From Lachnospiraceae bacterium (GTDB lineage Bacteria > Bacillota > Clostridia > Lachnospirales > Lachnospiraceae): a stretch of DNA of 64,000 nucleotides. The notes below the pieces were generated by a model that had not been told where the DNA came from, did no database searches, and was given only the letters and a program-made list of their open reading frames with translations. A program made the position numbers and the translations under genes. Location of the stretch: NCBI GenBank assembly GCA_015057025.1, contig SVFD01000004.1:124001-188000 (forward strand), in the 5' to 3' direction. Positions 1 to 64,000 of this stretch are shown piece by piece; the first letter of the stretch is position 1; each line of letters starts with the position of its first letter.

Positions 1-371
1 GCAATACATGTGTTATATGCAAATACGAACCCTGAGCATGCAGCTTTTAAATCAAAGCAAAAAGCATTCTTCGCACCAATTGCTGCCTGTATCTGACAGG
101 ATACGGAAGGAAGTACTTCTTCCTGGGCAATTGAGCATACGATGATAGCTCCGATATCCTCCGCATCCAGTTCCTTACAACTATCCATTGCCTTCTTTGC
201 CGCTTCAATGGCCATTGCCGAAGCTGCCCTATCTTTCTCAATATGTCTTCTGGCAATACCGGTTCTTTCCCGAATCCATTCATCACTGGTCTCTACCATT
301 TCTGCCAGCTTGTTATTATCCCAAACAAGTTCCGGGCAACTCGCCCCTGTTCCAATTATTCTCCCTGTCAT
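1..371 (-). CDS. fabH: Beta-ketoacyl-ACP synthase III (FabH), 3' end cut by window edge
   Basis: FabH condenses acetyl-CoA with malonyl-ACP to start type II fatty acid synthesis in the cytoplasm. Only the first 123 residues are present; the gene runs off the left edge. The visible part has the family's N-terminal signature (TSDEWIRERTGI, about residues 28-39) and the active-site segment KAACSGF, with the nucleophile Cys112 at the same position as in E. coli FabH. The catalytic His and Asn lie beyond the window. The ATG at 369-371 was chosen because AAAGGGA precedes it and the FabH fold begins immediately (MTGRIIGTGA). The upstream AT-rich region contains TTTGACTTGCAAA near 488-500 on the minus strand. 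This loosely resembles FabT-type lipid regulator sites, but that is weak. Confidence 0.93.
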   Translation of the reverse strand, partial: MTGRIIGTGASCPELVWDNNKLAEMVETSDEWIRERTGIARRHIEKDRAASAMAIEAAKKAMDSCKELDAEDIGAIIVCSIAQEEVLPSVSCQIQAAIGAKNAFCFDLKAACSGFVFAYNTCI

Positions 372-716
372 GATGTTTCCCTTTGTCTAATTCAATATAA
401 TTTACTGCTAAAAGCACTCTAGCATAGAAATGTTAACTTTATGTAAATTATTTTTATTTTGAAATTGTTTTATTTTAAAACCATTTGCAAGTCAAAGTAT
501 ATCACTATATACATAAATGTCAAGGGCGATTTTATAAAATTTTAATAATTTTCATTTTTTTCTTATTTTTTTACATTTTGTTCACGATAGGCCCCTGCTT
601 AAATTCTTGAAACAAAAAAGCTCATATCACAAGTTATCCCAATATTTTGCATATCTGGATGTACTTTGTGATATAAGCCTGTTTTTATTATAAAATAAGG
701 AATCTTATGTCTTTTA
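372..716. other. AT-rich intergenic region upstream of fabH
   Basis: No coding potential was seen on either strand. The left half should carry the fabH promoter on the minus strand, but I could not pick a convincing -35/-10 pair. The right half carries the terminator of the DUF3592 gene (separate entry). Confidence 0.6.
614..678 (-). terminator. Probable terminator of the DUF3592 gene
   Basis: The arms GCTCATATCACAAG (620-633) and CTTTGTGATATAAGC (664-678) pair over about 13 bp with one G-T pair. On the minus strand the hairpin is followed by a run of six T (614-619). The loop is long, about 30 nt, so efficiency is uncertain. Confidence 0.6.
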
Positions 717-1478
717 CTATTTTCTCTTTGTATTTTCCTTCTTTTCTTTTTTCTCCGGTATCAGTTCGTCATCAGCCTCAACATCGTAAACCTTTATCTT
801 ACCCTTATACTTATTAACTTTAACTAGTTTGGACCATTTTATTGCTGCGGGAACAAACTCCCATCCTATGTAGAGAAGTTCAATACAACCTACCACAACA
901 AACATCCATGGCCACCAACCGTTTCCGCCGATTGCCATAATAATGCCAAAACCGACAAACAAAATCCCTGCCAACATCGGAAGTGCTCCTTCTAATACCT
1001 GACGCTTTGCTTCATATATCTGTTTGGTGATTTTAGCCGCATTCTGTTCCGGCTCTGCAAGCTTGAGTATATCGGTATCAATGACTCCTTTTAGAAAAAG
1101 ACCCGGAACCAATATTAACACACCTAACAGCAATACCAGTAATGATTCAAAGGACCAGCCTCCTTCCAATACCATCCCCGGCTCTTTGATATTATAATAT
1201 ACCTCCAATACATTGGTTTCTTCATCCAAGATTCCCGGATATTCATAATTGGCATATATCAGTTCATCGCCTACACGATACGACAGTTCTACCATGGTAT
1301 GTCTGAAACCATCATCTTTTGTAATATCATACATGGCAATTACTGTTGCATCAACTTTCTTCATTTGAAAATTGATATGGTTGGATAAAATAAACAACAC
1401 CAATCCTGCTATTACAAAAATGCCGCCAATGATGATACTTATAATTCCCAATAGTTCTTTTTTCTTTGCTTCACTCAT
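717..1478 (-). CDS. DUF3592-like multi-pass membrane protein
   Basis: A 253-residue membrane protein. A hydrophobic segment at about residues 9-31 is followed by an extracytoplasmic beta-rich stretch (ATVIAMYDI ... VELSYRVGDELIYANYEYP) of the DUF3592 type. A second hydrophobic segment lies near 108-130 and two more near 165-210. The cytoplasmic tail is lysine/glutamate-rich (EKKEKKENTKRK). Translation can be opened further upstream from a TTG at 1526, but AGGGGA seven bases before the ATG at 1478 decides for the shorter form. The gene stands alone between fabH and typA with its own terminator. Function is unknown; the family assignment rests on the topology and the beta-rich insert. Confidence 0.7.
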   Translation of the reverse strand: MSEAKKKELLGIISIIIGGIFVIAGLVLFILSNHINFQMKKVDATVIAMYDITKDDGFRHTMVELSYRVGDELIYANYEYPGILDEETNVLEVYYNIKEPGMVLEGGWSFESLLVLLLGVLILVPGLFLKGVIDTDILKLAEPEQNAAKITKQIYEAKRQVLEGALPMLAGILFVGFGIIMAIGGNGWWPWMFVVVGCIELLYIGWEFVPAAIKWSKLVKVNKYKGKIKVYDVEADDELIPEKKEKKENTKRK

Positions 1479-1626
1479 TGATATATCCCCTTTTGATATC
1501 AATATCTTTCCTTTTGCATCACTCAATAAAATATATTTGTACCAACAAACATTACCGAATATATATTATACAATATTTTTTATAATATTTCCATGAAATT
1601 ATTGTATTTATTATTAGGACTATGCC

Positions 1627-1655
1627 TTGCAAACCCGCTTCCATGGTGCTATACT
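1627..1655 (+). promoter_or_regulatory. Sigma-A type promoter of typA
   Basis: TTGCAA at 1627-1632 and TATACT at 1650-1655 are separated by exactly 17 bases. The start codon of typA lies 45 bases downstream of the -10 box. Confidence 0.7.
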
Positions 1656-1700
1656 GTTTAAGTTTTGAGATGTGAACATGGAATATGATTGGAGTAAAAT

Positions 1701-3536
1701 ATGAAACAGACAAGAGATGATATCAGAAATGTGGCGATTATCGCTCATGTAGACCATGGCAAAACAACCCTGGTAGACAGTTTATTAAAACAAAGCGGTG
1801 TTTTTCGTGAGAACCAGGAAGTTGCTGAACGTGTTATGGACTCAAACGATATTGAGCGAGAACGAGGCATCACAATTCTTTCTAAAAATACTGCCGTTAT
1901 GTATAACGACATCAAAATTAACATTATCGACACCCCGGGACATGCAGATTTCGGCGGTGAAGTAGAACGTGTGTTAAAAATGGTAAATGGCGTAATCCTT
2001 GTAGTAGATGCCTTCGAAGGCGCAATGCCCCAGACTAAATTTGTTCTTCGTAAAGCCCTGGAGTTGAAATTGCCGGTTATTGTATGTGTGAATAAAATTG
2101 ACCGTCCCGAAGCAAGACCGGAAGAAGTCATTGATGAAGTTTTAGAGCTTTTCTTAGAATTGGAAGCCGACGATGCCCAGCTTGACTGTCCCTTCGTCTT
2201 CGCTTCTGCCAAGGCAGGAACCGCAGTACGTGAATTAGGTGATACAGCGGTTAATATGGCACCTCTTTTTGAAACCATCATCGATTATATTCCTGCACCG
2301 GAGGGTGACCCGGAAGCAGGCACACAGGTATTAATTAGTACGATTGACTACAATGAATATGTAGGTCGCATCGGCGTTGGTAAAGTAGATAACGGTAAAA
2401 TCAGTGTAAATCAGGAAGTGGTAATTGTAAATGCCCACGAACCTGAAAAGCAGAAAAAGGTAAAGGTAAGTAAGCTCTATGAATTTGACGGTCTGGCTAA
2501 AACGGAGGTCAAAGAGGCAGGTATCGGTTCCATCGTGGCAATCTCCGGCATTGCAGATATTCATATCGGTGATACCTTATGTGCTCCCGATGCCGTGGAA
2601 CCCATTCCTTTTCAGAAAATATCAGAGCCTACCATCGCTATGCATTTTATGGTAAATGACTCGCCCTTAGCCGGTAAAGAAGGTAAGTACGTAACCAGCC
2701 GTCATTTACGTGACAGACTGTTCCGTGAATTAAATACAGACGTATCTTTACGTGTGGAAGAAACTGACAGTACGGAAAGCTTTAAAGTATCAGGCCGCGG
2801 CGAATTGCATTTATCGGTATTAATCGAAAATATGCGCCGTGAGGGATACGAATTCGCGGTCAGCAAAGCAGAAGTACTTTATAAGGAAGACGAGAACGGA
2901 AAACAGTTAGAACCTATGGAATTGACCTATATTGATGTTCCGGAAGAATTCAGCGGCACGGTCATCGAGAAGTTAAGCCAGCGAAAAGGCGAGCTTCTTA
3001 ATATGGGAGCAGGCACAGGCGGCTATACCCGACTGGAGTTCTCCATTCCTTCCAGAGGCTTAATTGGCTACAGAGGCGATTTTATGACCGATACCAAAGG
3101 AAACGGAATCATCAACAGTATTTTTAACGGCTACGGTCCTTACAAAGGAGATATCCAGTATCGTAAGCAAGGCTCTCTCATCGCTTTTGAAAGCGGTGAA
3201 TCCGTTACTTACGGTCTGTTCAACGCCCAGGAGCGCGGAACTCTTTTTATCGGCCCCGGCGAAACCGTTTATTCCGGTATGGTAATCGGACAGAATCCTA
3301 AGGCAGAGGATATAGAATTAAACGTATGTAAGAAAAAACAGCTGACCAATACCCGCTCTTCCAGCGCTGACGAAGCCTTGCGCTTAACACCGCCGAGAAT
3401 TTTAAGTCTTGAGCAGGCATTGGATTTTATTGATACGGATGAATTGTTGGAAGTAACTCCGGAAAATTTAAGAATTCGTAAAAAGATTTTGGATCCGACG
3501 TTAAGAAAACGTGCTGCATTTGCAAAGAAGGCATAG
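1701..3536 (+). CDS. typA: Ribosome-binding translational GTPase TypA/BipA
   Basis: A ribosome-associated GTPase of the EF-G/LepA class, involved in 50S assembly and growth under stress or cold. The 611-residue length fits the family. All G motifs are visible: AHVDHGKTT (G1, residues 15-23), RGIT (G2), DTPGH (G3), NKID (G4) and SAKAG (G5). EF-G-like domains III and V and the TypA-specific C-terminal part follow, including the stretch SRGLIGYRGDF. The ATG at 1701 has GGAG six bases upstream. The gene is monocistronic on the plus strand, with its own promoter at 1627-1655. A structured RNA candidate and a terminator follow within 240 bases of the stop codon. Confidence 0.97.
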   Translation: MKQTRDDIRNVAIIAHVDHGKTTLVDSLLKQSGVFRENQEVAERVMDSNDIERERGITILSKNTAVMYNDIKINIIDTPGHADFGGEVERVLKMVNGVILVVDAFEGAMPQTKFVLRKALELKLPVIVCVNKIDRPEARPEEVIDEVLELFLELEADDAQLDCPFVFASAKAGTAVRELGDTAVNMAPLFETIIDYIPAPEGDPEAGTQVLISTIDYNEYVGRIGVGKVDNGKISVNQEVVIVNAHEPEKQKKVKVSKLYEFDGLAKTEVKEAGIGSIVAISGIADIHIGDTLCAPDAVEPIPFQKISEPTIAMHFMVNDSPLAGKEGKYVTSRHLRDRLFRELNTDVSLRVEETDSTESFKVSGRGELHLSVLIENMRREGYEFAVSKAEVLYKEDENGKQLEPMELTYIDVPEEFSGTVIEKLSQRKGELLNMGAGTGGYTRLEFSIPSRGLIGYRGDFMTDTKGNGIINSIFNGYGPYKGDIQYRKQGSLIAFESGESVTYGLFNAQERGTLFIGPGETVYSGMVIGQNPKAEDIELNVCKKKQLTNTRSSSADEALRLTPPRILSLEQALDFIDTDELLEVTPENLRIRKKILDPTLRKRAAFAKKA

Positions 3537-3556
3537 AATAGTCTTTGTATATGTAC

Positions 3557-3705
3557 GATGGAAGACGCTTCACATTCCATACAGACACGCTTCCGCTCGA
3601 TTTATCTACGTAACGGATGCTAAATTCGTGCTTCATGTTTATTCGCACTCATTAAGCACCGACGAGCTAAAACGGTCCTTAATAGAATTGTGAACGTCTT
3701 CCATC
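3557..3705. ncRNA. Candidate structured RNA downstream of typA
   Basis: The terminal arms GATGGAAGACGCTTCAC (3557-3573) and GTGAACGTCTTCCATC (3690-3705) pair along their whole length with a single bulged base. Nested inside are GCTCG/CGAGC (3595-3599 with 3663-3667) and GTGCTT/AAGCAC (3628-3633 with 3654-3659). The element starts 20 bases after the typA stop and is followed by a strong hairpin terminator at 3739-3768, so a plus-strand 3'-UTR RNA is the simplest reading. The helices would also form on the minus strand. It does not resemble 6S, SRP, tmRNA or RNase P as I know them. No known family is claimed. Confidence 0.5.
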
Positions 3706-3738
3706 TATATCAAATTACAAAATATGTCATAATATGAA

Positions 3739-3768
3739 AACACCCTGCATAATAGTATGCAGGGTGTT
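3739..3768. terminator. Bidirectional intrinsic terminator
   Basis: AACACCCTGCATA (3739-3751) and TATGCAGGGTGTT (3756-3768) form a perfect 13-bp stem with a 4-base loop. T-rich sequence follows on the plus strand and a run of four T on the minus strand. It can end both the typA transcript and the convergent minus-strand small-protein gene. Confidence 0.9.
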
Positions 3769-3773
3769 ATTAT

Positions 3774-3998
3774 TTACTCATCATCCGAGCTGCGAGAGCT
3801 CTTGCCTAACAAATAAAAGATTAATGCAAAAATACCAAGAAACGCTGTCACAGCCCCGACAATAATCGCATACTTCTTTACCTGTTTCTCTACTTCTTTC
3901 TTAACGACACGATGGTAAGAGGTTACCACTCTGTCACAATCGTCTTTCTCTACAAAAGCGGTATCTGAAACTGCCTGTATCATTTCATCTCTGGTCAT
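3774..3998 (-). CDS. Small single-pass membrane protein with HU-like N-terminal helices
   Basis: A 74-residue protein. Residues 1-37 (MTRDEMIQAVSDTAF ...) resemble in spacing the N-terminal helix-turn-helix dimerisation arm of HU/IHF proteins, but the DNA-binding beta arms are absent. One hydrophobic helix (AIIVGAVTAFLGIFALIFYLL) is followed by a short Ser/Asp tail. An upstream in-frame ATG at 4022 exists, but AAGGAGG six bases before 3998 decides the start. The HU resemblance is by eye and may reflect only a generic helical hairpin. Function is unknown. Confidence 0.7.
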   Translation of the reverse strand: MTRDEMIQAVSDTAFVEKDDCDRVVTSYHRVVKKEVEKQVKKYAIIVGAVTAFLGIFALIFYLLGKSSRSSDDE

Positions 3999-4072
3999 AT
4001 CGGCCCTCCTTCGCTTTGTCATTTTATTAGAATATAGTATATCACAAATTTCAAAATAATGATAGCCTGTTT

Positions 4073-4537
4073 TTATATCATACCATTCTCTTCTAAATAT
4101 GCCAACAAGCCTTCACATCCATCCATTACATCTCGATAAGTCACTTCAAAATTACGGGTATACCAAGGGTCTGCTACTTCTCCCGGCCTGTCCGTAAAAT
4201 CCATAAGAAGATAAAGTTTACCTTCGGGATCCCCACCTGCAATACGATTCATATTGCGCATATTCCAGTCATCCATACCGATTAGCATATCATAATCCTG
4301 ATAATCCTTTCTTGTCATCTGACGGGCGCGTTTCTCAGAATAGTCAATGCCTAGACGATCTAAAACAGCTGCTGTTCCGTGATGGACACGACTACCGATT
4401 TCTTCCGTGCTTGTGGATGCGGAAGCAATGTGAAACTGATTGGTGAGACCACGTTGGTCTACGAGGTATTTCATAATAAATTCTGCCATTGGGGAACGGC
4501 AGATGTTGCCGTGGCAGATGAATAAGATTTTTATCAT
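4073..4537 (-). CDS. Low-molecular-weight protein tyrosine phosphatase
   Basis: A 154-residue cytoplasmic phosphatase of the arsenate-reductase-like LMW-PTP family. The P-loop C-X5-R-S is complete at residues 8-15 (CHGNICRS). The general acid lies in the DPW motif (EVADPWYTRNF, about residue 122). The ATG at 4537 was chosen because the fold starts directly there; AAAGGA lies about 11 bases upstream. An in-frame ATG at 4591 would add 18 residues outside the domain. No tyrosine-kinase or capsule gene is adjacent, so the substrate cannot be inferred. Confidence 0.92.
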   Translation of the reverse strand: MIKILFICHGNICRSPMAEFIMKYLVDQRGLTNQFHIASASTSTEEIGSRVHHGTAAVLDRLGIDYSEKRARQMTRKDYQDYDMLIGMDDWNMRNMNRIAGGDPEGKLYLLMDFTDRPGEVADPWYTRNFEVTYRDVMDGCEGLLAYLEENGMI

Positions 4538-4660
4538 TATTCTATTTTTCCTTTCAATGATTTTTTTGACATATATGACATTTTTACTCAATCACACATT
4601 TCTATCGCTATCCCACATTCTATCCGGCAGCCCCACAACTGCATCGCTTTACCCTATTAC

Positions 4661-5277
4661 TTAATTCTTCTCCCCCACTACAACAAACCTTCCATCTTCC
4701 ACATGGTAAGCACAACAGCTTAAAGTAATAAACTCATCTCCATACTCTGCTTCAACTCCGGTATCATACAAAGACATTAATTTAATATTGTTGTACCAAG
4801 CATCAAACTCCTCTTGCGTATCTGCTTGGAAAAACTTGTAATACTTAAACACATCGTCACTCTTGTTATATACCTGAGAGTAGAAAACCGCAGGCAACTC
4901 ATACTCCCTCTCTTCATACAAGGAATCGAAACAGATAATATTATGACTTCTGCCATACTCCTCATCCGCATACAAATCAAGAGAGCCAAACATATCACCA
5001 TTTCGCATAGTATGACCATGAATGATAAGGTTTGTTGATGGTTTCTTCCCATTTGAATAATCATTATATGCAACGCCAACACCAACATTAGAATCTTTAT
5101 CCATAATCAGTGTACCATTGGTGTTTTCATTATGATAAAAGTCACGCGTCAAATAGTAATTTTCATCCTCCGGGGTCTGCATTACCGGATAATCTATTAC
5201 CGTATCCTCAATAAAAAGCCACCCACTCGTTGTAAAACCAGCAACAGTTTTTTACTGCTTATTTTACCTTTTCTCAT
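4661..5277 (-). pseudogene. Class B sortase gene with destroyed N-terminus
   Basis: The catalytic domain is intact. Open frame 4661-5251 encodes a typical class B start (SGWLFIEDTVIDYPVMQ), the catalytic His in LIIHGHTM, the Cys in TLSCCAYH and the Arg in GRFVVV. Upstream in that frame there is a stop codon and no ATG/GTG/TTG; the first ATG (5182) lies inside the domain. An ATG at 5275-5277, overlapping the stop of the surface-protein gene as ATGA, opens MRKGKISSKKLLLVL in another frame and hits a stop at 5197. This is most simply the original coupled start, with the membrane anchor and stalk lost by a deletion that also shifted the frame. A functional membrane-bound sortase cannot be made as read. 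Confidence 0.8.
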
Positions 5278-8200
5278 TTCTTTTTCCTAGCTATTCTTTC
5301 ATAACAGGTTATTCCTGCCATACCAAATATCGAACAAAGCATAATTACCCACAGATAGAGTGTTCCGGTGTCTCCGGTATCAGGCGCTTCGTCTTTACCG
5401 GTATCAACCTTATTCACAGTACTATTTTCCGCATTACTGCTTCCCTGGCCGCCACCTGTAGGTGCTTTACCTAAATCTACATCATCAATCACAACAAGAT
5501 AGTCTGACGCATGGGTAAAGGCTAATTCTGCTTCACCATTTGAAGCAATCACATCCGCACAAATGTACTCAAGTTTACCTGTAGTCGGATTATAATAATA
5601 CAGATTTGCATAGTAACCTGCATTATCACTTCCCAGGTTTGCCGTAAGCACCGCCTCAAAACCGAAATTACCGGAATATGCAAGGTTTACTTCTATCGTT
5701 TCTCTCTCTCCGGTTACATTGTTAATAACATCCAGCGGAATATTATTTAGCGGATTATTATCATCTTCTACTGTCACATCAAAATTGATATCGCTAATAT
5801 TATATCCCTCATCTGTTACAGTACTTCCATCTATTGTCCATGTCAATCCATTATCCAGTACAAAAGTAATAGTAACACCACTATCTCTTGCCTCTTCGAT
5901 GATATCTCCCGGCACAACGGTTGCACCATTCATATCTACTACAATAGTGTCTCCTGTATTAGCATCTTCGATTTCATCACTGATAGCATCCCAACCCATT
6001 TTACCATCATCGCCCATGATAAATGGAGCCTCATCAGATGTCCATATTTCCAACACACCTTTTTTATATGTGTAGGTATAGTTTTCCGAGCTTGCAACAC
6101 CAGAAACAGTGATGTCATAGGTTCCTACTGTCTTTGTATCCAACGCGGTACAAGCTATACTTACCGTAATCGGAAGTGTCTCATTATTGACCAAACCTGT
6201 TACATCATAGTAAAAAGTAGGTAGTGTATCTCCCTTTTCCACAGTATAGCTTTTTGCCGTAATTGTAACAGTTGCAGGCTTAATTACAAACTCGTATATC
6301 GGTAAATCGCCATTCCATACGCAGTTATCATTTAAAGTCACGAAAACCTCATATTTTCCTGCATTCGTATGTGTTGCGTTCGCAATTGTATAATAAGGAC
6401 TGCTTGCTATACTGTAGGTCTGTTCCTTACCTGTATAAGTGTACACGGTACTATCCTTTGCCGGTACATTAACAGGACGCTTATCTACAGTCACTGTAAT
6501 TTCATGCCCTACTTCTGCATAAGTATCAGACTCTTTTGCAGTAATTTTTATTACCGCCGTTCCTGCATTTTTTATGCTGACTTTACCATTTGCATCTACC
6601 GTTATAACATCACCGTTATTATTTGAATCACTTATTACTTCATAAGTAAGATCGGTTTTTGCTCCTGTTACGGAAATTTTGGCATCCGCATCACCATAGG
6701 TAAGCGAAAGATTCTGTGCACTGATATTCTGCGGAAGCTTTTCTGTTCTTGTAATAGTAAGTTTATAGAATACCGTGTTATAATTATCCATATTAATATT
6801 AATATCAATCGTTGCTTGTAAATCTTCTGTATCGCTATTCAATGCTTTCAGGTCATATGTAATCTTTCCATTCGCATCTAGTGAAATATTCTCAAGCATA
6901 TCGCCTGATACACTAAGCAAAACATATTCCACTTCGCCACAATCTGCCGGAAGGCCGGTAATGCTAATGCTCTCACCTTCATAGCTTTTGTTGGATGCAT
7001 ATGTTTTACTCCCTCTTGGTAAAACAGGGACATCTGCCTTACTAATAATAACCCCAGGCATTAGAAAAACATCTTCAGCACTTGCTTCAATGGAATAATT
7101 TGAGGCATCACTTCCTGTCAATGTAATGTTTGACAAGTCAGCCGTACTGTATTCACCTACATTCATACTGTCAATTGTCGCAGTAGCACGTACAGATACA
7201 TCATCGCCATCATATGCTCCAATATCTGCACTTAGAATCTCAACCTTATCTGTTCCGTCGAACACTCTATCGCTTGCAGTAACAGTGCCGATTACCAAAG
7301 GTTTTGGAGCAATTGTTACTTTAACACTTTCAGGAGTAGTATCGCCATGATTTTCGTTACCGTCTACCTTATACCATACGGTGTAATCGCCTGCGTCTGT
7401 TCCTGTTGGAATTGTAGATGAATAGTTTGTACCATCAAGGCTATACTGCATTTCACCATCTGTTGTTGTTCCTGCATTTATTAGGTTCTGTGCAGTACCG
7501 TCATATACAAGGTCTGCAGGTGTCGGAGCTGCTGTAATTACAGAGTCTGCCTTTTCAATGGTAAAATCAAGACTTGCCTCAACACCTTCTGCATATTTGA
7601 ATGTACAGGTTGCTGTTCCTGCATTGATATTATCTGAATAGGTACAGTTACTTTCATTTGGCTCTATCTCATCTCCGACCCAGTCATCAGAATAAGTTAC
7701 GGTTACAGCAGGTTTTATTTCTTCACCTGTATAATATATAGGCTCATCAGAGCTTAAGCTGAGAGTTGCTGTACTGCTACTGTATTCTCCACAGGTACAT
7801 CCGGAGCAATTAATTTTATTTCCCGAACTGCTATACTCATACAAATGATATTGTTCTAATGTTGCATTGGTATTCTCTGTGCTGTAACCATTACCCTCAT
7901 TATAACTACAACTATATCGTATTGTAGCACCTCTAGAAATACTTGAGAACGCTCTAGAATCTATATATGTCACGCTTTTCGGCAGTGTTATTGTAAAATT
8001 TGTGCCTGCATCCCACCCCACATTGCTAAACGCGTAAGCTCCAATAGATTCTACACTATTACCTATAGTTACAGAAGTTAACATTCTATTATAATCAAAA
8101 GCTTCTTTTCCTATACTTGTCACACTATCCGGTATTACTAAAGATTCCAATTTACTACAATATGAAACAGAACCATTACCTATGCTTTTTACTGTATTCG

Positions 8201-9140
8201 GTATGGATATGGAAGTTAATTCTGTAAAGTCTCTAAATGCAGCGTTTCCAATATGTGTTATACCTTCGTTTACTACAACTTTTTTAATGTTGCTATTTTG
8301 ATATTCTCCATCATTATCAGTATCATGCCATGGCGTAGTATAATGATAGGGGTATTCTAGAACCAGCTCATAATCCGCCATAGCGCCCGTTCCGCTGATG
8401 GTAAGGGTGCCTTCGCTGTCTAATGTCCAGGTTACGTTGCTTCCATCGCCCTCTGCACCGCAGTTACCGCTCGCCAAAATTTCATATGCAGTTACTGTAT
8501 CCTCGCCCTGACATGCACTTACTCCTTGTACACCGCAGACATCACACCATACATTTAAAGTGTCATCCGTACATTTTTCTGCACAAAAGCACTGCGGATT
8601 TTCCGATGCGATATATGCCGGACAGTTAGTTGCATGGAATGCCGGGTCATCGGTTTCGCAGGTGCATTCTGTAGTTTCTTCAGACACTTCATTTCCCGAT
8701 ACTGTATCTAAACCCTCATTAGAAGCATTTGCACATTCCTCGCATTCATAAATACATGGAGTTCCCTCTACTGCTGTTTGATAGCCACACTCTTCATCAT
8801 GCTCATGAGTACAGTTTAATGCAGATATAATGCATCCGTTTTCCACATTACATTCATGCGAACAAGAATCCTCTTCTCCCTCCACATAACCGCAATTTTC
8901 ATCATGGCTATGTAAGCAACTTGTCACTTCACTGTAACATTCTTGCCCATGTTCGTGCGTACAAGGTGAAAAATCTACTCCTTCAGTGTAACCACAGTCT
9001 TCATTATGCTCCATATGATGCTCACAAGGAACTTCCTGACTACCGGCTGCAATAATCGGCGCATCTATGGTAGCCCATGCAAGGATTACCGCCATAGTAA
9101 GTGCCGCGAATCTTTTTTTAATTCCCTTTCTTTTTTTCAT
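5274..9140 (-). CDS. Large secreted wall-anchored protein: Cys/His repeats, BspA-type LRR, Ig/MBG repeats
   Basis: A 1288-residue surface protein. Order: signal peptide (about 1-31); a Cys/His/Glu-rich region (about 35-200) with repeats such as CTHEHGQEC, CLHSHDENCGY and CTHEHDEECGY, possibly metal-binding; a segment like GNCGAEGDGSNVTWTLDSEG that commonly precedes BspA-type leucine-rich repeats; LRR_5 repeats (about 285-400; THIGNAAF, KSIGNGSV, TSIGKEAF, ESIGAYAF); several Ig-like/MBG/YDG modules; and a C-terminal sorting signal APDTGD, a hydrophobic helix and RIARKKK. The APDTG form resembles the (S/P)PXTG signals of clostridial class B sortases. AAGGAG eight bases before 9140 decides the start. 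The adjacent sortase gene, overlapping by ATGA, is broken, so anchoring may fail or depend on another sortase. Confidence 0.88.
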   Translation of the reverse strand: MKKRKGIKKRFAALTMAVILAWATIDAPIIAAGSQEVPCEHHMEHNEDCGYTEGVDFSPCTHEHGQECYSEVTSCLHSHDENCGYVEGEEDSCSHECNVENGCIISALNCTHEHDEECGYQTAVEGTPCIYECEECANASNEGLDTVSGNEVSEETTECTCETDDPAFHATNCPAYIASENPQCFCAEKCTDDTLNVWCDVCGVQGVSACQGEDTVTAYEILASGNCGAEGDGSNVTWTLDSEGTLTISGTGAMADYELVLEYPYHYTTPWHDTDNDGEYQNSNIKKVVVNEGITHIGNAAFRDFTELTSISIPNTVKSIGNGSVSYCSKLESLVIPDSVTSIGKEAFDYNRMLTSVTIGNSVESIGAYAFSNVGWDAGTNFTITLPKSVTYIDSRAFSSISRGATIRYSCSYNEGNGYSTENTNATLEQYHLYEYSSSGNKINCSGCTCGEYSSSTATLSLSSDEPIYYTGEEIKPAVTVTYSDDWVGDEIEPNESNCTYSDNINAGTATCTFKYAEGVEASLDFTIEKADSVITAAPTPADLVYDGTAQNLINAGTTTDGEMQYSLDGTNYSSTIPTGTDAGDYTVWYKVDGNENHGDTTPESVKVTIAPKPLVIGTVTASDRVFDGTDKVEILSADIGAYDGDDVSVRATATIDSMNVGEYSTADLSNITLTGSDASNYSIEASAEDVFLMPGVIISKADVPVLPRGSKTYASNKSYEGESISITGLPADCGEVEYVLLSVSGDMLENISLDANGKITYDLKALNSDTEDLQATIDININMDNYNTVFYKLTITRTEKLPQNISAQNLSLTYGDADAKISVTGAKTDLTYEVISDSNNNGDVITVDANGKVSIKNAGTAVIKITAKESDTYAEVGHEITVTVDKRPVNVPAKDSTVYTYTGKEQTYSIASSPYYTIANATHTNAGKYEVFVTLNDNCVWNGDLPIYEFVIKPATVTITAKSYTVEKGDTLPTFYYDVTGLVNNETLPITVSIACTALDTKTVGTYDITVSGVASSENYTYTYKKGVLEIWTSDEAPFIMGDDGKMGWDAISDEIEDANTGDTIVVDMNGATVVPGDIIEEARDSGVTITFVLDNGLTWTIDGSTVTDEGYNISDINFDVTVEDDNNPLNNIPLDVINNVTGERETIEVNLAYSGNFGFEAVLTANLGSDNAGYYANLYYYNPTTGKLEYICADVIASNGEAELAFTHASDYLVVIDDVDLGKAPTGGGQGSSNAENSTVNKVDTGKDEAPDTGDTGTLYLWVIMLCSIFGMAGITCYERIARKKK

Positions 9141-9990
9141 AATAAATTCTCCTTCCAAAATCCCAAATTACATCATATAAATCAAATGCATTTTACTATA
9201 TTGTTCTCAATTTCACAATATTTTTACTTCGACATCAAAATAAATACATTACATATTTATGATATTTCATATCGAATAGTGTAAGCAATTTGCTATAACT
9301 CAATTTATTATAATACATAATTTCATGTCATTTTCCAGTGTATTTTGTCAAATCAAAAAGATATTTGTAGTTTTTTGTCAAATATTGCGATAATTTTTGG
9401 TAGAAATTACACAATTGTAAATTACAATTACTTTTTTTATTTTTCAATAATCGCCATATTTTCATATGCACAAACGTACTTATTTTTTGACCTTCTAAAT
9501 GCCGGTTGTAAATATTTCGTTGTGTATTTCTAAAGTTTAATTTGCAATATTTGACTACCCATTTACAAATATATCTATAAAAAAAACTGAGACAACTCAT
9601 TCTGAATTGCACGGCCATCATACAAAATATACGGTTGGACTCTTTAGCTTAACATTGTTATATAACGTCTTAATCTTAGTACGAATTTTCATCACCTTCT
9701 CGAATTTCACCAATGTTTTAAAATGTAAAAGTCACATCATCATCCGCTCTATTTTGCAAATTTCATCAAACATATGGCAAATAATATCTTCATTTACAGG
9801 TAAACTTTTAATTGTTTCTCTCTGCCATTTTAATAATTTCTTCCGTTACTGTTTTTTTATCAAAAATGTATTCATATCACCACTTCGATTATAATATACA
9901 AAAAAAATGGCATCCCAACAGCCTTATTTGCCGAGACGCCATCTGTGTGTTTGAGCTCTATTAAATTTTTCGTCTGCAAAATAGTAAATC
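9141..9990. other. AT-rich intergenic region with no recognisable gene
   Basis: About 850 bases. Open frames here are low-complexity and lack ribosome sites. The part next to 9140 should hold the surface-protein promoter. TTTTGTCAAAT occurs twice near 9345-9390. Short stretches around 9650-9890 on the minus strand give plausible peptide pieces (for example MKIRTKIKTLYNN) between stops, so decayed coding sequence is possible but not shown. The kinase terminator lies at 9899-9942. Confidence 0.5.
9899..9942 (-). terminator. Terminator of the hybrid histidine kinase gene
   Basis: On the minus strand ATGGCGTCTC pairs with GGGATGCCAT (9907-9942) with one mismatch and one G-T pair. Eight T residues follow (9899-9906). 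Confidence 0.75.
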
Positions 9991-12180
9991 TTACCTCTTT
10001 TGCTCCTCCGGAACCCATTTATCCAGCAATTCATGCATCTGACTGCGGTCAAAAGGCTTCGATAAAAAGTCATCAAAACCATTTTCTAAATACATTTCAC
10101 GGGCTCCCTGAATAGCATTGGCAGTTAAAGCAATGATAACGGCTTTTTTACCATTTTCACCACATTCGGAACGAATAATCTTAGTTGCCTCCACACCATC
10201 CATTTCCGGCATCATGTGGTCCATAAGAATCATATCGTACTCCACTCTTTTTACCCTTTCAATGGCAGCACTTCCGCAGCTTGCCTCAGCAAGCTGAAAT
10301 CCATAGGGTTTCAGCATCGCACATGCAACTTTGCGGTTCATGGCATTATCATCTACCAGTAAAACACGATACTCTTTTGCAACAAACATCCGTGTTTCTT
10401 TAACGGTTTCAACCCGATGTACCGCAGGCTCTTCTTTTATGGAGCGTTTATCAACCACACGCTGTTTGATGCGTATGATAAAACGTGTGCCCTTGCCGTA
10501 TTCGCTTTCCAGCTGAATATCACCATCCATTAAAGTAACCAGCTGCTTCGTAATGGCAAGGCCAAGTCCGGTTCCTTCCGTTTTACGGTTTCTATTCATA
10601 TCAAGCTGTCGGAATGCCTCAAAAATAACAGCAATGTCTTCTTCTTTGATGCCGATTCCCGTATCTTCAACCACAAACTGAAGGGCAATGTTCTCTTCGT
10701 CCTTATACCGGCCGGATACATCCAGGCGAACATAGCCTTCCTTCGTAAATTTCACTGCATTGTTAATGATGTTAATTAAAATCTGGCGGATTCTGCCCTC
10801 ATCGCCATACAGCTGACGAGGAATATCCTCTGCCACATTTACCTGAAACTGCAGACCTTTTTGCTCCGCCGACATTTTAACCAGGTTAACGGTATCACGG
10901 ACTAACTCCTCCACGAAATACTCATCCTCAGCCAACTCCATTTTGCCGGCTTCTACTTTAGATAAGTCCAGAATATCATTGATAATGGATAAAAGATTCA
11001 ACGCCGCTGTTTTAATATCGCAGGCATAATCATATATCTCACGTCCATGACTTTTTTCAATCAACAAATCACTCATACCGACAATAGCATTCATGGGAGT
11101 ACGGATTTCGTGAGACATGTTGGCAAGGAAGTTGGATTTGGATTGGTTGGCTTCCTCAGCCTTTTTACGCATCTCACTTAATTCCCTGATATATTCGTAA
11201 GTATCGGTGACATCCGTGATCAATATGGTATAACCGCGAACAATCTGTTCAGGGTCTAACACGGTACGCAAACGCCCCTCGTAATGCTTGCCGTTCATTT
11301 TAAGACTTTCCGGCTCTTCGGCTTCTAAAATATGCACCGGAAACTTCTCAACCGTCTGTACTTTACGATACATCTCAAGTTCGGGAAACATCTGCTTTGC
11401 CACGTCGTTATACATCATAACTTCATGGTTTTCGTTTAATGTAATCATGCAATCCCCAAGGGAATTGAACACGGTTTCGGTAGCGGTTCTGTTAAGATCA
11501 AAGTCCTTGCGGTTCCATACCAAAAAGACCAAAACCGAAAACATAAACGCCATGGCCAAAGGGGTAGGATCATATCCTTCCGGGAATAACCTAAACAGGT
11601 ATAAAACCAACACGCTAAAGGAAAACGTCGCACCACCAATGATAAACCAAAGCTTTCTTACTCTTTTTGAACTCTTTTCCTTGCGAATGCTCTGAATCAG
11701 TGTCCATATGGATACTGCCCACGGAGTAGCCGTACAGGTCAACACATAAAAGTAAAAACCGGGACCATAGGTCAGTTTTACGTGTGGATAAGCACCGGTA
11801 TTTACAAACTCCACATCACTGTAATACAAAGTATGCAAATCTCCGGTCCACAACATAACAATGACCGCCACGGCACACAAAAGCAAAATGCGTTCGAAGA
11901 TTTTATGCTCTTTCTTGCCACAGTAATTAAAGATAAACATCATAAAAAAGATAGCAACCGCAGCACCACCCAGATATTCCACTTTAATGGCAAGCATAGC
12001 CTCCTGCCCGGTCTTAGCTAAAAGCTCAAATAAGAAGCCCACGTTATGTACCAGCTCTGCAATGGTAAAAGAAAGCATGAGGCGCTGGGTATAGGTGGAG
12101 CCTCCGCGGAAAATATATACCAGGGCGCATACGAGAGAGATGATTCCTATAATTTGTATTGTAACTAAAAAATTGAACAT
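9991..12180 (-). CDS. Hybrid sensor histidine kinase with 7TM N-terminus, PAS and receiver domain
   Basis: A 729-residue membrane signalling protein. Seven hydrophobic segments (about 1-215) form a histidine-kinase 7TM sensor. A PAS-like region follows (about 225-330). The HisKA box contains MSHEIRTPMN with the phosphoacceptor His near 356. The HATPase domain has N and G boxes (INNAVKFT, DTGIGI, GTGLGLAI). A C-terminal receiver (RVLLVDDNAMN ... ILMDHMMPEMDG) has its phosphoacceptor Asp near residue 649. AAAGGA upstream of 12180 supports the start. The gene is monocistronic with its own terminator. Its upstream region holds TTGCACTTT repeats (12214-12256) that may regulate it. The stimulus is unknown. 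Confidence 0.92.
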   Translation of the reverse strand: MFNFLVTIQIIGIISLVCALVYIFRGGSTYTQRLMLSFTIAELVHNVGFLFELLAKTGQEAMLAIKVEYLGGAAVAIFFMMFIFNYCGKKEHKIFERILLLCAVAVIVMLWTGDLHTLYYSDVEFVNTGAYPHVKLTYGPGFYFYVLTCTATPWAVSIWTLIQSIRKEKSSKRVRKLWFIIGGATFSFSVLVLYLFRLFPEGYDPTPLAMAFMFSVLVFLVWNRKDFDLNRTATETVFNSLGDCMITLNENHEVMMYNDVAKQMFPELEMYRKVQTVEKFPVHILEAEEPESLKMNGKHYEGRLRTVLDPEQIVRGYTILITDVTDTYEYIRELSEMRKKAEEANQSKSNFLANMSHEIRTPMNAIVGMSDLLIEKSHGREIYDYACDIKTAALNLLSIINDILDLSKVEAGKMELAEDEYFVEELVRDTVNLVKMSAEQKGLQFQVNVAEDIPRQLYGDEGRIRQILINIINNAVKFTKEGYVRLDVSGRYKDEENIALQFVVEDTGIGIKEEDIAVIFEAFRQLDMNRNRKTEGTGLGLAITKQLVTLMDGDIQLESEYGKGTRFIIRIKQRVVDKRSIKEEPAVHRVETVKETRMFVAKEYRVLLVDDNAMNRKVACAMLKPYGFQLAEASCGSAAIERVKRVEYDMILMDHMMPEMDGVEATKIIRSECGENGKKAVIIALTANAIQGAREMYLENGFDDFLSKPFDRSQMHELLDKWVPEEQKR

Positions 12181-12213
12181 AGGTTATTGTCCTTTGTGTT
12201 AAAAAAATTATCT

Positions 12214-12256
12214 AAAGTGCAACTTTTGCACTTTGGAGGTGTTAAATTTGCACTTT
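12214..12256. promoter_or_regulatory. TTGCACTTT repeat cluster upstream of the hybrid kinase
   Basis: AAAGTGCAA (12214-12222) and TTGCACTTT (12226-12234) form a perfect 9-bp inverted repeat around a 3-base centre. A third copy, TTGCACTTT (12248-12256), repeats the second at a 22-base offset. The cluster lies 34-76 bases before the kinase start, where a regulator would act. The binding protein is unknown. Confidence 0.5.
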
Positions 12257-12312
12257 GAAAGTTTTCGGTTGGTATTATTTTAACATATGTGGGGGGATTT
12301 GGGTATAGAAAA

Positions 12313-12342
12313 GAAAAATCCCCGACACAAAAATGTCGGGGA
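12313..12342 (-). terminator. Terminator of the toxin-antitoxin operon
   Basis: TCCCCGACA (12319-12327) and TGTCGGGGA (12334-12342) form a perfect 9-bp stem. On the minus strand it is followed by TTTTTC. It lies 14 bases after the antitoxin stop. Confidence 0.88.
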
Positions 12343-12355
12343 AGAAATGATGTTT

Positions 12356-13357
12356 TCAGTAATTAAATTGCATATTTTGAATACACTTCCATATATAACT
12401 CAATATTTTTTCTTCAGAATTCAGTTCGTTTTCAATATAAAAATTTTCTATAGACTTTTCATTTATGGGCAATTGACATTTTTCATCCGAATCATATCCT
12501 ACACGCTTTTCTCTCCATGGTGTTTGGCTGTGACTTATCATCTCTAATATTTTAGGCGAATATAGTCCGAAGGTTTTGATTACCATATCGATAGCTTTTA
12601 TCTCCTCCTCTGATAATTTCGATAGCATACAACCGTGACTGCTATATATACCATTATCAATCGGTTTATAGCCATATTTCTTATATTGGGCATATATATA
12701 CGGATATACCGGTCCGTGTGCCCATGCCTGGCATTCATCGTGAATTAATTGTTTTCCGTTCAATGCATAATTTACTCCATTGGAAAAAGCTAATAGTTTC
12801 TCTAAGGCTAATGGAGTAACCTCTCCTAATTGTGTAATGATATAATTTGAAATTTGATCAATTTTAGAATTACCAATCTCTTTTAATCTTTCATATCGTG
12901 AAATCGCTTTTTGGTATGCAATATTTTTTAATTTATCTTTATTTCGCTCTAATAAACCACCATAAAAAATCTCATCATCCAAAATCCGTAATAAAACATC
13001 CGAATACTCTTTTGCCGGAATCACTCCATCATAATACCTTTTTATCGTAACCTTACCAAACCCTGCAATATCGGCTAAAACCTCCTTTCCAATATCATAT
13101 TTTTCTAATATTTCTGATATTTCCTCAAGACTTATAATACCCTTTTTCTTCTTATATGCCTCAATTTTGGTCTCTGATTTCCGGGTATTATAATCAATAT
13201 CGGTTGCTACTTCACAACCACAGCATTTACATCGTCCAATTCGAAACCGGAATTGAACTTCTTCTCCTTTGTACTCTTCTGCAAGCATTTCTTCAAAAAC
13301 TTCAAATTCTACTAAATCCTCGCATTCATTACAGTAAGCAAATTTTTGATTATTCAT
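12356..13357 (-). CDS. MqsA-like zinc-finger/HTH antitoxin fused to a Panacea (SocA-like) domain
   Basis: 333 residues. The N-terminus has two CxxC pairs (CNEC at 9-12; CKCC near 43-46), as in MqsA-type zinc fingers. A helix-turn-helix region follows (SLEEISEILEKYDIGKEVLADIAGFGKVTIKRY, about 75-108). The C-terminal half (about 175-310) has the Panacea/SocA pattern KLLAFSNGVNYALNG ... AWAHGPVYPYIYAQYK. Panacea domains are known neutralising domains of many unrelated toxins. The gene is second in a two-gene operon, 155 bases after the putative toxin (13513-14001), with AGGTGA before its ATG and a strong terminator. It probably autoregulates the operon; the palindromes at 14028-14061 and 13407-13435 are candidate operators. 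Confidence 0.8.
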   Translation of the reverse strand: MNNQKFAYCNECEDLVEFEVFEEMLAEEYKGEEVQFRFRIGRCKCCGCEVATDIDYNTRKSETKIEAYKKKKGIISLEEISEILEKYDIGKEVLADIAGFGKVTIKRYYDGVIPAKEYSDVLLRILDDEIFYGGLLERNKDKLKNIAYQKAISRYERLKEIGNSKIDQISNYIITQLGEVTPLALEKLLAFSNGVNYALNGKQLIHDECQAWAHGPVYPYIYAQYKKYGYKPIDNGIYSSHGCMLSKLSEEEIKAIDMVIKTFGLYSPKILEMISHSQTPWREKRVGYDSDEKCQLPINEKSIENFYIENELNSEEKILSYIWKCIQNMQFNY

Positions 13358-13406
13358 ATTATCACCTACTTCTCTCCCTCAAGTAATCTCAATATATTCT
13401 CAACTC

Positions 13407-13435
13407 CTCCGTATACAGATTATCTGTATACGGAG
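13407..13435. promoter_or_regulatory. Perfect 14-bp inverted repeat between toxin and antitoxin genes
   Basis: CTCCGTATACAGAT (13407-13420) and ATCTGTATACGGAG (13422-13435) are perfect inverted repeats around one base. There is no T-run on either side, so it is not a standard terminator. It lies 50 bases before the antitoxin start. It could be an antitoxin operator or an RNA hairpin that sets the toxin/antitoxin translation ratio. Confidence 0.55.
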
Positions 13436-13512
13436 ATATTATTTAGCATCTTTAGTATTTTTTAGTAAATTGTATTTTTCCACTATTTCATTATTGTTCT
13501 ATCATCTACTAT

Positions 13513-14001
13513 TCAAGCAGATTTCTCTCTATTCTTATGAAAAGATATCACTATAACTTTCTGATATGGAACTTTACGATTATTAATCTTGATATAGATT
13601 AATACATCTTCTGATTCAATTCCGCTTTCTTCAACATCTTTTCTACGTAATCTGCAGGGATATTGAAAGACATATAAGTATTCCTGCGGTAATCCCTGTT
13701 TCTTTCGCTTAGCAGCACCTTTGCCTACATCCAAAACCTTGCCAACAAAATTTTCTTCCCATAAATCCTTTAAAATAAAACACTCGTCTTCTGTTGTGAA
13801 GATATAATCATCTGATAATGCCGGATTATCCGGGGTTGATTTTGCTCGAACATATTCTTTGTTCTTTACAGCCTTATGCAAATCCTGCAACATCTCTGCA
13901 AGCTCTGTGCTCGAACAGGGTACTTGCGGTCTTGCTACCACTTTTTGTTTTATGGCACCTATTGGCAATTTCAATAGATGCCTATGATGTTCTTCTGCCA
14001 T
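13513..14001 (-). CDS. Putative toxin of the Panacea-type toxin-antitoxin pair, MqsR-like C-terminus
   Basis: 162 residues, first gene of the operon with the zinc-finger/Panacea antitoxin. I do not recognise the full-length family. The C-terminal half (DVLIYIKINNRKV ... KVIVISFHKNR) resembles by eye the strand-rich end of the RNase toxin MqsR (VYLKITVIHDVLIVSFK). This would fit the MqsA-like zinc finger of its partner. The N-terminus is basic and helical. AAAGGAGG six bases before 14001 gives strong initiation, and a TTGACA/TATACT promoter lies upstream. The assignment as toxin is mainly from gene pairing; an RNase activity is inference. Confidence 0.55.
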   Translation of the reverse strand: MAEEHHRHLLKLPIGAIKQKVVARPQVPCSSTELAEMLQDLHKAVKNKEYVRAKSTPDNPALSDDYIFTTEDECFILKDLWEENFVGKVLDVGKGAAKRKKQGLPQEYLYVFQYPCRLRRKDVEESGIESEDVLIYIKINNRKVPYQKVIVISFHKNREKSA

Positions 14002-14027
14002 AGGCTTCCTCCTTTATTTTATTATTT

Positions 14028-14098
14028 GATACGTTTTTATCTTTTATTTAAAAATCGTATCTTTAATTTTAGTATAGCATGATTTGGAGAATTGTCAA
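14028..14098 (-). promoter_or_regulatory. Promoter and probable operator of the toxin-antitoxin operon
   Basis: On the minus strand TTGACA (14093-14098) and TATACT (14071-14076) are separated by 16 bases. Downstream, across the expected start of transcription, GATACG (14028-14033) and CGTATC (14056-14061) form an inverted repeat extended by A/T pairs. This suits autorepression by the HTH antitoxin. Confidence 0.65.
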
Positions 14099-14104
14099 TT
14101 AAAA

Positions 14105-14152
14105 ACTATAAAAAAGGTTTTAATGCATAAGTAACATGCACTAAAACCTTTT
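14105..14152. terminator. Terminator after the membrane-HAD gene
   Basis: AAAAGGTTTTAATGCAT (14112-14128) pairs with ATGCACTAAAACCTTTT (about 14135-14152) with one mismatch. On the minus strand a T-run follows, so it ends transcription arriving from 14193. Confidence 0.8.
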
Positions 14153-14192
14153 ATACCCATTAAAAATATTAATGAAATTATAATACCATTCT

Positions 14193-15449
14193 CTAATCGT
14201 CATTAACACAGAATTCATTTGCCAATATTTTTTTGGTTGCCTCTTGCAAATTATCACATACAATCGTTTTATCTGCAATAGCATAATCAACTTGATATCT
14301 GCTTGTCTTATTTTGAGGATATAACCCTGTCGTCACGGCATAACAGCTCATCAAACCCGCATTTATTCCTGCCATAATATCTGAATTCTGATCACCAATT
14401 AAAACAGATTTGCTCAAATCAATATTTAAATCCATTTGCGCTCTTCTTATCATACCATCTTTTGGTTTTTTACATTGACAATTATCTTCTGATTTGTGTG
14501 GACAGTAATACAATGCATCAATCAAAATCTTCTTTTTACTAAGTTCAGAGATCATATGATCATTAAATTTTTGCATTTCTTCTACTGTATAATTACCTTT
14601 TCCTATACCACTTTGATTCGTTATAATTATTAATAAAAACCCTGCATCCTTAAGTTTCTTTAGGCAATCAATATCATTAAAAAACTCCAAGTCTTCAATT
14701 TTTCTTGTCTCAAATTTATCAACAATTATTGTTCCATCCCTGTCCAAAAAAACTGCTCGCTTCTTTTGCATATAATCAGTTCTCTTCTTGTTAATATATC
14801 CACATAAAGCAATTTTGTTACTCATTGTATTCTCATACCCCTCCTTGCAACTATATCTCTTATGAATTTTACATGCCCATACAATTGATAATAATCCTCC
14901 CATACAAATAAGATAATCATACCATTCAAATAACAATAAAGAACCAAGCCGAGAATATTGTTCTGAACAAATGATAATTGCTATATTACTAATTAATGCT
15001 AATACAGGAACCACTAAATTTATTTTTTTAAAAAAATCCTCGCGCCCGCCAATTTTAGTTTTCTTTATTATATCTCTATCAAATTGACAAAAGTTTTCCC
15101 ACAAAATTAAATTATTAGATAATCTTTTTTCCAAAGTTTTTTCTATCACATTTTTCATATAAAATGATAATCTATGATGTACCTCATAACTGGATAAAAT
15201 TTGATTACAAAAATAACTACAAATTATAGGTGTAAGCAATATAGCTAATCTTACAATAATCAAATCTTTAGTCGCTGTAATTACACCAATGATAACGCCA
15301 AGTGCAACCATTAATTGAATTGCAAAATTGTCTCTTTGCTGAATTCTCATTTGAAGTTGACTATCAGCAAGTTGATAACTGTCCAGTAAAATTTGAACTT
15401 CATCTTTGTTATCTTCTACATAATTCAATTTATCATTATTTTTATCCAC
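14193..15449 (-). CDS. Four-TM membrane domain fused to a GmhB-like HAD phosphatase
   Basis: 418 residues. The N-terminal half has two adjacent hydrophobic hairpins (about residues 43-82 and 147-193) separated by a charged helical stretch. The layout recalls SLATT-type 2TM effector domains but is not a firm match. The C-terminal half (about 230-400) is a HAD-IIIA hydrolase: FLDRDGTI nucleophile motif, IITNQSGIGKG, a GmhB-type zinc loop CPHKSEDNCQCKK, and GDQNSD. A GTG start at 15449 has GGAGG seven bases upstream; an ATG at 15467 overlaps that ribosome site and is less likely. The gene is the last of a minus-strand series containing Nudix and restriction-like genes, ended by the hairpin at 14112. 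The substrate is unknown; the neighbourhood suggests defence. Confidence 0.75.
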   Translation of the reverse strand: MDKNNDKLNYVEDNKDEVQILLDSYQLADSQLQMRIQQRDNFAIQLMVALGVIIGVITATKDLIIVRLAILLTPIICSYFCNQILSSYEVHHRLSFYMKNVIEKTLEKRLSNNLILWENFCQFDRDIIKKTKIGGREDFFKKINLVVPVLALISNIAIIICSEQYSRLGSLLLFEWYDYLICMGGLLSIVWACKIHKRYSCKEGYENTMSNKIALCGYINKKRTDYMQKKRAVFLDRDGTIIVDKFETRKIEDLEFFNDIDCLKKLKDAGFLLIIITNQSGIGKGNYTVEEMQKFNDHMISELSKKKILIDALYYCPHKSEDNCQCKKPKDGMIRRAQMDLNIDLSKSVLIGDQNSDIMAGINAGLMSCYAVTTGLYPQNKTSRYQVDYAIADKTIVCDNLQEATKKILANEFCVNDD

Positions 15450-15490
15450 AACAATGCCTCCGTACATTTATCCAATTCATCTTAAAGTAC

Positions 15491-15892
15491 CTAAATAACT
15501 AATTTAATCTTCCCAATTAACTCCACATCCGCCGGCAACCACTCCACAGAATCCAATTCGTCCTTCGTAAGCCACTTTGCCGCCTCATGCACCTTTAAAA
15601 CCAAATCACCGAATACAATCTCACACCAAAAACAATCCATAGAGAGATGGAAGGTGGGATAATCATATTCAATTGTATCAATCAAATCGCCAACCTTGAT
15701 TTCCGTATCCAATTCCTCTTTGATTTCACGCACCAAAGCTTCCTGCGGTGTTTCACCTTCTTCGATTTTACCACCGGGAAATTCCCAACCGCCTGCAAAA
15801 TCGCCGTAACCGCGCTGGGTGGCGAAAATGATGGGTTGGTTGTCTGAGGTGTAGGATTTGATGATGGCGGCGGTGACGCGGAGTGTAGGCAT
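15491..15892 (-). CDS. Nudix (MutT-like) pyrophosphohydrolase
   Basis: A 133-residue cytoplasmic Nudix enzyme of the MutT/CTP-pyrophosphohydrolase type. The Nudix box is complete: G-x5-E-x7-REIKEELDTEI (about residues 36-58), preceded by GGWEFPGGK. Such proteins hydrolyse damaged or modified nucleoside triphosphates. AAGGAA six bases before the ATG at 15892 decides the start; an open extension up to 16045 is not supported. It sits 41 bases before the membrane-HAD gene, with DUF262, nucleotidyltransferase and methyltransferase genes upstream. It could be a housekeeping MutT, or it could process modified nucleotides for the neighbouring system. Confidence 0.9.
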   Translation of the reverse strand: MPTLRVTAAIIKSYTSDNQPIIFATQRGYGDFAGGWEFPGGKIEEGETPQEALVREIKEELDTEIKVGDLIDTIEYDYPTFHLSMDCFWCEIVFGDLVLKVHEAAKWLTKDELDSVEWLPADVELIGKIKLVI

Positions 15893-16090
15893 GGTGGGTT
15901 CCTTGTAAAAATTTTGAGGTATAATTCCTTGAAAATTCAATGTACACTTATATATCTCTGTTATTCTATTATATAAAAATACTTTTTTGCTTATAATATC
16001 ATGAGCAAAAGTATCGTAGAATGTTGATTTGTAACTTTTGGTCATAACCCAAATAGCGTATTACTATATCTCTTTAACACATTAACAGAA

Positions 16091-17278
16091 TCATTCTTCT
16101 TTCATATCCACAAGATCATCTTGTTCAAGATTATCCTTTTTGTTTTTTAATTTTAATTTCTCAGCGAAGTCATGTTCAAGTCTCAGCAACAATTCTTTAA
16201 CATCATCATCGCTATCTACACATATTTTATATAATGTCTCAAATCTTATTATTCTATTTGATAACTTATTAATACCCTCTGACGATGCCAATTTATATTT
16301 TTTTATCTCCGCATACATTGCTGCCATTTTTTCATCTTCATAGTTAACATCAAATTCATTACGAAATTTATTATACGCCGCAACAAAATGTACAAATTTT
16401 GAACTTAATTGCTCGTAATTATCCTGATTATTCTCCATCATTCTAAAAATAACACAAAACAAAGTGTAAATCTGTGCTTTTTTGGATATAAATGTGATTG
16501 TTGATTTATCAATCATGCTCTCTATTATTTCCATCGCAAACAGTATTTTATTTTGTAAAGTATTATCTTCGTCAAACGAATCTTTGTAATCATCATAGTA
16601 ATCATTTATTTTTTTACCATTTGTTTGATCTACGATCCCTTCATTTGCCAATATATATATTCCGCAACAATACTCAACATCTTTCATTCGTTTTGCATCT
16701 ACAGAACTAAAGATCCTCACTTTTCTCCAAAAATCATACATCGAAAGTGCTTCACTCTTATCACCAAATTTACTATCCTTACTATTTCTTTTTTCCTGCT
16801 GGTTCAAATCATAATTTGTTAAATTCAATCTATAAAACATCTGTTTTATGTCTTCTCTTGTACAATCTCTATCTATTTCTACGATGGAAATAGGGTAATC
16901 CCATATTATCGTTTTGTAGTTCTCTGCTAAATCCGAAAAATTTTTGTCCGCACAATCATTTTTTATTTTTTCATTCAATAAATACTTTTTGCTCAACTTA
17001 AATTCGTTATTAATATATTCAACAATCGTATTAATTCTCTGTTGTCCATCTACAATATGAGTCGATGCGTCACCAGTTTGAGGATCTCTTTCCGCCGTCC
17101 AAAAAAATACTTCCGGCATTACATATTCCATTAGTATCGTTTCAATCAAACGAACTTTGTCTTGTTCATTCCAAACCTTTCTTCTTTGATAACTAGAATC
17201 TGCAAACAATTTACCTTCAACAAACTCTTTATTTATTTTTTGTATATCTCTATTTGTTCTATTAAAATTATACTTCAC
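16091..17278 (-). CDS. DUF262 (ParB/GmrS-like) protein
   Basis: A 395-residue protein with the DUF262 core near its N-terminus: YQRRKVW (30-36) and the signature DGQQR (77-81). DUF262 is related to the ParB/Srx fold and forms the NTPase half of type IV restriction enzymes such as GmrS. The remainder is helical and charged, and I see no DUF1524/HNH motif, so this protein lacks the usual nuclease half. It overlaps the end of the nucleotidyltransferase-like gene by 11 bases. That gene is 6 bases from a C5-methyltransferase, so the three are one operon and probably one system. The lysine-rich C-terminus ends in DDLVDMKEE. Confidence 0.85.
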   Translation of the reverse strand: MKYNFNRTNRDIQKINKEFVEGKLFADSSYQRRKVWNEQDKVRLIETILMEYVMPEVFFWTAERDPQTGDASTHIVDGQQRINTIVEYINNEFKLSKKYLLNEKIKNDCADKNFSDLAENYKTIIWDYPISIVEIDRDCTREDIKQMFYRLNLTNYDLNQQEKRNSKDSKFGDKSEALSMYDFWRKVRIFSSVDAKRMKDVEYCCGIYILANEGIVDQTNGKKINDYYDDYKDSFDEDNTLQNKILFAMEIIESMIDKSTITFISKKAQIYTLFCVIFRMMENNQDNYEQLSSKFVHFVAAYNKFRNEFDVNYEDEKMAAMYAEIKKYKLASSEGINKLSNRIIRFETLYKICVDSDDDVKELLLRLEHDFAEKLKLKNKKDNLEQDDLVDMKEE

Positions 17279-17912
17279 TCTTTATACTCCTTTTTAACCT
17301 ATTAATATTCTGAATATTATAATCCTCAAAATCTTCCCAACTTCTATATATTCGATACGTTATATTATGTTTAAAATAAAGCTGCTCGTATATTTTCTTT
17401 TTCGATATTGCTGCTGTCTTATTCCATTCTTTTCTGCATTCTTCTACTTCTAATATATTACGCTCATTTATATACCCTCTATAGAGTTCTTGATATAAAT
17501 GCGAATATGTACTCATATATTTCATCTTAAAAGATTTTCTAAATAATTTCCAATATGCATGAAAGATATCACTCGAAATAATCGCAATGTCCAAATCAGA
17601 TATCTTTCGAATCTTTTCGTTATCGTTAAAAGGAAGAAACATTTTTGAATGTTCTGGTCTCGCAGAGTCTGGTGGCGATAAACTAAAGCCTATTTTTCCA
17701 CTCCCCACCATCATCACCGAATTAAAACTCACTCCCATATTCTCACTAATTATCAAACGATAATCATCCATTATTTTAATAATTTCATCTGACGTTTTTC
17801 CCAGATAAGATTCAATATACCAATTATCAGACCTAACAATATGCTTTGTATAGAATTGCTTGTCTGTCAATTCACATAAATCATGTATTATTTCATCAAG
17901 CGTATATATCAT
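17268..17912 (-). CDS. Nucleotidyltransferase-fold protein in a methyltransferase/DUF262 operon
   Basis: 214 residues. The core has the nucleotidyltransferase pattern: VGSGKIGFSLSP (69-80; the GS motif) and SDLDIAII (105-112), giving D106 and D108 as candidate metal ligands. Similar proteins pair the GS motif with SDLDVAI-type strands. A third carboxylate is not obvious. The C-terminus is basic and aromatic. The gene follows the C5-methyltransferase by 6 bases and overlaps the DUF262 gene by 11, so it is cotranscribed and coupled. Possible roles are nucleotidylation of a protein or RNA (as in MNT/AbiEii-type toxins) or signal synthesis. No function is established here. Confidence 0.65.
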   Translation of the reverse strand: MIYTLDEIIHDLCELTDKQFYTKHIVRSDNWYIESYLGKTSDEIIKIMDDYRLIISENMGVSFNSVMMVGSGKIGFSLSPPDSARPEHSKMFLPFNDNEKIRKISDLDIAIISSDIFHAYWKLFRKSFKMKYMSTYSHLYQELYRGYINERNILEVEECRKEWNKTAAISKKKIYEQLYFKHNITYRIYRSWEDFEDYNIQNINRLKRSIKSEV

Positions 17913-17918
17913 TATATA

Positions 17919-19040
17919 TTACCTTTCTTTAACTTCTGTACTCAAAAAACAATTAATTGATTTTGCCAATCCTTTAGACATCAAATAGGGAACCCCATTT
18001 CCTATTGTCTTAAACATATCACTTTTTGACAATTCTTTGCTGATTACATATTCTTTCGGTAAAGATTGAATAGCCAATGCTTCTGCCACAGATATACGCC
18101 GAGCCTTATATGGATGTAAATGAACCTCATTATTGCCGTATGCTGCTGTAGGTGAATATCGCCATCTGTGTAATCGCTTAAAAGATTTTTTACTTACATC
18201 TCCTTCATTTATTGTGTTAAACCTATCAATGGAACGCGGCAAAAAGAAATCATCACTATTATAATGATTGTATACATCATTTAATTTAAACCAATACTCA
18301 ATTGTAAGCTCTGGAATAATATCTATAGGTTGCTGTCTTTCAAAATTTTCTCGAAAAATATCTACATTCGGCCATTCACATATATCTCTTTTGCTCTTGG
18401 TATACTCCTTGTTTTCTCCAAAATCAAACTTCTCTTTCAATTTTTTTGTGGCATTTTTTTTGTCATCATCAATAAGCACACTCTTGACCCCAAACAAAAT
18501 AACTCGCTCTCTTTCTTGCGGTACTCCATAGTCTAATGAATTAACCAATTTATCGATTAAAATGTAACCTTTCCTTCTAAATGCCGCTTTTATTTTCTCA
18601 TACTCTAAACGATGTTTCTTTGTCGACCATAACCCTTTTACATTTTCAAATACAAAAAAATCTGGTTCATATTCCAAAATCATGCGTTTATAACTTGTGG
18701 TCAACATACCATTCTTGCCATCAATACCCATATTTTTACCTGCCACTGAGAAATCAGGACATGGTGGTCCTCCAATAAAGCCAACCAAACTATCCGCTTT
18801 AAATTTTATTATGTTTTTCTTTAAATGTTTTTTTAAGTCTCCACGCAAAAAATCATTTATATCTCCACAGTAATACCCCAACTGTGGTTCTTGCATGTTC
18901 ATTTTTTTATGAGCATATTGATACGCATGTAAAAACTCTTTATTAAATTCATTAACTAAAACCACTTCGTATCCTTCTTTTTCAAATCCAAGGTCTAAAA
19001 ATCCCGCACCAGAAAAGAATGAAAATATCTTAAAATTCAT
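17919..19040 (-). CDS. DNA (cytosine-5) methyltransferase
   Basis: A 373-residue m5C methyltransferase with motif I FFSGAGFLDLGF (8-19), motif IV GGPPCPDFS with nucleophile Cys94, motif VI ENV (132-134), motif VIII QERER (175-179), a target-recognition region (about 210-310), and motif X near ATAYGNN/IGNGVP. It transfers a methyl group from SAM to cytosine in a specific sequence; the specificity cannot be read. AAGGAA upstream of 19040 supports the start. It is the first gene of a compact operon with the nucleotidyltransferase-like and DUF262 genes. No conventional restriction endonuclease is present in the operon, so those partners may supply the effector. Confidence 0.93.
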   Translation of the reverse strand: MNFKIFSFFSGAGFLDLGFEKEGYEVVLVNEFNKEFLHAYQYAHKKMNMQEPQLGYYCGDINDFLRGDLKKHLKKNIIKFKADSLVGFIGGPPCPDFSVAGKNMGIDGKNGMLTTSYKRMILEYEPDFFVFENVKGLWSTKKHRLEYEKIKAAFRRKGYILIDKLVNSLDYGVPQERERVILFGVKSVLIDDDKKNATKKLKEKFDFGENKEYTKSKRDICEWPNVDIFRENFERQQPIDIIPELTIEYWFKLNDVYNHYNSDDFFLPRSIDRFNTINEGDVSKKSFKRLHRWRYSPTAAYGNNEVHLHPYKARRISVAEALAIQSLPKEYVISKELSKSDMFKTIGNGVPYLMSKGLAKSINCFLSTEVKER

Positions 19041-19084
19041 TAGCCTAATTTCCTTCTATAATTTTTTTATTTTAATTTTAAATA

Positions 19085-19195
19085 TTATTTCCTCAAAACA
19101 TCTATACGCTCATCCGCATGCTGCCATACATAATCCCTCAAGAACCGATTATCTGTTCATTTTTCGAGCAATACTCTATTATGTTTTTTCATCAT
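19085..19195 (-). pseudogene. Small open frame interrupted by one in-frame TGA
   Basis: In the 331-base gap 19041-19371 a 37-codon frame starts ATGATG at 19195. It encodes MMKKHNRVLLEK, meets TGA, then continues in frame as TDNRFLRDYVWQHADERID plus VLRK to a TAA at 19085. The second half looks like real protein (charged, aromatic, no low complexity), so this may be a decayed small gene or the end of one. I do not recognise the family. Nothing else was seen in the gap apart from AT-rich sequence and an unused AAAGGAG near 19285-19300. Confidence 0.35.
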
Positions 19196-19371
19196 CTCAC
19201 TCTCTTTATCGAGCTAACTTACTAATCCTTAATTATCAGTTACTACTGTTTATATTCTTAATTATTATCCCATTTTTCTTTCCAAAAAATCTCCTTTAAA
19301 AAAGATTACTAACATATATTTTGTCAGCATAATATCAATACACTTTTGCCATAGAACTTTGCTAAGTATAG

Positions 19372-20346
19372 TTACTCTACCTTCTTTTCTAGCTCTTCTC
19401 TCACTGCTTTTGCAACATACCAAAACATAACCGGTGGAATCGCATTACCTAATGCTCGGTATTGTGCCGCCTCACTTCCCACAAGTTTAAACGATTCCGG
19501 AAATGATTGTATTCTTGCTACTTCTCTAGGAATAAATCTTCTATATCTCTCATTAACCAGCAAAACAGGGTCTGTACTGTTTAGTGACACTTTTGCCAAA
19601 TGAGCTCCTACAGTATTACAAGGTTTAGTAACATCCTGTGCTCTACCTTTGTTCATACTAGCTCTTTTTTTCATCATGCCATCAACTGCACACTGACTAA
19701 AAAAGTATTTTTCATCAACATTCTCTTCAATTACTGCAGACAGTGGAATAAACTCTGTTTCATTTTTTATTACTTCGTCCGGAAACTTAAAATTAATACC
19801 TAGGTCTTTTCTAAAACCTACAATAATTACACGCTCTCTTTTCTGTGGGACGCCATAATTTGCGGAGTTCAAAACCGCATATGTAACGTCATATCCACTG
19901 TCTTCAAACTCCTTTATGATGAGAGGAAAAGCACTTTTTTTATTAGCAGTAAGAATCCCCTTTACGTTTTCAGCAATAAAACACTTAGGTTTCTTCTCAC
20001 GTAAAATACGACACATTTCAAAAAACAATTTCCCTCTTTCATCCTTTACACCTAATCTTTTAGGATTCTGTGCAATGATAGAAAACGATTGACAGGGAAA
20101 ACCCCCCGTCAAAATATCAAAATCGGGGATTTCTATAGATTCGACTTCACGGATATCTCTATTATCTGGTTCTATTCCAAAATTCTCTCTGAAAATGTCA
20201 CAAGCATTATCGTCAATGTCATTGGCATATACAATCTCTAACCCATTGGACGAATATTTCTTTCCTAGAAATTCAAAATCGCCCAACAAGCCAACATCTG
20301 TACCACCACATCCACAGAACAATGATGCTACTTTTAATTTTTCCAT
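19372..20346 (-). CDS. DNA (cytosine-5) methyltransferase, last gene of the type II RM operon
   Basis: A 324-residue m5C methyltransferase: motif I LFCGCGGTDVGL (9-20), motif IV GGFPCQSFS with Cys85, motif VI ENV (126-128), motif VIII QKRERVI, and the C-terminal RALGNAIPP (motif X region). It overlaps the end of the endonuclease gene by 13 bases, so translation is coupled. A second methyltransferase precedes the endonuclease. Two C5 enzymes for one nuclease is typical when the recognition site is asymmetric and each strand needs its own methylase. Confidence 0.94.
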   Translation of the reverse strand: MEKLKVASLFCGCGGTDVGLLGDFEFLGKKYSSNGLEIVYANDIDDNACDIFRENFGIEPDNRDIREVESIEIPDFDILTGGFPCQSFSIIAQNPKRLGVKDERGKLFFEMCRILREKKPKCFIAENVKGILTANKKSAFPLIIKEFEDSGYDVTYAVLNSANYGVPQKRERVIIVGFRKDLGINFKFPDEVIKNETEFIPLSAVIEENVDEKYFFSQCAVDGMMKKRASMNKGRAQDVTKPCNTVGAHLAKVSLNSTDPVLLVNERYRRFIPREVARIQSFPESFKLVGSEAAQYRALGNAIPPVMFWYVAKAVREELEKKVE

Positions 20347-21800
20347 GTTAATAACTCCTCAAATTCTCCTACTTTTTTAGGGTCAAATATTATATCTGCG
20401 CCATCGCTAGGTATCATTTCTATTAAATCTTTCTTATACAAACCTACTGGGTCTTGTAATAAAAACAATTTACGCTCAGTCTTACTAAGCATCAAACGAT
20501 ATACATAATATCTATCATGCGTACTGCTTGCTGTATTCCATTCATTTTTTGTAAGGTGTATTCTATTAAAATGCAACGGTTTCGAACTAATCGTTGTTTT
20601 TACTTCTATATAGCGTTTTCGTTCATCAAGTTCCACTGAACTAATATCATATCCAACTGCAAACTGTGTTGGTATACGCTTTATAAGATGAATTAAATCT
20701 TCTCTTCCACCCATTTTAATGCGCATACATTCGTGTCCATGTATTAAACTCTCACCTATATCGCCAATATCTTTTGTAGTAAACACGTCATAGTCCATCC
20801 TGATGCGCTCATCAAGAACTTCGTCTCTTTCCACAAGTTCAATATGAATGTTCTCCCTGCCAAGATATGACGCATTATCTTGCAAGGATTTCAACTCTTC
20901 TTCATCACTAGCAATATATGCCAATATATCCGTCGAAAAATCTGTATCTTCTATATCTCTATTAACATATGCAAACCAATTATCTGTTACCGCTTTTACA
21001 GCTTCTATATCGCCCACGCAAGATTCTATCATTGCATCGTACTCTGTAAACCACTCTGTTGATTCACAAAATTTAATTATAGAATCTTCTTCCAATGTGT
21101 TTAAATAATAGGTACGACTATCATAGGTTTTTAGTAAATTCGCAATTTCTAAATAATCAACAATATCACCCGCATAGCGAACCACATCGCCTGTCTGGTC
21201 ATATTCAAATCTATTCTCTCTATTATGCTTAATTCTTTCCCACGTTTTCTCAACACCTTCGTTATCTCTAGTTACTCGAAGATCGTTAAAAATACAATGG
21301 CACACTTCGAATTTAGTAATTCCCACACTTCCGATTTCTACTTCTGACGCATATCTTAACAATCTTAAAATATATTGTGCCGGTTTAAAATGAATACCAG
21401 CCTCTATTTGCTCTACAACTTTGTTAGGCTTTATATGTGCGCCTGGGTACTGAAAATTATAAAGAAAAACTTTAAAGCATTCTACCAAGTCCTGATTATT
21501 AGCCAGTTCAATTGCCCTTAATCCCGGTCTATCTGTATTCTCTGTGTGCTCTATAAACCCGAACAAAGCAGAAATCTCAGTACGCCAATTATTAATAGTT
21601 TTTAATTCACGATGAGCATTTCCTGGATATCTGTAAATTGCCGCATTAATCTTACTAACAAACTCTGACGTCTCACATTCACCTATTTTGCTAATCTCTT
21701 CCGCCATATAAATCAAAACATTCTCAATATCACCTTTAAAACGCGGTCTAACATGATGAATTCTAAAATAGTATTCGTCTGGTATCCTGTATTCTGCCAT
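20334..21800 (-). CDS. Type II restriction endonuclease with C-terminal DUF3883-like PD-(D/E)XK domain
   Basis: 488 residues. The N-terminal two-thirds are helical, acidic and not recognisable, and presumably hold recognition functions. The C-terminal part (about 335-455) has the DUF3883-like nuclease pattern GDIGESLIHGHE ... GYDISSVEL ... RYIEVKTT, giving Asp and E-V-K as candidate PD-(D/E)XK residues, then HLTKNEW ... YYVYRLML. It sits between two C5-methyltransferase genes, sharing one base with the first (TAATG) and overlapping the second by 13. That placement, as well as the motif, identifies it as the cognate nuclease. Cleavage specificity is not predictable. Confidence 0.82.
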   Translation of the reverse strand: MAEYRIPDEYYFRIHHVRPRFKGDIENVLIYMAEEISKIGECETSEFVSKINAAIYRYPGNAHRELKTINNWRTEISALFGFIEHTENTDRPGLRAIELANNQDLVECFKVFLYNFQYPGAHIKPNKVVEQIEAGIHFKPAQYILRLLRYASEVEIGSVGITKFEVCHCIFNDLRVTRDNEGVEKTWERIKHNRENRFEYDQTGDVVRYAGDIVDYLEIANLLKTYDSRTYYLNTLEEDSIIKFCESTEWFTEYDAMIESCVGDIEAVKAVTDNWFAYVNRDIEDTDFSTDILAYIASDEEELKSLQDNASYLGRENIHIELVERDEVLDERIRMDYDVFTTKDIGDIGESLIHGHECMRIKMGGREDLIHLIKRIPTQFAVGYDISSVELDERKRYIEVKTTISSKPLHFNRIHLTKNEWNTASSTHDRYYVYRLMLSKTERKLFLLQDPVGLYKKDLIEMIPSDGADIIFDPKKVGEFEELLTWKN

Positions 21801-22846
21801 TAACTCTCTCCTAAATGCTTTTTCAACTGTTTAGCAATACATTGCGCCATAATCGGTGGAACCGCATTACCAACTTGTCTAAACTGCTGTGTCTTATTCC
21901 CTAAGAAAATAAAATCATCTGGAAACGATTGCAATCTTGCACATTCTCTTACAGTAGGCACTCTATTATACTTATAATGAAAATGATGTCTATGTCCTGT
22001 ATCTATTGTTGGTGCAGGTTTATCACTGGCAAATCTTGTCCACGCGACATGAAAATTTCTACTTTCTCTATATTCTTCTGGTAAATCTTTATAGTTTCCC
22101 CCATCCGGAACTAAAGAAATAATATGTTTTACTTTTTCAGAATGACTTGCTGCAACATGGTTCTTTACAACATTTGAACGTTGCCTCATCACTCTTTGAT
22201 AATCATTAGATGGTGCCTCTGCATACGTTGCATTTTCTTCCCCTAATTCATCTATCAATGGCGGCAAATCAGATAATGCCATACTACACGTAACAATGTC
22301 CTTCAATGGTTCTGGATACTCAAATTCTCCTTCTTTGAGGCCAACAAAAACAACCCTTCTCCTATTCTGTGGTACTCCATAATCCGCAGCACACATTATT
22401 CTATATTGTATCGAATAACCCATTTCGGTAAATTTGCTTATAATACTATCTTTAATTTGACCTCCAAATAGTCCCACTAATCCAGGCACATTTTCAATCA
22501 CAAACGCTTTTGGTCTTATCTCATTCACAAGACGTATATAGGATAAATATAACTTATTTCTCGGGTCATCAAATTTTCTCGGTCCTGATAAAGACATACC
22601 TTGACATGGCGGTCCTCCTATAATAACATCAATTTTCTTTCCATCAATCAAAGGTTTTATATGTTCTTCATATGTAATTTCTGTAATATCACCGCATATT
22701 GATTTTGAACCCTTATGATTTAATTCAAATGTTTCTAATGCCTTCTTATCATTATCTATTCCAAGCAAAATATTATAGCCAGCTCGTTCGAAACCGTATG
22801 ACAATCCGCCACAACCACAAAACAAATCTATCGCATTCAGTTCCAT
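21800..22846 (-). CDS. DNA (cytosine-5) methyltransferase, second gene of the type II RM operon
   Basis: A 348-residue m5C methyltransferase: motif I LFCGCGGLSYGF (8-19), motif IV GGPPCQGMS with Cys81, motif VI ENV (118-120), motif VIII QNRRRVVFVG, and C-terminal RQVGNAVPP. The ATG at 22846 begins one base after the stop of the HTH gene (TAAAATG) with GAGGA upstream. An in-frame extension to 22921 is not supported, because it overlaps the HTH gene in another frame. It is coupled to the endonuclease by a TAATG junction. It probably protects one strand of an asymmetric site. Confidence 0.95.
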   Translation of the reverse strand: MELNAIDLFCGCGGLSYGFERAGYNILLGIDNDKKALETFELNHKGSKSICGDITEITYEEHIKPLIDGKKIDVIIGGPPCQGMSLSGPRKFDDPRNKLYLSYIRLVNEIRPKAFVIENVPGLVGLFGGQIKDSIISKFTEMGYSIQYRIMCAADYGVPQNRRRVVFVGLKEGEFEYPEPLKDIVTCSMALSDLPPLIDELGEENATYAEAPSNDYQRVMRQRSNVVKNHVAASHSEKVKHIISLVPDGGNYKDLPEEYRESRNFHVAWTRFASDKPAPTIDTGHRHHFHYKYNRVPTVRECARLQSFPDDFIFLGNKTQQFRQVGNAVPPIMAQCIAKQLKKHLGES

Positions 22847-22847
22847 T

Positions 22848-23027
22848 TTATTCTTCCTCTTTCTCTCTTTTTCGAGAATCCTTCGGCTTCTCTGCATCGT
22901 CTGGTATAGCCCAGTTTTCACCTAATTTAAAAACACCTTCTATACGTTCCTCTGCACAGAGTATCTGTACTCTTCTTTGTGATATATTCCATTTTTTTGC
23001 CGCTTGACTTGCTGTTATGTATCCCAT
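22848..23027 (-). CDS. Small helix-turn-helix DNA-binding protein, likely RM controller
   Basis: A 59-residue excisionase/MerR-like HTH protein beginning MGYITASQAAKKWNISQRRV and ending in a Lys/Arg/Glu-rich tail. Such small HTH proteins commonly precede methyltransferase genes in Firmicutes RM operons and probably control them. AAAGGAG lies just before the ATG at 23027, the stop is one base from the methyltransferase ATG, and a good promoter lies at 23049-23077. I read it as the first gene of the four-gene RM operon. Its control role is inference. Confidence 0.82.
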   Translation of the reverse strand: MGYITASQAAKKWNISQRRVQILCAEERIEGVFKLGENWAIPDDAEKPKDSRKREKEEE

Positions 23028-23048
23028 ATTTTATCTCCTTTGTATTCT

Positions 23049-23077
23049 ATTATATTCCACGGGACGAACAAAAGCAA
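23049..23077 (-). promoter_or_regulatory. Promoter of the type II RM operon
   Basis: On the minus strand TTGCTT (23072-23077) and TATAAT (23049-23054) are separated by 17 bases. The HTH gene starts 22 bases beyond the -10 box. Confidence 0.65.
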
Positions 23078-23176
23078 TCAAGTATTTAATTGCTCTTCAA
23101 AAAGTATTTTAGTTTGGCTCTTACTCGTTGCAACACTAATTATACACATTATCTGTCCAATAATTCTCCCAATTAG

Positions 23177-23213
23177 AAAGATAGTCAACCAATATTTTAG
23201 ATTGACTATCTTT
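23177..23213. terminator. Hairpin after the GmrSD gene
   Basis: AAAGATAGTCAA (23177-23188) and TTGACTATCTTT (23202-23213) form a perfect 12-bp stem. The T-run is good on the plus strand (23211-23219) but poor on the minus strand, so termination of the minus-strand gene may be incomplete. Confidence 0.55.
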
Positions 23214-23217
23214 TTAT

Positions 23218-25377
23218 TTAAATTCTCATCTGATATTCATCGCAAAGCATCTCAATTGAATCTACCATATGTCCACAACTTCTCCTAAATTTAACATGTT
23301 CTCTGGTAGCTCTAATAGCTTTTTCTAAACCAACGCGTCCATATTCGGCTAATATCATATCAAAATATCGCTTGATCGCTTTTGTATTGATAGCCCTCTT
23401 ATATACAACACCCTCTAACATTGCGCATACAGCATACAAGTACATAATTGCTGAACTTCGCTTCATGCCCACCTCATATACAATTTTATCCGCAAGAGTT
23501 CCTGCATTCTCTCCAGCAAAAAATCTTTTACCATACTCATAACATATCATTATCATTTCGTCAGTCATCTTTTGCTGCTGAGATGTAACACTTATATTAC
23601 TTTCCTGAACTTCTTCATCCTCTTCAATTACTTCTTGCGTTATCTCTGATACCATATCATAATCCCACAAGGTTTTAGCCTGTTGATAAAGCCATTCTGC
23701 ACGAGCGTCAATTTCGAACTCGTTCCACTCTTCTTTTTGCAAAGCACCTTGCAAAGTAATTAAGCCGGAGGCACAATCTTTTAAACCGGGATTTCTATCA
23801 TTTCGACCAGCTTTTTTAGTCGCCCAATTACTATCACGAATTGACGAATTTAAGGATTGCGTAATAATCGCCAAATTTCCCAATGTGAGCAACTTCGAAT
23901 CTCTATTTCGCTCTAATTCTTCAGTTGCACACGGTGTCCAATTATTTCTCCACTTCTTAGGCATTAAATGTTCCAAACTATAATTATTAAAGCCTAAAAT
24001 AACTGTTGAACTTCTAGCAGATCTAATACCACTTTCAATAAAATACAAAATACCTTTCGTCTGTAAATTGACTAATTTTGATTTTCTAAATCCATTCAAC
24101 AATTCGTCATCGCTCGGCATATAGGTAGTTGCATCTTTGCCTTTTGATAAACGCATTTTTAGAGTCTCAGAATCACAGACATTATTTAAAATCAATGATG
24201 TAAACAAATTGTTATAATTCTTTGTAGATGCATGTACTACCATTCTACGCATAATGTAACTTTCAAGCATACCATACATTTTATTTCGCTCATTAATATC
24301 TTCAACGTTATGCTCAAGATATAATATGTATGGTATTAACGTAGTATTGTTCAATCCAAAAATAATAACATTCATTCTTTCAATTCCGGCACTTGCTGTT
24401 AATGCCATATTACATATTTCCGGTTTGAACGCTTTGGCAAAACATTTTGCATATGTAGGCAAGAGTGACAAAACAACGTCTTTATTACCATCACAATATT
24501 TATTTATAAAATCCTGATATGATTTTGACAAGTGATCAACACGTGAGTATACAATCTTATCTTCACTAACAACATTGTACTGTTTACTCTGAATAAATAT
24601 CTGAAAGAACGCGTCAAAGAAAATATCAATTAATGAACGTTTTAATCGGCCAGTCTCTAACTCCTGCTCCCAATATAAGCGAGTTTCATCATCATTCTCA
24701 AAAATAGAAACCCAACTTGTCTCATAGTCATCCACATTATTTCTCTGAAAGAAATAATTCTTTAATAATTCAGATGTTGTCAAACGTACGCCAAGAGAAT
24801 TAATCGTATCAAATACCTGCTGCTCATCTTCGTTTTCATCCAACTCAATATATACAAACTGTATTTTTTGATTAATAATATTAATATTGAGTTTCTCCGG
24901 ATTAAGATATTTAACAAAATAGTTATACGCAGAAATCACTTGCGATTCAGGTACAGTATTAGGTATTATTTCCGCCTGTTCCTGACGCATCACTTGTTGA
25001 AATGCGCTTGCATCATTTTTACCATGTATCAAGGATAAACTATCATCTCTTAATTTAAACGTTCTATCAAAAAGAATATGATCGTTGCGCTTTAAACAAT
25101 ACACCTTAAAGAATATCATAAGTGTAGTAAGTCTCTGCTGCCCATCGATAATAATTTTTCTATCTGAAAAGATATCTGCCATACTGGGCGTTTCACCATT
25201 TTTCAATATAATAGACCCTAAAAAATACTGCCGATTAGTGTTTGTGATAAATTCCATATCTTCCAAGAATCTATCCCATTGTTCTTCTTTCCATACATAT
25301 GCGCGCTGATAAAACGGCACTTCCAATAATCTTGAACCATTAAAAATTCCACTAATTAAAATTGCACCTGCGTTCAT
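23218..25377 (-). CDS. GmrSD-type DUF262-DUF1524 (type IV restriction-like) protein
   Basis: 719 residues. The N-terminal DUF262 domain has PFYQRAYVW (21-29) and DGQQR (78-82). The DUF1524 HNH-like motif lies at about residues 468-475 (EHLMPKKW). A further C-terminal helical domain (about 580-719) resembles an added targeting or oligomerisation module. GmrSD enzymes are NTP-dependent nucleases that cut DNA with modified (for example glucosylated hydroxymethyl) cytosines, as phage defence. AAGGAG six bases before the ATG at 25377 decides the start; a TTG seven codons upstream is rejected. It is separate from the RM operon downstream but in the same orientation. Confidence 0.9.
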   Translation of the reverse strand: MNAGAILISGIFNGSRLLEVPFYQRAYVWKEEQWDRFLEDMEFITNTNRQYFLGSIILKNGETPSMADIFSDRKIIIDGQQRLTTLMIFFKVYCLKRNDHILFDRTFKLRDDSLSLIHGKNDASAFQQVMRQEQAEIIPNTVPESQVISAYNYFVKYLNPEKLNINIINQKIQFVYIELDENEDEQQVFDTINSLGVRLTTSELLKNYFFQRNNVDDYETSWVSIFENDDETRLYWEQELETGRLKRSLIDIFFDAFFQIFIQSKQYNVVSEDKIVYSRVDHLSKSYQDFINKYCDGNKDVVLSLLPTYAKCFAKAFKPEICNMALTASAGIERMNVIIFGLNNTTLIPYILYLEHNVEDINERNKMYGMLESYIMRRMVVHASTKNYNNLFTSLILNNVCDSETLKMRLSKGKDATTYMPSDDELLNGFRKSKLVNLQTKGILYFIESGIRSARSSTVILGFNNYSLEHLMPKKWRNNWTPCATEELERNRDSKLLTLGNLAIITQSLNSSIRDSNWATKKAGRNDRNPGLKDCASGLITLQGALQKEEWNEFEIDARAEWLYQQAKTLWDYDMVSEITQEVIEEDEEVQESNISVTSQQQKMTDEMIMICYEYGKRFFAGENAGTLADKIVYEVGMKRSSAIMYLYAVCAMLEGVVYKRAINTKAIKRYFDMILAEYGRVGLEKAIRATREHVKFRRSCGHMVDSIEMLCDEYQMRI

Positions 25378-25498
25378 GAGTTTCTCCTTAGTTTGCAATG
25401 TCTTTTTCTAGATAAATACTGTTTTGATTATAACGTTATTAATAAAAGCTTTTAATGTATATTAATATAAAAACACTGTGCAAATAAAAATTTTTTAT

Positions 25499-26767
25499 TT
25501 AACAATCTATAGCATGTAATGTATATTCACCACGATCAACAACCATTTGCTTAATTGGTACACTTATTTCCTTTGCAATATCCTTAAGTAATATTCTATC
25601 CTCTTCACTACACAAAGCACCAATGTATATACATGTAATAGGAGGCATTTTAACATTTTTAATTCCCGTCTTTTCTGATATAATAATGCGCCATTCATTT
25701 TCATAGCTCCATAAAATATCTTTCGTCACTAATGCTTCCATAACTGCATAAGCTATCTCGCGATGTATATCAGTTTTTTCTTTTTGAATCTCTAACACTA
25801 GTTTCCATGGAAACCTCATTCGTTCGCTAGAGTATATAACAGGCAAAATACAAAGCTCATTTTTTTCATCACAAGGACTATTAAAATCATATTCTATACA
25901 AAAACCTCGATGTCCATTTGCATAATGAGACCACATCAAATTATTTTTGTTGTCAGTACATAGACACCCCACCCTGTATGTATTATCTATAATCTGTGCC
26001 AAGTTGCGATAAATATCCCCCAACTTTTTATCTGATAATTCTGCATTTTCTACTTGTGAAGGACATAAGCGCTGATTAAGTAATGAGAGCCTTGTTATTT
26101 CATCAACATCTTCCTTTATTCCCATTTTCCAAGCAAAATCTTTCAGCGAAGAATCACCTTTCAACATTTCTAATTTTTGCTCTTCATTCATATGTTCAAA
26201 TATCTCACCAATAATTGGCTTGGCACATTCTATTTGCTTTATAAAATCATCATTCTTAGAACATGTATTAAATATATTTAAAATAATATCTATATTTTCG
26301 TCAATTGATTCTATTAATAATTTTTCATTTTTTAAAGCAATTTGTTGTTCTACAAATCTGCATAATTCTTTATTACTTAACCATCGACTTATAACTTGCC
26401 TTTCCCTTTCAGTACATTCTTCTAACGATGCTCCACCTTTATATATGTCTAAAAATTTTTTAAAACATAATGTTGTATCCATAAAGACAGATCCATATTT
26501 CTCGGAAACTAATGTCTCTAACTCAATACCAAATTTACAATCAAACGGATCATTAAATGAACTGGGGACCGCACAATATAAAGTTTCATCCTTCAAATTA
26601 GCAAGCGAATATTCATTTACACATCTATATTTATACATTTTTCCATTATTTGTTTCTGCATATAATTTATTTAGAATTTGACTTTTCAATTCATGACAAT
26701 TTATATCCCCAAACTGATTTGCAATAATTATATTTATAAAATCTTTTTTTTCAGAATTATTAAACAT
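25499..26767 (-). CDS. DUF2971 domain protein
   Basis: 422 residues. The N-terminal part has the DUF2971 start (MYKYRCVNEYSLANLKDETL ... PSSFNDPFDC), and the C-terminal part has its second signature (NLMWSHYANGHRGFCIEYDF). The central region is a long helical insertion. DUF2971 proteins are frequent in defence islands, but no biochemical activity is established. AAAGGAG five bases before the ATG at 26767 decides the start. It lies 62 bases after the NACHT gene on the same strand and may be cotranscribed. Confidence 0.82.
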   Translation of the reverse strand: MFNNSEKKDFINIIIANQFGDINCHELKSQILNKLYAETNNGKMYKYRCVNEYSLANLKDETLYCAVPSSFNDPFDCKFGIELETLVSEKYGSVFMDTTLCFKKFLDIYKGGASLEECTERERQVISRWLSNKELCRFVEQQIALKNEKLLIESIDENIDIILNIFNTCSKNDDFIKQIECAKPIIGEIFEHMNEEQKLEMLKGDSSLKDFAWKMGIKEDVDEITRLSLLNQRLCPSQVENAELSDKKLGDIYRNLAQIIDNTYRVGCLCTDNKNNLMWSHYANGHRGFCIEYDFNSPCDEKNELCILPVIYSSERMRFPWKLVLEIQKEKTDIHREIAYAVMEALVTKDILWSYENEWRIIISEKTGIKNVKMPPITCIYIGALCSEEDRILLKDIAKEISVPIKQMVVDRGEYTLHAIDC

Positions 26768-26829
26768 TGTTTCTCCTTTGCACGAACATATACTCATGAA
26801 AAATTTTATTATATTATTAATCATATACT

Positions 26830-29787
26830 TTAATCTATTTTTCCAATTTTAAAAAATGAAAAATCTATATTAGGATATTCTTTCCTCCACATTTTAAATT
26901 TTTCATGATTTTCCTCGAAAATCAATTGTCCAACTATAATACTAACTTTATTCAATTTTCCAGAAAACTTCCAATTTTCTATATGAATTTCAAGATTCGG
27001 AGATTTTAAATATAAAGTCAGCTCTTCTAATTCCTTTAATTTTCTCAAATCATTATCACAAATATAATCTGTATCGTTCGAATAATAATATAATTGATTT
27101 AGACTTTTTGTACATGAAAATTCAGCAAGTTTGTCTAATATCATATCCTGATCCGAAAATACAATCATATGCAATATTTTTAAATTTTTAGTCTCATGTA
27201 AGATAAATATATCTTGTATTGTTGCAATATTTAATAATTCAAGTTCTTCTAATGAATGAAAATATTTATATACATTTCTATCAATTAAATTATATGCATC
27301 AGTTTCATAACGACCTTTTATATACTTATAACCAAATATAAGCTGTAATTTTTTTACATTATCAAGAGTACCACTTTGTCCCCTTAATGGATTGCGTAAC
27401 AAGCGCAGCATTTGAATTGATAATATACATTTTTGTTCTCTCACTAAAGTTTTACATATACTTTGGTACATTTTCTCCTTAACATTATTTTCATCTATAA
27501 AATTTTCTGGATATGTCACTAACATTTCTGCTACACGATTTTTCGTTTGAAAATCAGCATTTCCAAACATATACGATAATAATACAGGAATTTCTTCCGT
27601 GTAATAATTATCCTCTAAAATTCGTGACAATAAGTTGATGCATCTACTTTTTTCGTAAAAACCATACACATCCTTATCATATAAGAAAGGAAGAATATAT
27701 TGTCCAGCTTCTGCCAAATGTAGAAAACTATCTCTTTGGGGCGGAATAAGCATTTTAATCTTTTCATTTATTTTATCACGAACACTAACTTCAATATCAC
27801 TAGCACTATTTGCACACAAAGATGCCATAAATATGTATTCTTGTTCTTTTGTATTTTTATATTTTTCCAACATATTATATAGTAGTTCACTCCCCTGTTG
27901 TCTATCAATCTGAGAAAAGCACATTATTATTGTCTCTTTCCAAAAAGGGTTCACTATATTTGCAAGAATAACATTCCACTTACATTGTTTGTTTATTGCA
28001 TTTGCTGCAAGATATTCTAAGAATGTTTTATGAACAAAATCAATATTTCCAACAGTTGGCTGCCTAAGAATACCTGTTCTTTGAATTAAATAATCAATTA
28101 ATAATTCCGGCTTTTCTTTTATTTCCGAAACTTCAATAATTGTGCTGTCTTTCAAAAAAACTCTTATATAATCTACAATATATTTTTTATCCATTTCTGC
28201 ACGCTGACTTTCAAGCATATATAATGCTATATTCTCTAGAATTCTAACTTTTTTTGAATAATCAAGATTAATTAGTGCAATCCGATCAGCAGAAATTATT
28301 TTTCTTTCTCTATCACGGTCTTCTATCAACATGTGACAACATTTTTCATACAATTCAACTCTATTAGTTGGAATAGACTCATTATTAACATAACTCAAGG
28401 CACAAATCATTGCACACAACAATGGTGTGCCCGCAATATTTCTAATTGATTCCATACTACTTATATTTTCAATAAGCCGATCTACTCTATTTTTTATTTC
28501 GTCTTCTTTATCCGCTAAAACTGTTTTATGCCAATACAATACAAATTTTTTAATATTATTCATTTTCATTCTTAATATTTTATAATTTGCATGTTGAAAC
28601 AAAAAAGTATCTTCTACATATGTTCTAGCAGTAATAACAATCTTACTCTTAAAGTGGGTATCTCCATACCTTTTTTTCCACTCATCTGCAATATCTTCAA
28701 TATAATTATACAAACTTTCTCTATCATTATTAGATATCTCATCTATACCATCAAAGAGCAATAATATTTTATCGTATTTATATAAGTATTCTACCCAACC
28801 ATTAGGGCATTCTGACTCTACAACTTTTTCAATTTCACTTTTTAAATTTAATGGGAAACTAACATTTCTAAGTTTTAAAACAATTGGTATCAATGAATTA
28901 ATATCTTCAATATCACTGTTTCGCATTGCAGATGTTGTTGCTAACCACTGAATAAAGGTAGTCTTTCCACCCCCTGCCTCACCGCTTATCCATACTATAT
29001 TATCAGAATTAAAAATATTTGACATATTTATCGTTGTATCCGTAATTTCATCATAATCATTTTCCGCACAACTTAGTTCTATATACGATGTTGATATATT
29101 ATATCTCTTAATATTTCTTTCGGATATATTAGAACCAAATAACTCTATTTTCTTATATGTTCTCTCAACTTTCCTCAAATAATCTGTTTCAAAATCTCTA
29201 TATTCATCTTGAGTCCCTCTTTCAGTCTTAAGTAACTTAATAATCTGTTCAAGCTGTTGAGAAAAATTTGCAAATGCCTCTTCATCCCTATGATACAGTA
29301 TTTTTATTGCATCCATAGTAAAATTAGGCAAAGAAGATTCAAAGTTTATAATTGCATCTGATATATATCTGACACAATTATTATATATACCTTTTTCTTT
29401 TTCACTCCATGAATTTCTTGCTTCTTCTGATTCTTTTTCAATTAACACCTTAATATCCTGCGCCTTTAATATCATTTCGATTAATTTTTTATCTGATATA
29501 TTTAAACTTTTTATATCATCGCAAATTTGATTAATAATTACTTTTTTTCTCTCTTCTTCAATTCCTTCTAAAATGTGCGATTGATAAAGTTTTTCAGACA
29601 TTACTCTAATATAATCACTTAAATTAGACTCAAGAGCCATCTGTGAAAAATAGTCACATCCTAATCTTGATGCTAATTTTTTAAAATCGAGTACATTATC
29701 AACTATGTATGTTTCTTCATCTCTTAAACAATATCTAATAATCATATCTAATGATGTAGAAACTAACAAACCAATCATCTTTTGCAT
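26830..29787 (-). CDS. NACHT-domain NTPase, bacterial NLR-like defence protein
   Basis: 985 residues. A helical N-terminal region (about 1-255) lacks an obvious catalytic motif. The NACHT core has Walker A GEAGGGKTT (about 269-277) and Walker B LLLFDGIDE (about 338-346), then sensor-like ITARTY and the winged-helix region. The C-terminal part (about 700-985) is a helical/leucine-rich sensor, with LRR-like spacing near the end (LKELEELTLYL). Bacterial NACHT proteins are known anti-phage sensors related to eukaryotic NLRs. AAGGGG before 29787 supports the start. Neighbours are AbiH upstream (60 bases) and DUF2971 downstream (62 bases). The effector is not recognisable; DUF2971 could supply it. 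Confidence 0.88.
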   Translation of the reverse strand: MQKMIGLLVSTSLDMIIRYCLRDEETYIVDNVLDFKKLASRLGCDYFSQMALESNLSDYIRVMSEKLYQSHILEGIEEERKKVIINQICDDIKSLNISDKKLIEMILKAQDIKVLIEKESEEARNSWSEKEKGIYNNCVRYISDAIINFESSLPNFTMDAIKILYHRDEEAFANFSQQLEQIIKLLKTERGTQDEYRDFETDYLRKVERTYKKIELFGSNISERNIKRYNISTSYIELSCAENDYDEITDTTINMSNIFNSDNIVWISGEAGGGKTTFIQWLATTSAMRNSDIEDINSLIPIVLKLRNVSFPLNLKSEIEKVVESECPNGWVEYLYKYDKILLLFDGIDEISNNDRESLYNYIEDIADEWKKRYGDTHFKSKIVITARTYVEDTFLFQHANYKILRMKMNNIKKFVLYWHKTVLADKEDEIKNRVDRLIENISSMESIRNIAGTPLLCAMICALSYVNNESIPTNRVELYEKCCHMLIEDRDRERKIISADRIALINLDYSKKVRILENIALYMLESQRAEMDKKYIVDYIRVFLKDSTIIEVSEIKEKPELLIDYLIQRTGILRQPTVGNIDFVHKTFLEYLAANAINKQCKWNVILANIVNPFWKETIIMCFSQIDRQQGSELLYNMLEKYKNTKEQEYIFMASLCANSASDIEVSVRDKINEKIKMLIPPQRDSFLHLAEAGQYILPFLYDKDVYGFYEKSRCINLLSRILEDNYYTEEIPVLLSYMFGNADFQTKNRVAEMLVTYPENFIDENNVKEKMYQSICKTLVREQKCILSIQMLRLLRNPLRGQSGTLDNVKKLQLIFGYKYIKGRYETDAYNLIDRNVYKYFHSLEELELLNIATIQDIFILHETKNLKILHMIVFSDQDMILDKLAEFSCTKSLNQLYYYSNDTDYICDNDLRKLKELEELTLYLKSPNLEIHIENWKFSGKLNKVSIIVGQLIFEENHEKFKMWRKEYPNIDFSFFKIGKID

Positions 29788-29847
29788 TTTTATATCCCCT
29801 TATTTTCTAATCGCTATTTTTAATATCAAACTACTACAATTATTATT

Positions 29848-30969
29848 TTAAACTTCTTCACCATTTCTCAACGAACACATTTTTATAGTATCCCTCTCAT
29901 CATACAACACGACATATATTCTATCTTTTATCTTTGAAATTACTTCTTCAGACGCTGATACTTTGCAGGCTTCAATAAATTTTTGTTTTACGTCGCCTTT
30001 ATCAACAAAATCAATGCAATAATGATATATAATAAGCTCGCTATTCTCGCTTAATAAACAATTATAGATATTCTTCCACCACCAATTATCTGTTTCGCCT
30101 ATTGACGTACCGTAAATAATAAATAAATTAACATCTTTAAAATATGATTTATATTTTTGATTACTTTGTACCCAATAGGATTTATTAAATCTATTCCGAA
30201 CACGATCAGCTTTGTAATCATTATTTTCTACTCCGAACAATAAAGATCTCGGTATATTCTGATATCCATGTGGATGAATCGTATCAACCATTACAAAGGA
30301 AGACCATACTGTTCTTTGATCTATGCCATTCTTTGAAAATCCATTCGGATTAGGATAAAAAGTAAAATTTGTATCAACAGTTTTGTACGGACGCGGTTCA
30401 AACTGGATTTTATCCAGATATATGTAATTATCAAATAGCGATGTATAATTAAAATTAACGAAAAGATAATTATACATATCGTAATGATATGTCTTTTCCG
30501 GAAAAGCTATTCTTTCATAATCTTCCTGGTCTAAATCTCCCAAAAAGCCACAAAGCGACCTTCTGCTCCATCTGTTTTTCTCTATATCATCATTAAGTTT
30601 TAACAATACATCGGGGGTTACAATTTCGTTTAAAAACAATAAGAACATACTTTGCATTTCTTTTAATGCATCTTCTAATTCACTTGCCAACGCACTACTT
30701 TGTAATAATTCACCAAGCGAACACTCAAAATCGCTCCAATTTTCTTTTCCACTACACTTATCTTCTCTCATTTTTTTATATAACACATTATCAGCATTAA
30801 ACCCCTTATAACCAAGAAAATCATAAAACTTAGTATATGAAGATACTAGATTATCATCTCTATACTTTTTTAATACCGATATATCAAATCCATTTCCGAT
30901 AAATGCCATTATGTTATATTGCTCTCTAATGCCTTTAATTTGGCCTTCTTCTTTATAGTTTTTAAACAT
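29848..30969 (-). CDS. AbiH family phage abortive-infection protein
   Basis: 373 residues. It has the AbiH pattern: an N-terminal IGNGFDIS dinucleotide-binding-like loop, FVNFNYTSLFDN, TIHPHGYQN, LLFGVENN and IIYGTSIGETDNWWW. AbiH proteins confer abortive infection in lactococci; their mechanism is not well defined. The ATG at 30969 has GGAGG upstream; the GTG at 30984 lies in that ribosome site and is rejected. It is 60 bases upstream of the NACHT gene in the same direction and 45 bases after the helicase-nuclease gene, so a long defence transcript is possible. Confidence 0.88.
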   Translation of the reverse strand: MFKNYKEEGQIKGIREQYNIMAFIGNGFDISVLKKYRDDNLVSSYTKFYDFLGYKGFNADNVLYKKMREDKCSGKENWSDFECSLGELLQSSALASELEDALKEMQSMFLLFLNEIVTPDVLLKLNDDIEKNRWSRRSLCGFLGDLDQEDYERIAFPEKTYHYDMYNYLFVNFNYTSLFDNYIYLDKIQFEPRPYKTVDTNFTFYPNPNGFSKNGIDQRTVWSSFVMVDTIHPHGYQNIPRSLLFGVENNDYKADRVRNRFNKSYWVQSNQKYKSYFKDVNLFIIYGTSIGETDNWWWKNIYNCLLSENSELIIYHYCIDFVDKGDVKQKFIEACKVSASEEVISKIKDRIYVVLYDERDTIKMCSLRNGEEV

Positions 30970-31014
30970 ACTTTTTTCCTCCACTATTCAATAAATTACA
31001 AACTTTACTATTAT

Positions 31015-33738
31015 CTACTCCACCAACCTCCCCACAATCTTCTCCCTCTCCCCGCTACCATTCGTAGCGCATCTTACCAACGGTACACCATACAACTCCA
31101 TAATCCTATCCTTCATCCTATCTCGTTCCGCCTGCTCGGTCCCTACCTTATGGTATTCATACCCATCCACTTCTACGGCAAGCACCGGCTGCTTACTGAT
31201 ACGTTTAAAAATAAGAAAGTCAATATGTGTCGCGGTATTTCTAACATATTTACACTCTCGCTCATTAAGTAGCGAAAAATCTCTAATTAACTTATTCATA
31301 GGGAATTGATATACTACATCCAGACCGGCGAATCTGCTTTCCGATAAAATTTCCTCCAGCAGCCCAAACATCAGATTTTCAGAATGATATTCAGATACAT
31401 TTTGATGCTTCTGTAAATATGCTTTTCGCTCTTCTGTGTACTGCTTGTAAAGGTAATCAAAAACTGAATATACTTTACTTTCTGCCACTTCAAAATTATT
31501 GTACTGAATGTAAGAAACCAAATCCGTAATGTTGCGCTCCTGCGTCTGCTCATTGCCGGTCACAACCAGAATCAATTTGTTCTTGGCTCTGGAAACCGCC
31601 ACATTAATCAGATACTTATCATCCGCAAAATCACTGATTTCATCATCTACTGTCGAGATAATGATGGTGTCTTTTTCTTTTCCCTGGAATTTATGTACTG
31701 TATCCGCGTCTATCTCAGGTATTTCTTTTTGCAATGCGGCTACCTGGTTTTTATAGGGTGTAATAATACCGGTTTCCTCCGGATTCGTTACATACTTAGG
31801 CATAACTTCTTTTCTGATAACGTCAATCTGCCTCTGACTGTAATGCTCTCGTGCGTGATTCCCCTGCACGGTTTTAATCGCAACCAACACATCCTCTTCG
31901 CCTTCATCCTTCGTCATAATCACAAGCTCGCCATTGTAAAACTTCTGATTGCAGAAATTAATGATTTTCGGATGACAGCGATAATGTTCTCGCAACAATG
32001 TCTGGGTTACATCCGGCATAACTTCTAAAACGGATTGCAGAAAACTCTTGGTAAACTGATAACCATCGTGAATATGAAAACTTTCAAAAATCGCCTTCGC
32101 TTTGGTCTTATCTCCATCTTTCACTACATTGGGTAGCTGTTTGGTATCTCCCACAATGACGATATTTCTTGCACAGGACATTGCCAACACACCGGTTGCA
32201 ATATCTACCTGAGATGCTTCATCCATAATGACATAATCGTATATCACATCTTTATTCAAACTGTTTCTGGATGAAAATGTTGTGCTTAAGATAACCGGGT
32301 ATTCCTTTAACACATCCTTTGAGTTCTGCCACAAATCCTCTTCTGTAAATATAGGTCTTTGTGCATTCCCTTCATACTTCCTTGCCAGCTTATCTTTTAA
32401 AATAACCATGGAACGATTACATAAATCATCTATTAACCCCTGGGTGTTCCCGCACAATAATTTTCCGGACTCAAGCTCCTTAATCCGCTTCTTTAGTTCC
32501 TTTTGTTTGGCGCAATAATACATATATTGAAACGTTGTAATAACCGTTCCCATATCCTGCTTATAAAAGTCAAAGCTACGGATTCCATACTTGAAATAAC
32601 CCTTTATCTTAAACCAAAATCCTATTTCTTTACTTTCTTTATTAAGCTTTTCACACGCCTGCCATAACTCCATCCATGCTTTTGAAGAATTCTGTTTCTT
32701 AACTTTTAACCGATCTGCATCTACACCGGTTTCATCCAAATATCTTTTAAAATGCACAAATTCAGTTTCCAACTGTGATTGCTCATATTTAAGCCTTGCC
32801 AATTCTTCCTGCGCATCAAAAACCTTCTTTGCCCAAACCACCTTATAAGCAACTTCCTTTTGCAACTTATCATAAGGGATATCCGTTCTCCATCCCGTCA
32901 TATCCGGATATCTCTCATCCTGCTTGCGGATAAATGCCTTTTTATTCTCAGAGCAACCAAGCTGTGCCACAATGAAGCCCAAGCCGTATTTCGGCGAAGA
33001 AAGCTTCTCATACACATTCACTGTTGCAGAATTGTTATTGGACACAATCTGTACCGTTTTACCCTGTATCAGAATATTTGCAATAATATTTAATATGGTC
33101 TGGGTTTTACCGGTTCCCGGCGGTCCCTGAATCACCGTAATTTGGTTTTCCATTGCATCTTTAACCGCCTTATACTGGCTGTTATTACAACCAAACGGAA
33201 AGATGGGAGCCCAATTTTTATCCTGATTGCTTTTATCACTTGAAGGATTCAGATACTTCGCCAAAGCAACATTCTCACCTACGAAAGACATGGTTTCAAA
33301 CTTTTTGGCAAGGATTTTTTCACCCTTATCATCCTTCAAATTACTCAAAGCCGATACCTGCTTTATATATTCAAAAACATTGGATGTCTCTGCATCTGTC
33401 AGACATGATTCAACAATCTCCAGTTCTGTATCTTTGTAACTTGCTTCGCTGCCATTCATAAAACGGATATGATAATAGTTATGACCTTTCCCCGTAAAAA
33501 CATAGACGATATAGATACGAGTCAGTTCGTTGCCGTTTCGATAAAATCTGTATACACTGTGATTCATAACCTCCGGAGCCGTTAACCAAATAACACTGTC
33601 ATATGCATATGGATAGACCTTATCACTGCTGTAAAAAACAATATCTCTTTTACCGGTATCCCTGTTGTATTTACATGACTTAATTTCTTTTGTCCGAATC
33701 TCTCCATTTACAATAAGCATGTGCCTTTTTGCATCCAT
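31015..33738 (-). CDS. SF1 (Upf1/DNA2-like) helicase fused to a DUF2726-like nuclease
   Basis: 907 residues. Superfamily 1 helicase motifs are complete: Walker A QGPPGTGKTQT (about 205), Walker B MDEASQVD, motif III GDTKQLPNV, HYRCHPKII, motif V HKFQGKEKDTI and motif VI NVAVSRAKNKL. A long helical insertion separates Walker A and B. The C-terminus (about 825-907) resembles DUF2726/Vsr-type PD-(D/E)XK nucleases: LAVEVDGYEYHKVGTEQAERD ... KDRIMELYGVPLVR. AAGGTG before 33738 supports the start. Helicase-nuclease fusions of this type are common in defence loci. LytTR-type repeats lie about 100 bases upstream. Confidence 0.88.
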   Translation of the reverse strand: MDAKRHMLIVNGEIRTKEIKSCKYNRDTGKRDIVFYSSDKVYPYAYDSVIWLTAPEVMNHSVYRFYRNGNELTRIYIVYVFTGKGHNYYHIRFMNGSEASYKDTELEIVESCLTDAETSNVFEYIKQVSALSNLKDDKGEKILAKKFETMSFVGENVALAKYLNPSSDKSNQDKNWAPIFPFGCNNSQYKAVKDAMENQITVIQGPPGTGKTQTILNIIANILIQGKTVQIVSNNNSATVNVYEKLSSPKYGLGFIVAQLGCSENKKAFIRKQDERYPDMTGWRTDIPYDKLQKEVAYKVVWAKKVFDAQEELARLKYEQSQLETEFVHFKRYLDETGVDADRLKVKKQNSSKAWMELWQACEKLNKESKEIGFWFKIKGYFKYGIRSFDFYKQDMGTVITTFQYMYYCAKQKELKKRIKELESGKLLCGNTQGLIDDLCNRSMVILKDKLARKYEGNAQRPIFTEEDLWQNSKDVLKEYPVILSTTFSSRNSLNKDVIYDYVIMDEASQVDIATGVLAMSCARNIVIVGDTKQLPNVVKDGDKTKAKAIFESFHIHDGYQFTKSFLQSVLEVMPDVTQTLLREHYRCHPKIINFCNQKFYNGELVIMTKDEGEEDVLVAIKTVQGNHAREHYSQRQIDVIRKEVMPKYVTNPEETGIITPYKNQVAALQKEIPEIDADTVHKFQGKEKDTIIISTVDDEISDFADDKYLINVAVSRAKNKLILVVTGNEQTQERNITDLVSYIQYNNFEVAESKVYSVFDYLYKQYTEERKAYLQKHQNVSEYHSENLMFGLLEEILSESRFAGLDVVYQFPMNKLIRDFSLLNERECKYVRNTATHIDFLIFKRISKQPVLAVEVDGYEYHKVGTEQAERDRMKDRIMELYGVPLVRCATNGSGEREKIVGRLVE

Positions 33739-33838
33739 GTCGTTACACCTTCATCCATCATTTTCTATAAGTAATTACCAAAAGGTAACACTTTCCCATC
33801 TAAATAGTATATTTCTACTCCTACCCCCACAAGTCGAT

Positions 33839-33889
33839 TTCGTTAAGTGATAGTGATTCTTCGCTAAGTGATGGTGATTTATCTTTAAG
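33839..33889. promoter_or_regulatory. Three direct repeats with 21-bp period, LytTR-binding type
   Basis: TTCGTTAAG (33839-33847), TTCGCTAAG (33860-33868) and ATCTTTAAG (33881-33889) are 9-mers spaced exactly 21 bases start to start. AgrA/LytTR regulators bind 9-bp direct repeats separated by 12-13 bases, with a core close to xxCGTTAAG. The array lies between the LytTR operon and the helicase gene. Confidence 0.6.
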
Positions 33890-33914
33890 TGCCGACCAAT
33901 ACCCCATAAATATA

Positions 33915-33945
33915 AAAGACAGGTGAAATGTTCTTCACCTGTCTT
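33915..33945. terminator. Hairpin between lipoprotein and helicase genes
   Basis: AAAGACAGGTGAA (33915-33927) and TTCACCTGTCTTT (33933-33945) form a perfect 13-bp stem with a 5-base loop. It lies 36 bases after the lipoprotein stop. The flanking T-runs are short, but the stem is strong. Confidence 0.75.
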
Positions 33946-33980
33946 TGTAGTGTCTGTTATCTTAATATTAGTTCATCACT

Positions 33981-34610
33981 CTACTTTTCTTCAAAATATT
34001 GCATCCTAATCTCTTCATATCTCTCTTCTGTAATTACTTCATCATCATAATAATGTCGGCGTTCGCCATTCTCATCTTCGTGCCATTCAAGAATATGTTC
34101 TTCTTCTATACTTTCACCACCGTTATATCTTATAAAATGATAATGCTGTCGCCCGGAATGTGTAGTATCTTTATAAACAATCCAATAGATATCATCCACA
34201 AGAACATAATCTAAGACAATTGCTGTCCCTTGACCATGAGCCATAATTCGGACACAGTCTCCCTGGATATCCAAACACATACCACCATAGGGCCCATTTA
34301 AACTTTGTTCATCTTCACCATCATTATCAAAATCTGCCCTTACTCCAAGTGAATAGCTGTCCCACTCTGCTTCATCAAATAACATATCCTTAAACCATAA
34401 CGGCCTATCGTCATCATAATATGCCGGAATGTCACCATTTAAGAAGTCATCAATTAAATCTCTATTTTCTGACGTATCATTACTATCCACAGTTATAATC
34501 TGTTCCGAACTCAAAACAGAATCATCTTCCGTTACAATCTCCTTTTCATTGCAACCACATAAAAATAAAATAAGCAGAATTTGAATTACCAAACCTACCT
34601 TCTTCATCAT
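33981..34610 (-). CDS. Acidic lipoprotein with a calcium-binding-like DxDxDG loop
   Basis: 209 residues. The signal peptide ends in a lipobox (LFLCGC), so the protein is probably anchored outside the membrane by a lipidated cysteine. The mature part is rich in Asp/Glu. It includes ADFDNDGEDEQSL, an EF-hand-like loop as in FG-GAP/VCBS proteins, followed by GPYGGMCLDI and a beta-rich region. Family unknown. It follows the response regulator by 60 bases and is probably the third gene of the LytTR two-component operon, where it might be part of the sensed output. Confidence 0.75.
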   Translation of the reverse strand: MMKKVGLVIQILLILFLCGCNEKEIVTEDDSVLSSEQIITVDSNDTSENRDLIDDFLNGDIPAYYDDDRPLWFKDMLFDEAEWDSYSLGVRADFDNDGEDEQSLNGPYGGMCLDIQGDCVRIMAHGQGTAIVLDYVLVDDIYWIVYKDTTHSGRQHYHFIRYNGGESIEEEHILEWHEDENGERRHYYDDEVITEERYEEIRMQYFEEK

Positions 34611-34670
34611 CTCTACTCACTACCCTTCTACATCAATATAACCAACGACGTAAAAACTTGCAACCCTTCT

Positions 34671-35369
34671 CTACTTATTCGCGCATTCATATTGTCTGTT
34701 AAAATACGCCTTTCTCACTTGCCATATTCTACGTTGTGAAATCTCAATTTTATCGCCATTAACTAAATATGCCCTACAATCATCGATGTGACTGATTTTA
34801 TCCAAATTTACAATGTAGGCATTATGACATCGGCTAAAAGAGTTTCCCGGCAACGCTCTTTCAATATCCTGCATTTTGTCTTTACACTTAATGTTTCCTT
34901 GTGTGGTATGCACCACAATATAATGCTTCTCTGTTTCAACGTAAATAATATTTTTAAAGGCGAGTCTGCGCGGACCATCTCCAATTACATTTATGTCAAT
35001 TTTATCATTACGCTCTAACACAACACTTGCCGAGCGAATTGTCTCTTCCAACTCATGAAGCTCTGTTTTATCAATGTATCGAAAAGCATTCACAAGGTAG
35101 CCTTTCCGGCTCATCTCCACATGGGTTGTCAATATTACAAAAAGTCCGTCCTGCTGATATTCCTTCGCTTTTAGAATGGTATCAAATCCATCCATACCGT
35201 TCATCTCAATATCTATAAAAGAAATGTCGTATTGCTTACGGCTCTTTACATACTGCTCGCCGCTTTCATAGACATCAATCTGCATTTTGGAATTGTCGGC
35301 ATATCGCAGAATCTCCTGTTCAATACGCTCTCTCCAAAATGCATCATCATCCACAATTGCTATTTTCAT
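34671..35369 (-). CDS. LytTR-family response regulator (AgrA-like)
   Basis: 232 residues. An N-terminal receiver has acidic residues VDDD (6-9) and phosphoacceptor Asp53 in FIDIEMNGMDG. A C-terminal LytTR DNA-binding domain follows (about 125-225; RLAFKNIIYVETEKHYIVVHT ... FSRCHNAYIVNLDKI). The ATG at 35369 has GGAG ten bases upstream; the preceding TTG is rejected. It overlaps the kinase gene by 23 bases. LytTR proteins bind 9-bp direct repeats 21-22 bases apart, and two such arrays flank this operon (33839-33889 and 36890-36919). Confidence 0.93.
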   Translation of the reverse strand: MKIAIVDDDAFWRERIEQEILRYADNSKMQIDVYESGEQYVKSRKQYDISFIDIEMNGMDGFDTILKAKEYQQDGLFVILTTHVEMSRKGYLVNAFRYIDKTELHELEETIRSASVVLERNDKIDINVIGDGPRRLAFKNIIYVETEKHYIVVHTTQGNIKCKDKMQDIERALPGNSFSRCHNAYIVNLDKISHIDDCRAYLVNGDKIEISQRRIWQVRKAYFNRQYECANK

Positions 35370-36678
35370 CAATCTGCTTCTCCATATTTTGAAATAATAT
35401 TCTCAAATTAAAAATATTATCTTTTGTTTCAATGTCCAAATCACCCTTATACTTTTTCACACTATCTTTGATGTTTTCCAAACCGTAGCCGTGATAATCC
35501 AAATCGGACTTACGTGTTCTCCACTGTCCGCCGCCGTTCGTTGCATCCGGCTTGTACGAATTGCTCACAATAATCATAATTGCCACATCCGTATATGCAC
35601 ATTCCACTGATATGTATTTCTCTTCGGTCTCAACCGCCGCCTCCAACGCATTGCTTAACACATTGGAAAATATCGTACACAGGTCAAAGGCATCAATGGT
35701 ACAATCCACCGGGAATCGTCCCTTCACTTCCATGCTTACGCCGCATTGCCCTGCCTTCGCATAATACTGGTTAATAATGGCATCCACAATTCCGTTCTGT
35801 ACCGTTACCATTTTACCAAAACCGTCAATCTTAATATCCATCTGCTCCAGATACGCATTCATTCTTTCGTACTGCCGTTCCTTCGCCAAATTCGATATTA
35901 ACTCCATATGACTCTTTAAATCATGTCGGAATTTCTTTGTTTCCTTCTCACGGTTTTCCAAATACTCATAATGATTCTTTTGCTCATTTAAATACCTGTC
36001 GGTGAGCTCTTTCTTCTCTTTATACACATTTCTCTGGGTAAAAAGTAGAATCACTGCCGCTAACTGGATGAAGATTCCGATGATGACAAAAACAATTGAA
36101 ACCAGATATAAACTTCTCCTACTTCCTGTATACAAATCAGCATTGGGCTGTGTCTCAATCACTGTAACTACAAAAGTGTCTACCGCCAAAAGGATTATAA
36201 AACCAATCAAATTAGCGACTCCAATACTATTTAGTGAAGCTACTGCATTCTTTTGATATACCTTTCCCACGAAATATATCATTATACAAGAAATAAGAGA
36301 CGCTACTAAATTAGATAATATCTCTCCATTGATACTGAATAATTCCATCGTTACATTAAATAAAATGCCTGTCATGGTATCAATCATAGATAAACCTAAT
36401 ATAATTCCAACAGCAACAATAACAACTCTCGATGGCTTCTCGCTATATAACATAAAAATAAGCCCTATTATTACTATCGCATATATCAAAGTCTCTATTA
36501 TATAATTTTCATGTATGAAAATAAAAACCGATGTAATTGCCATAACGCAACCGGCAAGCATTATCATCCACTTATTGTATAACCCCTCTCTCTTTTGTAA
36601 CGCAAAAAACATATTGCACAATACAAGAATCTTTACAAGATGTATAATGTCTGCCAGCACATAAATAATAAGTGCCAT
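35347..36678 (-). CDS. AgrC-like GHKL sensor histidine kinase
   Basis: 443 residues. Six or seven hydrophobic segments (about 1-215) are followed by a coiled coil. The dimerisation/phosphoacceptor box KFRHDLKSH has its His near 251. A GHKL ATPase domain has NVLSNALEAA and YHGYGLENI. This is the AgrC/peptide-sensing kinase architecture. GGGAGG before 36678 supports the start. It overlaps the LytTR regulator gene. No agrB or agrD-like peptide gene was found nearby, so the ligand may be encoded elsewhere or may not be an Agr peptide. Confidence 0.92.
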   Translation of the reverse strand: MALIIYVLADIIHLVKILVLCNMFFALQKREGLYNKWMIMLAGCVMAITSVFIFIHENYIIETLIYAIVIIGLIFMLYSEKPSRVVIVAVGIILGLSMIDTMTGILFNVTMELFSINGEILSNLVASLISCIMIYFVGKVYQKNAVASLNSIGVANLIGFIILLAVDTFVVTVIETQPNADLYTGSRRSLYLVSIVFVIIGIFIQLAAVILLFTQRNVYKEKKELTDRYLNEQKNHYEYLENREKETKKFRHDLKSHMELISNLAKERQYERMNAYLEQMDIKIDGFGKMVTVQNGIVDAIINQYYAKAGQCGVSMEVKGRFPVDCTIDAFDLCTIFSNVLSNALEAAVETEEKYISVECAYTDVAIMIIVSNSYKPDATNGGGQWRTRKSDLDYHGYGLENIKDSVKKYKGDLDIETKDNIFNLRILFQNMEKQIDENSNCG

Positions 36679-36889
36679 TTCTCCCTCCCAATTAAAGCCT
36701 CTTTACTATATAAAATATAACAAAAATTCTCTAATTAGGAAAGAAGAAACTGCACTAATTAAACACCCCAAAACAAATATGCAATGAGGTCATGAATCAA
36801 AGTAACCACTACTCTTACCTTTCCGTATATACTATTGTATTATCCGGATAAGCTAAGAATAATTTATTTCCAAATTTAGTAAATAGTTT

Positions 36890-36919
36890 TTCGTCAAGCG
36901 TAGGTTGTTTTTTGCTAAG
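36890..36919. promoter_or_regulatory. Two direct repeats with 21-bp period, LytTR-binding type
   Basis: TTCGTCAAG (36890-36898) and TTTGCTAAG (36911-36919) are 21 bases apart and match the array at 33839-33889 in sequence, spacing and orientation. They lie 212 bases before the kinase gene. By analogy with S. aureus P2 (site followed by a -10 about 31 bases later), the orientation points to a plus-strand promoter, with TTTTAGATAG near 36951-36960 as a possible -10 region. Confidence 0.6.
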
Positions 36920-36949
36920 TGATGATCTGACTATGCATTTACACGGTGA

Positions 36950-37045
36950 TTTTTAGATAGACATGTAAATTCTCCCTGTTCATGCGGTAACGGTAAGAAA
37001 TATAAAAAGTGCTGTGGTAAACCACAACACTTTTATATCCCTTAA
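36950..37045 (+). pseudogene. Remnant of a SEC-C motif gene
   Basis: In the 466-base gap 36679-37144 a 31-codon plus-strand frame runs from a TGA (36947-36949) to a TAA at 37043-37045 and contains PCSCGNGKKYKKCCGK. This is a near-perfect SEC-C zinc-binding motif as found at the C-terminus of SecA and many small proteins. There is no start codon, and nothing recognisable precedes it, so this is the 3' end of a lost gene. Its last codons also form the hairpin at 37001-37037. Confidence 0.7.
37001..37037. terminator. Hairpin downstream of abiEii, overlapping the SEC-C remnant
   Basis: TATAAAAAGTGCTGTGGT (37001-37018) and ACCACAACACTTTTATA (37021-37037) pair almost perfectly. T-rich sequence follows on the minus strand, so it can end the abiE transcript. 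It would equally end a plus-strand RNA starting near 36960. Confidence 0.7.
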
Positions 37046-37144
37046 AATTTATTGCACATATACTTATCTACTTTTACACAATCATAAACGCTCGTTCCCT
37101 AAATCATAATTATCGCCTTCTAACGCAAATATACCGTGTCCAAC

Positions 37145-37972
37145 TTAAATGATAATTTTTTTAAGCACTTCCAATACCTCTTCATATGAAATGTCACTGG
37201 CATATGCATATTTTTTCTGATATTTGCTCCACATATTTTTAAGATCAACATTCTCTGAAATCTGTTTCAAAATACCCTCTACATCAGCAATCTGTTCTGT
37301 ACTTCCACGATGCTCTGCTGTAGCTTTCAAAGCTTCTTTGTAAATTTCCTTATTATATTCTTGCGTTTTTCCAAGTATGTAAACATCATAATAATCTCTT
37401 GGTCTTGTAGTAAACACGCCTCTGCGAAGAATTGTCTCAATTTTTTCAGCTATAACTGTTTCAATATTATATCCCCACAAGCTAATACGAATATCTTCAT
37501 CGAAAATACCACTAAACTCATATTTTACTGCATCAGGAGTGATTACATCGCCTGTGGAAACATCAATAGATAATGGTGTAACTATTGTGTCGTATACTGC
37601 GTCTAACCTAACACAATAACCACCATAAATATCATCCTTGCGAATTGGTTCAATAGATTTTACGACAAATGCAACATCATCTCTCATATCGATTTTACAA
37701 ATTGTATTAACTGCTTCTGCTATTTTTTCTTCTGTCAACGGCAGATTACGAATTGTCGTGTCTAAATCCATCGTGCTTCTGGTATCCAATCCAACAATGG
37801 CCGCTATCAGCAATCCACCTTTTACCACAAACTTCTCACTGTATTCGGATGCTGATAACCTTGTCAGAAAACATTCAAACATATAATTTTGTAGAACTAC
37901 CTGTGCTGCTATGTTATTACTCTTTGCATAATTTTTAATTCTTCCCTTTAAACTCATAGCTTTAGAAGTCAT
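37145..37972 (-). CDS. abiEii: AbiEii/AbiGii family nucleotidyltransferase toxin
   Basis: A 275-residue toxin of type IV toxin-antitoxin systems, a nucleotidyltransferase that blocks growth and aborts phage infection. Core motifs are VVKGGLLIAAI (the GG/GS region, about 48-58) and STMDLDTTI with the metal-binding D-x-D (about residues 68-70). RPRDYYDVYIL follows further on, as is typical of the family. The ATG overlaps the antitoxin stop by four bases (ATGA) and has GGAGGTG upstream. The hairpin at 37001-37037 follows. Confidence 0.93.
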   Translation of the reverse strand: MTSKAMSLKGRIKNYAKSNNIAAQVVLQNYMFECFLTRLSASEYSEKFVVKGGLLIAAIVGLDTRSTMDLDTTIRNLPLTEEKIAEAVNTICKIDMRDDVAFVVKSIEPIRKDDIYGGYCVRLDAVYDTIVTPLSIDVSTGDVITPDAVKYEFSGIFDEDIRISLWGYNIETVIAEKIETILRRGVFTTRPRDYYDVYILGKTQEYNKEIYKEALKATAEHRGSTEQIADVEGILKQISENVDLKNMWSKYQKKYAYASDISYEEVLEVLKKIII

Positions 37973-38562
37973 AGCAACACCTCCAAATATTGTTTTAACC
38001 TCTTGCTCACTCTGAATTTTTCCGCATATACAGCCAAACGGTTCAAATCCTTATCATTAAATGCCGCATAATTTTTTACCGCACTTATTACTGTTTCCTC
38101 ATCTATACGGTTTCTTGAACGCATCAAATCACATATGGTACGCTCCGCATCATAGCATCTTACTTCATTGCCAAAAGTTGTCTTTTTCCACACCACTCCC
38201 AATGTAAGCAACTCCGGCTTTATATAATAGCAATTGCATTCTTCCATTAAAGTATTTGATAATACTGAATTACTTGGAATTGTAACCGAATGAGTAAACG
38301 GTGTTCTTTCAGATAATCCATTTAAAAATAATGCCGTATCATGTGAAAATATAATCTTTTCCGACCTAAGCATTAATGTATACATATCATCATGAACAGA
38401 ATCCGGCAATATATAAATACCCTGTCGACCGCGCTCTAATAAGCCCTCCTTTACATATTTGGATAATATAGCTCTTGAAAAACCTAATGCAACCACTTGT
38501 GCAGTTGTAATTATATTATTATTCTTTTGTATCTCTTTCATAATCACCTGATTAATTTCCAT
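37969..38562 (-). CDS. abiEi: AbiEi antitoxin (type IV toxin-antitoxin system)
   Basis: 197 residues. An N-terminal winged helix (IITTAQVVALGFSRAILSKYVKEGLLERGRQGIYIL, about 15-52) is followed by the AbiEi C-terminal domain, including LFLNGLSERTPF and YDAERTICDLMRSRNRID. AbiEi antitoxins neutralise AbiEii without a stable complex and repress their own operon through the winged helix. GGAGG eight bases before the ATG at 38562 decides the start, rejecting the ATG at 38577 that lies across the ribosome site. It is coupled to abiEii by an ATGA overlap. Confidence 0.93.
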   Translation of the reverse strand: MEINQVIMKEIQKNNNIITTAQVVALGFSRAILSKYVKEGLLERGRQGIYILPDSVHDDMYTLMLRSEKIIFSHDTALFLNGLSERTPFTHSVTIPSNSVLSNTLMEECNCYYIKPELLTLGVVWKKTTFGNEVRCYDAERTICDLMRSRNRIDEETVISAVKNYAAFNDKDLNRLAVYAEKFRVSKRLKQYLEVLL

Positions 38563-38690
38563 TACAACCGCCTCCATATTTTACTTTTATATAGATATAA
38601 TATTTCTTTTCTATATGATTGTCAACCATCTCTTTGATCAGAACACCTAATCCCAAAAGACAATCCAGTTAATTTACCATGTTTCTCCCC

Positions 38691-38957
38691 CTAAATCCAA
38701 TCAACATCCCCGCCGGTAATGGCCAGACTTAGAAGACCATCCATCAGCTCAATCTCTTCGCCTTCTACTACTCTAATCAGCTTCGCCTTCTCAGTATTCT
38801 CCGGCATTGCATCGTCAGGCCCTAATTCCATATCTACTTCCTCTCCACAATACGGGCATACCATAACAGGGGCAATTTTCAGCGACAGATAACGCATGCC
38901 GCAATCTTCACATTCATATAAACCACATACCAGGGTTCCGTCCGGTACAAAATACAT
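38691..38957 (-). CDS. Small zinc-ribbon protein
   Basis: 88 residues. It contains two knuckles, CEDCG (about 16-20) and CPYCGEE (about 34-40), forming a likely zinc ribbon, followed by an acidic tail. AAGGAGG before 38957 supports the start. No function can be named; it resembles the rubredoxin-like or CPXCG family of small proteins. Confidence 0.8.
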   Translation of the reverse strand: MYFVPDGTLVCGLYECEDCGMRYLSLKIAPVMVCPYCGEEVDMELGPDDAMPENTEKAKLIRVVEGEEIELMDGLLSLAITGGDVDWI

Positions 38958-38990
38958 CTTTTACCTCCTTCTTTCACTGCTTCTTTGAAA

Positions 38991-39022
38991 AAGGATGGTA
39001 CTTCTTACAAAGCACCATCCCT
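38991..39022 (-). terminator. Terminator after the DUF4429-like gene
   Basis: AAGGATGGT (38991-38999) pairs with ACCATCCCTT (39013-39022) with one bulge. TTTTTC follows on the minus strand. Confidence 0.7.
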
Positions 39023-39077
39023 TCATTTACATATTAATATCTCTAAAAGTCAAATCAGTTTCTACACTATGTATAGA

Positions 39078-39848
39078 TTATAACTTATATACACCGTCTT
39101 CTTCAACCTTCATAACGCCCTTCGCAACCAAACCATTCATGATTTCAGTTACTTCAGCAGGAGTAATGGTTCTGGGCATCATTCTTGCGATTTCTGAAAC
39201 AGAAGTTTCTTTACCACCTTCTGCTACAGCCTTAATAATAGTCTTCTCCATATCGGAAAGAGTATTAACGGATACATCAATTCCGTATTTTTCAAATAAT
39301 TCTTCATATTCTCTGTTTACTTCTGCAAGAATATCACCCAAATCGCCCTGAGCAGCCTTTAATGCTTCATGCTCAAGCTCTTTCTGCTTCTTAACCTCTA
39401 CCTGCTCTTCATAATCAGAGAAGATGGGTTTCTTAAACTTCGCTGCCATCATAGGAGGAATAGGCTTGGTCAACAACTGCTGATCACCATACTTATATCC
39501 CTCAATACGTTCTGTAATATATGTATATACTTCCTGCATAAGTTCATTTGATAAAACATCTGTTTCTTCAAATGTGAAAGTATTCTCTGAATACTGGCTA
39601 CCGCCGCTGTGCTGTCTCAAACCGGGTGTTTCTAACTCAAGATATCCAATCTTTATTCCGGCTTTCTTAAACAATACGCCTACACAATCAGCATAAAAAA
39701 TTGTTTTAATACTGTCTGATGCATTACTTGTAATGTTGCTTGTTAAAACAGTTCCTACTGTTGATGTAGCTTTAACTTCACACTTATTATCGTAAATTAA
39801 AATGCTACGTCCTCTTACTCCGTGTAAAATACCTAAATAGTTTGACAT
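39078..39848 (-). CDS. DUF4429-like (PH-fold) protein with C-terminal winged helix
   Basis: 256 residues. The N-terminal half has a PH-like DUF4429 pattern (SIKTIFYADCVGVLFKK and GYLELETPG, later ENTFTFEE). A charged helix of Glu/Lys/Gln follows (about 140-180). The C-terminus (about 190-256) looks like a winged helix (MEKTIIKAVAEGGKETSVSEI ... EVTEIMNGLVAKGVMKVEEDG). Such proteins are cytoplasmic and often respond to membrane or stress signals, but no activity is known. GAGGGA before the ATG at 39848 decides the start; an open extension to 39890 is not supported. Confidence 0.7.
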   Translation of the reverse strand: MSNYLGILHGVRGRSILIYDNKCEVKATSTVGTVLTSNITSNASDSIKTIFYADCVGVLFKKAGIKIGYLELETPGLRQHSGGSQYSENTFTFEETDVLSNELMQEVYTYITERIEGYKYGDQQLLTKPIPPMMAAKFKKPIFSDYEEQVEVKKQKELEHEALKAAQGDLGDILAEVNREYEELFEKYGIDVSVNTLSDMEKTIIKAVAEGGKETSVSEIARMMPRTITPAEVTEIMNGLVAKGVMKVEEDGVYKL

Positions 39849-39976
39849 GTTTCCCTCTCCCTTTAACATTAATATTGGCATGATACCCATACTTGGATAC
39901 CATGCCGATATTATATCATAGTTTTTTCAGTTTGTCTTATAAAAATTGAATATTTTATTACAAATATAATATTTTA

Positions 39977-41116
39977 TTATCTTCCGCAAAGTTCCGGGTG
40001 CTCTTTTTTTATCTCTGCCTTATTATGATACATCTCTTCATCAGCCTGATTATAAATTTCTTTATAATTTACAGAATACTCACCGGAAGCATATCCCATA
40101 GCAATACTTAATAGAATCGGACTATCCTTATATTCATCGCAAGCACGCCGTACGCTTTCCATATCCGCTCTTACAACTTCATCTTTTGGTGAAATATAAA
40201 TTGCCACAAACTCGTCACCACCTACGCGATATACGTCTTGAGCATGCGCAAGATGTGTATTTAAAATTCCTGCTGCAGCACGAAGCAATTTATCTCCCTC
40301 TATATGGCCGTATTTATCATTTATAACTTTCAAACCATTCATATCACAAATGACAAAGCCAATCCTTGTTTTCTTTTTGCTATACTTCTTTTCCATCTGT
40401 TCTAATTGCATTTTATATCCGTTTTTATTCTTAATTCCCGTTGCAGCATCCCAATATACCTGCTCCCGATATTCTTTGGCCGGATTATTAAAAGTAGCAA
40501 ACAAGCCCAAACAGACAAACGTAATAGCTGCACTGGTCATAAGGAGTTCCGGTATCAGTGCTTGCACCACTATGACAAGAATCATAAGCCCCGTCATAGG
40601 ATAAAGAGTAGCTTTTTTCTTCCGTTCCAGCTTATTGTGGTTTGTAACAACCAAAATAAAACAAACAATGCAATATACCACAAAACATCCATACCCCACA
40701 AAAATAAGCGGACCATAACTGTAATTTGTACCATTTCCCATCACATATTCTACCGGAAAGAAAAAAGCAGAAACGGCAAATACGGTGGCCGGTATCCATT
40801 TAAAAATCTGTGCAATCTTCCTTACTTTTTTTGAGGTAGTCAACAACATAATATACTCATAATATGCCATGGTAAATGCAATACTGAAAGCATAAAACAG
40901 AATATGGCATATTGCGTTTAATTTCGGTGGCACTGTATAAACATTATTTACTGTAATTACTGTAATAATATCGAAAACCACATGCCCCAGGGCATAAATC
41001 AGAATCCTGAAAAAAGTGTTATGTTCTGTCTTAATTCTGTAAATACCCGTATAGCACAGAATAAAGGTAATTACAACAAGACAAACAAATTCTTCCCTAA
41101 GAATCAGCAGCGACAT
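39977..41116 (-). CDS. Membrane diguanylate cyclase (GGDEF)
   Basis: 379 residues. Seven or so hydrophobic segments (about 1-210) are followed by a GGDEF domain (about 215-375) with an intact VGGDEF signature near 297-302, so it is probably active in making cyclic di-GMP from GTP. The position of the inhibitory I-site (RxxD) holds HAQD instead, suggesting no classical product inhibition. AAGGAGG before 41116 supports the start. It is next to the AGCS symporter on the same strand, 34 bases away. The sensed signal is unknown. Confidence 0.93.
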   Translation of the reverse strand: MSLLILREEFVCLVVITFILCYTGIYRIKTEHNTFFRILIYALGHVVFDIITVITVNNVYTVPPKLNAICHILFYAFSIAFTMAYYEYIMLLTTSKKVRKIAQIFKWIPATVFAVSAFFFPVEYVMGNGTNYSYGPLIFVGYGCFVVYCIVCFILVVTNHNKLERKKKATLYPMTGLMILVIVVQALIPELLMTSAAITFVCLGLFATFNNPAKEYREQVYWDAATGIKNKNGYKMQLEQMEKKYSKKKTRIGFVICDMNGLKVINDKYGHIEGDKLLRAAAGILNTHLAHAQDVYRVGGDEFVAIYISPKDEVVRADMESVRRACDEYKDSPILLSIAMGYASGEYSVNYKEIYNQADEEMYHNKAEIKKEHPELCGR

Positions 41117-41150
41117 AGTCTCCTCCTTTTTCCCTTATAACGACTCGTTC

Positions 41151-42533
41151 TTATCTCTTAAAATATTCCTTCACCAATTTAAATACCGTACCCGACAACA
41201 ACAAAACCGCAATCAGGTTCGGAATTACCATCAATCCGTTAAAGGTCTCTGCAATACTCCATACAAGCCCCAAATCCACAGTTGCCCCTACAATAGCCAC
41301 CATGGAGTAAATCACCATAAAAGGTTTTACTACCTTGGATGAAAAGATAAACTCTGCACACCTTGCACCGTATAATCCCCAACCGATAATTGTCGAGAAG
41401 GCAAAACAACACATGGCCACAGCAGTAAAAACAGATACCCAGTTACCGTATGTAGTCGTAAAACCGCTGATGGTAAGCTCTGCACCTGCTGCTGCACCAA
41501 ACCCTACAGGTACACCACTGCAAAGAATTACCAATGCAGTTAACGTACAAATAATAATCGTATCCGCAAACACTTCAAAGATTCCAAAGAATCCCTGCTC
41601 CACAGGCTTACCGGTATCTGCGCAAGCATGAGCAATGGACCCTGTACCAAGACCTGCCTCATTTGAGAAAATACCTCTGGATACACCCTTAGTCATACTG
41701 GTAAAAAAGCTTCCTACCACACCGCCCGTAACTGCTGCCGGATTGAAAGCTCCATAAATAATGGAATAAAATACACCCGGTACATTTTTAATATTTAAAA
41801 TGACCACACCCAAAGCTAATATAATATAAAAAATAGCCATAAAAGGAACCAGTTTTTCTGTTACCTTACCAATTCTTTTGATTCCGCCCAAAAGAACACA
41901 GGCAACAAGAATCATAATGATAATCCCTATAATCCAATTACTCATGGCAACATGCTCATTGGATATCAGATTGTAATTTAATAATGCAGAATTAATTGCC
42001 GTTGAAATCGTATTGACCTGAGTTGCATTTCCGGTGCCAAACACTGTAAAAATGCCGAATACAGAAAAAAGAATTGCAAGCCACTGCCACTTCTTACCAA
42101 GACCGTTTTTGATGTAATACATAGGTCCGCCCACATATTCACCCTGTGCATTCTTTTCTCTGAAATGTACCGCCAGCGTCACTTCCGAAAACTTAGTACA
42201 CATACCGAGAAATGCTGATACCCACATCCAGAACACTGCACCGGGACCACCGATTGCAATAGCACCTGCAACCCCTGCAATATTACCGGTTCCCACCGTT
42301 GCGGAAAGTGCCGTACATACCGCCTGAAAAGGTGTCATAGCACCATTTTTTGCTTCCTTTTTTTCAAACACCTTACCAACAGTCTTTTGCATTGCCAACG
42401 GGAACTTACGAACCTGAATAAATTTAGTACGAATGCTTAAATATAATCCGACTCCGATAATACAAATAATCGCCGGAATTCCCCATACAAAATTATTTAC
42501 TGTTGCATTTACATTTTCAATAACTACTAGCAT
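41151..42533 (-). CDS. Alanine/glycine:cation symporter (AGCS family)
   Basis: A 460-residue sodium- or proton-coupled amino acid importer with about eleven membrane segments. AGCS signatures are visible: GTGNIAGVAGAIAIGGPGAVFWMW, followed by TMYYIKN-like PMYYIKNGLG, and SNEAGLGTGSIAHA. Substrate is alanine or glycine by family. AGGTAA precedes the ATG at 42533. It lies between the aldo/keto reductase and the cyclase genes on the same strand. No glycine riboswitch could be seen in the 59-base upstream gap. Confidence 0.94.
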   Translation of the reverse strand: MLVVIENVNATVNNFVWGIPAIICIIGVGLYLSIRTKFIQVRKFPLAMQKTVGKVFEKKEAKNGAMTPFQAVCTALSATVGTGNIAGVAGAIAIGGPGAVFWMWVSAFLGMCTKFSEVTLAVHFREKNAQGEYVGGPMYYIKNGLGKKWQWLAILFSVFGIFTVFGTGNATQVNTISTAINSALLNYNLISNEHVAMSNWIIGIIIMILVACVLLGGIKRIGKVTEKLVPFMAIFYIILALGVVILNIKNVPGVFYSIIYGAFNPAAVTGGVVGSFFTSMTKGVSRGIFSNEAGLGTGSIAHACADTGKPVEQGFFGIFEVFADTIIICTLTALVILCSGVPVGFGAAAGAELTISGFTTTYGNWVSVFTAVAMCCFAFSTIIGWGLYGARCAEFIFSSKVVKPFMVIYSMVAIVGATVDLGLVWSIAETFNGLMVIPNLIAVLLLSGTVFKLVKEYFKR

Positions 42534-42592
42534 AACTTACCTAATCCTTATTTTTGCATTTATATTATCATACTTATCCCTAATGCCTTAAT

Positions 42593-43714
42593 CTATGAAG
42601 CTTCAAATACGCCTTTTACATCGGATAAAAGTTTACGAATAGGCAGATGCTGGGGACATGTTTCTTCACATAATCCGCACTCAATACAATCAGACGCTTT
42701 GCCCTTGCCTGCAGTATGCATATTATAATGCCACTCTCCGTTCCATCCCACATATCTTCTTATGCAATTCATATCCGAAAATAAATCGGGAATGGATATA
42801 CTCATGGGACATCCGTCTACACAATACTTACAAAACGTGCATGCAATCAAATCCTGAGCTTTAAAAATATCACAAACCTTCCAAACTGCCTCAAATTCTT
42901 TCTCGGTTAGCGGTTTAAAATCTTTCATGAAACTGATATTATCTTCCATCTGCTCCATATTACTCATGCCCGAAAGTACCATCATGACATTCTGATAACT
43001 TGCCGCAAATCGAAGTGCATAGCTTGCATTACTGCCACCTTTCAATTCATCAAAAACAGACTGGGCACTTTCAGGAAGATTTACCAGATTACCTCCCTTT
43101 ACAGGCTCCATTACAATCACCGGTTTATCATGCTTTACACATACTTCGTAGCACTTCTTACTTTCCACACCCGAGTCATCATAATCCGCATAATTAAACT
43201 GAATCTGTACAACATCAATCTGCGGATATTCCGTAAGTATGCGATCCAATACTTCTGCCTTATCATGAAATGACAAACCTACATTTTTTACACGTCCCTG
43301 CTCTTTTAATGCAAAGGCAGTTTCATAGGCATTACAACTTTTATATATTTCAAACAAATCCGCATTCTGGGCATGCATTAAATAAAAGTCAAAATATTCC
43401 ACCCCACAGGCCTCAAGCTGGGCATTAAAACAAGGAAGAATATCTTCTTCCTTTTCAAAATAATTAGAAGTAAGTTTATTGGCAATAATATATGTATCTC
43501 TCGGATATCTTTTTACAAGACATTCCCTTAAGGCAATTTCGCTCTTGCCTCCGAGATATCCGTGAGCAGTATCAAAATAATTAAATCCGTTTTCCATAAA
43601 CGCATCTACCATTTGAATGGTTTCTTCGTAATCTACCTCATTGTCTTTCATTGGCAGACGCATAAAACCAAAGCCGAAATTCTTTTTTACGCTATCAAAA
43701 AAACGATTTCCCAT
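42593..43714 (-). CDS. Aldo/keto reductase with C-terminal [4Fe-4S] ferredoxin domain
   Basis: A 373-residue oxidoreductase. The AKR barrel has GFGFMRLPM, YFDTAHGY (catalytic Asp and Tyr), IIANKL (Lys) and YLMHAQN (His). The C-terminal part has two iron-sulphur motifs, CTFCKYCVDGCPMSI and CIECGLCEETCPQHL, for two [4Fe-4S] clusters. This fused type is common in Clostridia and probably links a ferredoxin to aldehyde/ketone reduction. AGGAGG before 43714 supports the start. The substrate is unknown. Confidence 0.94.
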   Translation of the reverse strand: MGNRFFDSVKKNFGFGFMRLPMKDNEVDYEETIQMVDAFMENGFNYFDTAHGYLGGKSEIALRECLVKRYPRDTYIIANKLTSNYFEKEEDILPCFNAQLEACGVEYFDFYLMHAQNADLFEIYKSCNAYETAFALKEQGRVKNVGLSFHDKAEVLDRILTEYPQIDVVQIQFNYADYDDSGVESKKCYEVCVKHDKPVIVMEPVKGGNLVNLPESAQSVFDELKGGSNASYALRFAASYQNVMMVLSGMSNMEQMEDNISFMKDFKPLTEKEFEAVWKVCDIFKAQDLIACTFCKYCVDGCPMSISIPDLFSDMNCIRRYVGWNGEWHYNMHTAGKGKASDCIECGLCEETCPQHLPIRKLLSDVKGVFEAS

Positions 43715-43982
43715 ATACTCCTCCTGAACTTATCTTCTGCATTATCATTATTATCCCTTAAATTATATTCTGTAAAAAAAGTATAATGTTTTGCAAGAAA
43801 TAATTATATCAAATTTTCTTACAACTGTATACTCTAATTAACATTTGTAATTTAAATACACTTGCCGTACGCAATAACCCTTCACTCTTTTGGTCCATTA
43901 TAATTCTACTTTTCATTTAATGGGAAATATGTTATATTCAATTTGATTGGTTATTTTTAAATAATATACGAGAGGCGTATTT

Positions 43983-45371
43983 ATGTTTGGCGATAATTCA
44001 AGTAAAAAAGAAAAAATGAATATTATTATTGTAGGTTGCGGGCGTGTAGGTTCCACCCTCGTGGAACAGCTTAGCAAAGAAGGCAATAATATCACTATTA
44101 TTGACAAAGACTTTGAAGTAATTGAATCCCTTACCAACTTATATGATGTCATGGGCGTTGTTGGAAACGGAGCCACCTACAGTGTCCAAATGGAAGCCGG
44201 CATTGAAAACACAGACCTTTTCATTGCAGTTACGGAATCTGATGAATTAAATCTGCTTTGTTGCACCGTTGCCAAACGTGTCAGCAACTGTTCTGCAATT
44301 GCCAGAGTCCGCACACCGGAATACAGCAAAGAGGCCGCATACCTGAAAGAAAAATTAGGTCTTGCAATGATTATCAATCCCGACTTGGAAGCTTCCAGAG
44401 AAATTGCAAGAATCCTTGCTCTTCCCTCTGCATTGGAAGTAAACTCCTTTGCACACGGTCAGGCAGAATTGATTAAATATAAAGTACCGGCTGAAAGTAC
44501 ATTAAACGAATTAGCTATTATGAATCTGGGCAAAGCTGTATCACAGCAGGTATTAATTTGTGCAATTGAACGCGACGGAGAAGTTTATATACCTTCCGGT
44601 AATTTTATTATTAAAGAAGGCGATATCATTACTTTTGTCGCCACAAGAAAGCAGGCGCGCAAGTTCTTTATCGCTCTTGGTTCTAAAGTTAAACGAGTTC
44701 ATAATGCCATGATTATCGGCGGCGGTAAAACCACTCATTATTTGGCAGACCAGTTATTACATGCCGGTATCAGCGTGAAAATTATTGAGAAAAAGAAAAA
44801 ACGTTGTCAGGAATTAAGTACTCTTCTTCCTAAGGCTATTATCATAAATGGTGACGGCACGGACGAAGAACTTTTACGTGAGGAAGGTATTGAAAGCATT
44901 GAATCTTTTGTTCCTTTAACCGGAATTGATGAAGAAAATATTATGCTGACTTTATACGCAAGACAGGTTTCTCCTGCCAAGGTAATTACCAAAATCAATC
45001 ATATTACCTTTAAAAATGTAGTAAATAATCTTGATTTAGGTAGCGTTATTTATCCCAGGTATTTAACTGCTGAAGCCATTATTGCATATGCACGTGCCAA
45101 AAAAGACTCTTTGGGCAGCAATATTGAGACTCTGTACCACTTATTTGATTCCCGCGTGGAAGCCATTGAATTTGTAGTACGCCCGGATTCACATGTAATC
45201 AATGTTCCTCTTATGGAATTAGCATTAAAAAAGAATCTTTTAATTGCTTTTATTAATCGTAATGGTTCCATCATTATCCCCAGCGGTCAGGACTGTATCC
45301 ACCCCGGTGATACGGTAATGATTGTAACCACACATACCGGTTTTAACGATATCAACGATATCTTGGAATAG
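43983..45371 (+). CDS. trkA: Trk potassium uptake regulatory subunit TrkA
   Basis: A 462-residue cytoplasmic NAD-binding subunit that gates the TrkH channel. Two RCK units are visible: VGCGRVGSTLVEQL (about 17-30) and IGGGKTTHYLADQL (about 243-256), each followed by TrkA_C domains. GAGAGGCG before 43983 supports the first ATG rather than the internal one at residue 12. It is followed after 16 bases by trkH, as expected. It is transcribed divergently from the aldo/keto reductase. Confidence 0.96.
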   Translation: MFGDNSSKKEKMNIIIVGCGRVGSTLVEQLSKEGNNITIIDKDFEVIESLTNLYDVMGVVGNGATYSVQMEAGIENTDLFIAVTESDELNLLCCTVAKRVSNCSAIARVRTPEYSKEAAYLKEKLGLAMIINPDLEASREIARILALPSALEVNSFAHGQAELIKYKVPAESTLNELAIMNLGKAVSQQVLICAIERDGEVYIPSGNFIIKEGDIITFVATRKQARKFFIALGSKVKRVHNAMIIGGGKTTHYLADQLLHAGISVKIIEKKKKRCQELSTLLPKAIIINGDGTDEELLREEGIESIESFVPLTGIDEENIMLTLYARQVSPAKVITKINHITFKNVVNNLDLGSVIYPRYLTAEAIIAYARAKKDSLGSNIETLYHLFDSRVEAIEFVVRPDSHVINVPLMELALKKNLLIAFINRNGSIIIPSGQDCIHPGDTVMIVTTHTGFNDINDILE

Positions 45372-45387
45372 GAGGAAGCTTGTAGCC

Positions 45388-46857
45388 ATGAACTTTTCCA
45401 TTATTCGCTATATTCTGGGCTGGATTCTCAAAATCGAAGGTGCTTTTATGCTTCTTCCCTGCCTGACAGCACTGATATACAAAGAATCACAAGGTTTTAT
45501 TTATCTGGCTGTCGCGGCGGTTTGTATATTACTTGGACAATTGATGTCCTTCCGCAAGCCTAAGAGCAATGTTTTTTATTTAAAGGAAGGTTGTGTTGCA
45601 ACTTCATTAAGCTGGATTTTTATGAGTATTTTCGGCTGTCTTCCTTTTGTGTTTACAGGTGAAATTCCCTCATTTACAGATGCACTTTTTGAAACCATTT
45701 CAGGTTTTACCACTACAGGAGCAAGTATTTTAAGTGAAGTGGAATATTTATCACATTGCTCCACCTTATGGCGGTGCTTTACCCACTGGATTGGCGGTAT
45801 GGGTGTATTGGTTTTTTTACTTGCCATTATTCCCATGAGCGGCGGTTCCCACATCAATTTGATGCGCGCAGAATCTCCCGGACCTTCTGTCGGTAAAATA
45901 GTTCCCAAGATCAAACATACAGCGCGAATTTTATATTTAATATATATTGTAATGACTGTACTTCAATTAATCCTGCTATTGTTAGGCGGTATGCCATTCT
46001 TTGAAGCATTAAATACTGCCTTCGCAACAGCCGGTACCGGTGGATTCGGTATAAAAAATGACAGTTTTACAAGTTATTCTCCCTATTTACAATGGGTAAC
46101 AGCTATATTTATGCTTTTATTTGCCGTAAACTTTAATGTTTACTATTTAATTCTTTTAAAGAAATTTAAAAAAGCATTTTATAATGAAGAAGTACGATGG
46201 TTTTTTATCATTGTAATAACAGCAATCGGACTCATCACCATAAATATTTATGAAATTTCCGGTAGCCTCTTTAAGGCATTAACCGATGCTACTTTCCAGG
46301 TAGCTTCACTGGTATCTTCTACCGGTTTTGCCTCTGCTAATTTTGATGCATGGCCTGCTATCTGCCGTACGATTTTAGTATTAATTATGTTTGTGGGAGC
46401 CTGTGCCGGAAGTACAGGCGGCGGTCTGAAAGTATCACGTTTTATCATCATGGTAAAATCCGTATTCAAAGAATGCTACTCTTATATTCATCCAAAGAGT
46501 ATTCGAAAGATTCAGCTGGATGATAAGGAAGTAGAAGATGAAACCGTTCGCTCCGTTGCAGTTTATGTGTTAACCTTTTTACTGGTTTATGGTATATCCA
46601 TGATTGCAATTTCCTTTGATGGGGAGAGCTTCACAACTAATTTTACAGCAATTATTGCCTGCATTAATAACATTGGTCCCGGCTTGGATGCCGTAGGTCC
46701 TACATGTAATTTCGGCTTCTTTTCAAACTTTTCTAAATATGTTTTAATGTTTGATATGATAGCCGGGCGTTTGGAATTATTCCCGCTGTTAATTCTCTTT
46801 CATCGCGGAACCTGGGAAGGTGTTTTCCACAAGAAAGGAAATTCCGAAACCAAATAA
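45388..46857 (+). CDS. trkH: Trk potassium transporter membrane subunit TrkH
   Basis: A 489-residue potassium channel-like transporter. The four selectivity-loop repeats are visible, including TISGFTTTGAS, ATAGTGGFGI, SLVSSTGFAS and NNIGPGLDAVGP, with long membrane helices between them. AGGAGG lies about 12 bases before the ATG. It forms a two-gene operon with trkA and ends at the strong terminator 46864-46907. Confidence 0.96.
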   Translation: MNFSIIRYILGWILKIEGAFMLLPCLTALIYKESQGFIYLAVAAVCILLGQLMSFRKPKSNVFYLKEGCVATSLSWIFMSIFGCLPFVFTGEIPSFTDALFETISGFTTTGASILSEVEYLSHCSTLWRCFTHWIGGMGVLVFLLAIIPMSGGSHINLMRAESPGPSVGKIVPKIKHTARILYLIYIVMTVLQLILLLLGGMPFFEALNTAFATAGTGGFGIKNDSFTSYSPYLQWVTAIFMLLFAVNFNVYYLILLKKFKKAFYNEEVRWFFIIVITAIGLITINIYEISGSLFKALTDATFQVASLVSSTGFASANFDAWPAICRTILVLIMFVGACAGSTGGGLKVSRFIIMVKSVFKECYSYIHPKSIRKIQLDDKEVEDETVRSVAVYVLTFLLVYGISMIAISFDGESFTTNFTAIIACINNIGPGLDAVGPTCNFGFFSNFSKYVLMFDMIAGRLELFPLLILFHRGTWEGVFHKKGNSETK

Positions 46858-46863
46858 AAAAAG

Positions 46864-46907
46864 AAAGCCTGAACTTGGTTGTTAAAAACATACCAACTTC
46901 AGGCTTT
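46864..46907. terminator. Bidirectional terminator between trkH and the XrtG operon
   Basis: AAAGCCTGAACTTGGT (46864-46879) pairs with ACCAACTTCAGGCTTT (46892-46907) with one mismatch. T-rich sequence follows on the plus strand and an A-run precedes it (T-run on the minus strand), so it serves both convergent operons. Confidence 0.88.
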
Positions 46908-46930
46908 TATAATAAATTTATCTGAACATA

Positions 46931-47308
46931 TTATAAAATATACGATCTGCTCGGTGTCTCACTAATCTCCATCTGCAGAAGCTCCCAATTCATCAAATCC
47001 ATTTTCTGCCTTATAATATCCTTAAAATGTTCTCCGATATTTTCTAATGTGGGCACCTTCTGATTAAACGGTTCCACATCATTAAGACAAATATTCTGGA
47101 AAGGCTTCAATACCCCATTGATCAATTCTTCTATTTCATGAAACATAACAAAATCACCATTTTTATTTTTTAACTCCACGGCAAATTCCCATGTATGGGG
47201 ATGTATCATTCCCGGCTCGCCTGTGGGAGTAAATATATAATGATTTGCATCCAAATAGAATTTGTAACGATATACTCTGTATTTAATCGGTCTGTAAATA
47301 TCACTCAT
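46931..47308 (-). CDS. QueD-like protein 1 of the XrtG operon, lacking the catalytic Cys
   Basis: 125 residues of the 6-pyruvoyl-tetrahydropterin synthase/QueD fold. The zinc-binding histidines are visible: His23 (DANHYI) and His36/His38 (IHPHTW). The cysteine that normally sits between them as catalytic nucleophile is absent. The C-terminal Glu (QMEISETPSRSYIL) is kept. PTPS-related proteins of this kind are known companions of exosortase G. It is the last gene of the six-gene operon and overlaps the glycosyltransferase by 8 bases. A redundant pterin enzyme is unlikely; a repurposed ligand-binding or other enzymatic role is inferred. Confidence 0.82.
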   Translation of the reverse strand: MSDIYRPIKYRVYRYKFYLDANHYIFTPTGEPGMIHPHTWEFAVELKNKNGDFVMFHEIEELINGVLKPFQNICLNDVEPFNQKVPTLENIGEHFKDIIRQKMDLMNWELLQMEISETPSRSYIL

Positions 47309-48635
47309 CTTTATTCTCTTTCTTAATATGAAAATCCTTTTTTACAATATCCTTAGCAATCTCTATTTCTTCCCTAAAATTAAATGTTCTCCAAGAGCTT
47401 GCACGATTTATGGAATTAATGATACCCATAAATCGTAAAACAAAGGTGTAAAGATTATATAACGGATAAACTAATACATATAAAAATTTCGATATGTAAT
47501 ACTTCTTATCGTCTTTAAAATCTTTTAAAAACATACACACATTTAAGAAATATAACATGGTGCATATTACATATAATACATAAATCAACAACAATGCCGT
47601 TAAAACCGTCTTAAGCGAATAATTAAGCATACTCAATGCTACCAACGCAAAATACCAAATCAGACGTGGAAATGCAAATGTATGGTCAAATAAAATTACC
47701 CTAAAGTCAATGTCTTTAAAAAGATTATGCATATGCATCTTCTTACCATAAAACATTTTAAAAACTTCCAATTCCCCAATCTGCCAACGCTGCCTCTGAG
47801 TATACAGCTTATTCATATCATCAATGGGGGATACGTAAAAAATCGCATCCTCGCACAATTCCACACGTTTCTTTTGTCTTTTAATTTGGAATGTAATATG
47901 CGTATCTTCGCAAATAGTATCGCTGTTATACATCTGCGTCTGTAAAATCGTAGACTTACGGAATGCCGAAAAAGCACCTGAAAGGGTATATAAACCATTA
48001 ATTTCAGAGGAAAAGTTTCGTCCGGCCAAAAACGCCTGACAATATTCCAGATACTCCAAGCGACGTATCTGACGTAACCAAAATCCTTCTGTTTCCTCGA
48101 TTTCCTTATATTCAGTCAATATAACACCGGTAAAACTGTTAACATCCATTTCTTTTTCAAAACGTTTAACAATATTACGGATTGCGTCTTTTTCAAATCT
48201 GCCGTCGCTGTCTACGTTGATAATGTATTTACCACGGCTGTTAAATAATGCTTTATTCAATGCTTTGGACTTTCCCTGATTAGAAACCATCCACTGCATA
48301 CTCAAATCCGAATATTCCATCTGACAACGTTCAAAGATTTCAAAACTGTTATCCTTACTTCCGTTATCTACCAGGAAAACCGTAATCAAGCGATTATCAT
48401 AATTGGATAAATGTATGGATTCCAAGCATTTATGCAACGTATCTGCGGAATTATATACCGGAATAATAATTGTAATTTCAGGAAACAGAATTGGGTCTTC
48501 AATCTTTTTACGCCGCAGGTATTTTACAATTAAAAGCAGGAAATTACAAACCGACGGAATAATTTCAATGATAAGAGGCAGAATGACCCATGCCAGCCAA
48601 AACAATATTTCATTGTTTATCATCCAAGTTCTCAT
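47301..48635 (-). CDS. XrtG-associated family 2 glycosyltransferase
   Basis: A 444-residue membrane glycosyltransferase. A hydrophobic N-terminus precedes the GT-2 domain: IIPVYNSADTL, VDNGSKDNS, IINVDSDGRF (the DxD), and later QRQRWQIGELE (a QxxRW motif as in processive enzymes). Several membrane helices follow (about 325-420). A GT-2 of this type accompanies XrtG in Firmicutes. It overlaps xrtG by 26 bases and the QueD-like gene by 8. It may glycosylate the target protein or build a surface polymer to which the target is attached (inference). Confidence 0.88.
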   Translation of the reverse strand: MRTWMINNEILFWLAWVILPLIIEIIPSVCNFLLLIVKYLRRKKIEDPILFPEITIIIPVYNSADTLHKCLESIHLSNYDNRLITVFLVDNGSKDNSFEIFERCQMEYSDLSMQWMVSNQGKSKALNKALFNSRGKYIINVDSDGRFEKDAIRNIVKRFEKEMDVNSFTGVILTEYKEIEETEGFWLRQIRRLEYLEYCQAFLAGRNFSSEINGLYTLSGAFSAFRKSTILQTQMYNSDTICEDTHITFQIKRQKKRVELCEDAIFYVSPIDDMNKLYTQRQRWQIGELEVFKMFYGKKMHMHNLFKDIDFRVILFDHTFAFPRLIWYFALVALSMLNYSLKTVLTALLLIYVLYVICTMLYFLNVCMFLKDFKDDKKYYISKFLYVLVYPLYNLYTFVLRFMGIINSINRASSWRTFNFREEIEIAKDIVKKDFHIKKENKDE

Positions 48636-49206
48636 AACTAAATTTTCCTACCTTTTGACCAATCACCTGATGTCTTGTAAATACATAGAAATACAAACAT
48701 AAGGTTAATACATAAAATACGATTCGTCCTACGATTGCATGGGCCAGCGAATATACCGGAGTTCCAAAACAAAATATCATCCAGATAATCGTATAGATAC
48801 GGATAAAGTTAAAAACGCATATATACAACACACCTACAATACCTGTAATAATTTTACGAAGGGGCTTATATGCCGGAAAGAAAGCCAACAATGAAATATA
48901 TACCATCATTTCAATAATTCCCGAACATTCCATATCTACATACAAGGACATAACCGTATCGTTATGATTGATAAAAAACATGCCGTACTGGGCATAACTT
49001 TCATACATGCCCGTAATATCGCCGATACCGCCTAATACCCACACAAAACCATAAATAAAATAGTCTTTTACATAAGGCATAAAATTCAGTAAAACAAAAA
49101 ATGTACCCACGCTTCCTACCAGAAAATAATAAAAGCCTAATTTTCCCCTTTTTAAAACTGTCAGTGCATATACCCATAGCACAAACAAAATAATTTTCAG
49201 AATCAA
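48610..49206 (-). CDS. xrtG: Exosortase family protein XrtG
   Basis: A 198-residue multi-pass membrane transpeptidase-like protein. The exosortase triad is visible: Cys94 in VDMECSGIIEM, Arg136 in FNFIRI and His156 in LAHAIVGR. The small size fits the Gram-positive XrtG type. Exosortases cut a C-terminal sorting signal and transfer the protein to an acceptor. It is coupled by overlaps to a QueD-like gene (4 bases) and the glycosyltransferase (26 bases). A protein with a fitting GTSSGP tail is encoded two genes upstream. Confidence 0.9.
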   Translation of the reverse strand: MILKIILFVLWVYALTVLKRGKLGFYYFLVGSVGTFFVLLNFMPYVKDYFIYGFVWVLGGIGDITGMYESYAQYGMFFINHNDTVMSLYVDMECSGIIEMMVYISLLAFFPAYKPLRKIITGIVGVLYICVFNFIRIYTIIWMIFCFGTPVYSLAHAIVGRIVFYVLTLCLYFYVFTRHQVIGQKVGKFSYENLDDKQ

Positions 49207-49535
49207 AATTCTTCCACTCCTATAATATAAGTCTGCACCGGCGAATCACTCATTTCCAGACGGACTACTTCAAAATCCGTATGAAGCATATTAATTTCTT
49301 CGTAAATTTGCTCTGCCATATTCTCTATGGTCGGTACAATAGTAAGCACTTCGTTTAAATCAGCTCCTACATACTTTGCCATATAGTCATTAATCAGCTT
49401 CTCTGCTTCATGAAAAAATTTAATTTCCTGACGCAGATAAAATACAACTTCAAAAGAATGCGTATGTGCAGCACCTTCTCTGCCTGAAGTATTATGTCTG
49501 GCATTGAAGCGATAACTGTATTTATAAGTTCCCAT
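49203..49535 (-). CDS. QueD-like protein 2 of the XrtG operon, lacking the catalytic Cys
   Basis: 110 residues, same fold as the QueD-like protein at 46931-47308 but clearly diverged. Zinc ligands: His14 (FNARHN) and His24/His26 (AHTHSFEV). No cysteine lies between them. GAGGA precedes the ATG at 49535; an in-frame extension to 49601 is rejected. The start overlaps the CTERM-protein gene by 14 bases, and the end overlaps xrtG by 4. Having two cysteine-less paralogues in one operon suggests a heteromer or two steps. Confidence 0.82.
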   Translation of the reverse strand: MGTYKYSYRFNARHNTSGREGAAHTHSFEVVFYLRQEIKFFHEAEKLINDYMAKYVGADLNEVLTIVPTIENMAEQIYEEINMLHTDFEVVRLEMSDSPVQTYIIGVEEF

Positions 49536-50313
49536 CTTTTTTCCTCTTCCGTAAAAGCAGACCGCACAATACCACACCGCCACACATAGCAGCCAATGCA
49601 ATCGGTCCGGAAGACGTACCTACTGCTGAAATTCTGCGATACATCAAATTCGGAGTATGAAATTCTATTGTCCCCAATGTCTCCACGTTAATATTCGGAT
49701 TCTGACGCTGTAACTCAATGAGTGGAATGCGAATCTCCAATTCGTTATTGATATTATCCTCTGTTCTGAGAAGATAACCATTGGTGCCTTCAGCTCCCAA
49801 GAAGGACAACTTAGTATCCCTGTGTCTGATTTCAACCGGATATATCCCCGGTGCATCATCTACCGTAGTTCCAAGCTCTTCTCCGTCCTGCGTTACCACT
49901 TGGAACGCTGCCATTTCACCGCCTACATAAAACCGGAAATCATCACCGTTTATTTTGTTAATATAATTTCTTCCGTAGATAATATGTAAATATACATATT
50001 CACCGTCGCAGTACATCTGCATCTTATGACGCACATCCGTACTGTAGGTACCGGGCTCTGTTTTATAACATTCTTCTTCGTTAATCCATACACCCCAATA
50101 CCAGCAGTTTTGGGAATTATCCCAGTTATATTCATAAGAACAGGGTAAAGTGTCCCAATCTGAGAATTCACCGTCAATGGCTATAGATGAACCATTGCTC
50201 AAGGAAAACGAATTCGTGTATGTTCCGTCAGTAGCATAAATAACAGATGCATTTCCCCAAAGAAATACAAAACATAATATAAATAATAATATTATCTTAC
50301 TACTCTTTTTCAT
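49522..50313 (-). CDS. Secreted protein with Firmicu-CTERM-like sorting tail (probable XrtG substrate)
   Basis: 263 residues. A signal peptide (about 1-28) precedes a beta-rich domain starting IAIDGEFSDWDTLP, like the opening of CBM9/DOMON-type domains. The tail has GTSSGP (232-237), a hydrophobic helix and RKRKKDGNL, which is the tripartite layout of the Firmicu-CTERM signal associated with XrtG. It overlaps the upstream membrane-protein gene by four bases (ATGA). Encoding enzyme and target in one operon supports an enzyme-substrate pair. What the central domain binds is unknown. Confidence 0.85.
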   Translation of the reverse strand: MKKSSKIILLFILCFVFLWGNASVIYATDGTYTNSFSLSNGSSIAIDGEFSDWDTLPCSYEYNWDNSQNCWYWGVWINEEECYKTEPGTYSTDVRHKMQMYCDGEYVYLHIIYGRNYINKINGDDFRFYVGGEMAAFQVVTQDGEELGTTVDDAPGIYPVEIRHRDTKLSFLGAEGTNGYLLRTEDNINNELEIRIPLIELQRQNPNINVETLGTIEFHTPNLMYRRISAVGTSSGPIALAAMCGGVVLCGLLLRKRKKDGNL

Positions 50314-52679
50314 CCTTTTACCTCCTGCTCCTTCTTCATTCTTTTATTCAGAATAATCATGAAACCGATTCCTGTTAATGTGCATAGCAAGCCCAATACA
50401 AAGTGCTTGTAATATATCTTAATAACCGTAGTTCCTTCATCCACAACCAACATATTATCACGTTCGTAAATATCTCTGTCAGACCGGAAATTATCCTGAA
50501 ATGCAATGGTAGTATTCACTTTCTCGTCCGTATGAATTGTAATACGATTAATGCCATATTCTACTTCAATCGGTACAATTTCTTCTGCAATTCGTCTGTC
50601 GGCATCTTCAATGTCAAAGATCTCATCTAAGATTGCCAGCAATTCCTCATTAGGCGTGTCATAATATAAATACACCAAATTAAATCCTACGAAGGTGATA
50701 TTGTCTCTTTTTATCAGATAATCTATGGTCTGTTCACCGTATTGATAAGAATGTCTCTCCATTTCAACATCATCTACCTGTAACAGATATGTAGAATACC
50801 ATTCATAGGGTATTTCAATGTCAACTTCCATATCGCCATAATACAGCGTATCGAATTCCGATATGCTTAAAAACCGGCTTTCGACACCGAGAAACTCCGA
50901 TATGGATAATACATTAATCGGCATATGTGTACAATCAATGAAGATTTCAACACCGGAATCTGATAATTTCTGCACGATTTCTTCTGCATGCTCTACGTCA
51001 TCGTATTCAAAATTAGATAAATATATTTTATCATACTGCAACAATTCTTCTATGGAATAATCCGTAAGACAGTCACTGTATCCCTGTTCAAAGCCGGGAT
51101 ATAAGTAAGAAATATATATAGATGACGAGCCTATGGCAAGACTGTTATATTGGCTCTTGACGCCAAAACTTCCCTCTACACCTTCCAAATCAAACAAATA
51201 AGAATCTGAACTCTCCTGCACAAGTACATATCCGTATTCTTCTGCAGTTTGAATAAATCTTTCTGTATCCTTCACAAATGTCTTTTTTACAATAACAGAG
51301 TCAGCACCCATCCCCAGCAATTGATGGAAGGTATATCCATAATATCCCTGTTGGATACTCTCTGTCATAGTAATAATATTTTCACTGGTTTTAGCACCCT
51401 GAATTGCCCAACCCTGAATATAGGGAGTATCAGTTTTTAAAGCATAATAAGAAGGATAGGAGCCATATAAACTTTCGTCCACCAAACCTAACCGGTTTTG
51501 TGTAATTTCAACACCGGATTCCAGTAAATATGTATTCTCCTGGTATGCCAGATCCGATTTTACATTGAAGAATGCCAGAGAGGGAATCAAATCCAATACT
51601 GCCACTCCCACAACTGCGTATTTCCAATACGGCTTCCAATTCAGACGTGCAAAATCATACAAAATCAAAATGTAACACATCTGAACAAAACGCGACATCC
51701 AGAATACCTGACTTAACGGCAATTGCTTAAATACTTCCGTAAAAATTGTATCGGATAGAATAAAAAATATTAAACCTACGATAATACCGCTTTTCTCGTC
51801 TTTATTTCGCTTTGCTACAATCAGCCCTGCGATTCCCATAATAAGAACACCCAAGCCAAACGAGCAGTTAATGTCATCCCTCAAACGATTAAACGGACTA
51901 AGCGAAAGATATAAGGGCTGGCTCCAATCTTCGATGGTATCTACAGCCGCAGAAGAAGAATCCGATACCAATCCGCCGCTCAACCCCGGCAAAAGCAGAA
52001 TTCCGGCAATCAGAATACCTGTTACAAAAGCAAAAAAGCCATACCACTGAGTTTTGTTTTTTAAACCTTTAAAAAATCCATAAATTGTAAAAATAATTGC
52101 ACACATGGCTGCCAGCATAAAGTGAGTAGATACTAACAATGCAACCAAAAGTGAAGTTATGACAAAATGTTTTTTATGTTCTATTAAATTAGTATAAAAA
52201 TAAAAGAACAGCGGCAAAAGCGCATAAATCATAACTCTCGACAAATTACCCTCACCAAAAAGCACACGAAGGCAATCCGGTAAAAACCAATATACAATAC
52301 CAATCAGAATAAAAATGCCTTTATTCTCCCTGTTGGCAATCAAAACAAAGCCTAAATACGATACAAAAAATGTTAATCCCACATATACATAATATGCTAT
52401 AAAAATATCTCGGGTCAGAAAATTAATAAAAGCAATAATGTAGTATGTAAAAATAGGCCAATATCTAAATAACTGTATGCCGTTATACCACTCAGTGGTA
52501 TATAAAGGATACAGATTCCATTGTTTTAAATTGTCATATAAAATTTCGGCTTTGTATAAATGACCGAAAATATCATTACCGGTAGGGATAAAAGAAGTAA
52601 GTGCTAAATACAACGTAATACCCACACTGATGATAATTCCGATTCCAAGCTGCCAAATAAGTTTCTTTTTACTGTTCAT
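50310..52679 (-). CDS. PTPS-related large membrane protein, first gene of the XrtG operon
   Basis: A 789-residue integral membrane protein with about eleven N-terminal helices. It contains the PTPS-related signature GNDIFGHLYKAEILYDNLKQ followed by YPLYTTEWYNGIQLFRYWP, typical of GT-C-like/YfhO-like membrane enzymes. A large soluble extracytoplasmic region (about 430-755) contains a glutamine-amidotransferase-like strand order (YDKIYLSNFEYDD ... IFIDCTHMPIN). One C-terminal helix follows. Such proteins accompany exosortase G. A lipid-linked sugar transferase role is plausible but unproven. It overlaps the CTERM gene by ATGA. Confidence 0.8.
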   Translation of the reverse strand: MNSKKKLIWQLGIGIIISVGITLYLALTSFIPTGNDIFGHLYKAEILYDNLKQWNLYPLYTTEWYNGIQLFRYWPIFTYYIIAFINFLTRDIFIAYYVYVGLTFFVSYLGFVLIANRENKGIFILIGIVYWFLPDCLRVLFGEGNLSRVMIYALLPLFFYFYTNLIEHKKHFVITSLLVALLVSTHFMLAAMCAIIFTIYGFFKGLKNKTQWYGFFAFVTGILIAGILLLPGLSGGLVSDSSSAAVDTIEDWSQPLYLSLSPFNRLRDDINCSFGLGVLIMGIAGLIVAKRNKDEKSGIIVGLIFFILSDTIFTEVFKQLPLSQVFWMSRFVQMCYILILYDFARLNWKPYWKYAVVGVAVLDLIPSLAFFNVKSDLAYQENTYLLESGVEITQNRLGLVDESLYGSYPSYYALKTDTPYIQGWAIQGAKTSENIITMTESIQQGYYGYTFHQLLGMGADSVIVKKTFVKDTERFIQTAEEYGYVLVQESSDSYLFDLEGVEGSFGVKSQYNSLAIGSSSIYISYLYPGFEQGYSDCLTDYSIEELLQYDKIYLSNFEYDDVEHAEEIVQKLSDSGVEIFIDCTHMPINVLSISEFLGVESRFLSISEFDTLYYGDMEVDIEIPYEWYSTYLLQVDDVEMERHSYQYGEQTIDYLIKRDNITFVGFNLVYLYYDTPNEELLAILDEIFDIEDADRRIAEEIVPIEVEYGINRITIHTDEKVNTTIAFQDNFRSDRDIYERDNMLVVDEGTTVIKIYYKHFVLGLLCTLTGIGFMIILNKRMKKEQEVKG

Positions 52680-52795
52680 ATTAACCGCTTTCTTTTTAGG
52701 GCATATATATTAAATTATAACATTAAACTTTCAGTAAGTAAAAGCCGCGAATCACCTTTTTATGACAAAATATTCATCATTGGTGCATAAAAATC

Positions 52796-52835
52796 GCCCC
52801 GAGCCCGGTTCTTATGTCAGAACCGGACCCGAGGC
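52796..52835 (-). terminator. Terminator of the 48-residue membrane protein gene
   Basis: GCCCCGAGCCCGGTTCT (52796-52812) pairs with AGAACCGGACCCGAGGC (52819-52835) with two mismatches, a very GC-rich stem for this region. TTTTTATG follows on the minus strand. Confidence 0.85.
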
Positions 52836-52889
52836 TGCATTTTCCGTTATATATGTTTCATATATCAATAACAGCATTAATACAATTTT

Positions 52890-53036
52890 TTAATCAAATA
52901 ATGAAATGCCGTATCTGATTTTACGATAAAATTTCTGAATGATAATAATAAACATATAGCCTACGATTGCTACAACGCTACCCACACCCAAAATACACAT
53001 AATTGCAACAATCAAATAATATAAAATATTAATCAT
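52890..53036 (-). CDS. Small single-helix membrane protein, 48 residues
   Basis: The peptide begins MINILYYLIVAIMCILGVG, continues hydrophobic to about residue 33, and ends in a basic/aromatic tail (QKFYRKIRYGISLFD). GAGGT lies upstream of the ATG at 53036, and a strong terminator lies 55 bases after the stop, which supports a real gene. The family is not recognised. It lies between the dus gene and the XrtG operon, in the same direction. Confidence 0.65.
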   Translation of the reverse strand: MINILYYLIVAIMCILGVGSVVAIVGYMFIIIIQKFYRKIRYGISLFD

Positions 53037-53196
53037 CTCACCATACCTCATAATATATTTTTAACGTAACTTAATATTATCAAAGGTCATGGTAAAGATT
53101 CAGCTAAGGAATACATTGAAAATATCTTCAAAATATAAAGATATGAGGTATTTCATAAATAATACTGTTACTCTCCCGTTTGCATATAACTTTGCT

Positions 53197-54153
53197 CTAC
53201 AGCAATTCTAAAACTGTCCATATTTCTCCCTGAACTGCCTTATACTCTTCAGCTTTTTTTGCCTTATGCACCATCTTAATGATTTTATCTGCCTCTCTGA
53301 AATTAGTGCCCAGATAAAACCACACCTCTTTCATTTTAAAAAGCACATCTGCCTCTGCCCCCAAATCCTTGAGATAACCTGCATATAAGGCATCATGATA
53401 CTGTCGTAATTCCGTTTTGCTAATCTTCTGCCCTGTCTTAATTTCCCGTACAAGTCCCGGATTAGCAATCACACCGCGCCCAAGCATAACCTTATCTACG
53501 TTTGGAAAACGCTTAATCAAATTTTCATAATCTTCTTTTGTAAAAATGTCGCCGTTGTAACATGTGGGATGTTTACAATCCGTCAGAGCCTTCGCAAAAG
53601 CTTCTAAGTCCGGTTTTCCTTTATAAAAGTCTCTGCGCACCCTGGGGTGAATAATCACTTCTTTTAACGGGTATTGATTATAAATCTGCAGAATCTCTTC
53701 AAACTCTTCTGCATCCTCCAATCCCAGTCTGGTTTTAACCGAGATTTCAAAACGCTCATCTTCTTCCAATCCGTTATTCCAACGGTATACTTCCTCAAAG
53801 AATCTCTCTAATTTTACGGTTTCTCCAAGAAAACCGCTACCGCGCCCCTTAGTTACCACAGTGGCCGCAGGACAACCAAGATTTAAATTAATCTCTTTAT
53901 ATCCTTTCTGCCCCAGAAACTCACAAGTCTCTATAAACTGTTCCGCTTGATTGGTAAGAATCTGAGGCACCATATACATTCCTACATTATTCTCCGGTGC
54001 TACATCCTTACGTTCTCGAGTCTTAAGAATTTTCTTCTGCGTAGGCGTAATAAAAGGTGCAAAATACTTATCCATGTCGCCAAACATGGAATGATATACA
54101 TTTCGATATACAAAGCCTGTTACTGCCTCCATAGGTGCAAGATAAAACTGCAT
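53197..54153 (-). CDS. tRNA-dihydrouridine synthase (Dus)
   Basis: A 318-residue FMN-dependent enzyme that reduces uridine in the tRNA D-loop. Dus signatures are visible: YLAPMEAVTGFVYR at the N-terminus, INLNLGCPAATV with the catalytic Cys, VKTRLG, IIHPRVRRDFYKG (usually HPRTRxQxY/F) and VMLGRGVIANPGL. GAGAGGTT before 54153 supports the start. The subclass (DusA/B/C) cannot be fixed by eye; the short C-terminus is of the DusC-like Firmicutes form. Confidence 0.93.
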   Translation of the reverse strand: MQFYLAPMEAVTGFVYRNVYHSMFGDMDKYFAPFITPTQKKILKTRERKDVAPENNVGMYMVPQILTNQAEQFIETCEFLGQKGYKEINLNLGCPAATVVTKGRGSGFLGETVKLERFFEEVYRWNNGLEEDERFEISVKTRLGLEDAEEFEEILQIYNQYPLKEVIIHPRVRRDFYKGKPDLEAFAKALTDCKHPTCYNGDIFTKEDYENLIKRFPNVDKVMLGRGVIANPGLVREIKTGQKISKTELRQYHDALYAGYLKDLGAEADVLFKMKEVWFYLGTNFREADKIIKMVHKAKKAEEYKAVQGEIWTVLELL

Positions 54154-54201
54154 ATTTTCAACCTCTCAAGTTTAATTATATCCTCTTTGCCATAATATCA
54201 T

Positions 54202-54232
54202 AAAAAATCCGGTGCCGTAAAAGCACCGGATT
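54202..54232 (-). terminator. Terminator of the sodium:solute symporter gene
   Basis: AATCCGGTGC (54206-54215) and GCACCGGATT (54223-54232) form a perfect 10-bp stem. T6 follows on the minus strand (54202-54207). Confidence 0.9.
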
Positions 54233-54276
54233 CTCTCTATTTTCTCTTTTACACAAATATATTAGCACATTCCTTT

Positions 54277-55803
54277 TTACTCTTCAATAGAGTTTCTTTT
54301 ATGAACCACAACGGTTTCATCAAGACAAGAGAAAATATCATCAATCTTTTCTTTCTTCATCTTCGGTGTAATCAGGCTGACTACGGGAACGATAATAAGA
54401 CCTGCCACCATGGCAATTGCGCCTGCATTGATAGGGGATGCAATAAACTTAAAGAACATATTTGCAACAGTAAGAAGCACACCGCATGCAAAACTTGCCC
54501 ATACAGAAGCCTTGGTAACACCTTTCCAACGCAAGCCATAGATGAAAGGAGCAAGAAATGCACCTGCCAATGCCCCCCATGAAATACCCATAAGCTGCGC
54601 GATAAAATCAGGAGGATCCAATGCAATCACAACACTGATTGCTAAGAAAACCACAAGAAAAATTCTCATACAAAGAAGTTGCTTCTTCTCTGTCATTTCT
54701 TTAATAATATTACCCTTGATAAAATCAAGCGTCAAAGTTGAGCTCGATGTCAATACTAATGAAGATAAGGTAGACATAGACGCTGACAATACCAATACAA
54801 TTACAATACCGATTAAAATATCCGGTAAAGTAGACAACATACTGGGAATAATCGCATCATATACAATTTTTCCGTCTGCATTATAAATTGCCTCTGTATC
54901 AAACAATCTTGCAAAACCTCCAAGGAAATAGCAACCGCCAGATACAACAATGGCAAAAACTGTAGAAATGATTGTACCGGTTTTAATAGACTTCTCATCT
55001 TTAATTGCATAGAATTTATGTACCATCTGAGGTAATCCCCAAGTTCCGAGAGAAGTTAAAACGACAACCCCCAAAAGGTTTGGAAGGTCCGGTCCGAAGA
55101 AGGAGGCAAATACCCCCTGTTGCCCCATGGTAACAGGCACATCACTTTCAAAGGTTGACAACTGTCTGACTGCCTCATAAAAGCCACCTTGTCCGTTTAA
55201 TACCGCAACAATAACAGCAACAATACCAAACAACATAACAATACCCTGAATAAAATCATTAATGGCTGTTGCCATATAACCGCCAAGAACTACATATACA
55301 CAAGTCAATGCTGCCATTACAATTACACAAACTGCATAAGGAATATCAAATGCCATTTCGAACAATCTTGACAGGCCATTGTATACAGATGCCGTATAGG
55401 GAATCAGGAAAATAAATGAAATCATGGATGCAGCAATTCTTAATGCATTGGAATCATATCTTTTACCAAAGAAATCCGGCATGGTTGCCGCTGACAAATG
55501 CTTTGTCATAACACGAGTTCTTCTACCTAATAAAACCCAGGCAAGAAGCGAACCGATTACCGCATTACCGATACCAATCCAAGTTGCAGCAAGACCGTAC
55601 TTATAACCGAACTGTCCCGCATATCCAACAAATACAACCGCCGAAAAATACGAAGTACCATACGCAAAAGCGGTAAGCCAGGGACCTACACTTCTTCCGC
55701 CCAGTACGAAATCATTCACATTCGTTGCATGCTTTCTGGAATATAAACCTACACCAATCATAACTGCGAAGAAAATAACCAGAAAAATAATTTTAACTGC
55801 CAT
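54277..55803 (-). CDS. Sodium:solute symporter (SSS/PutP-like)
   Basis: A 508-residue sodium-coupled transporter with about thirteen helices. It has SSS features: DFVLGGRSVGPWLTAFAYGTS, then SAVVFVGYAGQFGYKYG, ATMPDFFGKRY and the sodium-site region LVLTSSSTLTLDF. PutP-type substrates are proline or organic acids. AAGGAGG before 55803 supports the start. Its promoter carries the palindrome ACGCTTTAAAGCGT (55901-55914), identical to the one at the acyl-CoA ligase/ior promoter, so it probably imports a compound used by those enzymes. Confidence 0.92.
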   Translation of the reverse strand: MAVKIIFLVIFFAVMIGVGLYSRKHATNVNDFVLGGRSVGPWLTAFAYGTSYFSAVVFVGYAGQFGYKYGLAATWIGIGNAVIGSLLAWVLLGRRTRVMTKHLSAATMPDFFGKRYDSNALRIAASMISFIFLIPYTASVYNGLSRLFEMAFDIPYAVCVIVMAALTCVYVVLGGYMATAINDFIQGIVMLFGIVAVIVAVLNGQGGFYEAVRQLSTFESDVPVTMGQQGVFASFFGPDLPNLLGVVVLTSLGTWGLPQMVHKFYAIKDEKSIKTGTIISTVFAIVVSGGCYFLGGFARLFDTEAIYNADGKIVYDAIIPSMLSTLPDILIGIVIVLVLSASMSTLSSLVLTSSSTLTLDFIKGNIIKEMTEKKQLLCMRIFLVVFLAISVVIALDPPDFIAQLMGISWGALAGAFLAPFIYGLRWKGVTKASVWASFACGVLLTVANMFFKFIASPINAGAIAMVAGLIIVPVVSLITPKMKKEKIDDIFSCLDETVVVHKRNSIEE

Positions 55804-55900
55804 ATCTGCCTCCTTGAGAATATATGCTACTCAATTATATATAATTATTGCATTTCATACATTCTTCTTTTATACTATCGCTTTAAACTTTAGAAGTTAG

Positions 55901-55956
55901 ACGCTTTAAAGCGTTAAAGCACCTATGATTATACAAAACCCTTACAAAAAATGCAA
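55901..55956 (-). promoter_or_regulatory. Promoter and operator of the symporter gene
   Basis: On the minus strand TTGCAT (55951-55956) and TATAAT (55928-55933) are 17 bases apart. Immediately downstream lies the perfect palindrome ACGCTTTAAAGCGT (55901-55914), with a further half-like site CGCTTTAAA at 55879-55887. The identical palindrome has the same place at the ligase promoter (60951-60964), which suggests a shared repressor. Confidence 0.75.
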
Positions 55957-55963
55957 GGGTTTT
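55935..55963 (-). terminator. Terminator of the amidohydrolase gene, overlapping the symporter promoter
   Basis: AAAACCCTT (55935-55943) and AAGGGTTTT (55955-55963) form a 9-bp stem 12 bases after the amidohydrolase stop. The stem contains or borders both boxes of the symporter promoter. Confidence 0.6.
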
Positions 55964-55974
55964 TATAAAAAATA

Positions 55975-56772
55975 TTATAGCTCAAGGAGTTTTTTTGCGT
56001 TTTTATAAAAGATACTTTCTTTGACTTCTGCAGTCAAGCTTAATTTTTTTAAGCTTTCCACGTCCTTTTTCTGATGTCCCCAAGGACAATCCGTTGCAAA
56101 TAAAACCTTATCCGTTCCATGCTTTTCAAGTATTTTATAAAACACATCTTCTTTTATATAATCAAATGTAAATGCAGTATCCAAATACAGATCCTCTCCT
56201 GCCAGATACTCGTACACTTCTTCCCATTGATTCCATCCGCCATAATGTGCTACCACCATTTTCTTCGGATGAAGTTTATCCATAACCTTGCGCATTTTAC
56301 CGGGCGGACAATGCACAGGGTCAGGCAAACCCACATCAATGCCCGCATGGGTCAAAATAATTAAATCCAGAGAATCAGCATATTCAATAATATTCATATA
56401 ACGCGCATCGTCAATCATAACCCCCTGATAATCCGGATGGATTTTAATACCTTTTAAGCCCAACTTTTTGATGCAGTCCAGTTCCTTTTTATAATCTTCC
56501 GTATCAGGATGAATACCGCCAAAAGACAGAAGTTTGGAAGAATGGTTTTCATTCACCCATGCCGCATACGTATTTACACTCTCAAATTGACCGGGTTTGG
56601 TTACCACAGGTAAAATAACCGACATATCTACTCCGGCTGTCTTCATAGACGAAATAAGTCCATTTAACGTACCGTCTGTAGATGCAGTAAGACCTGCTTT
56701 TGCTTCTAACGCTTCTATTGTGCGTGCTGCAATTTTATCCGGAAATATATGTGTATGAAAATCTATAATCAT
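55975..56772 (-). CDS. Amidohydrolase-2 family metal-dependent hydrolase/decarboxylase
   Basis: A 265-residue TIM-barrel enzyme of the ACMSD-like amidohydrolase family. Metal ligands: HTH near the start (DFHTHIF, residues 3-9), GIKIHPDYQG, HAGIDVG, VVAHYGGW, and the late Asp in FATDCPWG. Such enzymes decarboxylate or hydrate aromatic or unsaturated acids. AAGGTG before 56772 supports the start. It follows iorB by 175 bases across a structured element (56848-56911), so it may belong to the same metabolic unit, possibly with altered expression. The substrate is not known. Confidence 0.85.
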   Translation of the reverse strand: MIIDFHTHIFPDKIAARTIEALEAKAGLTASTDGTLNGLISSMKTAGVDMSVILPVVTKPGQFESVNTYAAWVNENHSSKLLSFGGIHPDTEDYKKELDCIKKLGLKGIKIHPDYQGVMIDDARYMNIIEYADSLDLIILTHAGIDVGLPDPVHCPPGKMRKVMDKLHPKKMVVAHYGGWNQWEEVYEYLAGEDLYLDTAFTFDYIKEDVFYKILEKHGTDKVLFATDCPWGHQKKDVESLKKLSLTAEVKESIFYKNAKKLLEL

Positions 56773-56847
56773 TTTATCACCTTCTTTATAAAGAATTTGC
56801 TTTCACATAAAAGTATCATTTTCAGCCGTTCCCACAAAACAATAATA

Positions 56848-56911
56848 TCCTGCCGCTGTCGATGTTTATAAAACATAGACCTTGCAGAATCATTATCTGC
56901 AATCGGCAGGA
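56848..56911 (-). ncRNA. Three-way-junction RNA element after iorB
   Basis: TCCTGCCG (56848-56855) pairs with CGGCAGGA (56904-56911). Inside are two side helices: GTCGATGTTT with AAACATAGAC (56858-56867/56871-56880, one mismatch) and TTGCAGA with TCTGCAA (56882-56888/56896-56902). Together they make a compact three-way junction of 64 bases, located 37-100 bases after iorB. A weak T-rich stretch follows on the minus strand. It could be a terminator, processing site or leader control. Hammerhead core motifs are absent. Confidence 0.45.
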
Positions 56912-56947
56912 AAATTATTTCTTTTACTATAAAATTCTTATATAAAA

Positions 56948-57523
56948 CTAGCTTTCGTATCCTAAGAGGAACGCTTTTTTGTTAATTTCCACAGTCTTAG
57001 GAGGAACGGTCTTCTCGATTACTTCCAACCATGCTTCCTTAGAAAAGTCCATATGCTTAGCAGCCACACCGAGAACGATAATGTTAAACACCTTAGAATT
57101 TCCTAATTTAAGTGCTTCTTCCATAGCATTTACTTTATATACACTATACTCTTTCTCCAAATTTTCAATAATATTTTCAGGATACTGTGCTACGCCTGTT
57201 ACAACTGTGATAGGATCGATTCTGTGGTCATTTACCACAATAGCACCATCTTTTTTAAGGAAATGTGCGTAACGCAATGCTTCTAATTTTTCAAAGGCAA
57301 TCAAAACATCAGCCTGACCTTCTTCTACAATGGGCTCCGCTACCTTTTCACCATAGCGTACAAATGTTACTACACTACCGCCACGCTGTGCCATACCGTG
57401 CACCTCGGACAATTTCACATCATATCCTGCCGCCACGGTAATACCGCCTAAGATACGGCTGGTAAGAAGTGTACCCTGTCCGCCTACGCCAACAATCATA
57501 ATATTCTTTGTTGTATTTGCCAT
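56948..57523 (-). CDS. iorB: Indolepyruvate:ferredoxin oxidoreductase beta subunit
   Basis: The 191-residue small subunit of the archaeal/clostridial-type indolepyruvate oxidoreductase. It has the gamma-domain start VGVGGQGTLLTSRILG and the pattern EVHGMAQRGGSVVTFVRYG. With IorA it interconverts arylpyruvates and arylacetyl-CoA plus CO2 using ferredoxin. It starts two bases after the iorA stop with GGAGGTG as ribosome site, so the two are cotranslated. A structured element follows. Confidence 0.94.
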   Translation of the reverse strand: MANTTKNIMIVGVGGQGTLLTSRILGGITVAAGYDVKLSEVHGMAQRGGSVVTFVRYGEKVAEPIVEEGQADVLIAFEKLEALRYAHFLKKDGAIVVNDHRIDPITVVTGVAQYPENIIENLEKEYSVYKVNAMEEALKLGNSKVFNIIVLGVAAKHMDFSKEAWLEVIEKTVPPKTVEINKKAFLLGYES

Positions 57524-57525
57524 GA

Positions 57526-59265
57526 CTACACCTCCACTTTCTCGATTGCGCCAAACTTACAAAGATTCATGCAAAGTCCGCAACCGTTACACATTGTTGT
57601 ATCAATAGAGATTGTGCCGTCTGCATTCTTGGTAAGCGCAGGACATCCGGGCTTTAAGCACATACCGCACTTTTTACACTTATCTGCTACCGGTACACAC
57701 TTATAAGGGAATTTGTTACCCTTAAGAAGTACACAGGGAGACTTGGTAATAATAACGGATACCTCTTCTCTTGCAGTCTCTTCTTTTACAATTCTTTCAA
57801 GTTCTACGGTATCAAATGCATTTACTTCGATTACATTCTTAATTCCCATAGCCTTACAAAGCTCATAAATATTAATTGCAGGAACAACCTCACCCATAAG
57901 GGTTTTACCGGTTGCCGCATGGTCTTGGTGACCGGTCATACCGGTGGTAGAGTTATCAAGAATCATTACGGTTCCTGTACCCTGGTTATAAACCATATTC
58001 ATAAGTGAGTTCACACCGGTATGCATAAAAGTAGAATCGCCGATTACGGCTACCCAGTTCTTGATATAGTCCTTACCCTTAGCTTTTTCCATACCGTGAA
58101 GGGTTGAAATACTTGCCCCCATGCAAACAGTGGTATCTACCACGCTAAGTGGTGCAACCGCACCTAAGGTATAGCATCCGATATCGCCGGCTGCGTGAAT
58201 TTTTAACTTATTCAATACAGAGAATACACTTCTGTGAGGGCATCCGGGGCAAAGAATGGGAGGACGTGCAGGCACAGATGCTGCTGCCTTGCCGTCTACA
58301 TCTTCTTTTAAAATTGCCTTACGGATCATATTGGCACTGTATTCACCCTGTACGGTGAAAATTTCCTTACCAATACACTTAATTCCCCAAGACTTAATCT
58401 GCTCTTCAAAAACAGGTTCCAACTCTTCAAAAATATAAAGTGTCTCAACCTTGGATGCAAACTCTTCAATCATTTTACGGGGTAAAGGATGTACCATACC
58501 AAGCTTTAACACGGAAGCTTCGGGACATGCTTCTTTTACATACTGATATGCGATACCGCTGGTGATAAAACCAATCTTGGTATCGTTCATTTCCACGCGG
58601 TTGATGGGCATATCACAGCCGTCTTCTGCCATAGCCTTCAGACGCTGTTCCACATATACATGTCTGCCCTTTGCATTACCGGGCATCATAACAAACTTGC
58701 TTACATTTCTTTCATAAGTAATGTCTACAGGCTCACAACGTTCTTCCAAAGTAACCGGTCCCTGGGAATGTGACAAACGTGTTGTGGTACGCACCATAAC
58801 AGGAGTGTCATACTTCTCTGACAAATCAAAAGCATATTTGATAAAATCTTTGGCTTCCTGTGAATCAGAAGGCTCTAAAACAGGCACCATAGCCGCTCTT
58901 GCCACGCATCTGGAATCCTGCTCATTCTGTGAAGAATAAAGACCGGGATCATCTGCTGCCACAAGAACAAGTCCTCCGTTTACACCACCGTATGAGATTG
59001 TATAAAGAGGGTCAGAAGCCACGTTAACACCAACGTGCTTCATGGATGCCATAGCACGTACACCGCTGATGGATGCACCAATTGCTACTTCCATTGCCAC
59101 CTTTTCATTGGGTGACCACTCTGCGTAAATCTCGGGATATTTTACAATATTTTCACTGATTTCGGTACTGGGTGTGCCGGGGTATGCTGCAGATACTTTT
59201 ACACCTGCTTCAAAAGCACCTCTGGCAATGGCCTCATTACCTAACATAATTTTCACTTCGCTCAT
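57526..59265 (-). CDS. iorA: Indolepyruvate:ferredoxin oxidoreductase alpha subunit
   Basis: 579 residues. The N-terminal pyrimidine-binding domain (NEAIARGAFEAGVKVSAAYP) is followed by the TPP-binding region with LCPGCPHRSVF, GDIGCYTLG and IGDSTFMHTG ... LDNSTTGMTGHQDH. The C-terminus has two ferredoxin-type motifs (CKKCGMCLKPGCPAL and CNGCGLCMNLCKFGAI). It lies 14 bases after the acyl-CoA ligase gene and two bases before iorB, in a three-gene operon starting at the promoter 60974-61002. Confidence 0.95.
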   Translation of the reverse strand: MSEVKIMLGNEAIARGAFEAGVKVSAAYPGTPSTEISENIVKYPEIYAEWSPNEKVAMEVAIGASISGVRAMASMKHVGVNVASDPLYTISYGGVNGGLVLVAADDPGLYSSQNEQDSRCVARAAMVPVLEPSDSQEAKDFIKYAFDLSEKYDTPVMVRTTTRLSHSQGPVTLEERCEPVDITYERNVSKFVMMPGNAKGRHVYVEQRLKAMAEDGCDMPINRVEMNDTKIGFITSGIAYQYVKEACPEASVLKLGMVHPLPRKMIEEFASKVETLYIFEELEPVFEEQIKSWGIKCIGKEIFTVQGEYSANMIRKAILKEDVDGKAAASVPARPPILCPGCPHRSVFSVLNKLKIHAAGDIGCYTLGAVAPLSVVDTTVCMGASISTLHGMEKAKGKDYIKNWVAVIGDSTFMHTGVNSLMNMVYNQGTGTVMILDNSTTGMTGHQDHAATGKTLMGEVVPAINIYELCKAMGIKNVIEVNAFDTVELERIVKEETAREEVSVIITKSPCVLLKGNKFPYKCVPVADKCKKCGMCLKPGCPALTKNADGTISIDTTMCNGCGLCMNLCKFGAIEKVEV

Positions 59266-59279
59266 ATGTATTTCCTTTC

Positions 59280-60914
59280 TTAACCATTGTTTTGGTCTGC
59301 AATCAATTTACCTGCGCCGTATTTCTCACGAAGCTTAGGCTTTTCAATTTTACCCGTAGGATTTCTGGGGATATCCGCAAAAATAATGGTTTTGGGTCTC
59401 TTGTATCTGGGAAGTCCCAAACAGAACTCATCCATTTCTTCTTTGGTCATTTCCATGCCTTCTTTTAACTCGATAATAGCTGCTGCAATTTCACCAAGAC
59501 GCTTATCCGGCAAACCAATGACAGCAACATCGTGTACCTTATCATTAGTACGGATAAAATCTTCAATCTGAACAGGGTAAAGATTCTCACCACCACTAAT
59601 AATAACGTCTTTTTTACGGTCTACAAGGAAGATAAAACCATCTTCATCTTCCTGGGCCATATCGCCGGTAAATAACCAGCCGTCTGCCAATACTTCATTA
59701 GTTGCTTTTTCATCTCTGTAGTAACAGGTCATAACACCCGGGCCTTTGACTGCAAGTTCACCAACTTCGCCCTTGGCAACTGTATTACGGTTCTCATCCA
59801 CAATTTTAACTTCCCAGCCATAGCCTGCTTTACCGATGGCACCAACCTTATGTATATTCTCAACTCCAAGATGTACGCAACCCGGTCCGATGGACTCTGA
59901 CAAACCGTAGTTAGTATCGTAATCATGCTTCGGGAAAATACTCTTCCATTTCTTAATCAAACTCTGGGGAACAGGCTGCGCACCGATATGCATCAATCTC
60001 CACTGGTCTAACTCGTAGTCATCTAAATTCACTTTACCACTTTCAATGGATTCCAGGATTTCCTGTGCCCAAGGCACTAACAACCATACAATGGTACACT
60101 TTTCTTTGGATACTGCATCCAAAATAAATTCCGGCTTGGTTCCTTTGAGAAGAATCGCCTTGCTTCCTGATAAAAGACTTCCGAACCAGTGCATTTTAGC
60201 ACCTGTATGATACAAAGGCGGAATACACAAGAATACATCATCCTTCTGCTGTCCGTGGTGGTTCTGCTCAACCTTGCAGGAATGCACCAAACTTTCATGT
60301 TTATGTAAAATAGCCTTCGGGAAACCTGTGGTTCCTGATGAGAAGTAAATTGCCGCATAATCTTGGTCATCAAGGGTAATGTCAGGACTCTGGCTGGAAC
60401 AGTTTGCCGCAAGTGAATTGTAATCATCCGCAAAACTGGGGCAACCTTCGCCAACATACATCAGAAGTCTTCCCTTGCTGATGCGGTCTGCAATTTCTTC
60501 CACACGTCCGATAAAAGAAGGTCCAAATACCAGAATATCTACCTCTGCCAAATTCACACAGTATTCTATTTCATCCGATGAATAACGGAAGTTCAAAGGC
60601 ACTGCCAAGGCACCGGTTTTTAAAATACCAAAATAAATCGGCAACCACTCCAGACAGTTCATCATCAAGATCGCAACTTTATCCCCTTTTTGAATTCCTC
60701 TCTGAATCAAAAGGTTTGCAAAACGATTTGCTTTCTCGTTAAATACGCTCCAGGTGATTTCGCGTCTGTAACTGGTTTTGGCACTAGGTTCAATTAATTC
60801 ATATTCTTTCCAAGTCACGCGACGGTCTTCTTTTATCTCGGGATTCATCTCCACCAGACATACGTCATTTGGAAACTCCCTCGCATTTCTCTCCAAAAAT
60901 TCTGTAATAGGCAT
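59280..60914 (-). CDS. AMP-forming acyl-CoA synthetase, likely arylacetate-CoA ligase
   Basis: A 544-residue ANL-superfamily ligase. It has the P-loop YFSSGTTGFPKA, the GLSES acid motif, the GWLFTGDMAQ hinge region and the C-terminal catalytic Lys in NPTGKIEKP. It activates a carboxylic acid with ATP to the CoA thioester. As first gene of an operon with iorA-iorB, a role in activating arylacetates (phenyl-, indole-acetate) is likely: ligase plus IorAB would turn them into arylpyruvates, the precursors of aromatic amino acids, or run in reverse. GGAAGGGG before 60914 supports the start. The operator at 60951-60964 suggests substrate-responsive repression. Confidence 0.88.
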   Translation of the reverse strand: MPITEFLERNAREFPNDVCLVEMNPEIKEDRRVTWKEYELIEPSAKTSYRREITWSVFNEKANRFANLLIQRGIQKGDKVAILMMNCLEWLPIYFGILKTGALAVPLNFRYSSDEIEYCVNLAEVDILVFGPSFIGRVEEIADRISKGRLLMYVGEGCPSFADDYNSLAANCSSQSPDITLDDQDYAAIYFSSGTTGFPKAILHKHESLVHSCKVEQNHHGQQKDDVFLCIPPLYHTGAKMHWFGSLLSGSKAILLKGTKPEFILDAVSKEKCTIVWLLVPWAQEILESIESGKVNLDDYELDQWRLMHIGAQPVPQSLIKKWKSIFPKHDYDTNYGLSESIGPGCVHLGVENIHKVGAIGKAGYGWEVKIVDENRNTVAKGEVGELAVKGPGVMTCYYRDEKATNEVLADGWLFTGDMAQEDEDGFIFLVDRKKDVIISGGENLYPVQIEDFIRTNDKVHDVAVIGLPDKRLGEIAAAIIELKEGMEMTKEEMDEFCLGLPRYKRPKTIIFADIPRNPTGKIEKPKLREKYGAGKLIADQNNG

Positions 60915-60950
60915 GTTTATCCCCTTCCAAATTTTGCTTTTGTCAATTTA

Positions 60951-61002
60951 ACGCTTTAAAGCGTCCAACTTATAATATAACATTAAAAGCAGCTTCGGTC
61001 AA
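60951..61002 (-). promoter_or_regulatory. Promoter and palindromic operator of the ligase-iorA-iorB operon
   Basis: On the minus strand TTGACC (60997-61002) and TATATT (60974-60979) are 17 bases apart. ACGCTTTAAAGCGT, a perfect 14-bp palindrome, lies at 60951-60964 directly after the expected start of transcription, 37 bases before the ATG. The same palindrome controls the symporter (55901-55914). Confidence 0.8.
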
Positions 61003-61027
61003 TGTTTTCAAAGACTGAAACTGCTTT
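60986..61027 (-). terminator. Terminator of the SDR gene, overlapping the ligase promoter
   Basis: AAAGCAGCTTCGGTC (60986-61000) pairs with GACTGAAACTGCTTT (61013-61027) with one mismatch and one G-T pair, 16 bases after the SDR stop. The -35 box of the ligase promoter lies inside the hairpin. Confidence 0.75.
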
Positions 61028-61042
61028 ATTTTATACGAATTC

Positions 61043-61795
61043 TTAATATTCTTCCAAGGGCTGCACTTCCTCTTCTGCCTTTTTTACAGCCTCTTCCAAT
61101 GACATCCCTGCAAAATCCTGTGCCGAGAACAATCTTCCCGATTTTTTATCATCTACAAATGCGCCTACTAAAACGCCCGGCAATGCACTTTCCGGAGCAT
61201 TGGGCGCCTTATCTCCTCCAAGGTCGGTACGGCACCAACCGGGATCAGCAAGACTGAGAATCACATCAGTACCATCCATAGTATAACCCAAATCCACGGT
61301 GATTTTATTTAAAGCAGCCTTACTTGCGGAATATCCTGCCTGATAAGGATCAAGACGGATACCGCTTGTGGTATTTACGATACGTCCAAAGCCTTTTTCC
61401 TTCATCTTCGGCATAAAATGATAACAAATCAACGCAGGAGCAATTGTATTGATTAAGAAGCTATCCGTATAATCCGATACCGGGGTTTCAAAATACTCGG
61501 TACGATATGCAATCTGCATACCAGCATTGTTTAAAACAATATCTACATCCACTCCTAATGCGTCTATTTCCGCCAGCATTGCTTTCACACTGTCGGGATT
61601 TACCAGCTCTGCAGATACGGCATATGCCTTCACACCCATCTTCTCTACTTCGTCTACAACTTTCTTTGTATGCTCCAAATCTCTGCTGTGAAGAATCAGA
61701 TTGCATCCTCTCTCTGCCATATAAAGTGCTGATAAGTAACCAATACCTCTTGCCGCACCTGTTATAAATGCCCATTTTCCTTTTACATTAACCAT
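61043..61795 (-). CDS. Short-chain dehydrogenase/reductase
   Basis: A 250-residue Rossmann oxidoreductase with the NAD(P) motif TGAARGIG (about 13-20), NNAG (about 89-92), the catalytic Ser in NTTSGI and Y-S-A-S-K (YxxxK). AAGGAGG before 61795 supports the start. It lies upstream of the ligase operon in the same direction but has its own terminator and no copy of the shared operator was seen in front of it. The substrate is unknown. Confidence 0.92.
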   Translation of the reverse strand: MVNVKGKWAFITGAARGIGYLSALYMAERGCNLILHSRDLEHTKKVVDEVEKMGVKAYAVSAELVNPDSVKAMLAEIDALGVDVDIVLNNAGMQIAYRTEYFETPVSDYTDSFLINTIAPALICYHFMPKMKEKGFGRIVNTTSGIRLDPYQAGYSASKAALNKITVDLGYTMDGTDVILSLADPGWCRTDLGGDKAPNAPESALPGVLVGAFVDDKKSGRLFSAQDFAGMSLEEAVKKAEEEVQPLEEY

Positions 61796-61978
61796 TTGTA
61801 TACCCTCCTTAATGATATCCCTGCGCTCTTATTTGCAATATATACACTGCAAATAATCATACTCGCTTCGACATAAATAATCTTCTGCTTTTCATTATAC
61901 AGAAACATTGAAATAAAACTTTCATTTTTGTACATATTCTGCATAAATTATCACGATAGAACAATTATATCATAAGGT

Positions 61979-63061
61979 TTAGCGCTTTGAAATTCCCAAT
62001 ATCAAAAATCTCAAAACCGGTATTCTTCGAATCAATTCATATAACAGCGGTAGTGTTATAAACGTTGCCAACAAAGGAACAATATAATGCCAAATCAAAG
62101 GGAACTCTGTATTTCTTACCCACAAATACGCATATACCAGCATCACAGTATAATGCAATACATAAAAGGCATAATTTGCTTTTGTCATATATGTTGCAAA
62201 TTTGTTTGTCTTATTTAACCATGCTTTAAAACATCCTATGATAGCAAGTACGGCAAACCAGCAGTATAAATTGGTTACAATATGTTGTAAACAGAATCGG
62301 GTTGTATAATTTTCCCCGTAAAAAAGGAGTCCATAACCCACACCGGCAACTACTGCCAATCCAAACAAAAGCCATTTCCACTTTACAAGCTTATCTGTCA
62401 CTTTCTCATGAGAAAAAACATAATATCCCAAAAAGAATGTAAAAAGGTAAATACCGTTACGATATACTTCAATCACCGGAGTATTAAAAAGAAAACTGCT
62501 GATCCATACTGCAAGTGCCATTATAATCAATACAATAATGTTTACTTTGCCTCCAAGCTGATACAACTTATCTTTTTTATCAATTTTACGAAGTAATAAA
62601 AAAAGCATGCTTCCAAGATACAATTCCTGTGCAAACCAAAGAGGTCCTATTCCGGAAATACAGTAAATAATATATTTTATAATAAAGGGGATTTTTACAG
62701 GTGCCGCTGCAAACATATCCACTTCCAAATCCGTAATCCATCCGTTTACCCATCCGAAAATAAAAATAATGGCAACGGAAGGAATCAATAACTTAAAAGT
62801 TCTGTCCTTGGCAAACTCCTTACTGCTTCGTTTCTCCAAAGAATATCTTGCACTCATACCGGCTACCACAAAAAGCAGTACCATAAACCAAGGATAAACA
62901 AGTGCTGCAAAAAAATCCATCTCCGGAATGCCCGGCTCTGCCAAATTTGTTATAATTCCATTCGAGTTATACATATAAATAATATGATAAACAATTACTA
63001 ATACCACTGTCGTCCAACGTATGTTATCTATGTAATGTTTTCTGACTTGTGTACTTTCCAT
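61979..63061 (-). CDS. Acyltransferase-3 family membrane protein
   Basis: A 360-residue protein with about ten helices and the acyltransferase-3 start YIDNIRWTTVVLVIVYH (the conserved His of the family), then later YAFYVLHYTVMLVYAYLW. Such proteins acylate surface carbohydrates or other membrane-side substrates. AAAGGAG before 63061 supports the start. It follows the XRE-AbrB regulator gene by 12 bases and is probably cotranscribed and controlled by it. Confidence 0.87.
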   Translation of the reverse strand: MESTQVRKHYIDNIRWTTVVLVIVYHIIYMYNSNGIITNLAEPGIPEMDFFAALVYPWFMVLLFVVAGMSARYSLEKRSSKEFAKDRTFKLLIPSVAIIFIFGWVNGWITDLEVDMFAAAPVKIPFIIKYIIYCISGIGPLWFAQELYLGSMLFLLLRKIDKKDKLYQLGGKVNIIVLIIMALAVWISSFLFNTPVIEVYRNGIYLFTFFLGYYVFSHEKVTDKLVKWKWLLFGLAVVAGVGYGLLFYGENYTTRFCLQHIVTNLYCWFAVLAIIGCFKAWLNKTNKFATYMTKANYAFYVLHYTVMLVYAYLWVRNTEFPLIWHYIVPLLATFITLPLLYELIRRIPVLRFLILGISKR

Positions 63062-63073
63062 AACAATCTCCTT

Positions 63074-63484
63074 TTATCTCTTTTTATTAAAAAATGCTGT
63101 TATAAAATCCGCTTTTACCATGGCAAGCCCCTGCTCAATATCGCCCAGAACAATTAATTTATCTCCGGGTTTGATGTCAAATACCTTTCTTGCCTTGGCG
63201 GGAATAACTATCTGCCCTTTGTCGCCTACCGAAACCATACCGAACATATACTTTCCTTTAGGCGCAATTGGCACTCCTGTGGCTTCTTTGCTATCGTAAT
63301 TGACAAGTTCATCCAGTGTAACATCAAAAAGCTTTGCTAATGCCGCACATTTTATCAAATCCGGCTGTGCTTCTCCGGATTCATACTTCGCCACTGCCTG
63401 TCTAGAAACACCGATTGCCTCCGCCACCTGTTCCTGGGTCATTTCATTTATTTTACGTAATGTTTGAATATTCTCACTTAACAT
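63074..63484 (-). CDS. XRE helix-turn-helix / AbrB-type regulator
   Basis: 136 residues. The N-terminal XRE HTH has MTQEQVAEAIGVSRQAVAKY (about 15-34). The C-terminal SpoVT/AbrB swapped-hairpin domain has DKGQIVIPAKARKVFDIKPG followed by DKLIVLGD. AAAGGAGG before the ATG at 63484 decides the start; an extension to 63568 is not supported. It is 12 bases from the acyltransferase gene. It most likely regulates that gene and perhaps itself. Confidence 0.9.
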   Translation of the reverse strand: MLSENIQTLRKINEMTQEQVAEAIGVSRQAVAKYESGEAQPDLIKCAALAKLFDVTLDELVNYDSKEATGVPIAPKGKYMFGMVSVGDKGQIVIPAKARKVFDIKPGDKLIVLGDIEQGLAMVKADFITAFFNKKR

Positions 63485-63620
63485 ACTTTTCCTCCTTTTC
63501 CTACATCTTACTGTAATTATCAGGCTTCTTCCACCAACCACCGCTATCTTTTTTCGCAAACTATGCAACCTGTGGTTGCGTCACAGTCAGTATACTCGTT
63601 TTTTTGCCTGCAAACAAGAA

Positions 63621-63647
63621 AAACCTCCACTATGTAAGTGAAGGTTT
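63621..63647 (-). terminator. Terminator of the M15 peptidase gene
   Basis: AAACCTCCACT (63621-63631) pairs with AGTGAAGGTTT (63637-63647) with one mismatch. TTTTTCTT follows on the minus strand. Confidence 0.65.
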
Positions 63648-63709
63648 CAACTCAGTACTTCATTTGTTTTTATAGTCTCTATTTCAAACGCATAAATAAT
63701 TCTACAATT

Positions 63710-64000
63710 CTATTTCTGAAAATGCTGATAATCTTTTACATTTGCCCAAGAGCCACCCCAGGTAAATCCATACTTTGTAAATACCTGATAACAAATATCT
63801 TCCTCCGTAATTACATGTGGCAACCCCGTGGTACGGTCGATATAATCATTGGCATTTTCATGGCTCCATTTAGGGCTTCCTGATGTGTAACTTACATAAG
63901 GATTCTGCTGGGGATTAATGTCAATTGCCCTGCCGTATGCATGCTTGGAAAGATTTCCGGAACCGGTTGCCGGACGATACATAAAGCATGATGTATTATT
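63710..64000 (-). CDS. M15 family peptidoglycan peptidase, 5' end beyond window
   Basis: The last 96 residues of a D-alanyl-D-alanine carboxypeptidase/endopeptidase-like protein (VanY/M15_C type). The zinc motif SKHAYGRAIDINP (H-x6-D) and the second zinc site WGGSWANVKDYQHFQ are both present, so the catalytic end is intact. The preceding residues NNTSCFMYRP continue open to the edge, matching the family's DNTSxFNYR segment. Start, signal peptide and any wall-binding repeats lie outside the window. It would trim or remodel cell-wall peptides. Confidence 0.88.
   Translation of the reverse strand, partial: NNTSCFMYRPATGSGNLSKHAYGRAIDINPQQNPYVSYTSGSPKWSHENANDYIDRTTGLPHVITEEDICYQVFTKYGFTWGGSWANVKDYQHFQK

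Follow-up and report, generated by a model that had tools for sequence, protein, structure and literature searches.

A six-gene XrtG/Firmicu-CTERM operon encoding two QueD-like proteins that lack the PTPS/QueD catalytic triad

Related systems and layout of the locus

The XrtG/Firmicu-CTERM system is catalogued in NCBIfam, and the sole paper found on it reports its over-expression in L. plantarum strains (PMC12854382). For a PTPS that lacks the catalytic Cys and has taken on a new role, the Plasmodium and bacterial PTPS-III enzymes provide a precedent (PMC2229834, PMC5041015). E. coli NfrB and L. acidophilus Gts/PdeB combine a membrane GT2 bearing DxD, TED and QxxRW motifs with cytosolic signalling parts, and XrtG is not described in either paper (PMC8669469, PMC6123363).

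The window (the whole 64,000-nucleotide stretch analysed) carries a member of the XrtG/Firmicu-CTERM system as a six-gene operon at 46931-52679 on the minus strand (Table 1). From high to low coordinate, the genes encode a membrane protein (MEM), the Firmicu-CTERM target (SUB), a QueD-like protein (QDβ), XrtG, GT2 and a second QueD-like protein (QDα). All six genes described in an earlier sequence-only reading were present, with neighbours overlapping by 4-26 nt, and its identification of XrtG, its GT-2 and two PTPS/QueD-fold proteins was backed by profile scores, for QDβ through PF01242. Components scored above or near the curated models TIGR03110, TIGR03111, TIGR03112 and TIGR04145, and gene order was that of many Lachnospiraceae loci. 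The locus differs in being a short six-gene variant without a sensor gene, and in its QDβ, which scored 51 bits against TIGR03112, under the 69.35 cut-off.

Table 1. Coordinates of the operon genes and flanking signals in the window
Feature	Coordinates	Strand	Evidence
MEM, 789 aa, GT-C-type membrane protein (predicted)	50310..52679	-	PF10131 407.8 bits (cut-off 26.4)
SUB, 263 aa, Firmicu-CTERM target	49522..50313	-	TIGR04145 77.9 bits (cut-off 50)
GTSSGP motif in SUB, predicted XrtG recognition/cleavage region	49603..49620	-	sequence
QDβ, 110 aa, QueD-like	49203..49535	-	PF01242 29.6 bits (cut-off 22.4); β clade
XrtG exosortase, 198 aa	48610..49206	-	TIGR03110 178.6 bits (cut-off 102.75)
GT2, XrtG-associated glycosyltransferase, 444 aa	47301..48635	-	TIGR03111 586.6 bits (cut-off 363.95)
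QDα, 125 aa, QueD-like	46931..47308	-	TIGR03112 122.2 bits (cut-off 69.35); PF01242 66.4 bits
Promoter-like site TTTACT-17-TATAAT, TG before -10, just 5' of operon	52714..52742	-	consensus scan, 10/12 matches
Terminator-like hairpin upstream of operon, 17 pairs, 11 G-C, then T run	52796..52835	-	sequence

For the QDβ reading frame, the listed start codon was TTG at 49601; the ATG at 49535 is preceded by a purine-rich ribosome site and is the likely start, giving 110 aa and a 14-nt overlap with the target gene. The xrtG gene starts with TTG and overlaps the stop codon of QDβ. The promoter-like site was called by consensus scan only, and the count of such sites in the region was about the shuffled mean. 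The terminator-like hairpin, which had no family match in Rfam, separates the operon from the gene that precedes it.

Glycosyltransferases, exosortase and target

The DxD, TED and QxxRW motifs of GT2, of the processive-synthase type, were invariant in 15 relatives, and its profile matched BcsA and hyaluronan synthase. The N-terminal half of MEM is multi-TM, and the protein also has a large portion that is extracellular. It had been read as a PTPS-related membrane protein, a label that was not borne out: no PTPS domain was found in the MEM of the window. PF10131 has been placed in the GT-C clan CL0111 (PMC7801869), and the AF2 model of MEM (pLDDT 87) matched the folds of AftD (E 9e-8), DPY19, AftA, OST, PglB and ArnT (E 9e-8 to 6e-4, TM-scores about 0.4, identity about 10-12%). 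By its modelled fold, MEM is a GT-C glycosyltransferase-like protein; the assignment came from the fold search, the sequence search against PDB being weak. MEM shares the predicted fold with AftD, DPY19, PglB and ArnT and has extra extracellular domains. Three MEM relatives (L037, L069, L081) lack the Asp that GT-C enzymes typically have in EL1, so in some loci MEM may be non-catalytic. In 26 relatives a QueD-like domain stands at the N-terminus of MEM, and the Pfam name 'PTPS_related' may derive from such proteins.

In XrtG, Cys94, Arg136 and His156 were all present. SUB, described earlier as a substrate-like protein with a GTSSGP tail, fits that description: a signal peptide and a beta-rich domain containing IDGEFSDW are followed by GTSSGP, a transmembrane stretch and KRKK. 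The GTSSGP position is conserved among homologs as G-x-[SP]-[ST]-G-x, and SUB is the sole Firmicu-CTERM protein of the host genome. The IDGxFxDW motif of the target looks CBM9-like. A carbohydrate-binding fold, considered for the target, gained no clear support: a fold search with the AF2 model of SUB (pLDDT 83) returned no match at E<=0.001, and the sequence profile gave just a weak CBM74 hit (E 0.33).

Residues, paralogy and distribution of the QueD-like pair

Both QueD-like proteins were found to retain the zinc His triad (H23/H36/H38 in QDα; H14/H24/H26 in QDβ, numbered from the ATG) and to lack a Cys at the catalytic position, as the sequence-only reading had noted for both. The loss is wider than that reading proposed and takes in the other two residues of the PTPS/QueD catalytic triad, Asp and His. 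Among 169 QueD-like domains from relatives, the three zinc His were kept in 164, 162 and 162 (about 97%), while the catalytic Cys was found in 0/169, the triad Asp in 3/169 and the triad His in 5/169. The base-recognising Glu (TxEN) was invariant (169/169), and the ExxP Glu/Asp was present in 165/169. This pattern of triad loss with an invariant Glu is new in this analysis, and its recurrence in 169 homologous domains argues against chance.

The pocket of QDα comprises H23, H36, H38, E41, Q71, E89, E117 and R121. In the α domains, Q replaces Asp in 90/90, E follows HxHTW in 90/90 and R is present in 87/90, whereas the Cys position has no conserved substitute (L, K, Q, P, M and R are among its residues). 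QDβ is degenerate apart from its His triad and one Glu. With QueD (PTPS-I) and the other COG0720 subfamilies, the pair shares the PF01242 fold family, the zinc His triad, TxEN and the E-T-P motifs; it differs in lacking the Cys/Asp/His triad, in having HPHTWE in α where those proteins have HGH, and in being tied to XrtG instead of queuosine or folate genes. None of the 90 α domains carried a PTPS-I, PTPS-II or PTPS-III signature motif. The replacing Glu of PTPS-III (ExxHGH) was found in 0/90 α; relaxed ExxHxH was found in 0/90 α and 24/77 β and is absent from the QDβ of the window, and HGH was found in 0/90 α and 3/77 β. A PTPS-III-like Glu replacement in QDβ was rejected, since Glu20 misses the ExxH motif by one position and is not conserved.

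Without exception, α lies downstream of GT2 (90 domains) and β upstream (77), and the QDβ of the window falls in the upstream clade; α and β are ancient paralogs. The pair is not obligatory: 16/87 complete loci encode α alone, and a few encode β alone. TIGR03112 scored above its cut-off in exactly the same 20/299 family genomes as XrtG; the chance of this is 1 in 7e30 if genomes are independent, and counts among relatives are of related sequences rather than independent events. The host genome encodes no PTPS-family gene besides the operon's pair, which argues that QueD function is not in play; it does encode GTP cyclohydrolase I, so pterin precursors exist. Loci of the XrtG system occur across Clostridia; one was found on a Lactococcus plasmid, and L. 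plantarum is a further reported host. Phage records contained nothing related to the L. lactis QD.

A candidate membrane complex, its possible ligand and alternative readings

Natural fusions were found between QD and MEM (n=26), QD and target (n=1), MEM and target (L054, L060, L062), target and XrtG (n=10), sensor and QDα (n=6), and GT2 and sensor (L111). An XrtG-GT2 fusion (L063) was set aside because part of GT2 is missing. QD was not detected in L062, where the MEM reading frame is missing its N-terminal portion. Fusions thus join nearly all parts and point to a single membrane complex; as most loci encode QDα in a gene of its own, its membership is drawn from fusions in some relatives. 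In these fusions QD precedes an inward-anchored TM or follows the second TM of the sensor, which places it, by prediction, in the cytosol. The exosortase Cys was lost in 10/10 target-XrtG fusions and retained in 112/112 unfused XrtG, which suggests that the 'sorted' protein is a working machine part and not cargo. Protein sorting with accessory QueD-like proteins, as first proposed, is too narrow a frame: together with the processive type of GT2 and the GT-C fold modelled for MEM, these fusions indicate a single membrane glycan-assembly complex.

A working model was built from what the sequences show (the genes present, their conserved residues, paralogy, pairing with XrtG across genomes, fusions and a predicted cytosolic placement) together with an inferred glycan, covalent coupling, sorting chemistry, ligand and regulation. 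Its core, to which we give about even chances, is that the operon encodes one membrane glycan-synthase/exosortase complex with cytosolic ligand-binding QD subunits. The assembly would build a cell-surface glycan, or a glycosylated target, and couple it to the dedicated exported protein. GT2 would start or polymerise the sugar chain on the cytosolic side, MEM would use a lipid-linked donor at the outer face, and XrtG would cut the target at GTSSGP and hand the new C-terminus to an acceptor, plausibly this glycan or a glycolipid. QDα and QDβ, as cytosolic tunnelling-fold subunits that would have lost QueD/PTPS chemistry, would hold a small ligand by its guanine- or pterin-like edge through zinc and the conserved Glu and use it to stabilise the synthase part or switch it, probably in the form of an α/β hetero-oligomer. 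Control of the machine probably lies with a small molecule, guanine- or pterin-like, that the pair binds or senses; the conserved pocket, judged from its residues, agrees with the earlier suggestion of a ligand that is pterin-like or of another kind.

The near-invariant QDα pocket would fit an enzyme equally well. A new-type zinc enzyme, also raised earlier, could be QDα, with the site of three His, E41, Q71, E89, E117 and R121 supplying or modifying a donor or cofactor; the degenerate QDβ is a less likely enzyme and would be a non-catalytic partner. Conservation of the α pocket is enzyme-like and extends to residues that QueD does not have, Cys changes in the PTPS fold give new activities (Cys to Glu in Plasmodium, PMC2229834; ExxHGH in PTPS-III, PMC5041015), and GTP cyclohydrolase I could provide pterin precursors. 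We nevertheless consider a zinc enzyme rather unlikely, given that the Cys position of α has no conserved substitute and that QD frequently occurs in fusion with a membrane protein or takes the place that a degenerate signalling domain has in relatives, which is more receptor-like. Purely structural QD domains, serving as metal-stabilised scaffolds of the complex with no small-molecule binding, would suit the little that QDβ retains and the close contact with MEM, target and sensor seen in fusions, but conservation of about eight QDα pocket residues in nearly all 90 sequences is beyond a scaffold's needs, and this account is improbable. Captured queuosine or folate enzymes with QueD or PTPS-III chemistry still active would accord with PF01242 membership and with public records that annotate related genes as '6-carboxytetrahydropterin synthase'. 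With the triad lost, the signature motifs absent from all α, strict pairing with XrtG and no other QueD in the genome, such a role was rejected as extremely improbable.

As to which ligand the QD subunits of the proposed complex would bind, neighbouring genes at related loci make c-di-GMP a testable candidate. On the L. lactis plasmid, a PAS-GGDEF cyclase (intact RYGGDEF) and an EAL gene lie immediately upstream of SUB-xrtG-GT2-QD. In about 46 distinct relatives, a gene for a two-TM sensor whose GGDEF-derived domain is degenerate lies between GT2 and QDα (Pfam identified the domain in L112 and L121, an iterated profile in the others), and in six loci QDα stands in place of the sensor's output domain. 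The locus in the window has no such sensor gene; there is an intact GGDEF gene at a distance of about 6 kb. The QueD-like pair may form a guanine-nucleotide receptor of a new class, with c-di-GMP as the likeliest ligand, in which the former pterin-edge pocket reads guanine and switches the glycan synthase/exosortase complex; we hold this only tentatively and think it unlikely on balance, the connection between c-di-GMP and QD being one of genomic association only. By analogy with PdeB in L. acidophilus, the EAL protein rather than QD could be the receptor. In NfrB and Gts/PdeB the receptors are MshEN or degenerate EAL domains, whereas a QD receptor would have the tunnelling fold.

QueD-like genes of the XrtG system are labelled queuosine enzymes in databases, and the analysis offers a testable complex model instead. 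If the ligand is a guanine nucleotide, the pair would represent a new receptor fold in bacterial signalling.

Operon composition and genomic setting

Six minus-strand genes of the window (46931-52679), with mutual overlaps of 4–26 nt, are transcribed in the order MEM (GT-C-type membrane protein), SUB (Firmicu-CTERM target), QDβ, XrtG (exosortase), GT2 (XrtG-associated glycosyltransferase) and QDα; QDα and QDβ are QueD-like (PTPS-fold) proteins. All six products were recognised by curated models, which bore out the sequence-only reading of six overlapping genes including XrtG, a GT-2, a substrate-like protein and two PTPS/QueD-type proteins, and the locus is a member of an already catalogued system. 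Immediately 5' of the operon lie sequences resembling a terminator hairpin and a promoter, recognised by consensus only. A TrkA/TrkH potassium uptake pair is convergent with it, and an AbiEi/AbiEii-type toxin-antitoxin pair is also encoded in the window.

XrtG and above-cut-off TIGR03112 matches were found in the identical 20 genomes among the same 299 family genomes. The window's genome carries QDα and QDβ as its only PTPS-family genes, one Firmicu-CTERM target, one GTP cyclohydrolase I and 19 GGDEF domains.

Features of the window and of related loci (window positions unless a locus is named)
Feature	Position	Strand	Evidence
MEM	50310-52679	-	PF10131 407.8 bits
SUB	49522-50313	-	TIGR04145 77.9 bits
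QDβ	49203-49535	-	PF01242 29.6 bits; TIGR03112 51 bits (below 69.35 cut-off)
XrtG	48610-49206	-	TIGR03110 178.6 bits
GT2	47301-48635	-	TIGR03111 586.6 bits
QDα	46931-47308	-	TIGR03112 122.2 bits
TrkA/TrkH pair	43983-46857	+	
Diguanylate cyclase-domain membrane protein	39977-41116	-	intact RVGGDEF
AbiEi/AbiEii-type pair	37145-38577	-	PADLOC AbiEii 322 bits, AbiEi 222 bits
Cyclase, EAL gene, minimal XrtG-QD operon	L185 3968-10246		
Tandem QueD-like protein	L098 17022-18113		

Glycosyltransferases and gene fusions

GT2 resembles processive synthases in sharing the motifs D, DxD, TED and QxxRW, and its profile extends to BcsA and hyaluronan synthase. The predicted MEM model (pLDDT 87) matched the GT-C enzymes AftD, DPY19, AftA, OST, PglB and ArnT; the GT-C clan includes PF10131 (PMC7801869). 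The window MEM has the EL1 Asp, which some relatives lack. GT2 is lengthened to about 960–985 aa in L044, L116 and L143; the sulfatase-family extension fused to it in L044 suggests phosphoglycerol-type decoration of the product.

Varied fusions among parts are a usual mark of cooperating subunits. In relatives, a QueD-like domain was joined to the MEM N-terminus (26 proteins) or to the target (L036), the target to the MEM C-terminus (L054, L060, L062) or the XrtG N-terminus (10 proteins), and a two-TM sensor to QDα (6) or GT2 (L111); the QueD-like side was predicted to be cytosolic from hydropathy and charge. Such varied joining points to a single complex and argues that SUB is a working component of it, beyond cargo.

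In the target-XrtG fusions (L026, L027, L029, L030, L175, L179-L183) the exosortase Cys was replaced by Asn (9/10) or Ser (1/10), and all 112 unfused XrtG proteins, same-family sisters included, retained it. The fusions form one clade, so the loss may be one event. They are apparently dead exosortases attached to their own substrate, which fits cleavage or transfer no longer being required once SUB is tethered.

QueD-like domains and candidate ligand

In 109 related loci (a few duplicated), 169 QueD-like domains were gathered. The zinc histidines were retained in 164, 162 and 162 and Cys stood at the catalytic position in none, so the pattern first noticed in the window pair holds across relatives; the triad Asp was left in 3 and the triad His in 5. 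The TxEN-motif Glu was invariant (169/169), and Glu or Asp preceded Pro in 165. A 363-aa tandem protein of L098 has lost the zinc histidines from its second copy. A zinc enzyme of new type is a possible but less favoured role for the pair.

The tree gave two groups matching operon position without exception, α (n=90, 3' of GT2) and β (n=77, 5' or fused), with low local support for the α clade (0.37) and 0.97 for the main β clade (70 domains); seven MEM-fused domains fell outside both clades. Conserved in α were HPHTWE, Q replacing the triad Asp (90/90) and SETPxR (R in 87/90); conservation in β was largely confined to the His triad and a single Glu. Both types occurred in 61 of the 87 complete loci; 16 had α only, and 9 were scored β only and 1 neither, some β-only scores arising from duplicate removal or contig ends cutting loci.

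Tunnelling-fold enzymes use a conserved Glu to recognise the 2-amino-4-oxo edge; since pterin and guanine share this edge, a guanine nucleotide is a sensible candidate ligand. In Clostridium relatives a two-TM sensor gene with a GGDEF domain lacking the GGDEF motif lies between GT2 and QDα (L112, 78 bits; L121, 60 bits), and iterated profiles widened this reach to about 46 loci with ever weaker similarity. On a Lactococcus lactis plasmid (pBV60, typed conjugative; L185), a PAS-GGDEF gene with intact motif and an EAL gene lie directly 5' of SUB-xrtG-GT2-QD. The window XrtG locus has no sensor gene; a membrane protein with an intact diguanylate cyclase domain is encoded about 6 kb away. No tunnelling-fold c-di-GMP receptor turned up in a literature text search of incomplete coverage. 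A scaffold role for the pair is improbable, and ranks below the zinc enzyme. Ligand binding within a putative membrane glycan-synthase/exosortase complex is the likeliest role of the QueD-like pair, held at about even confidence.
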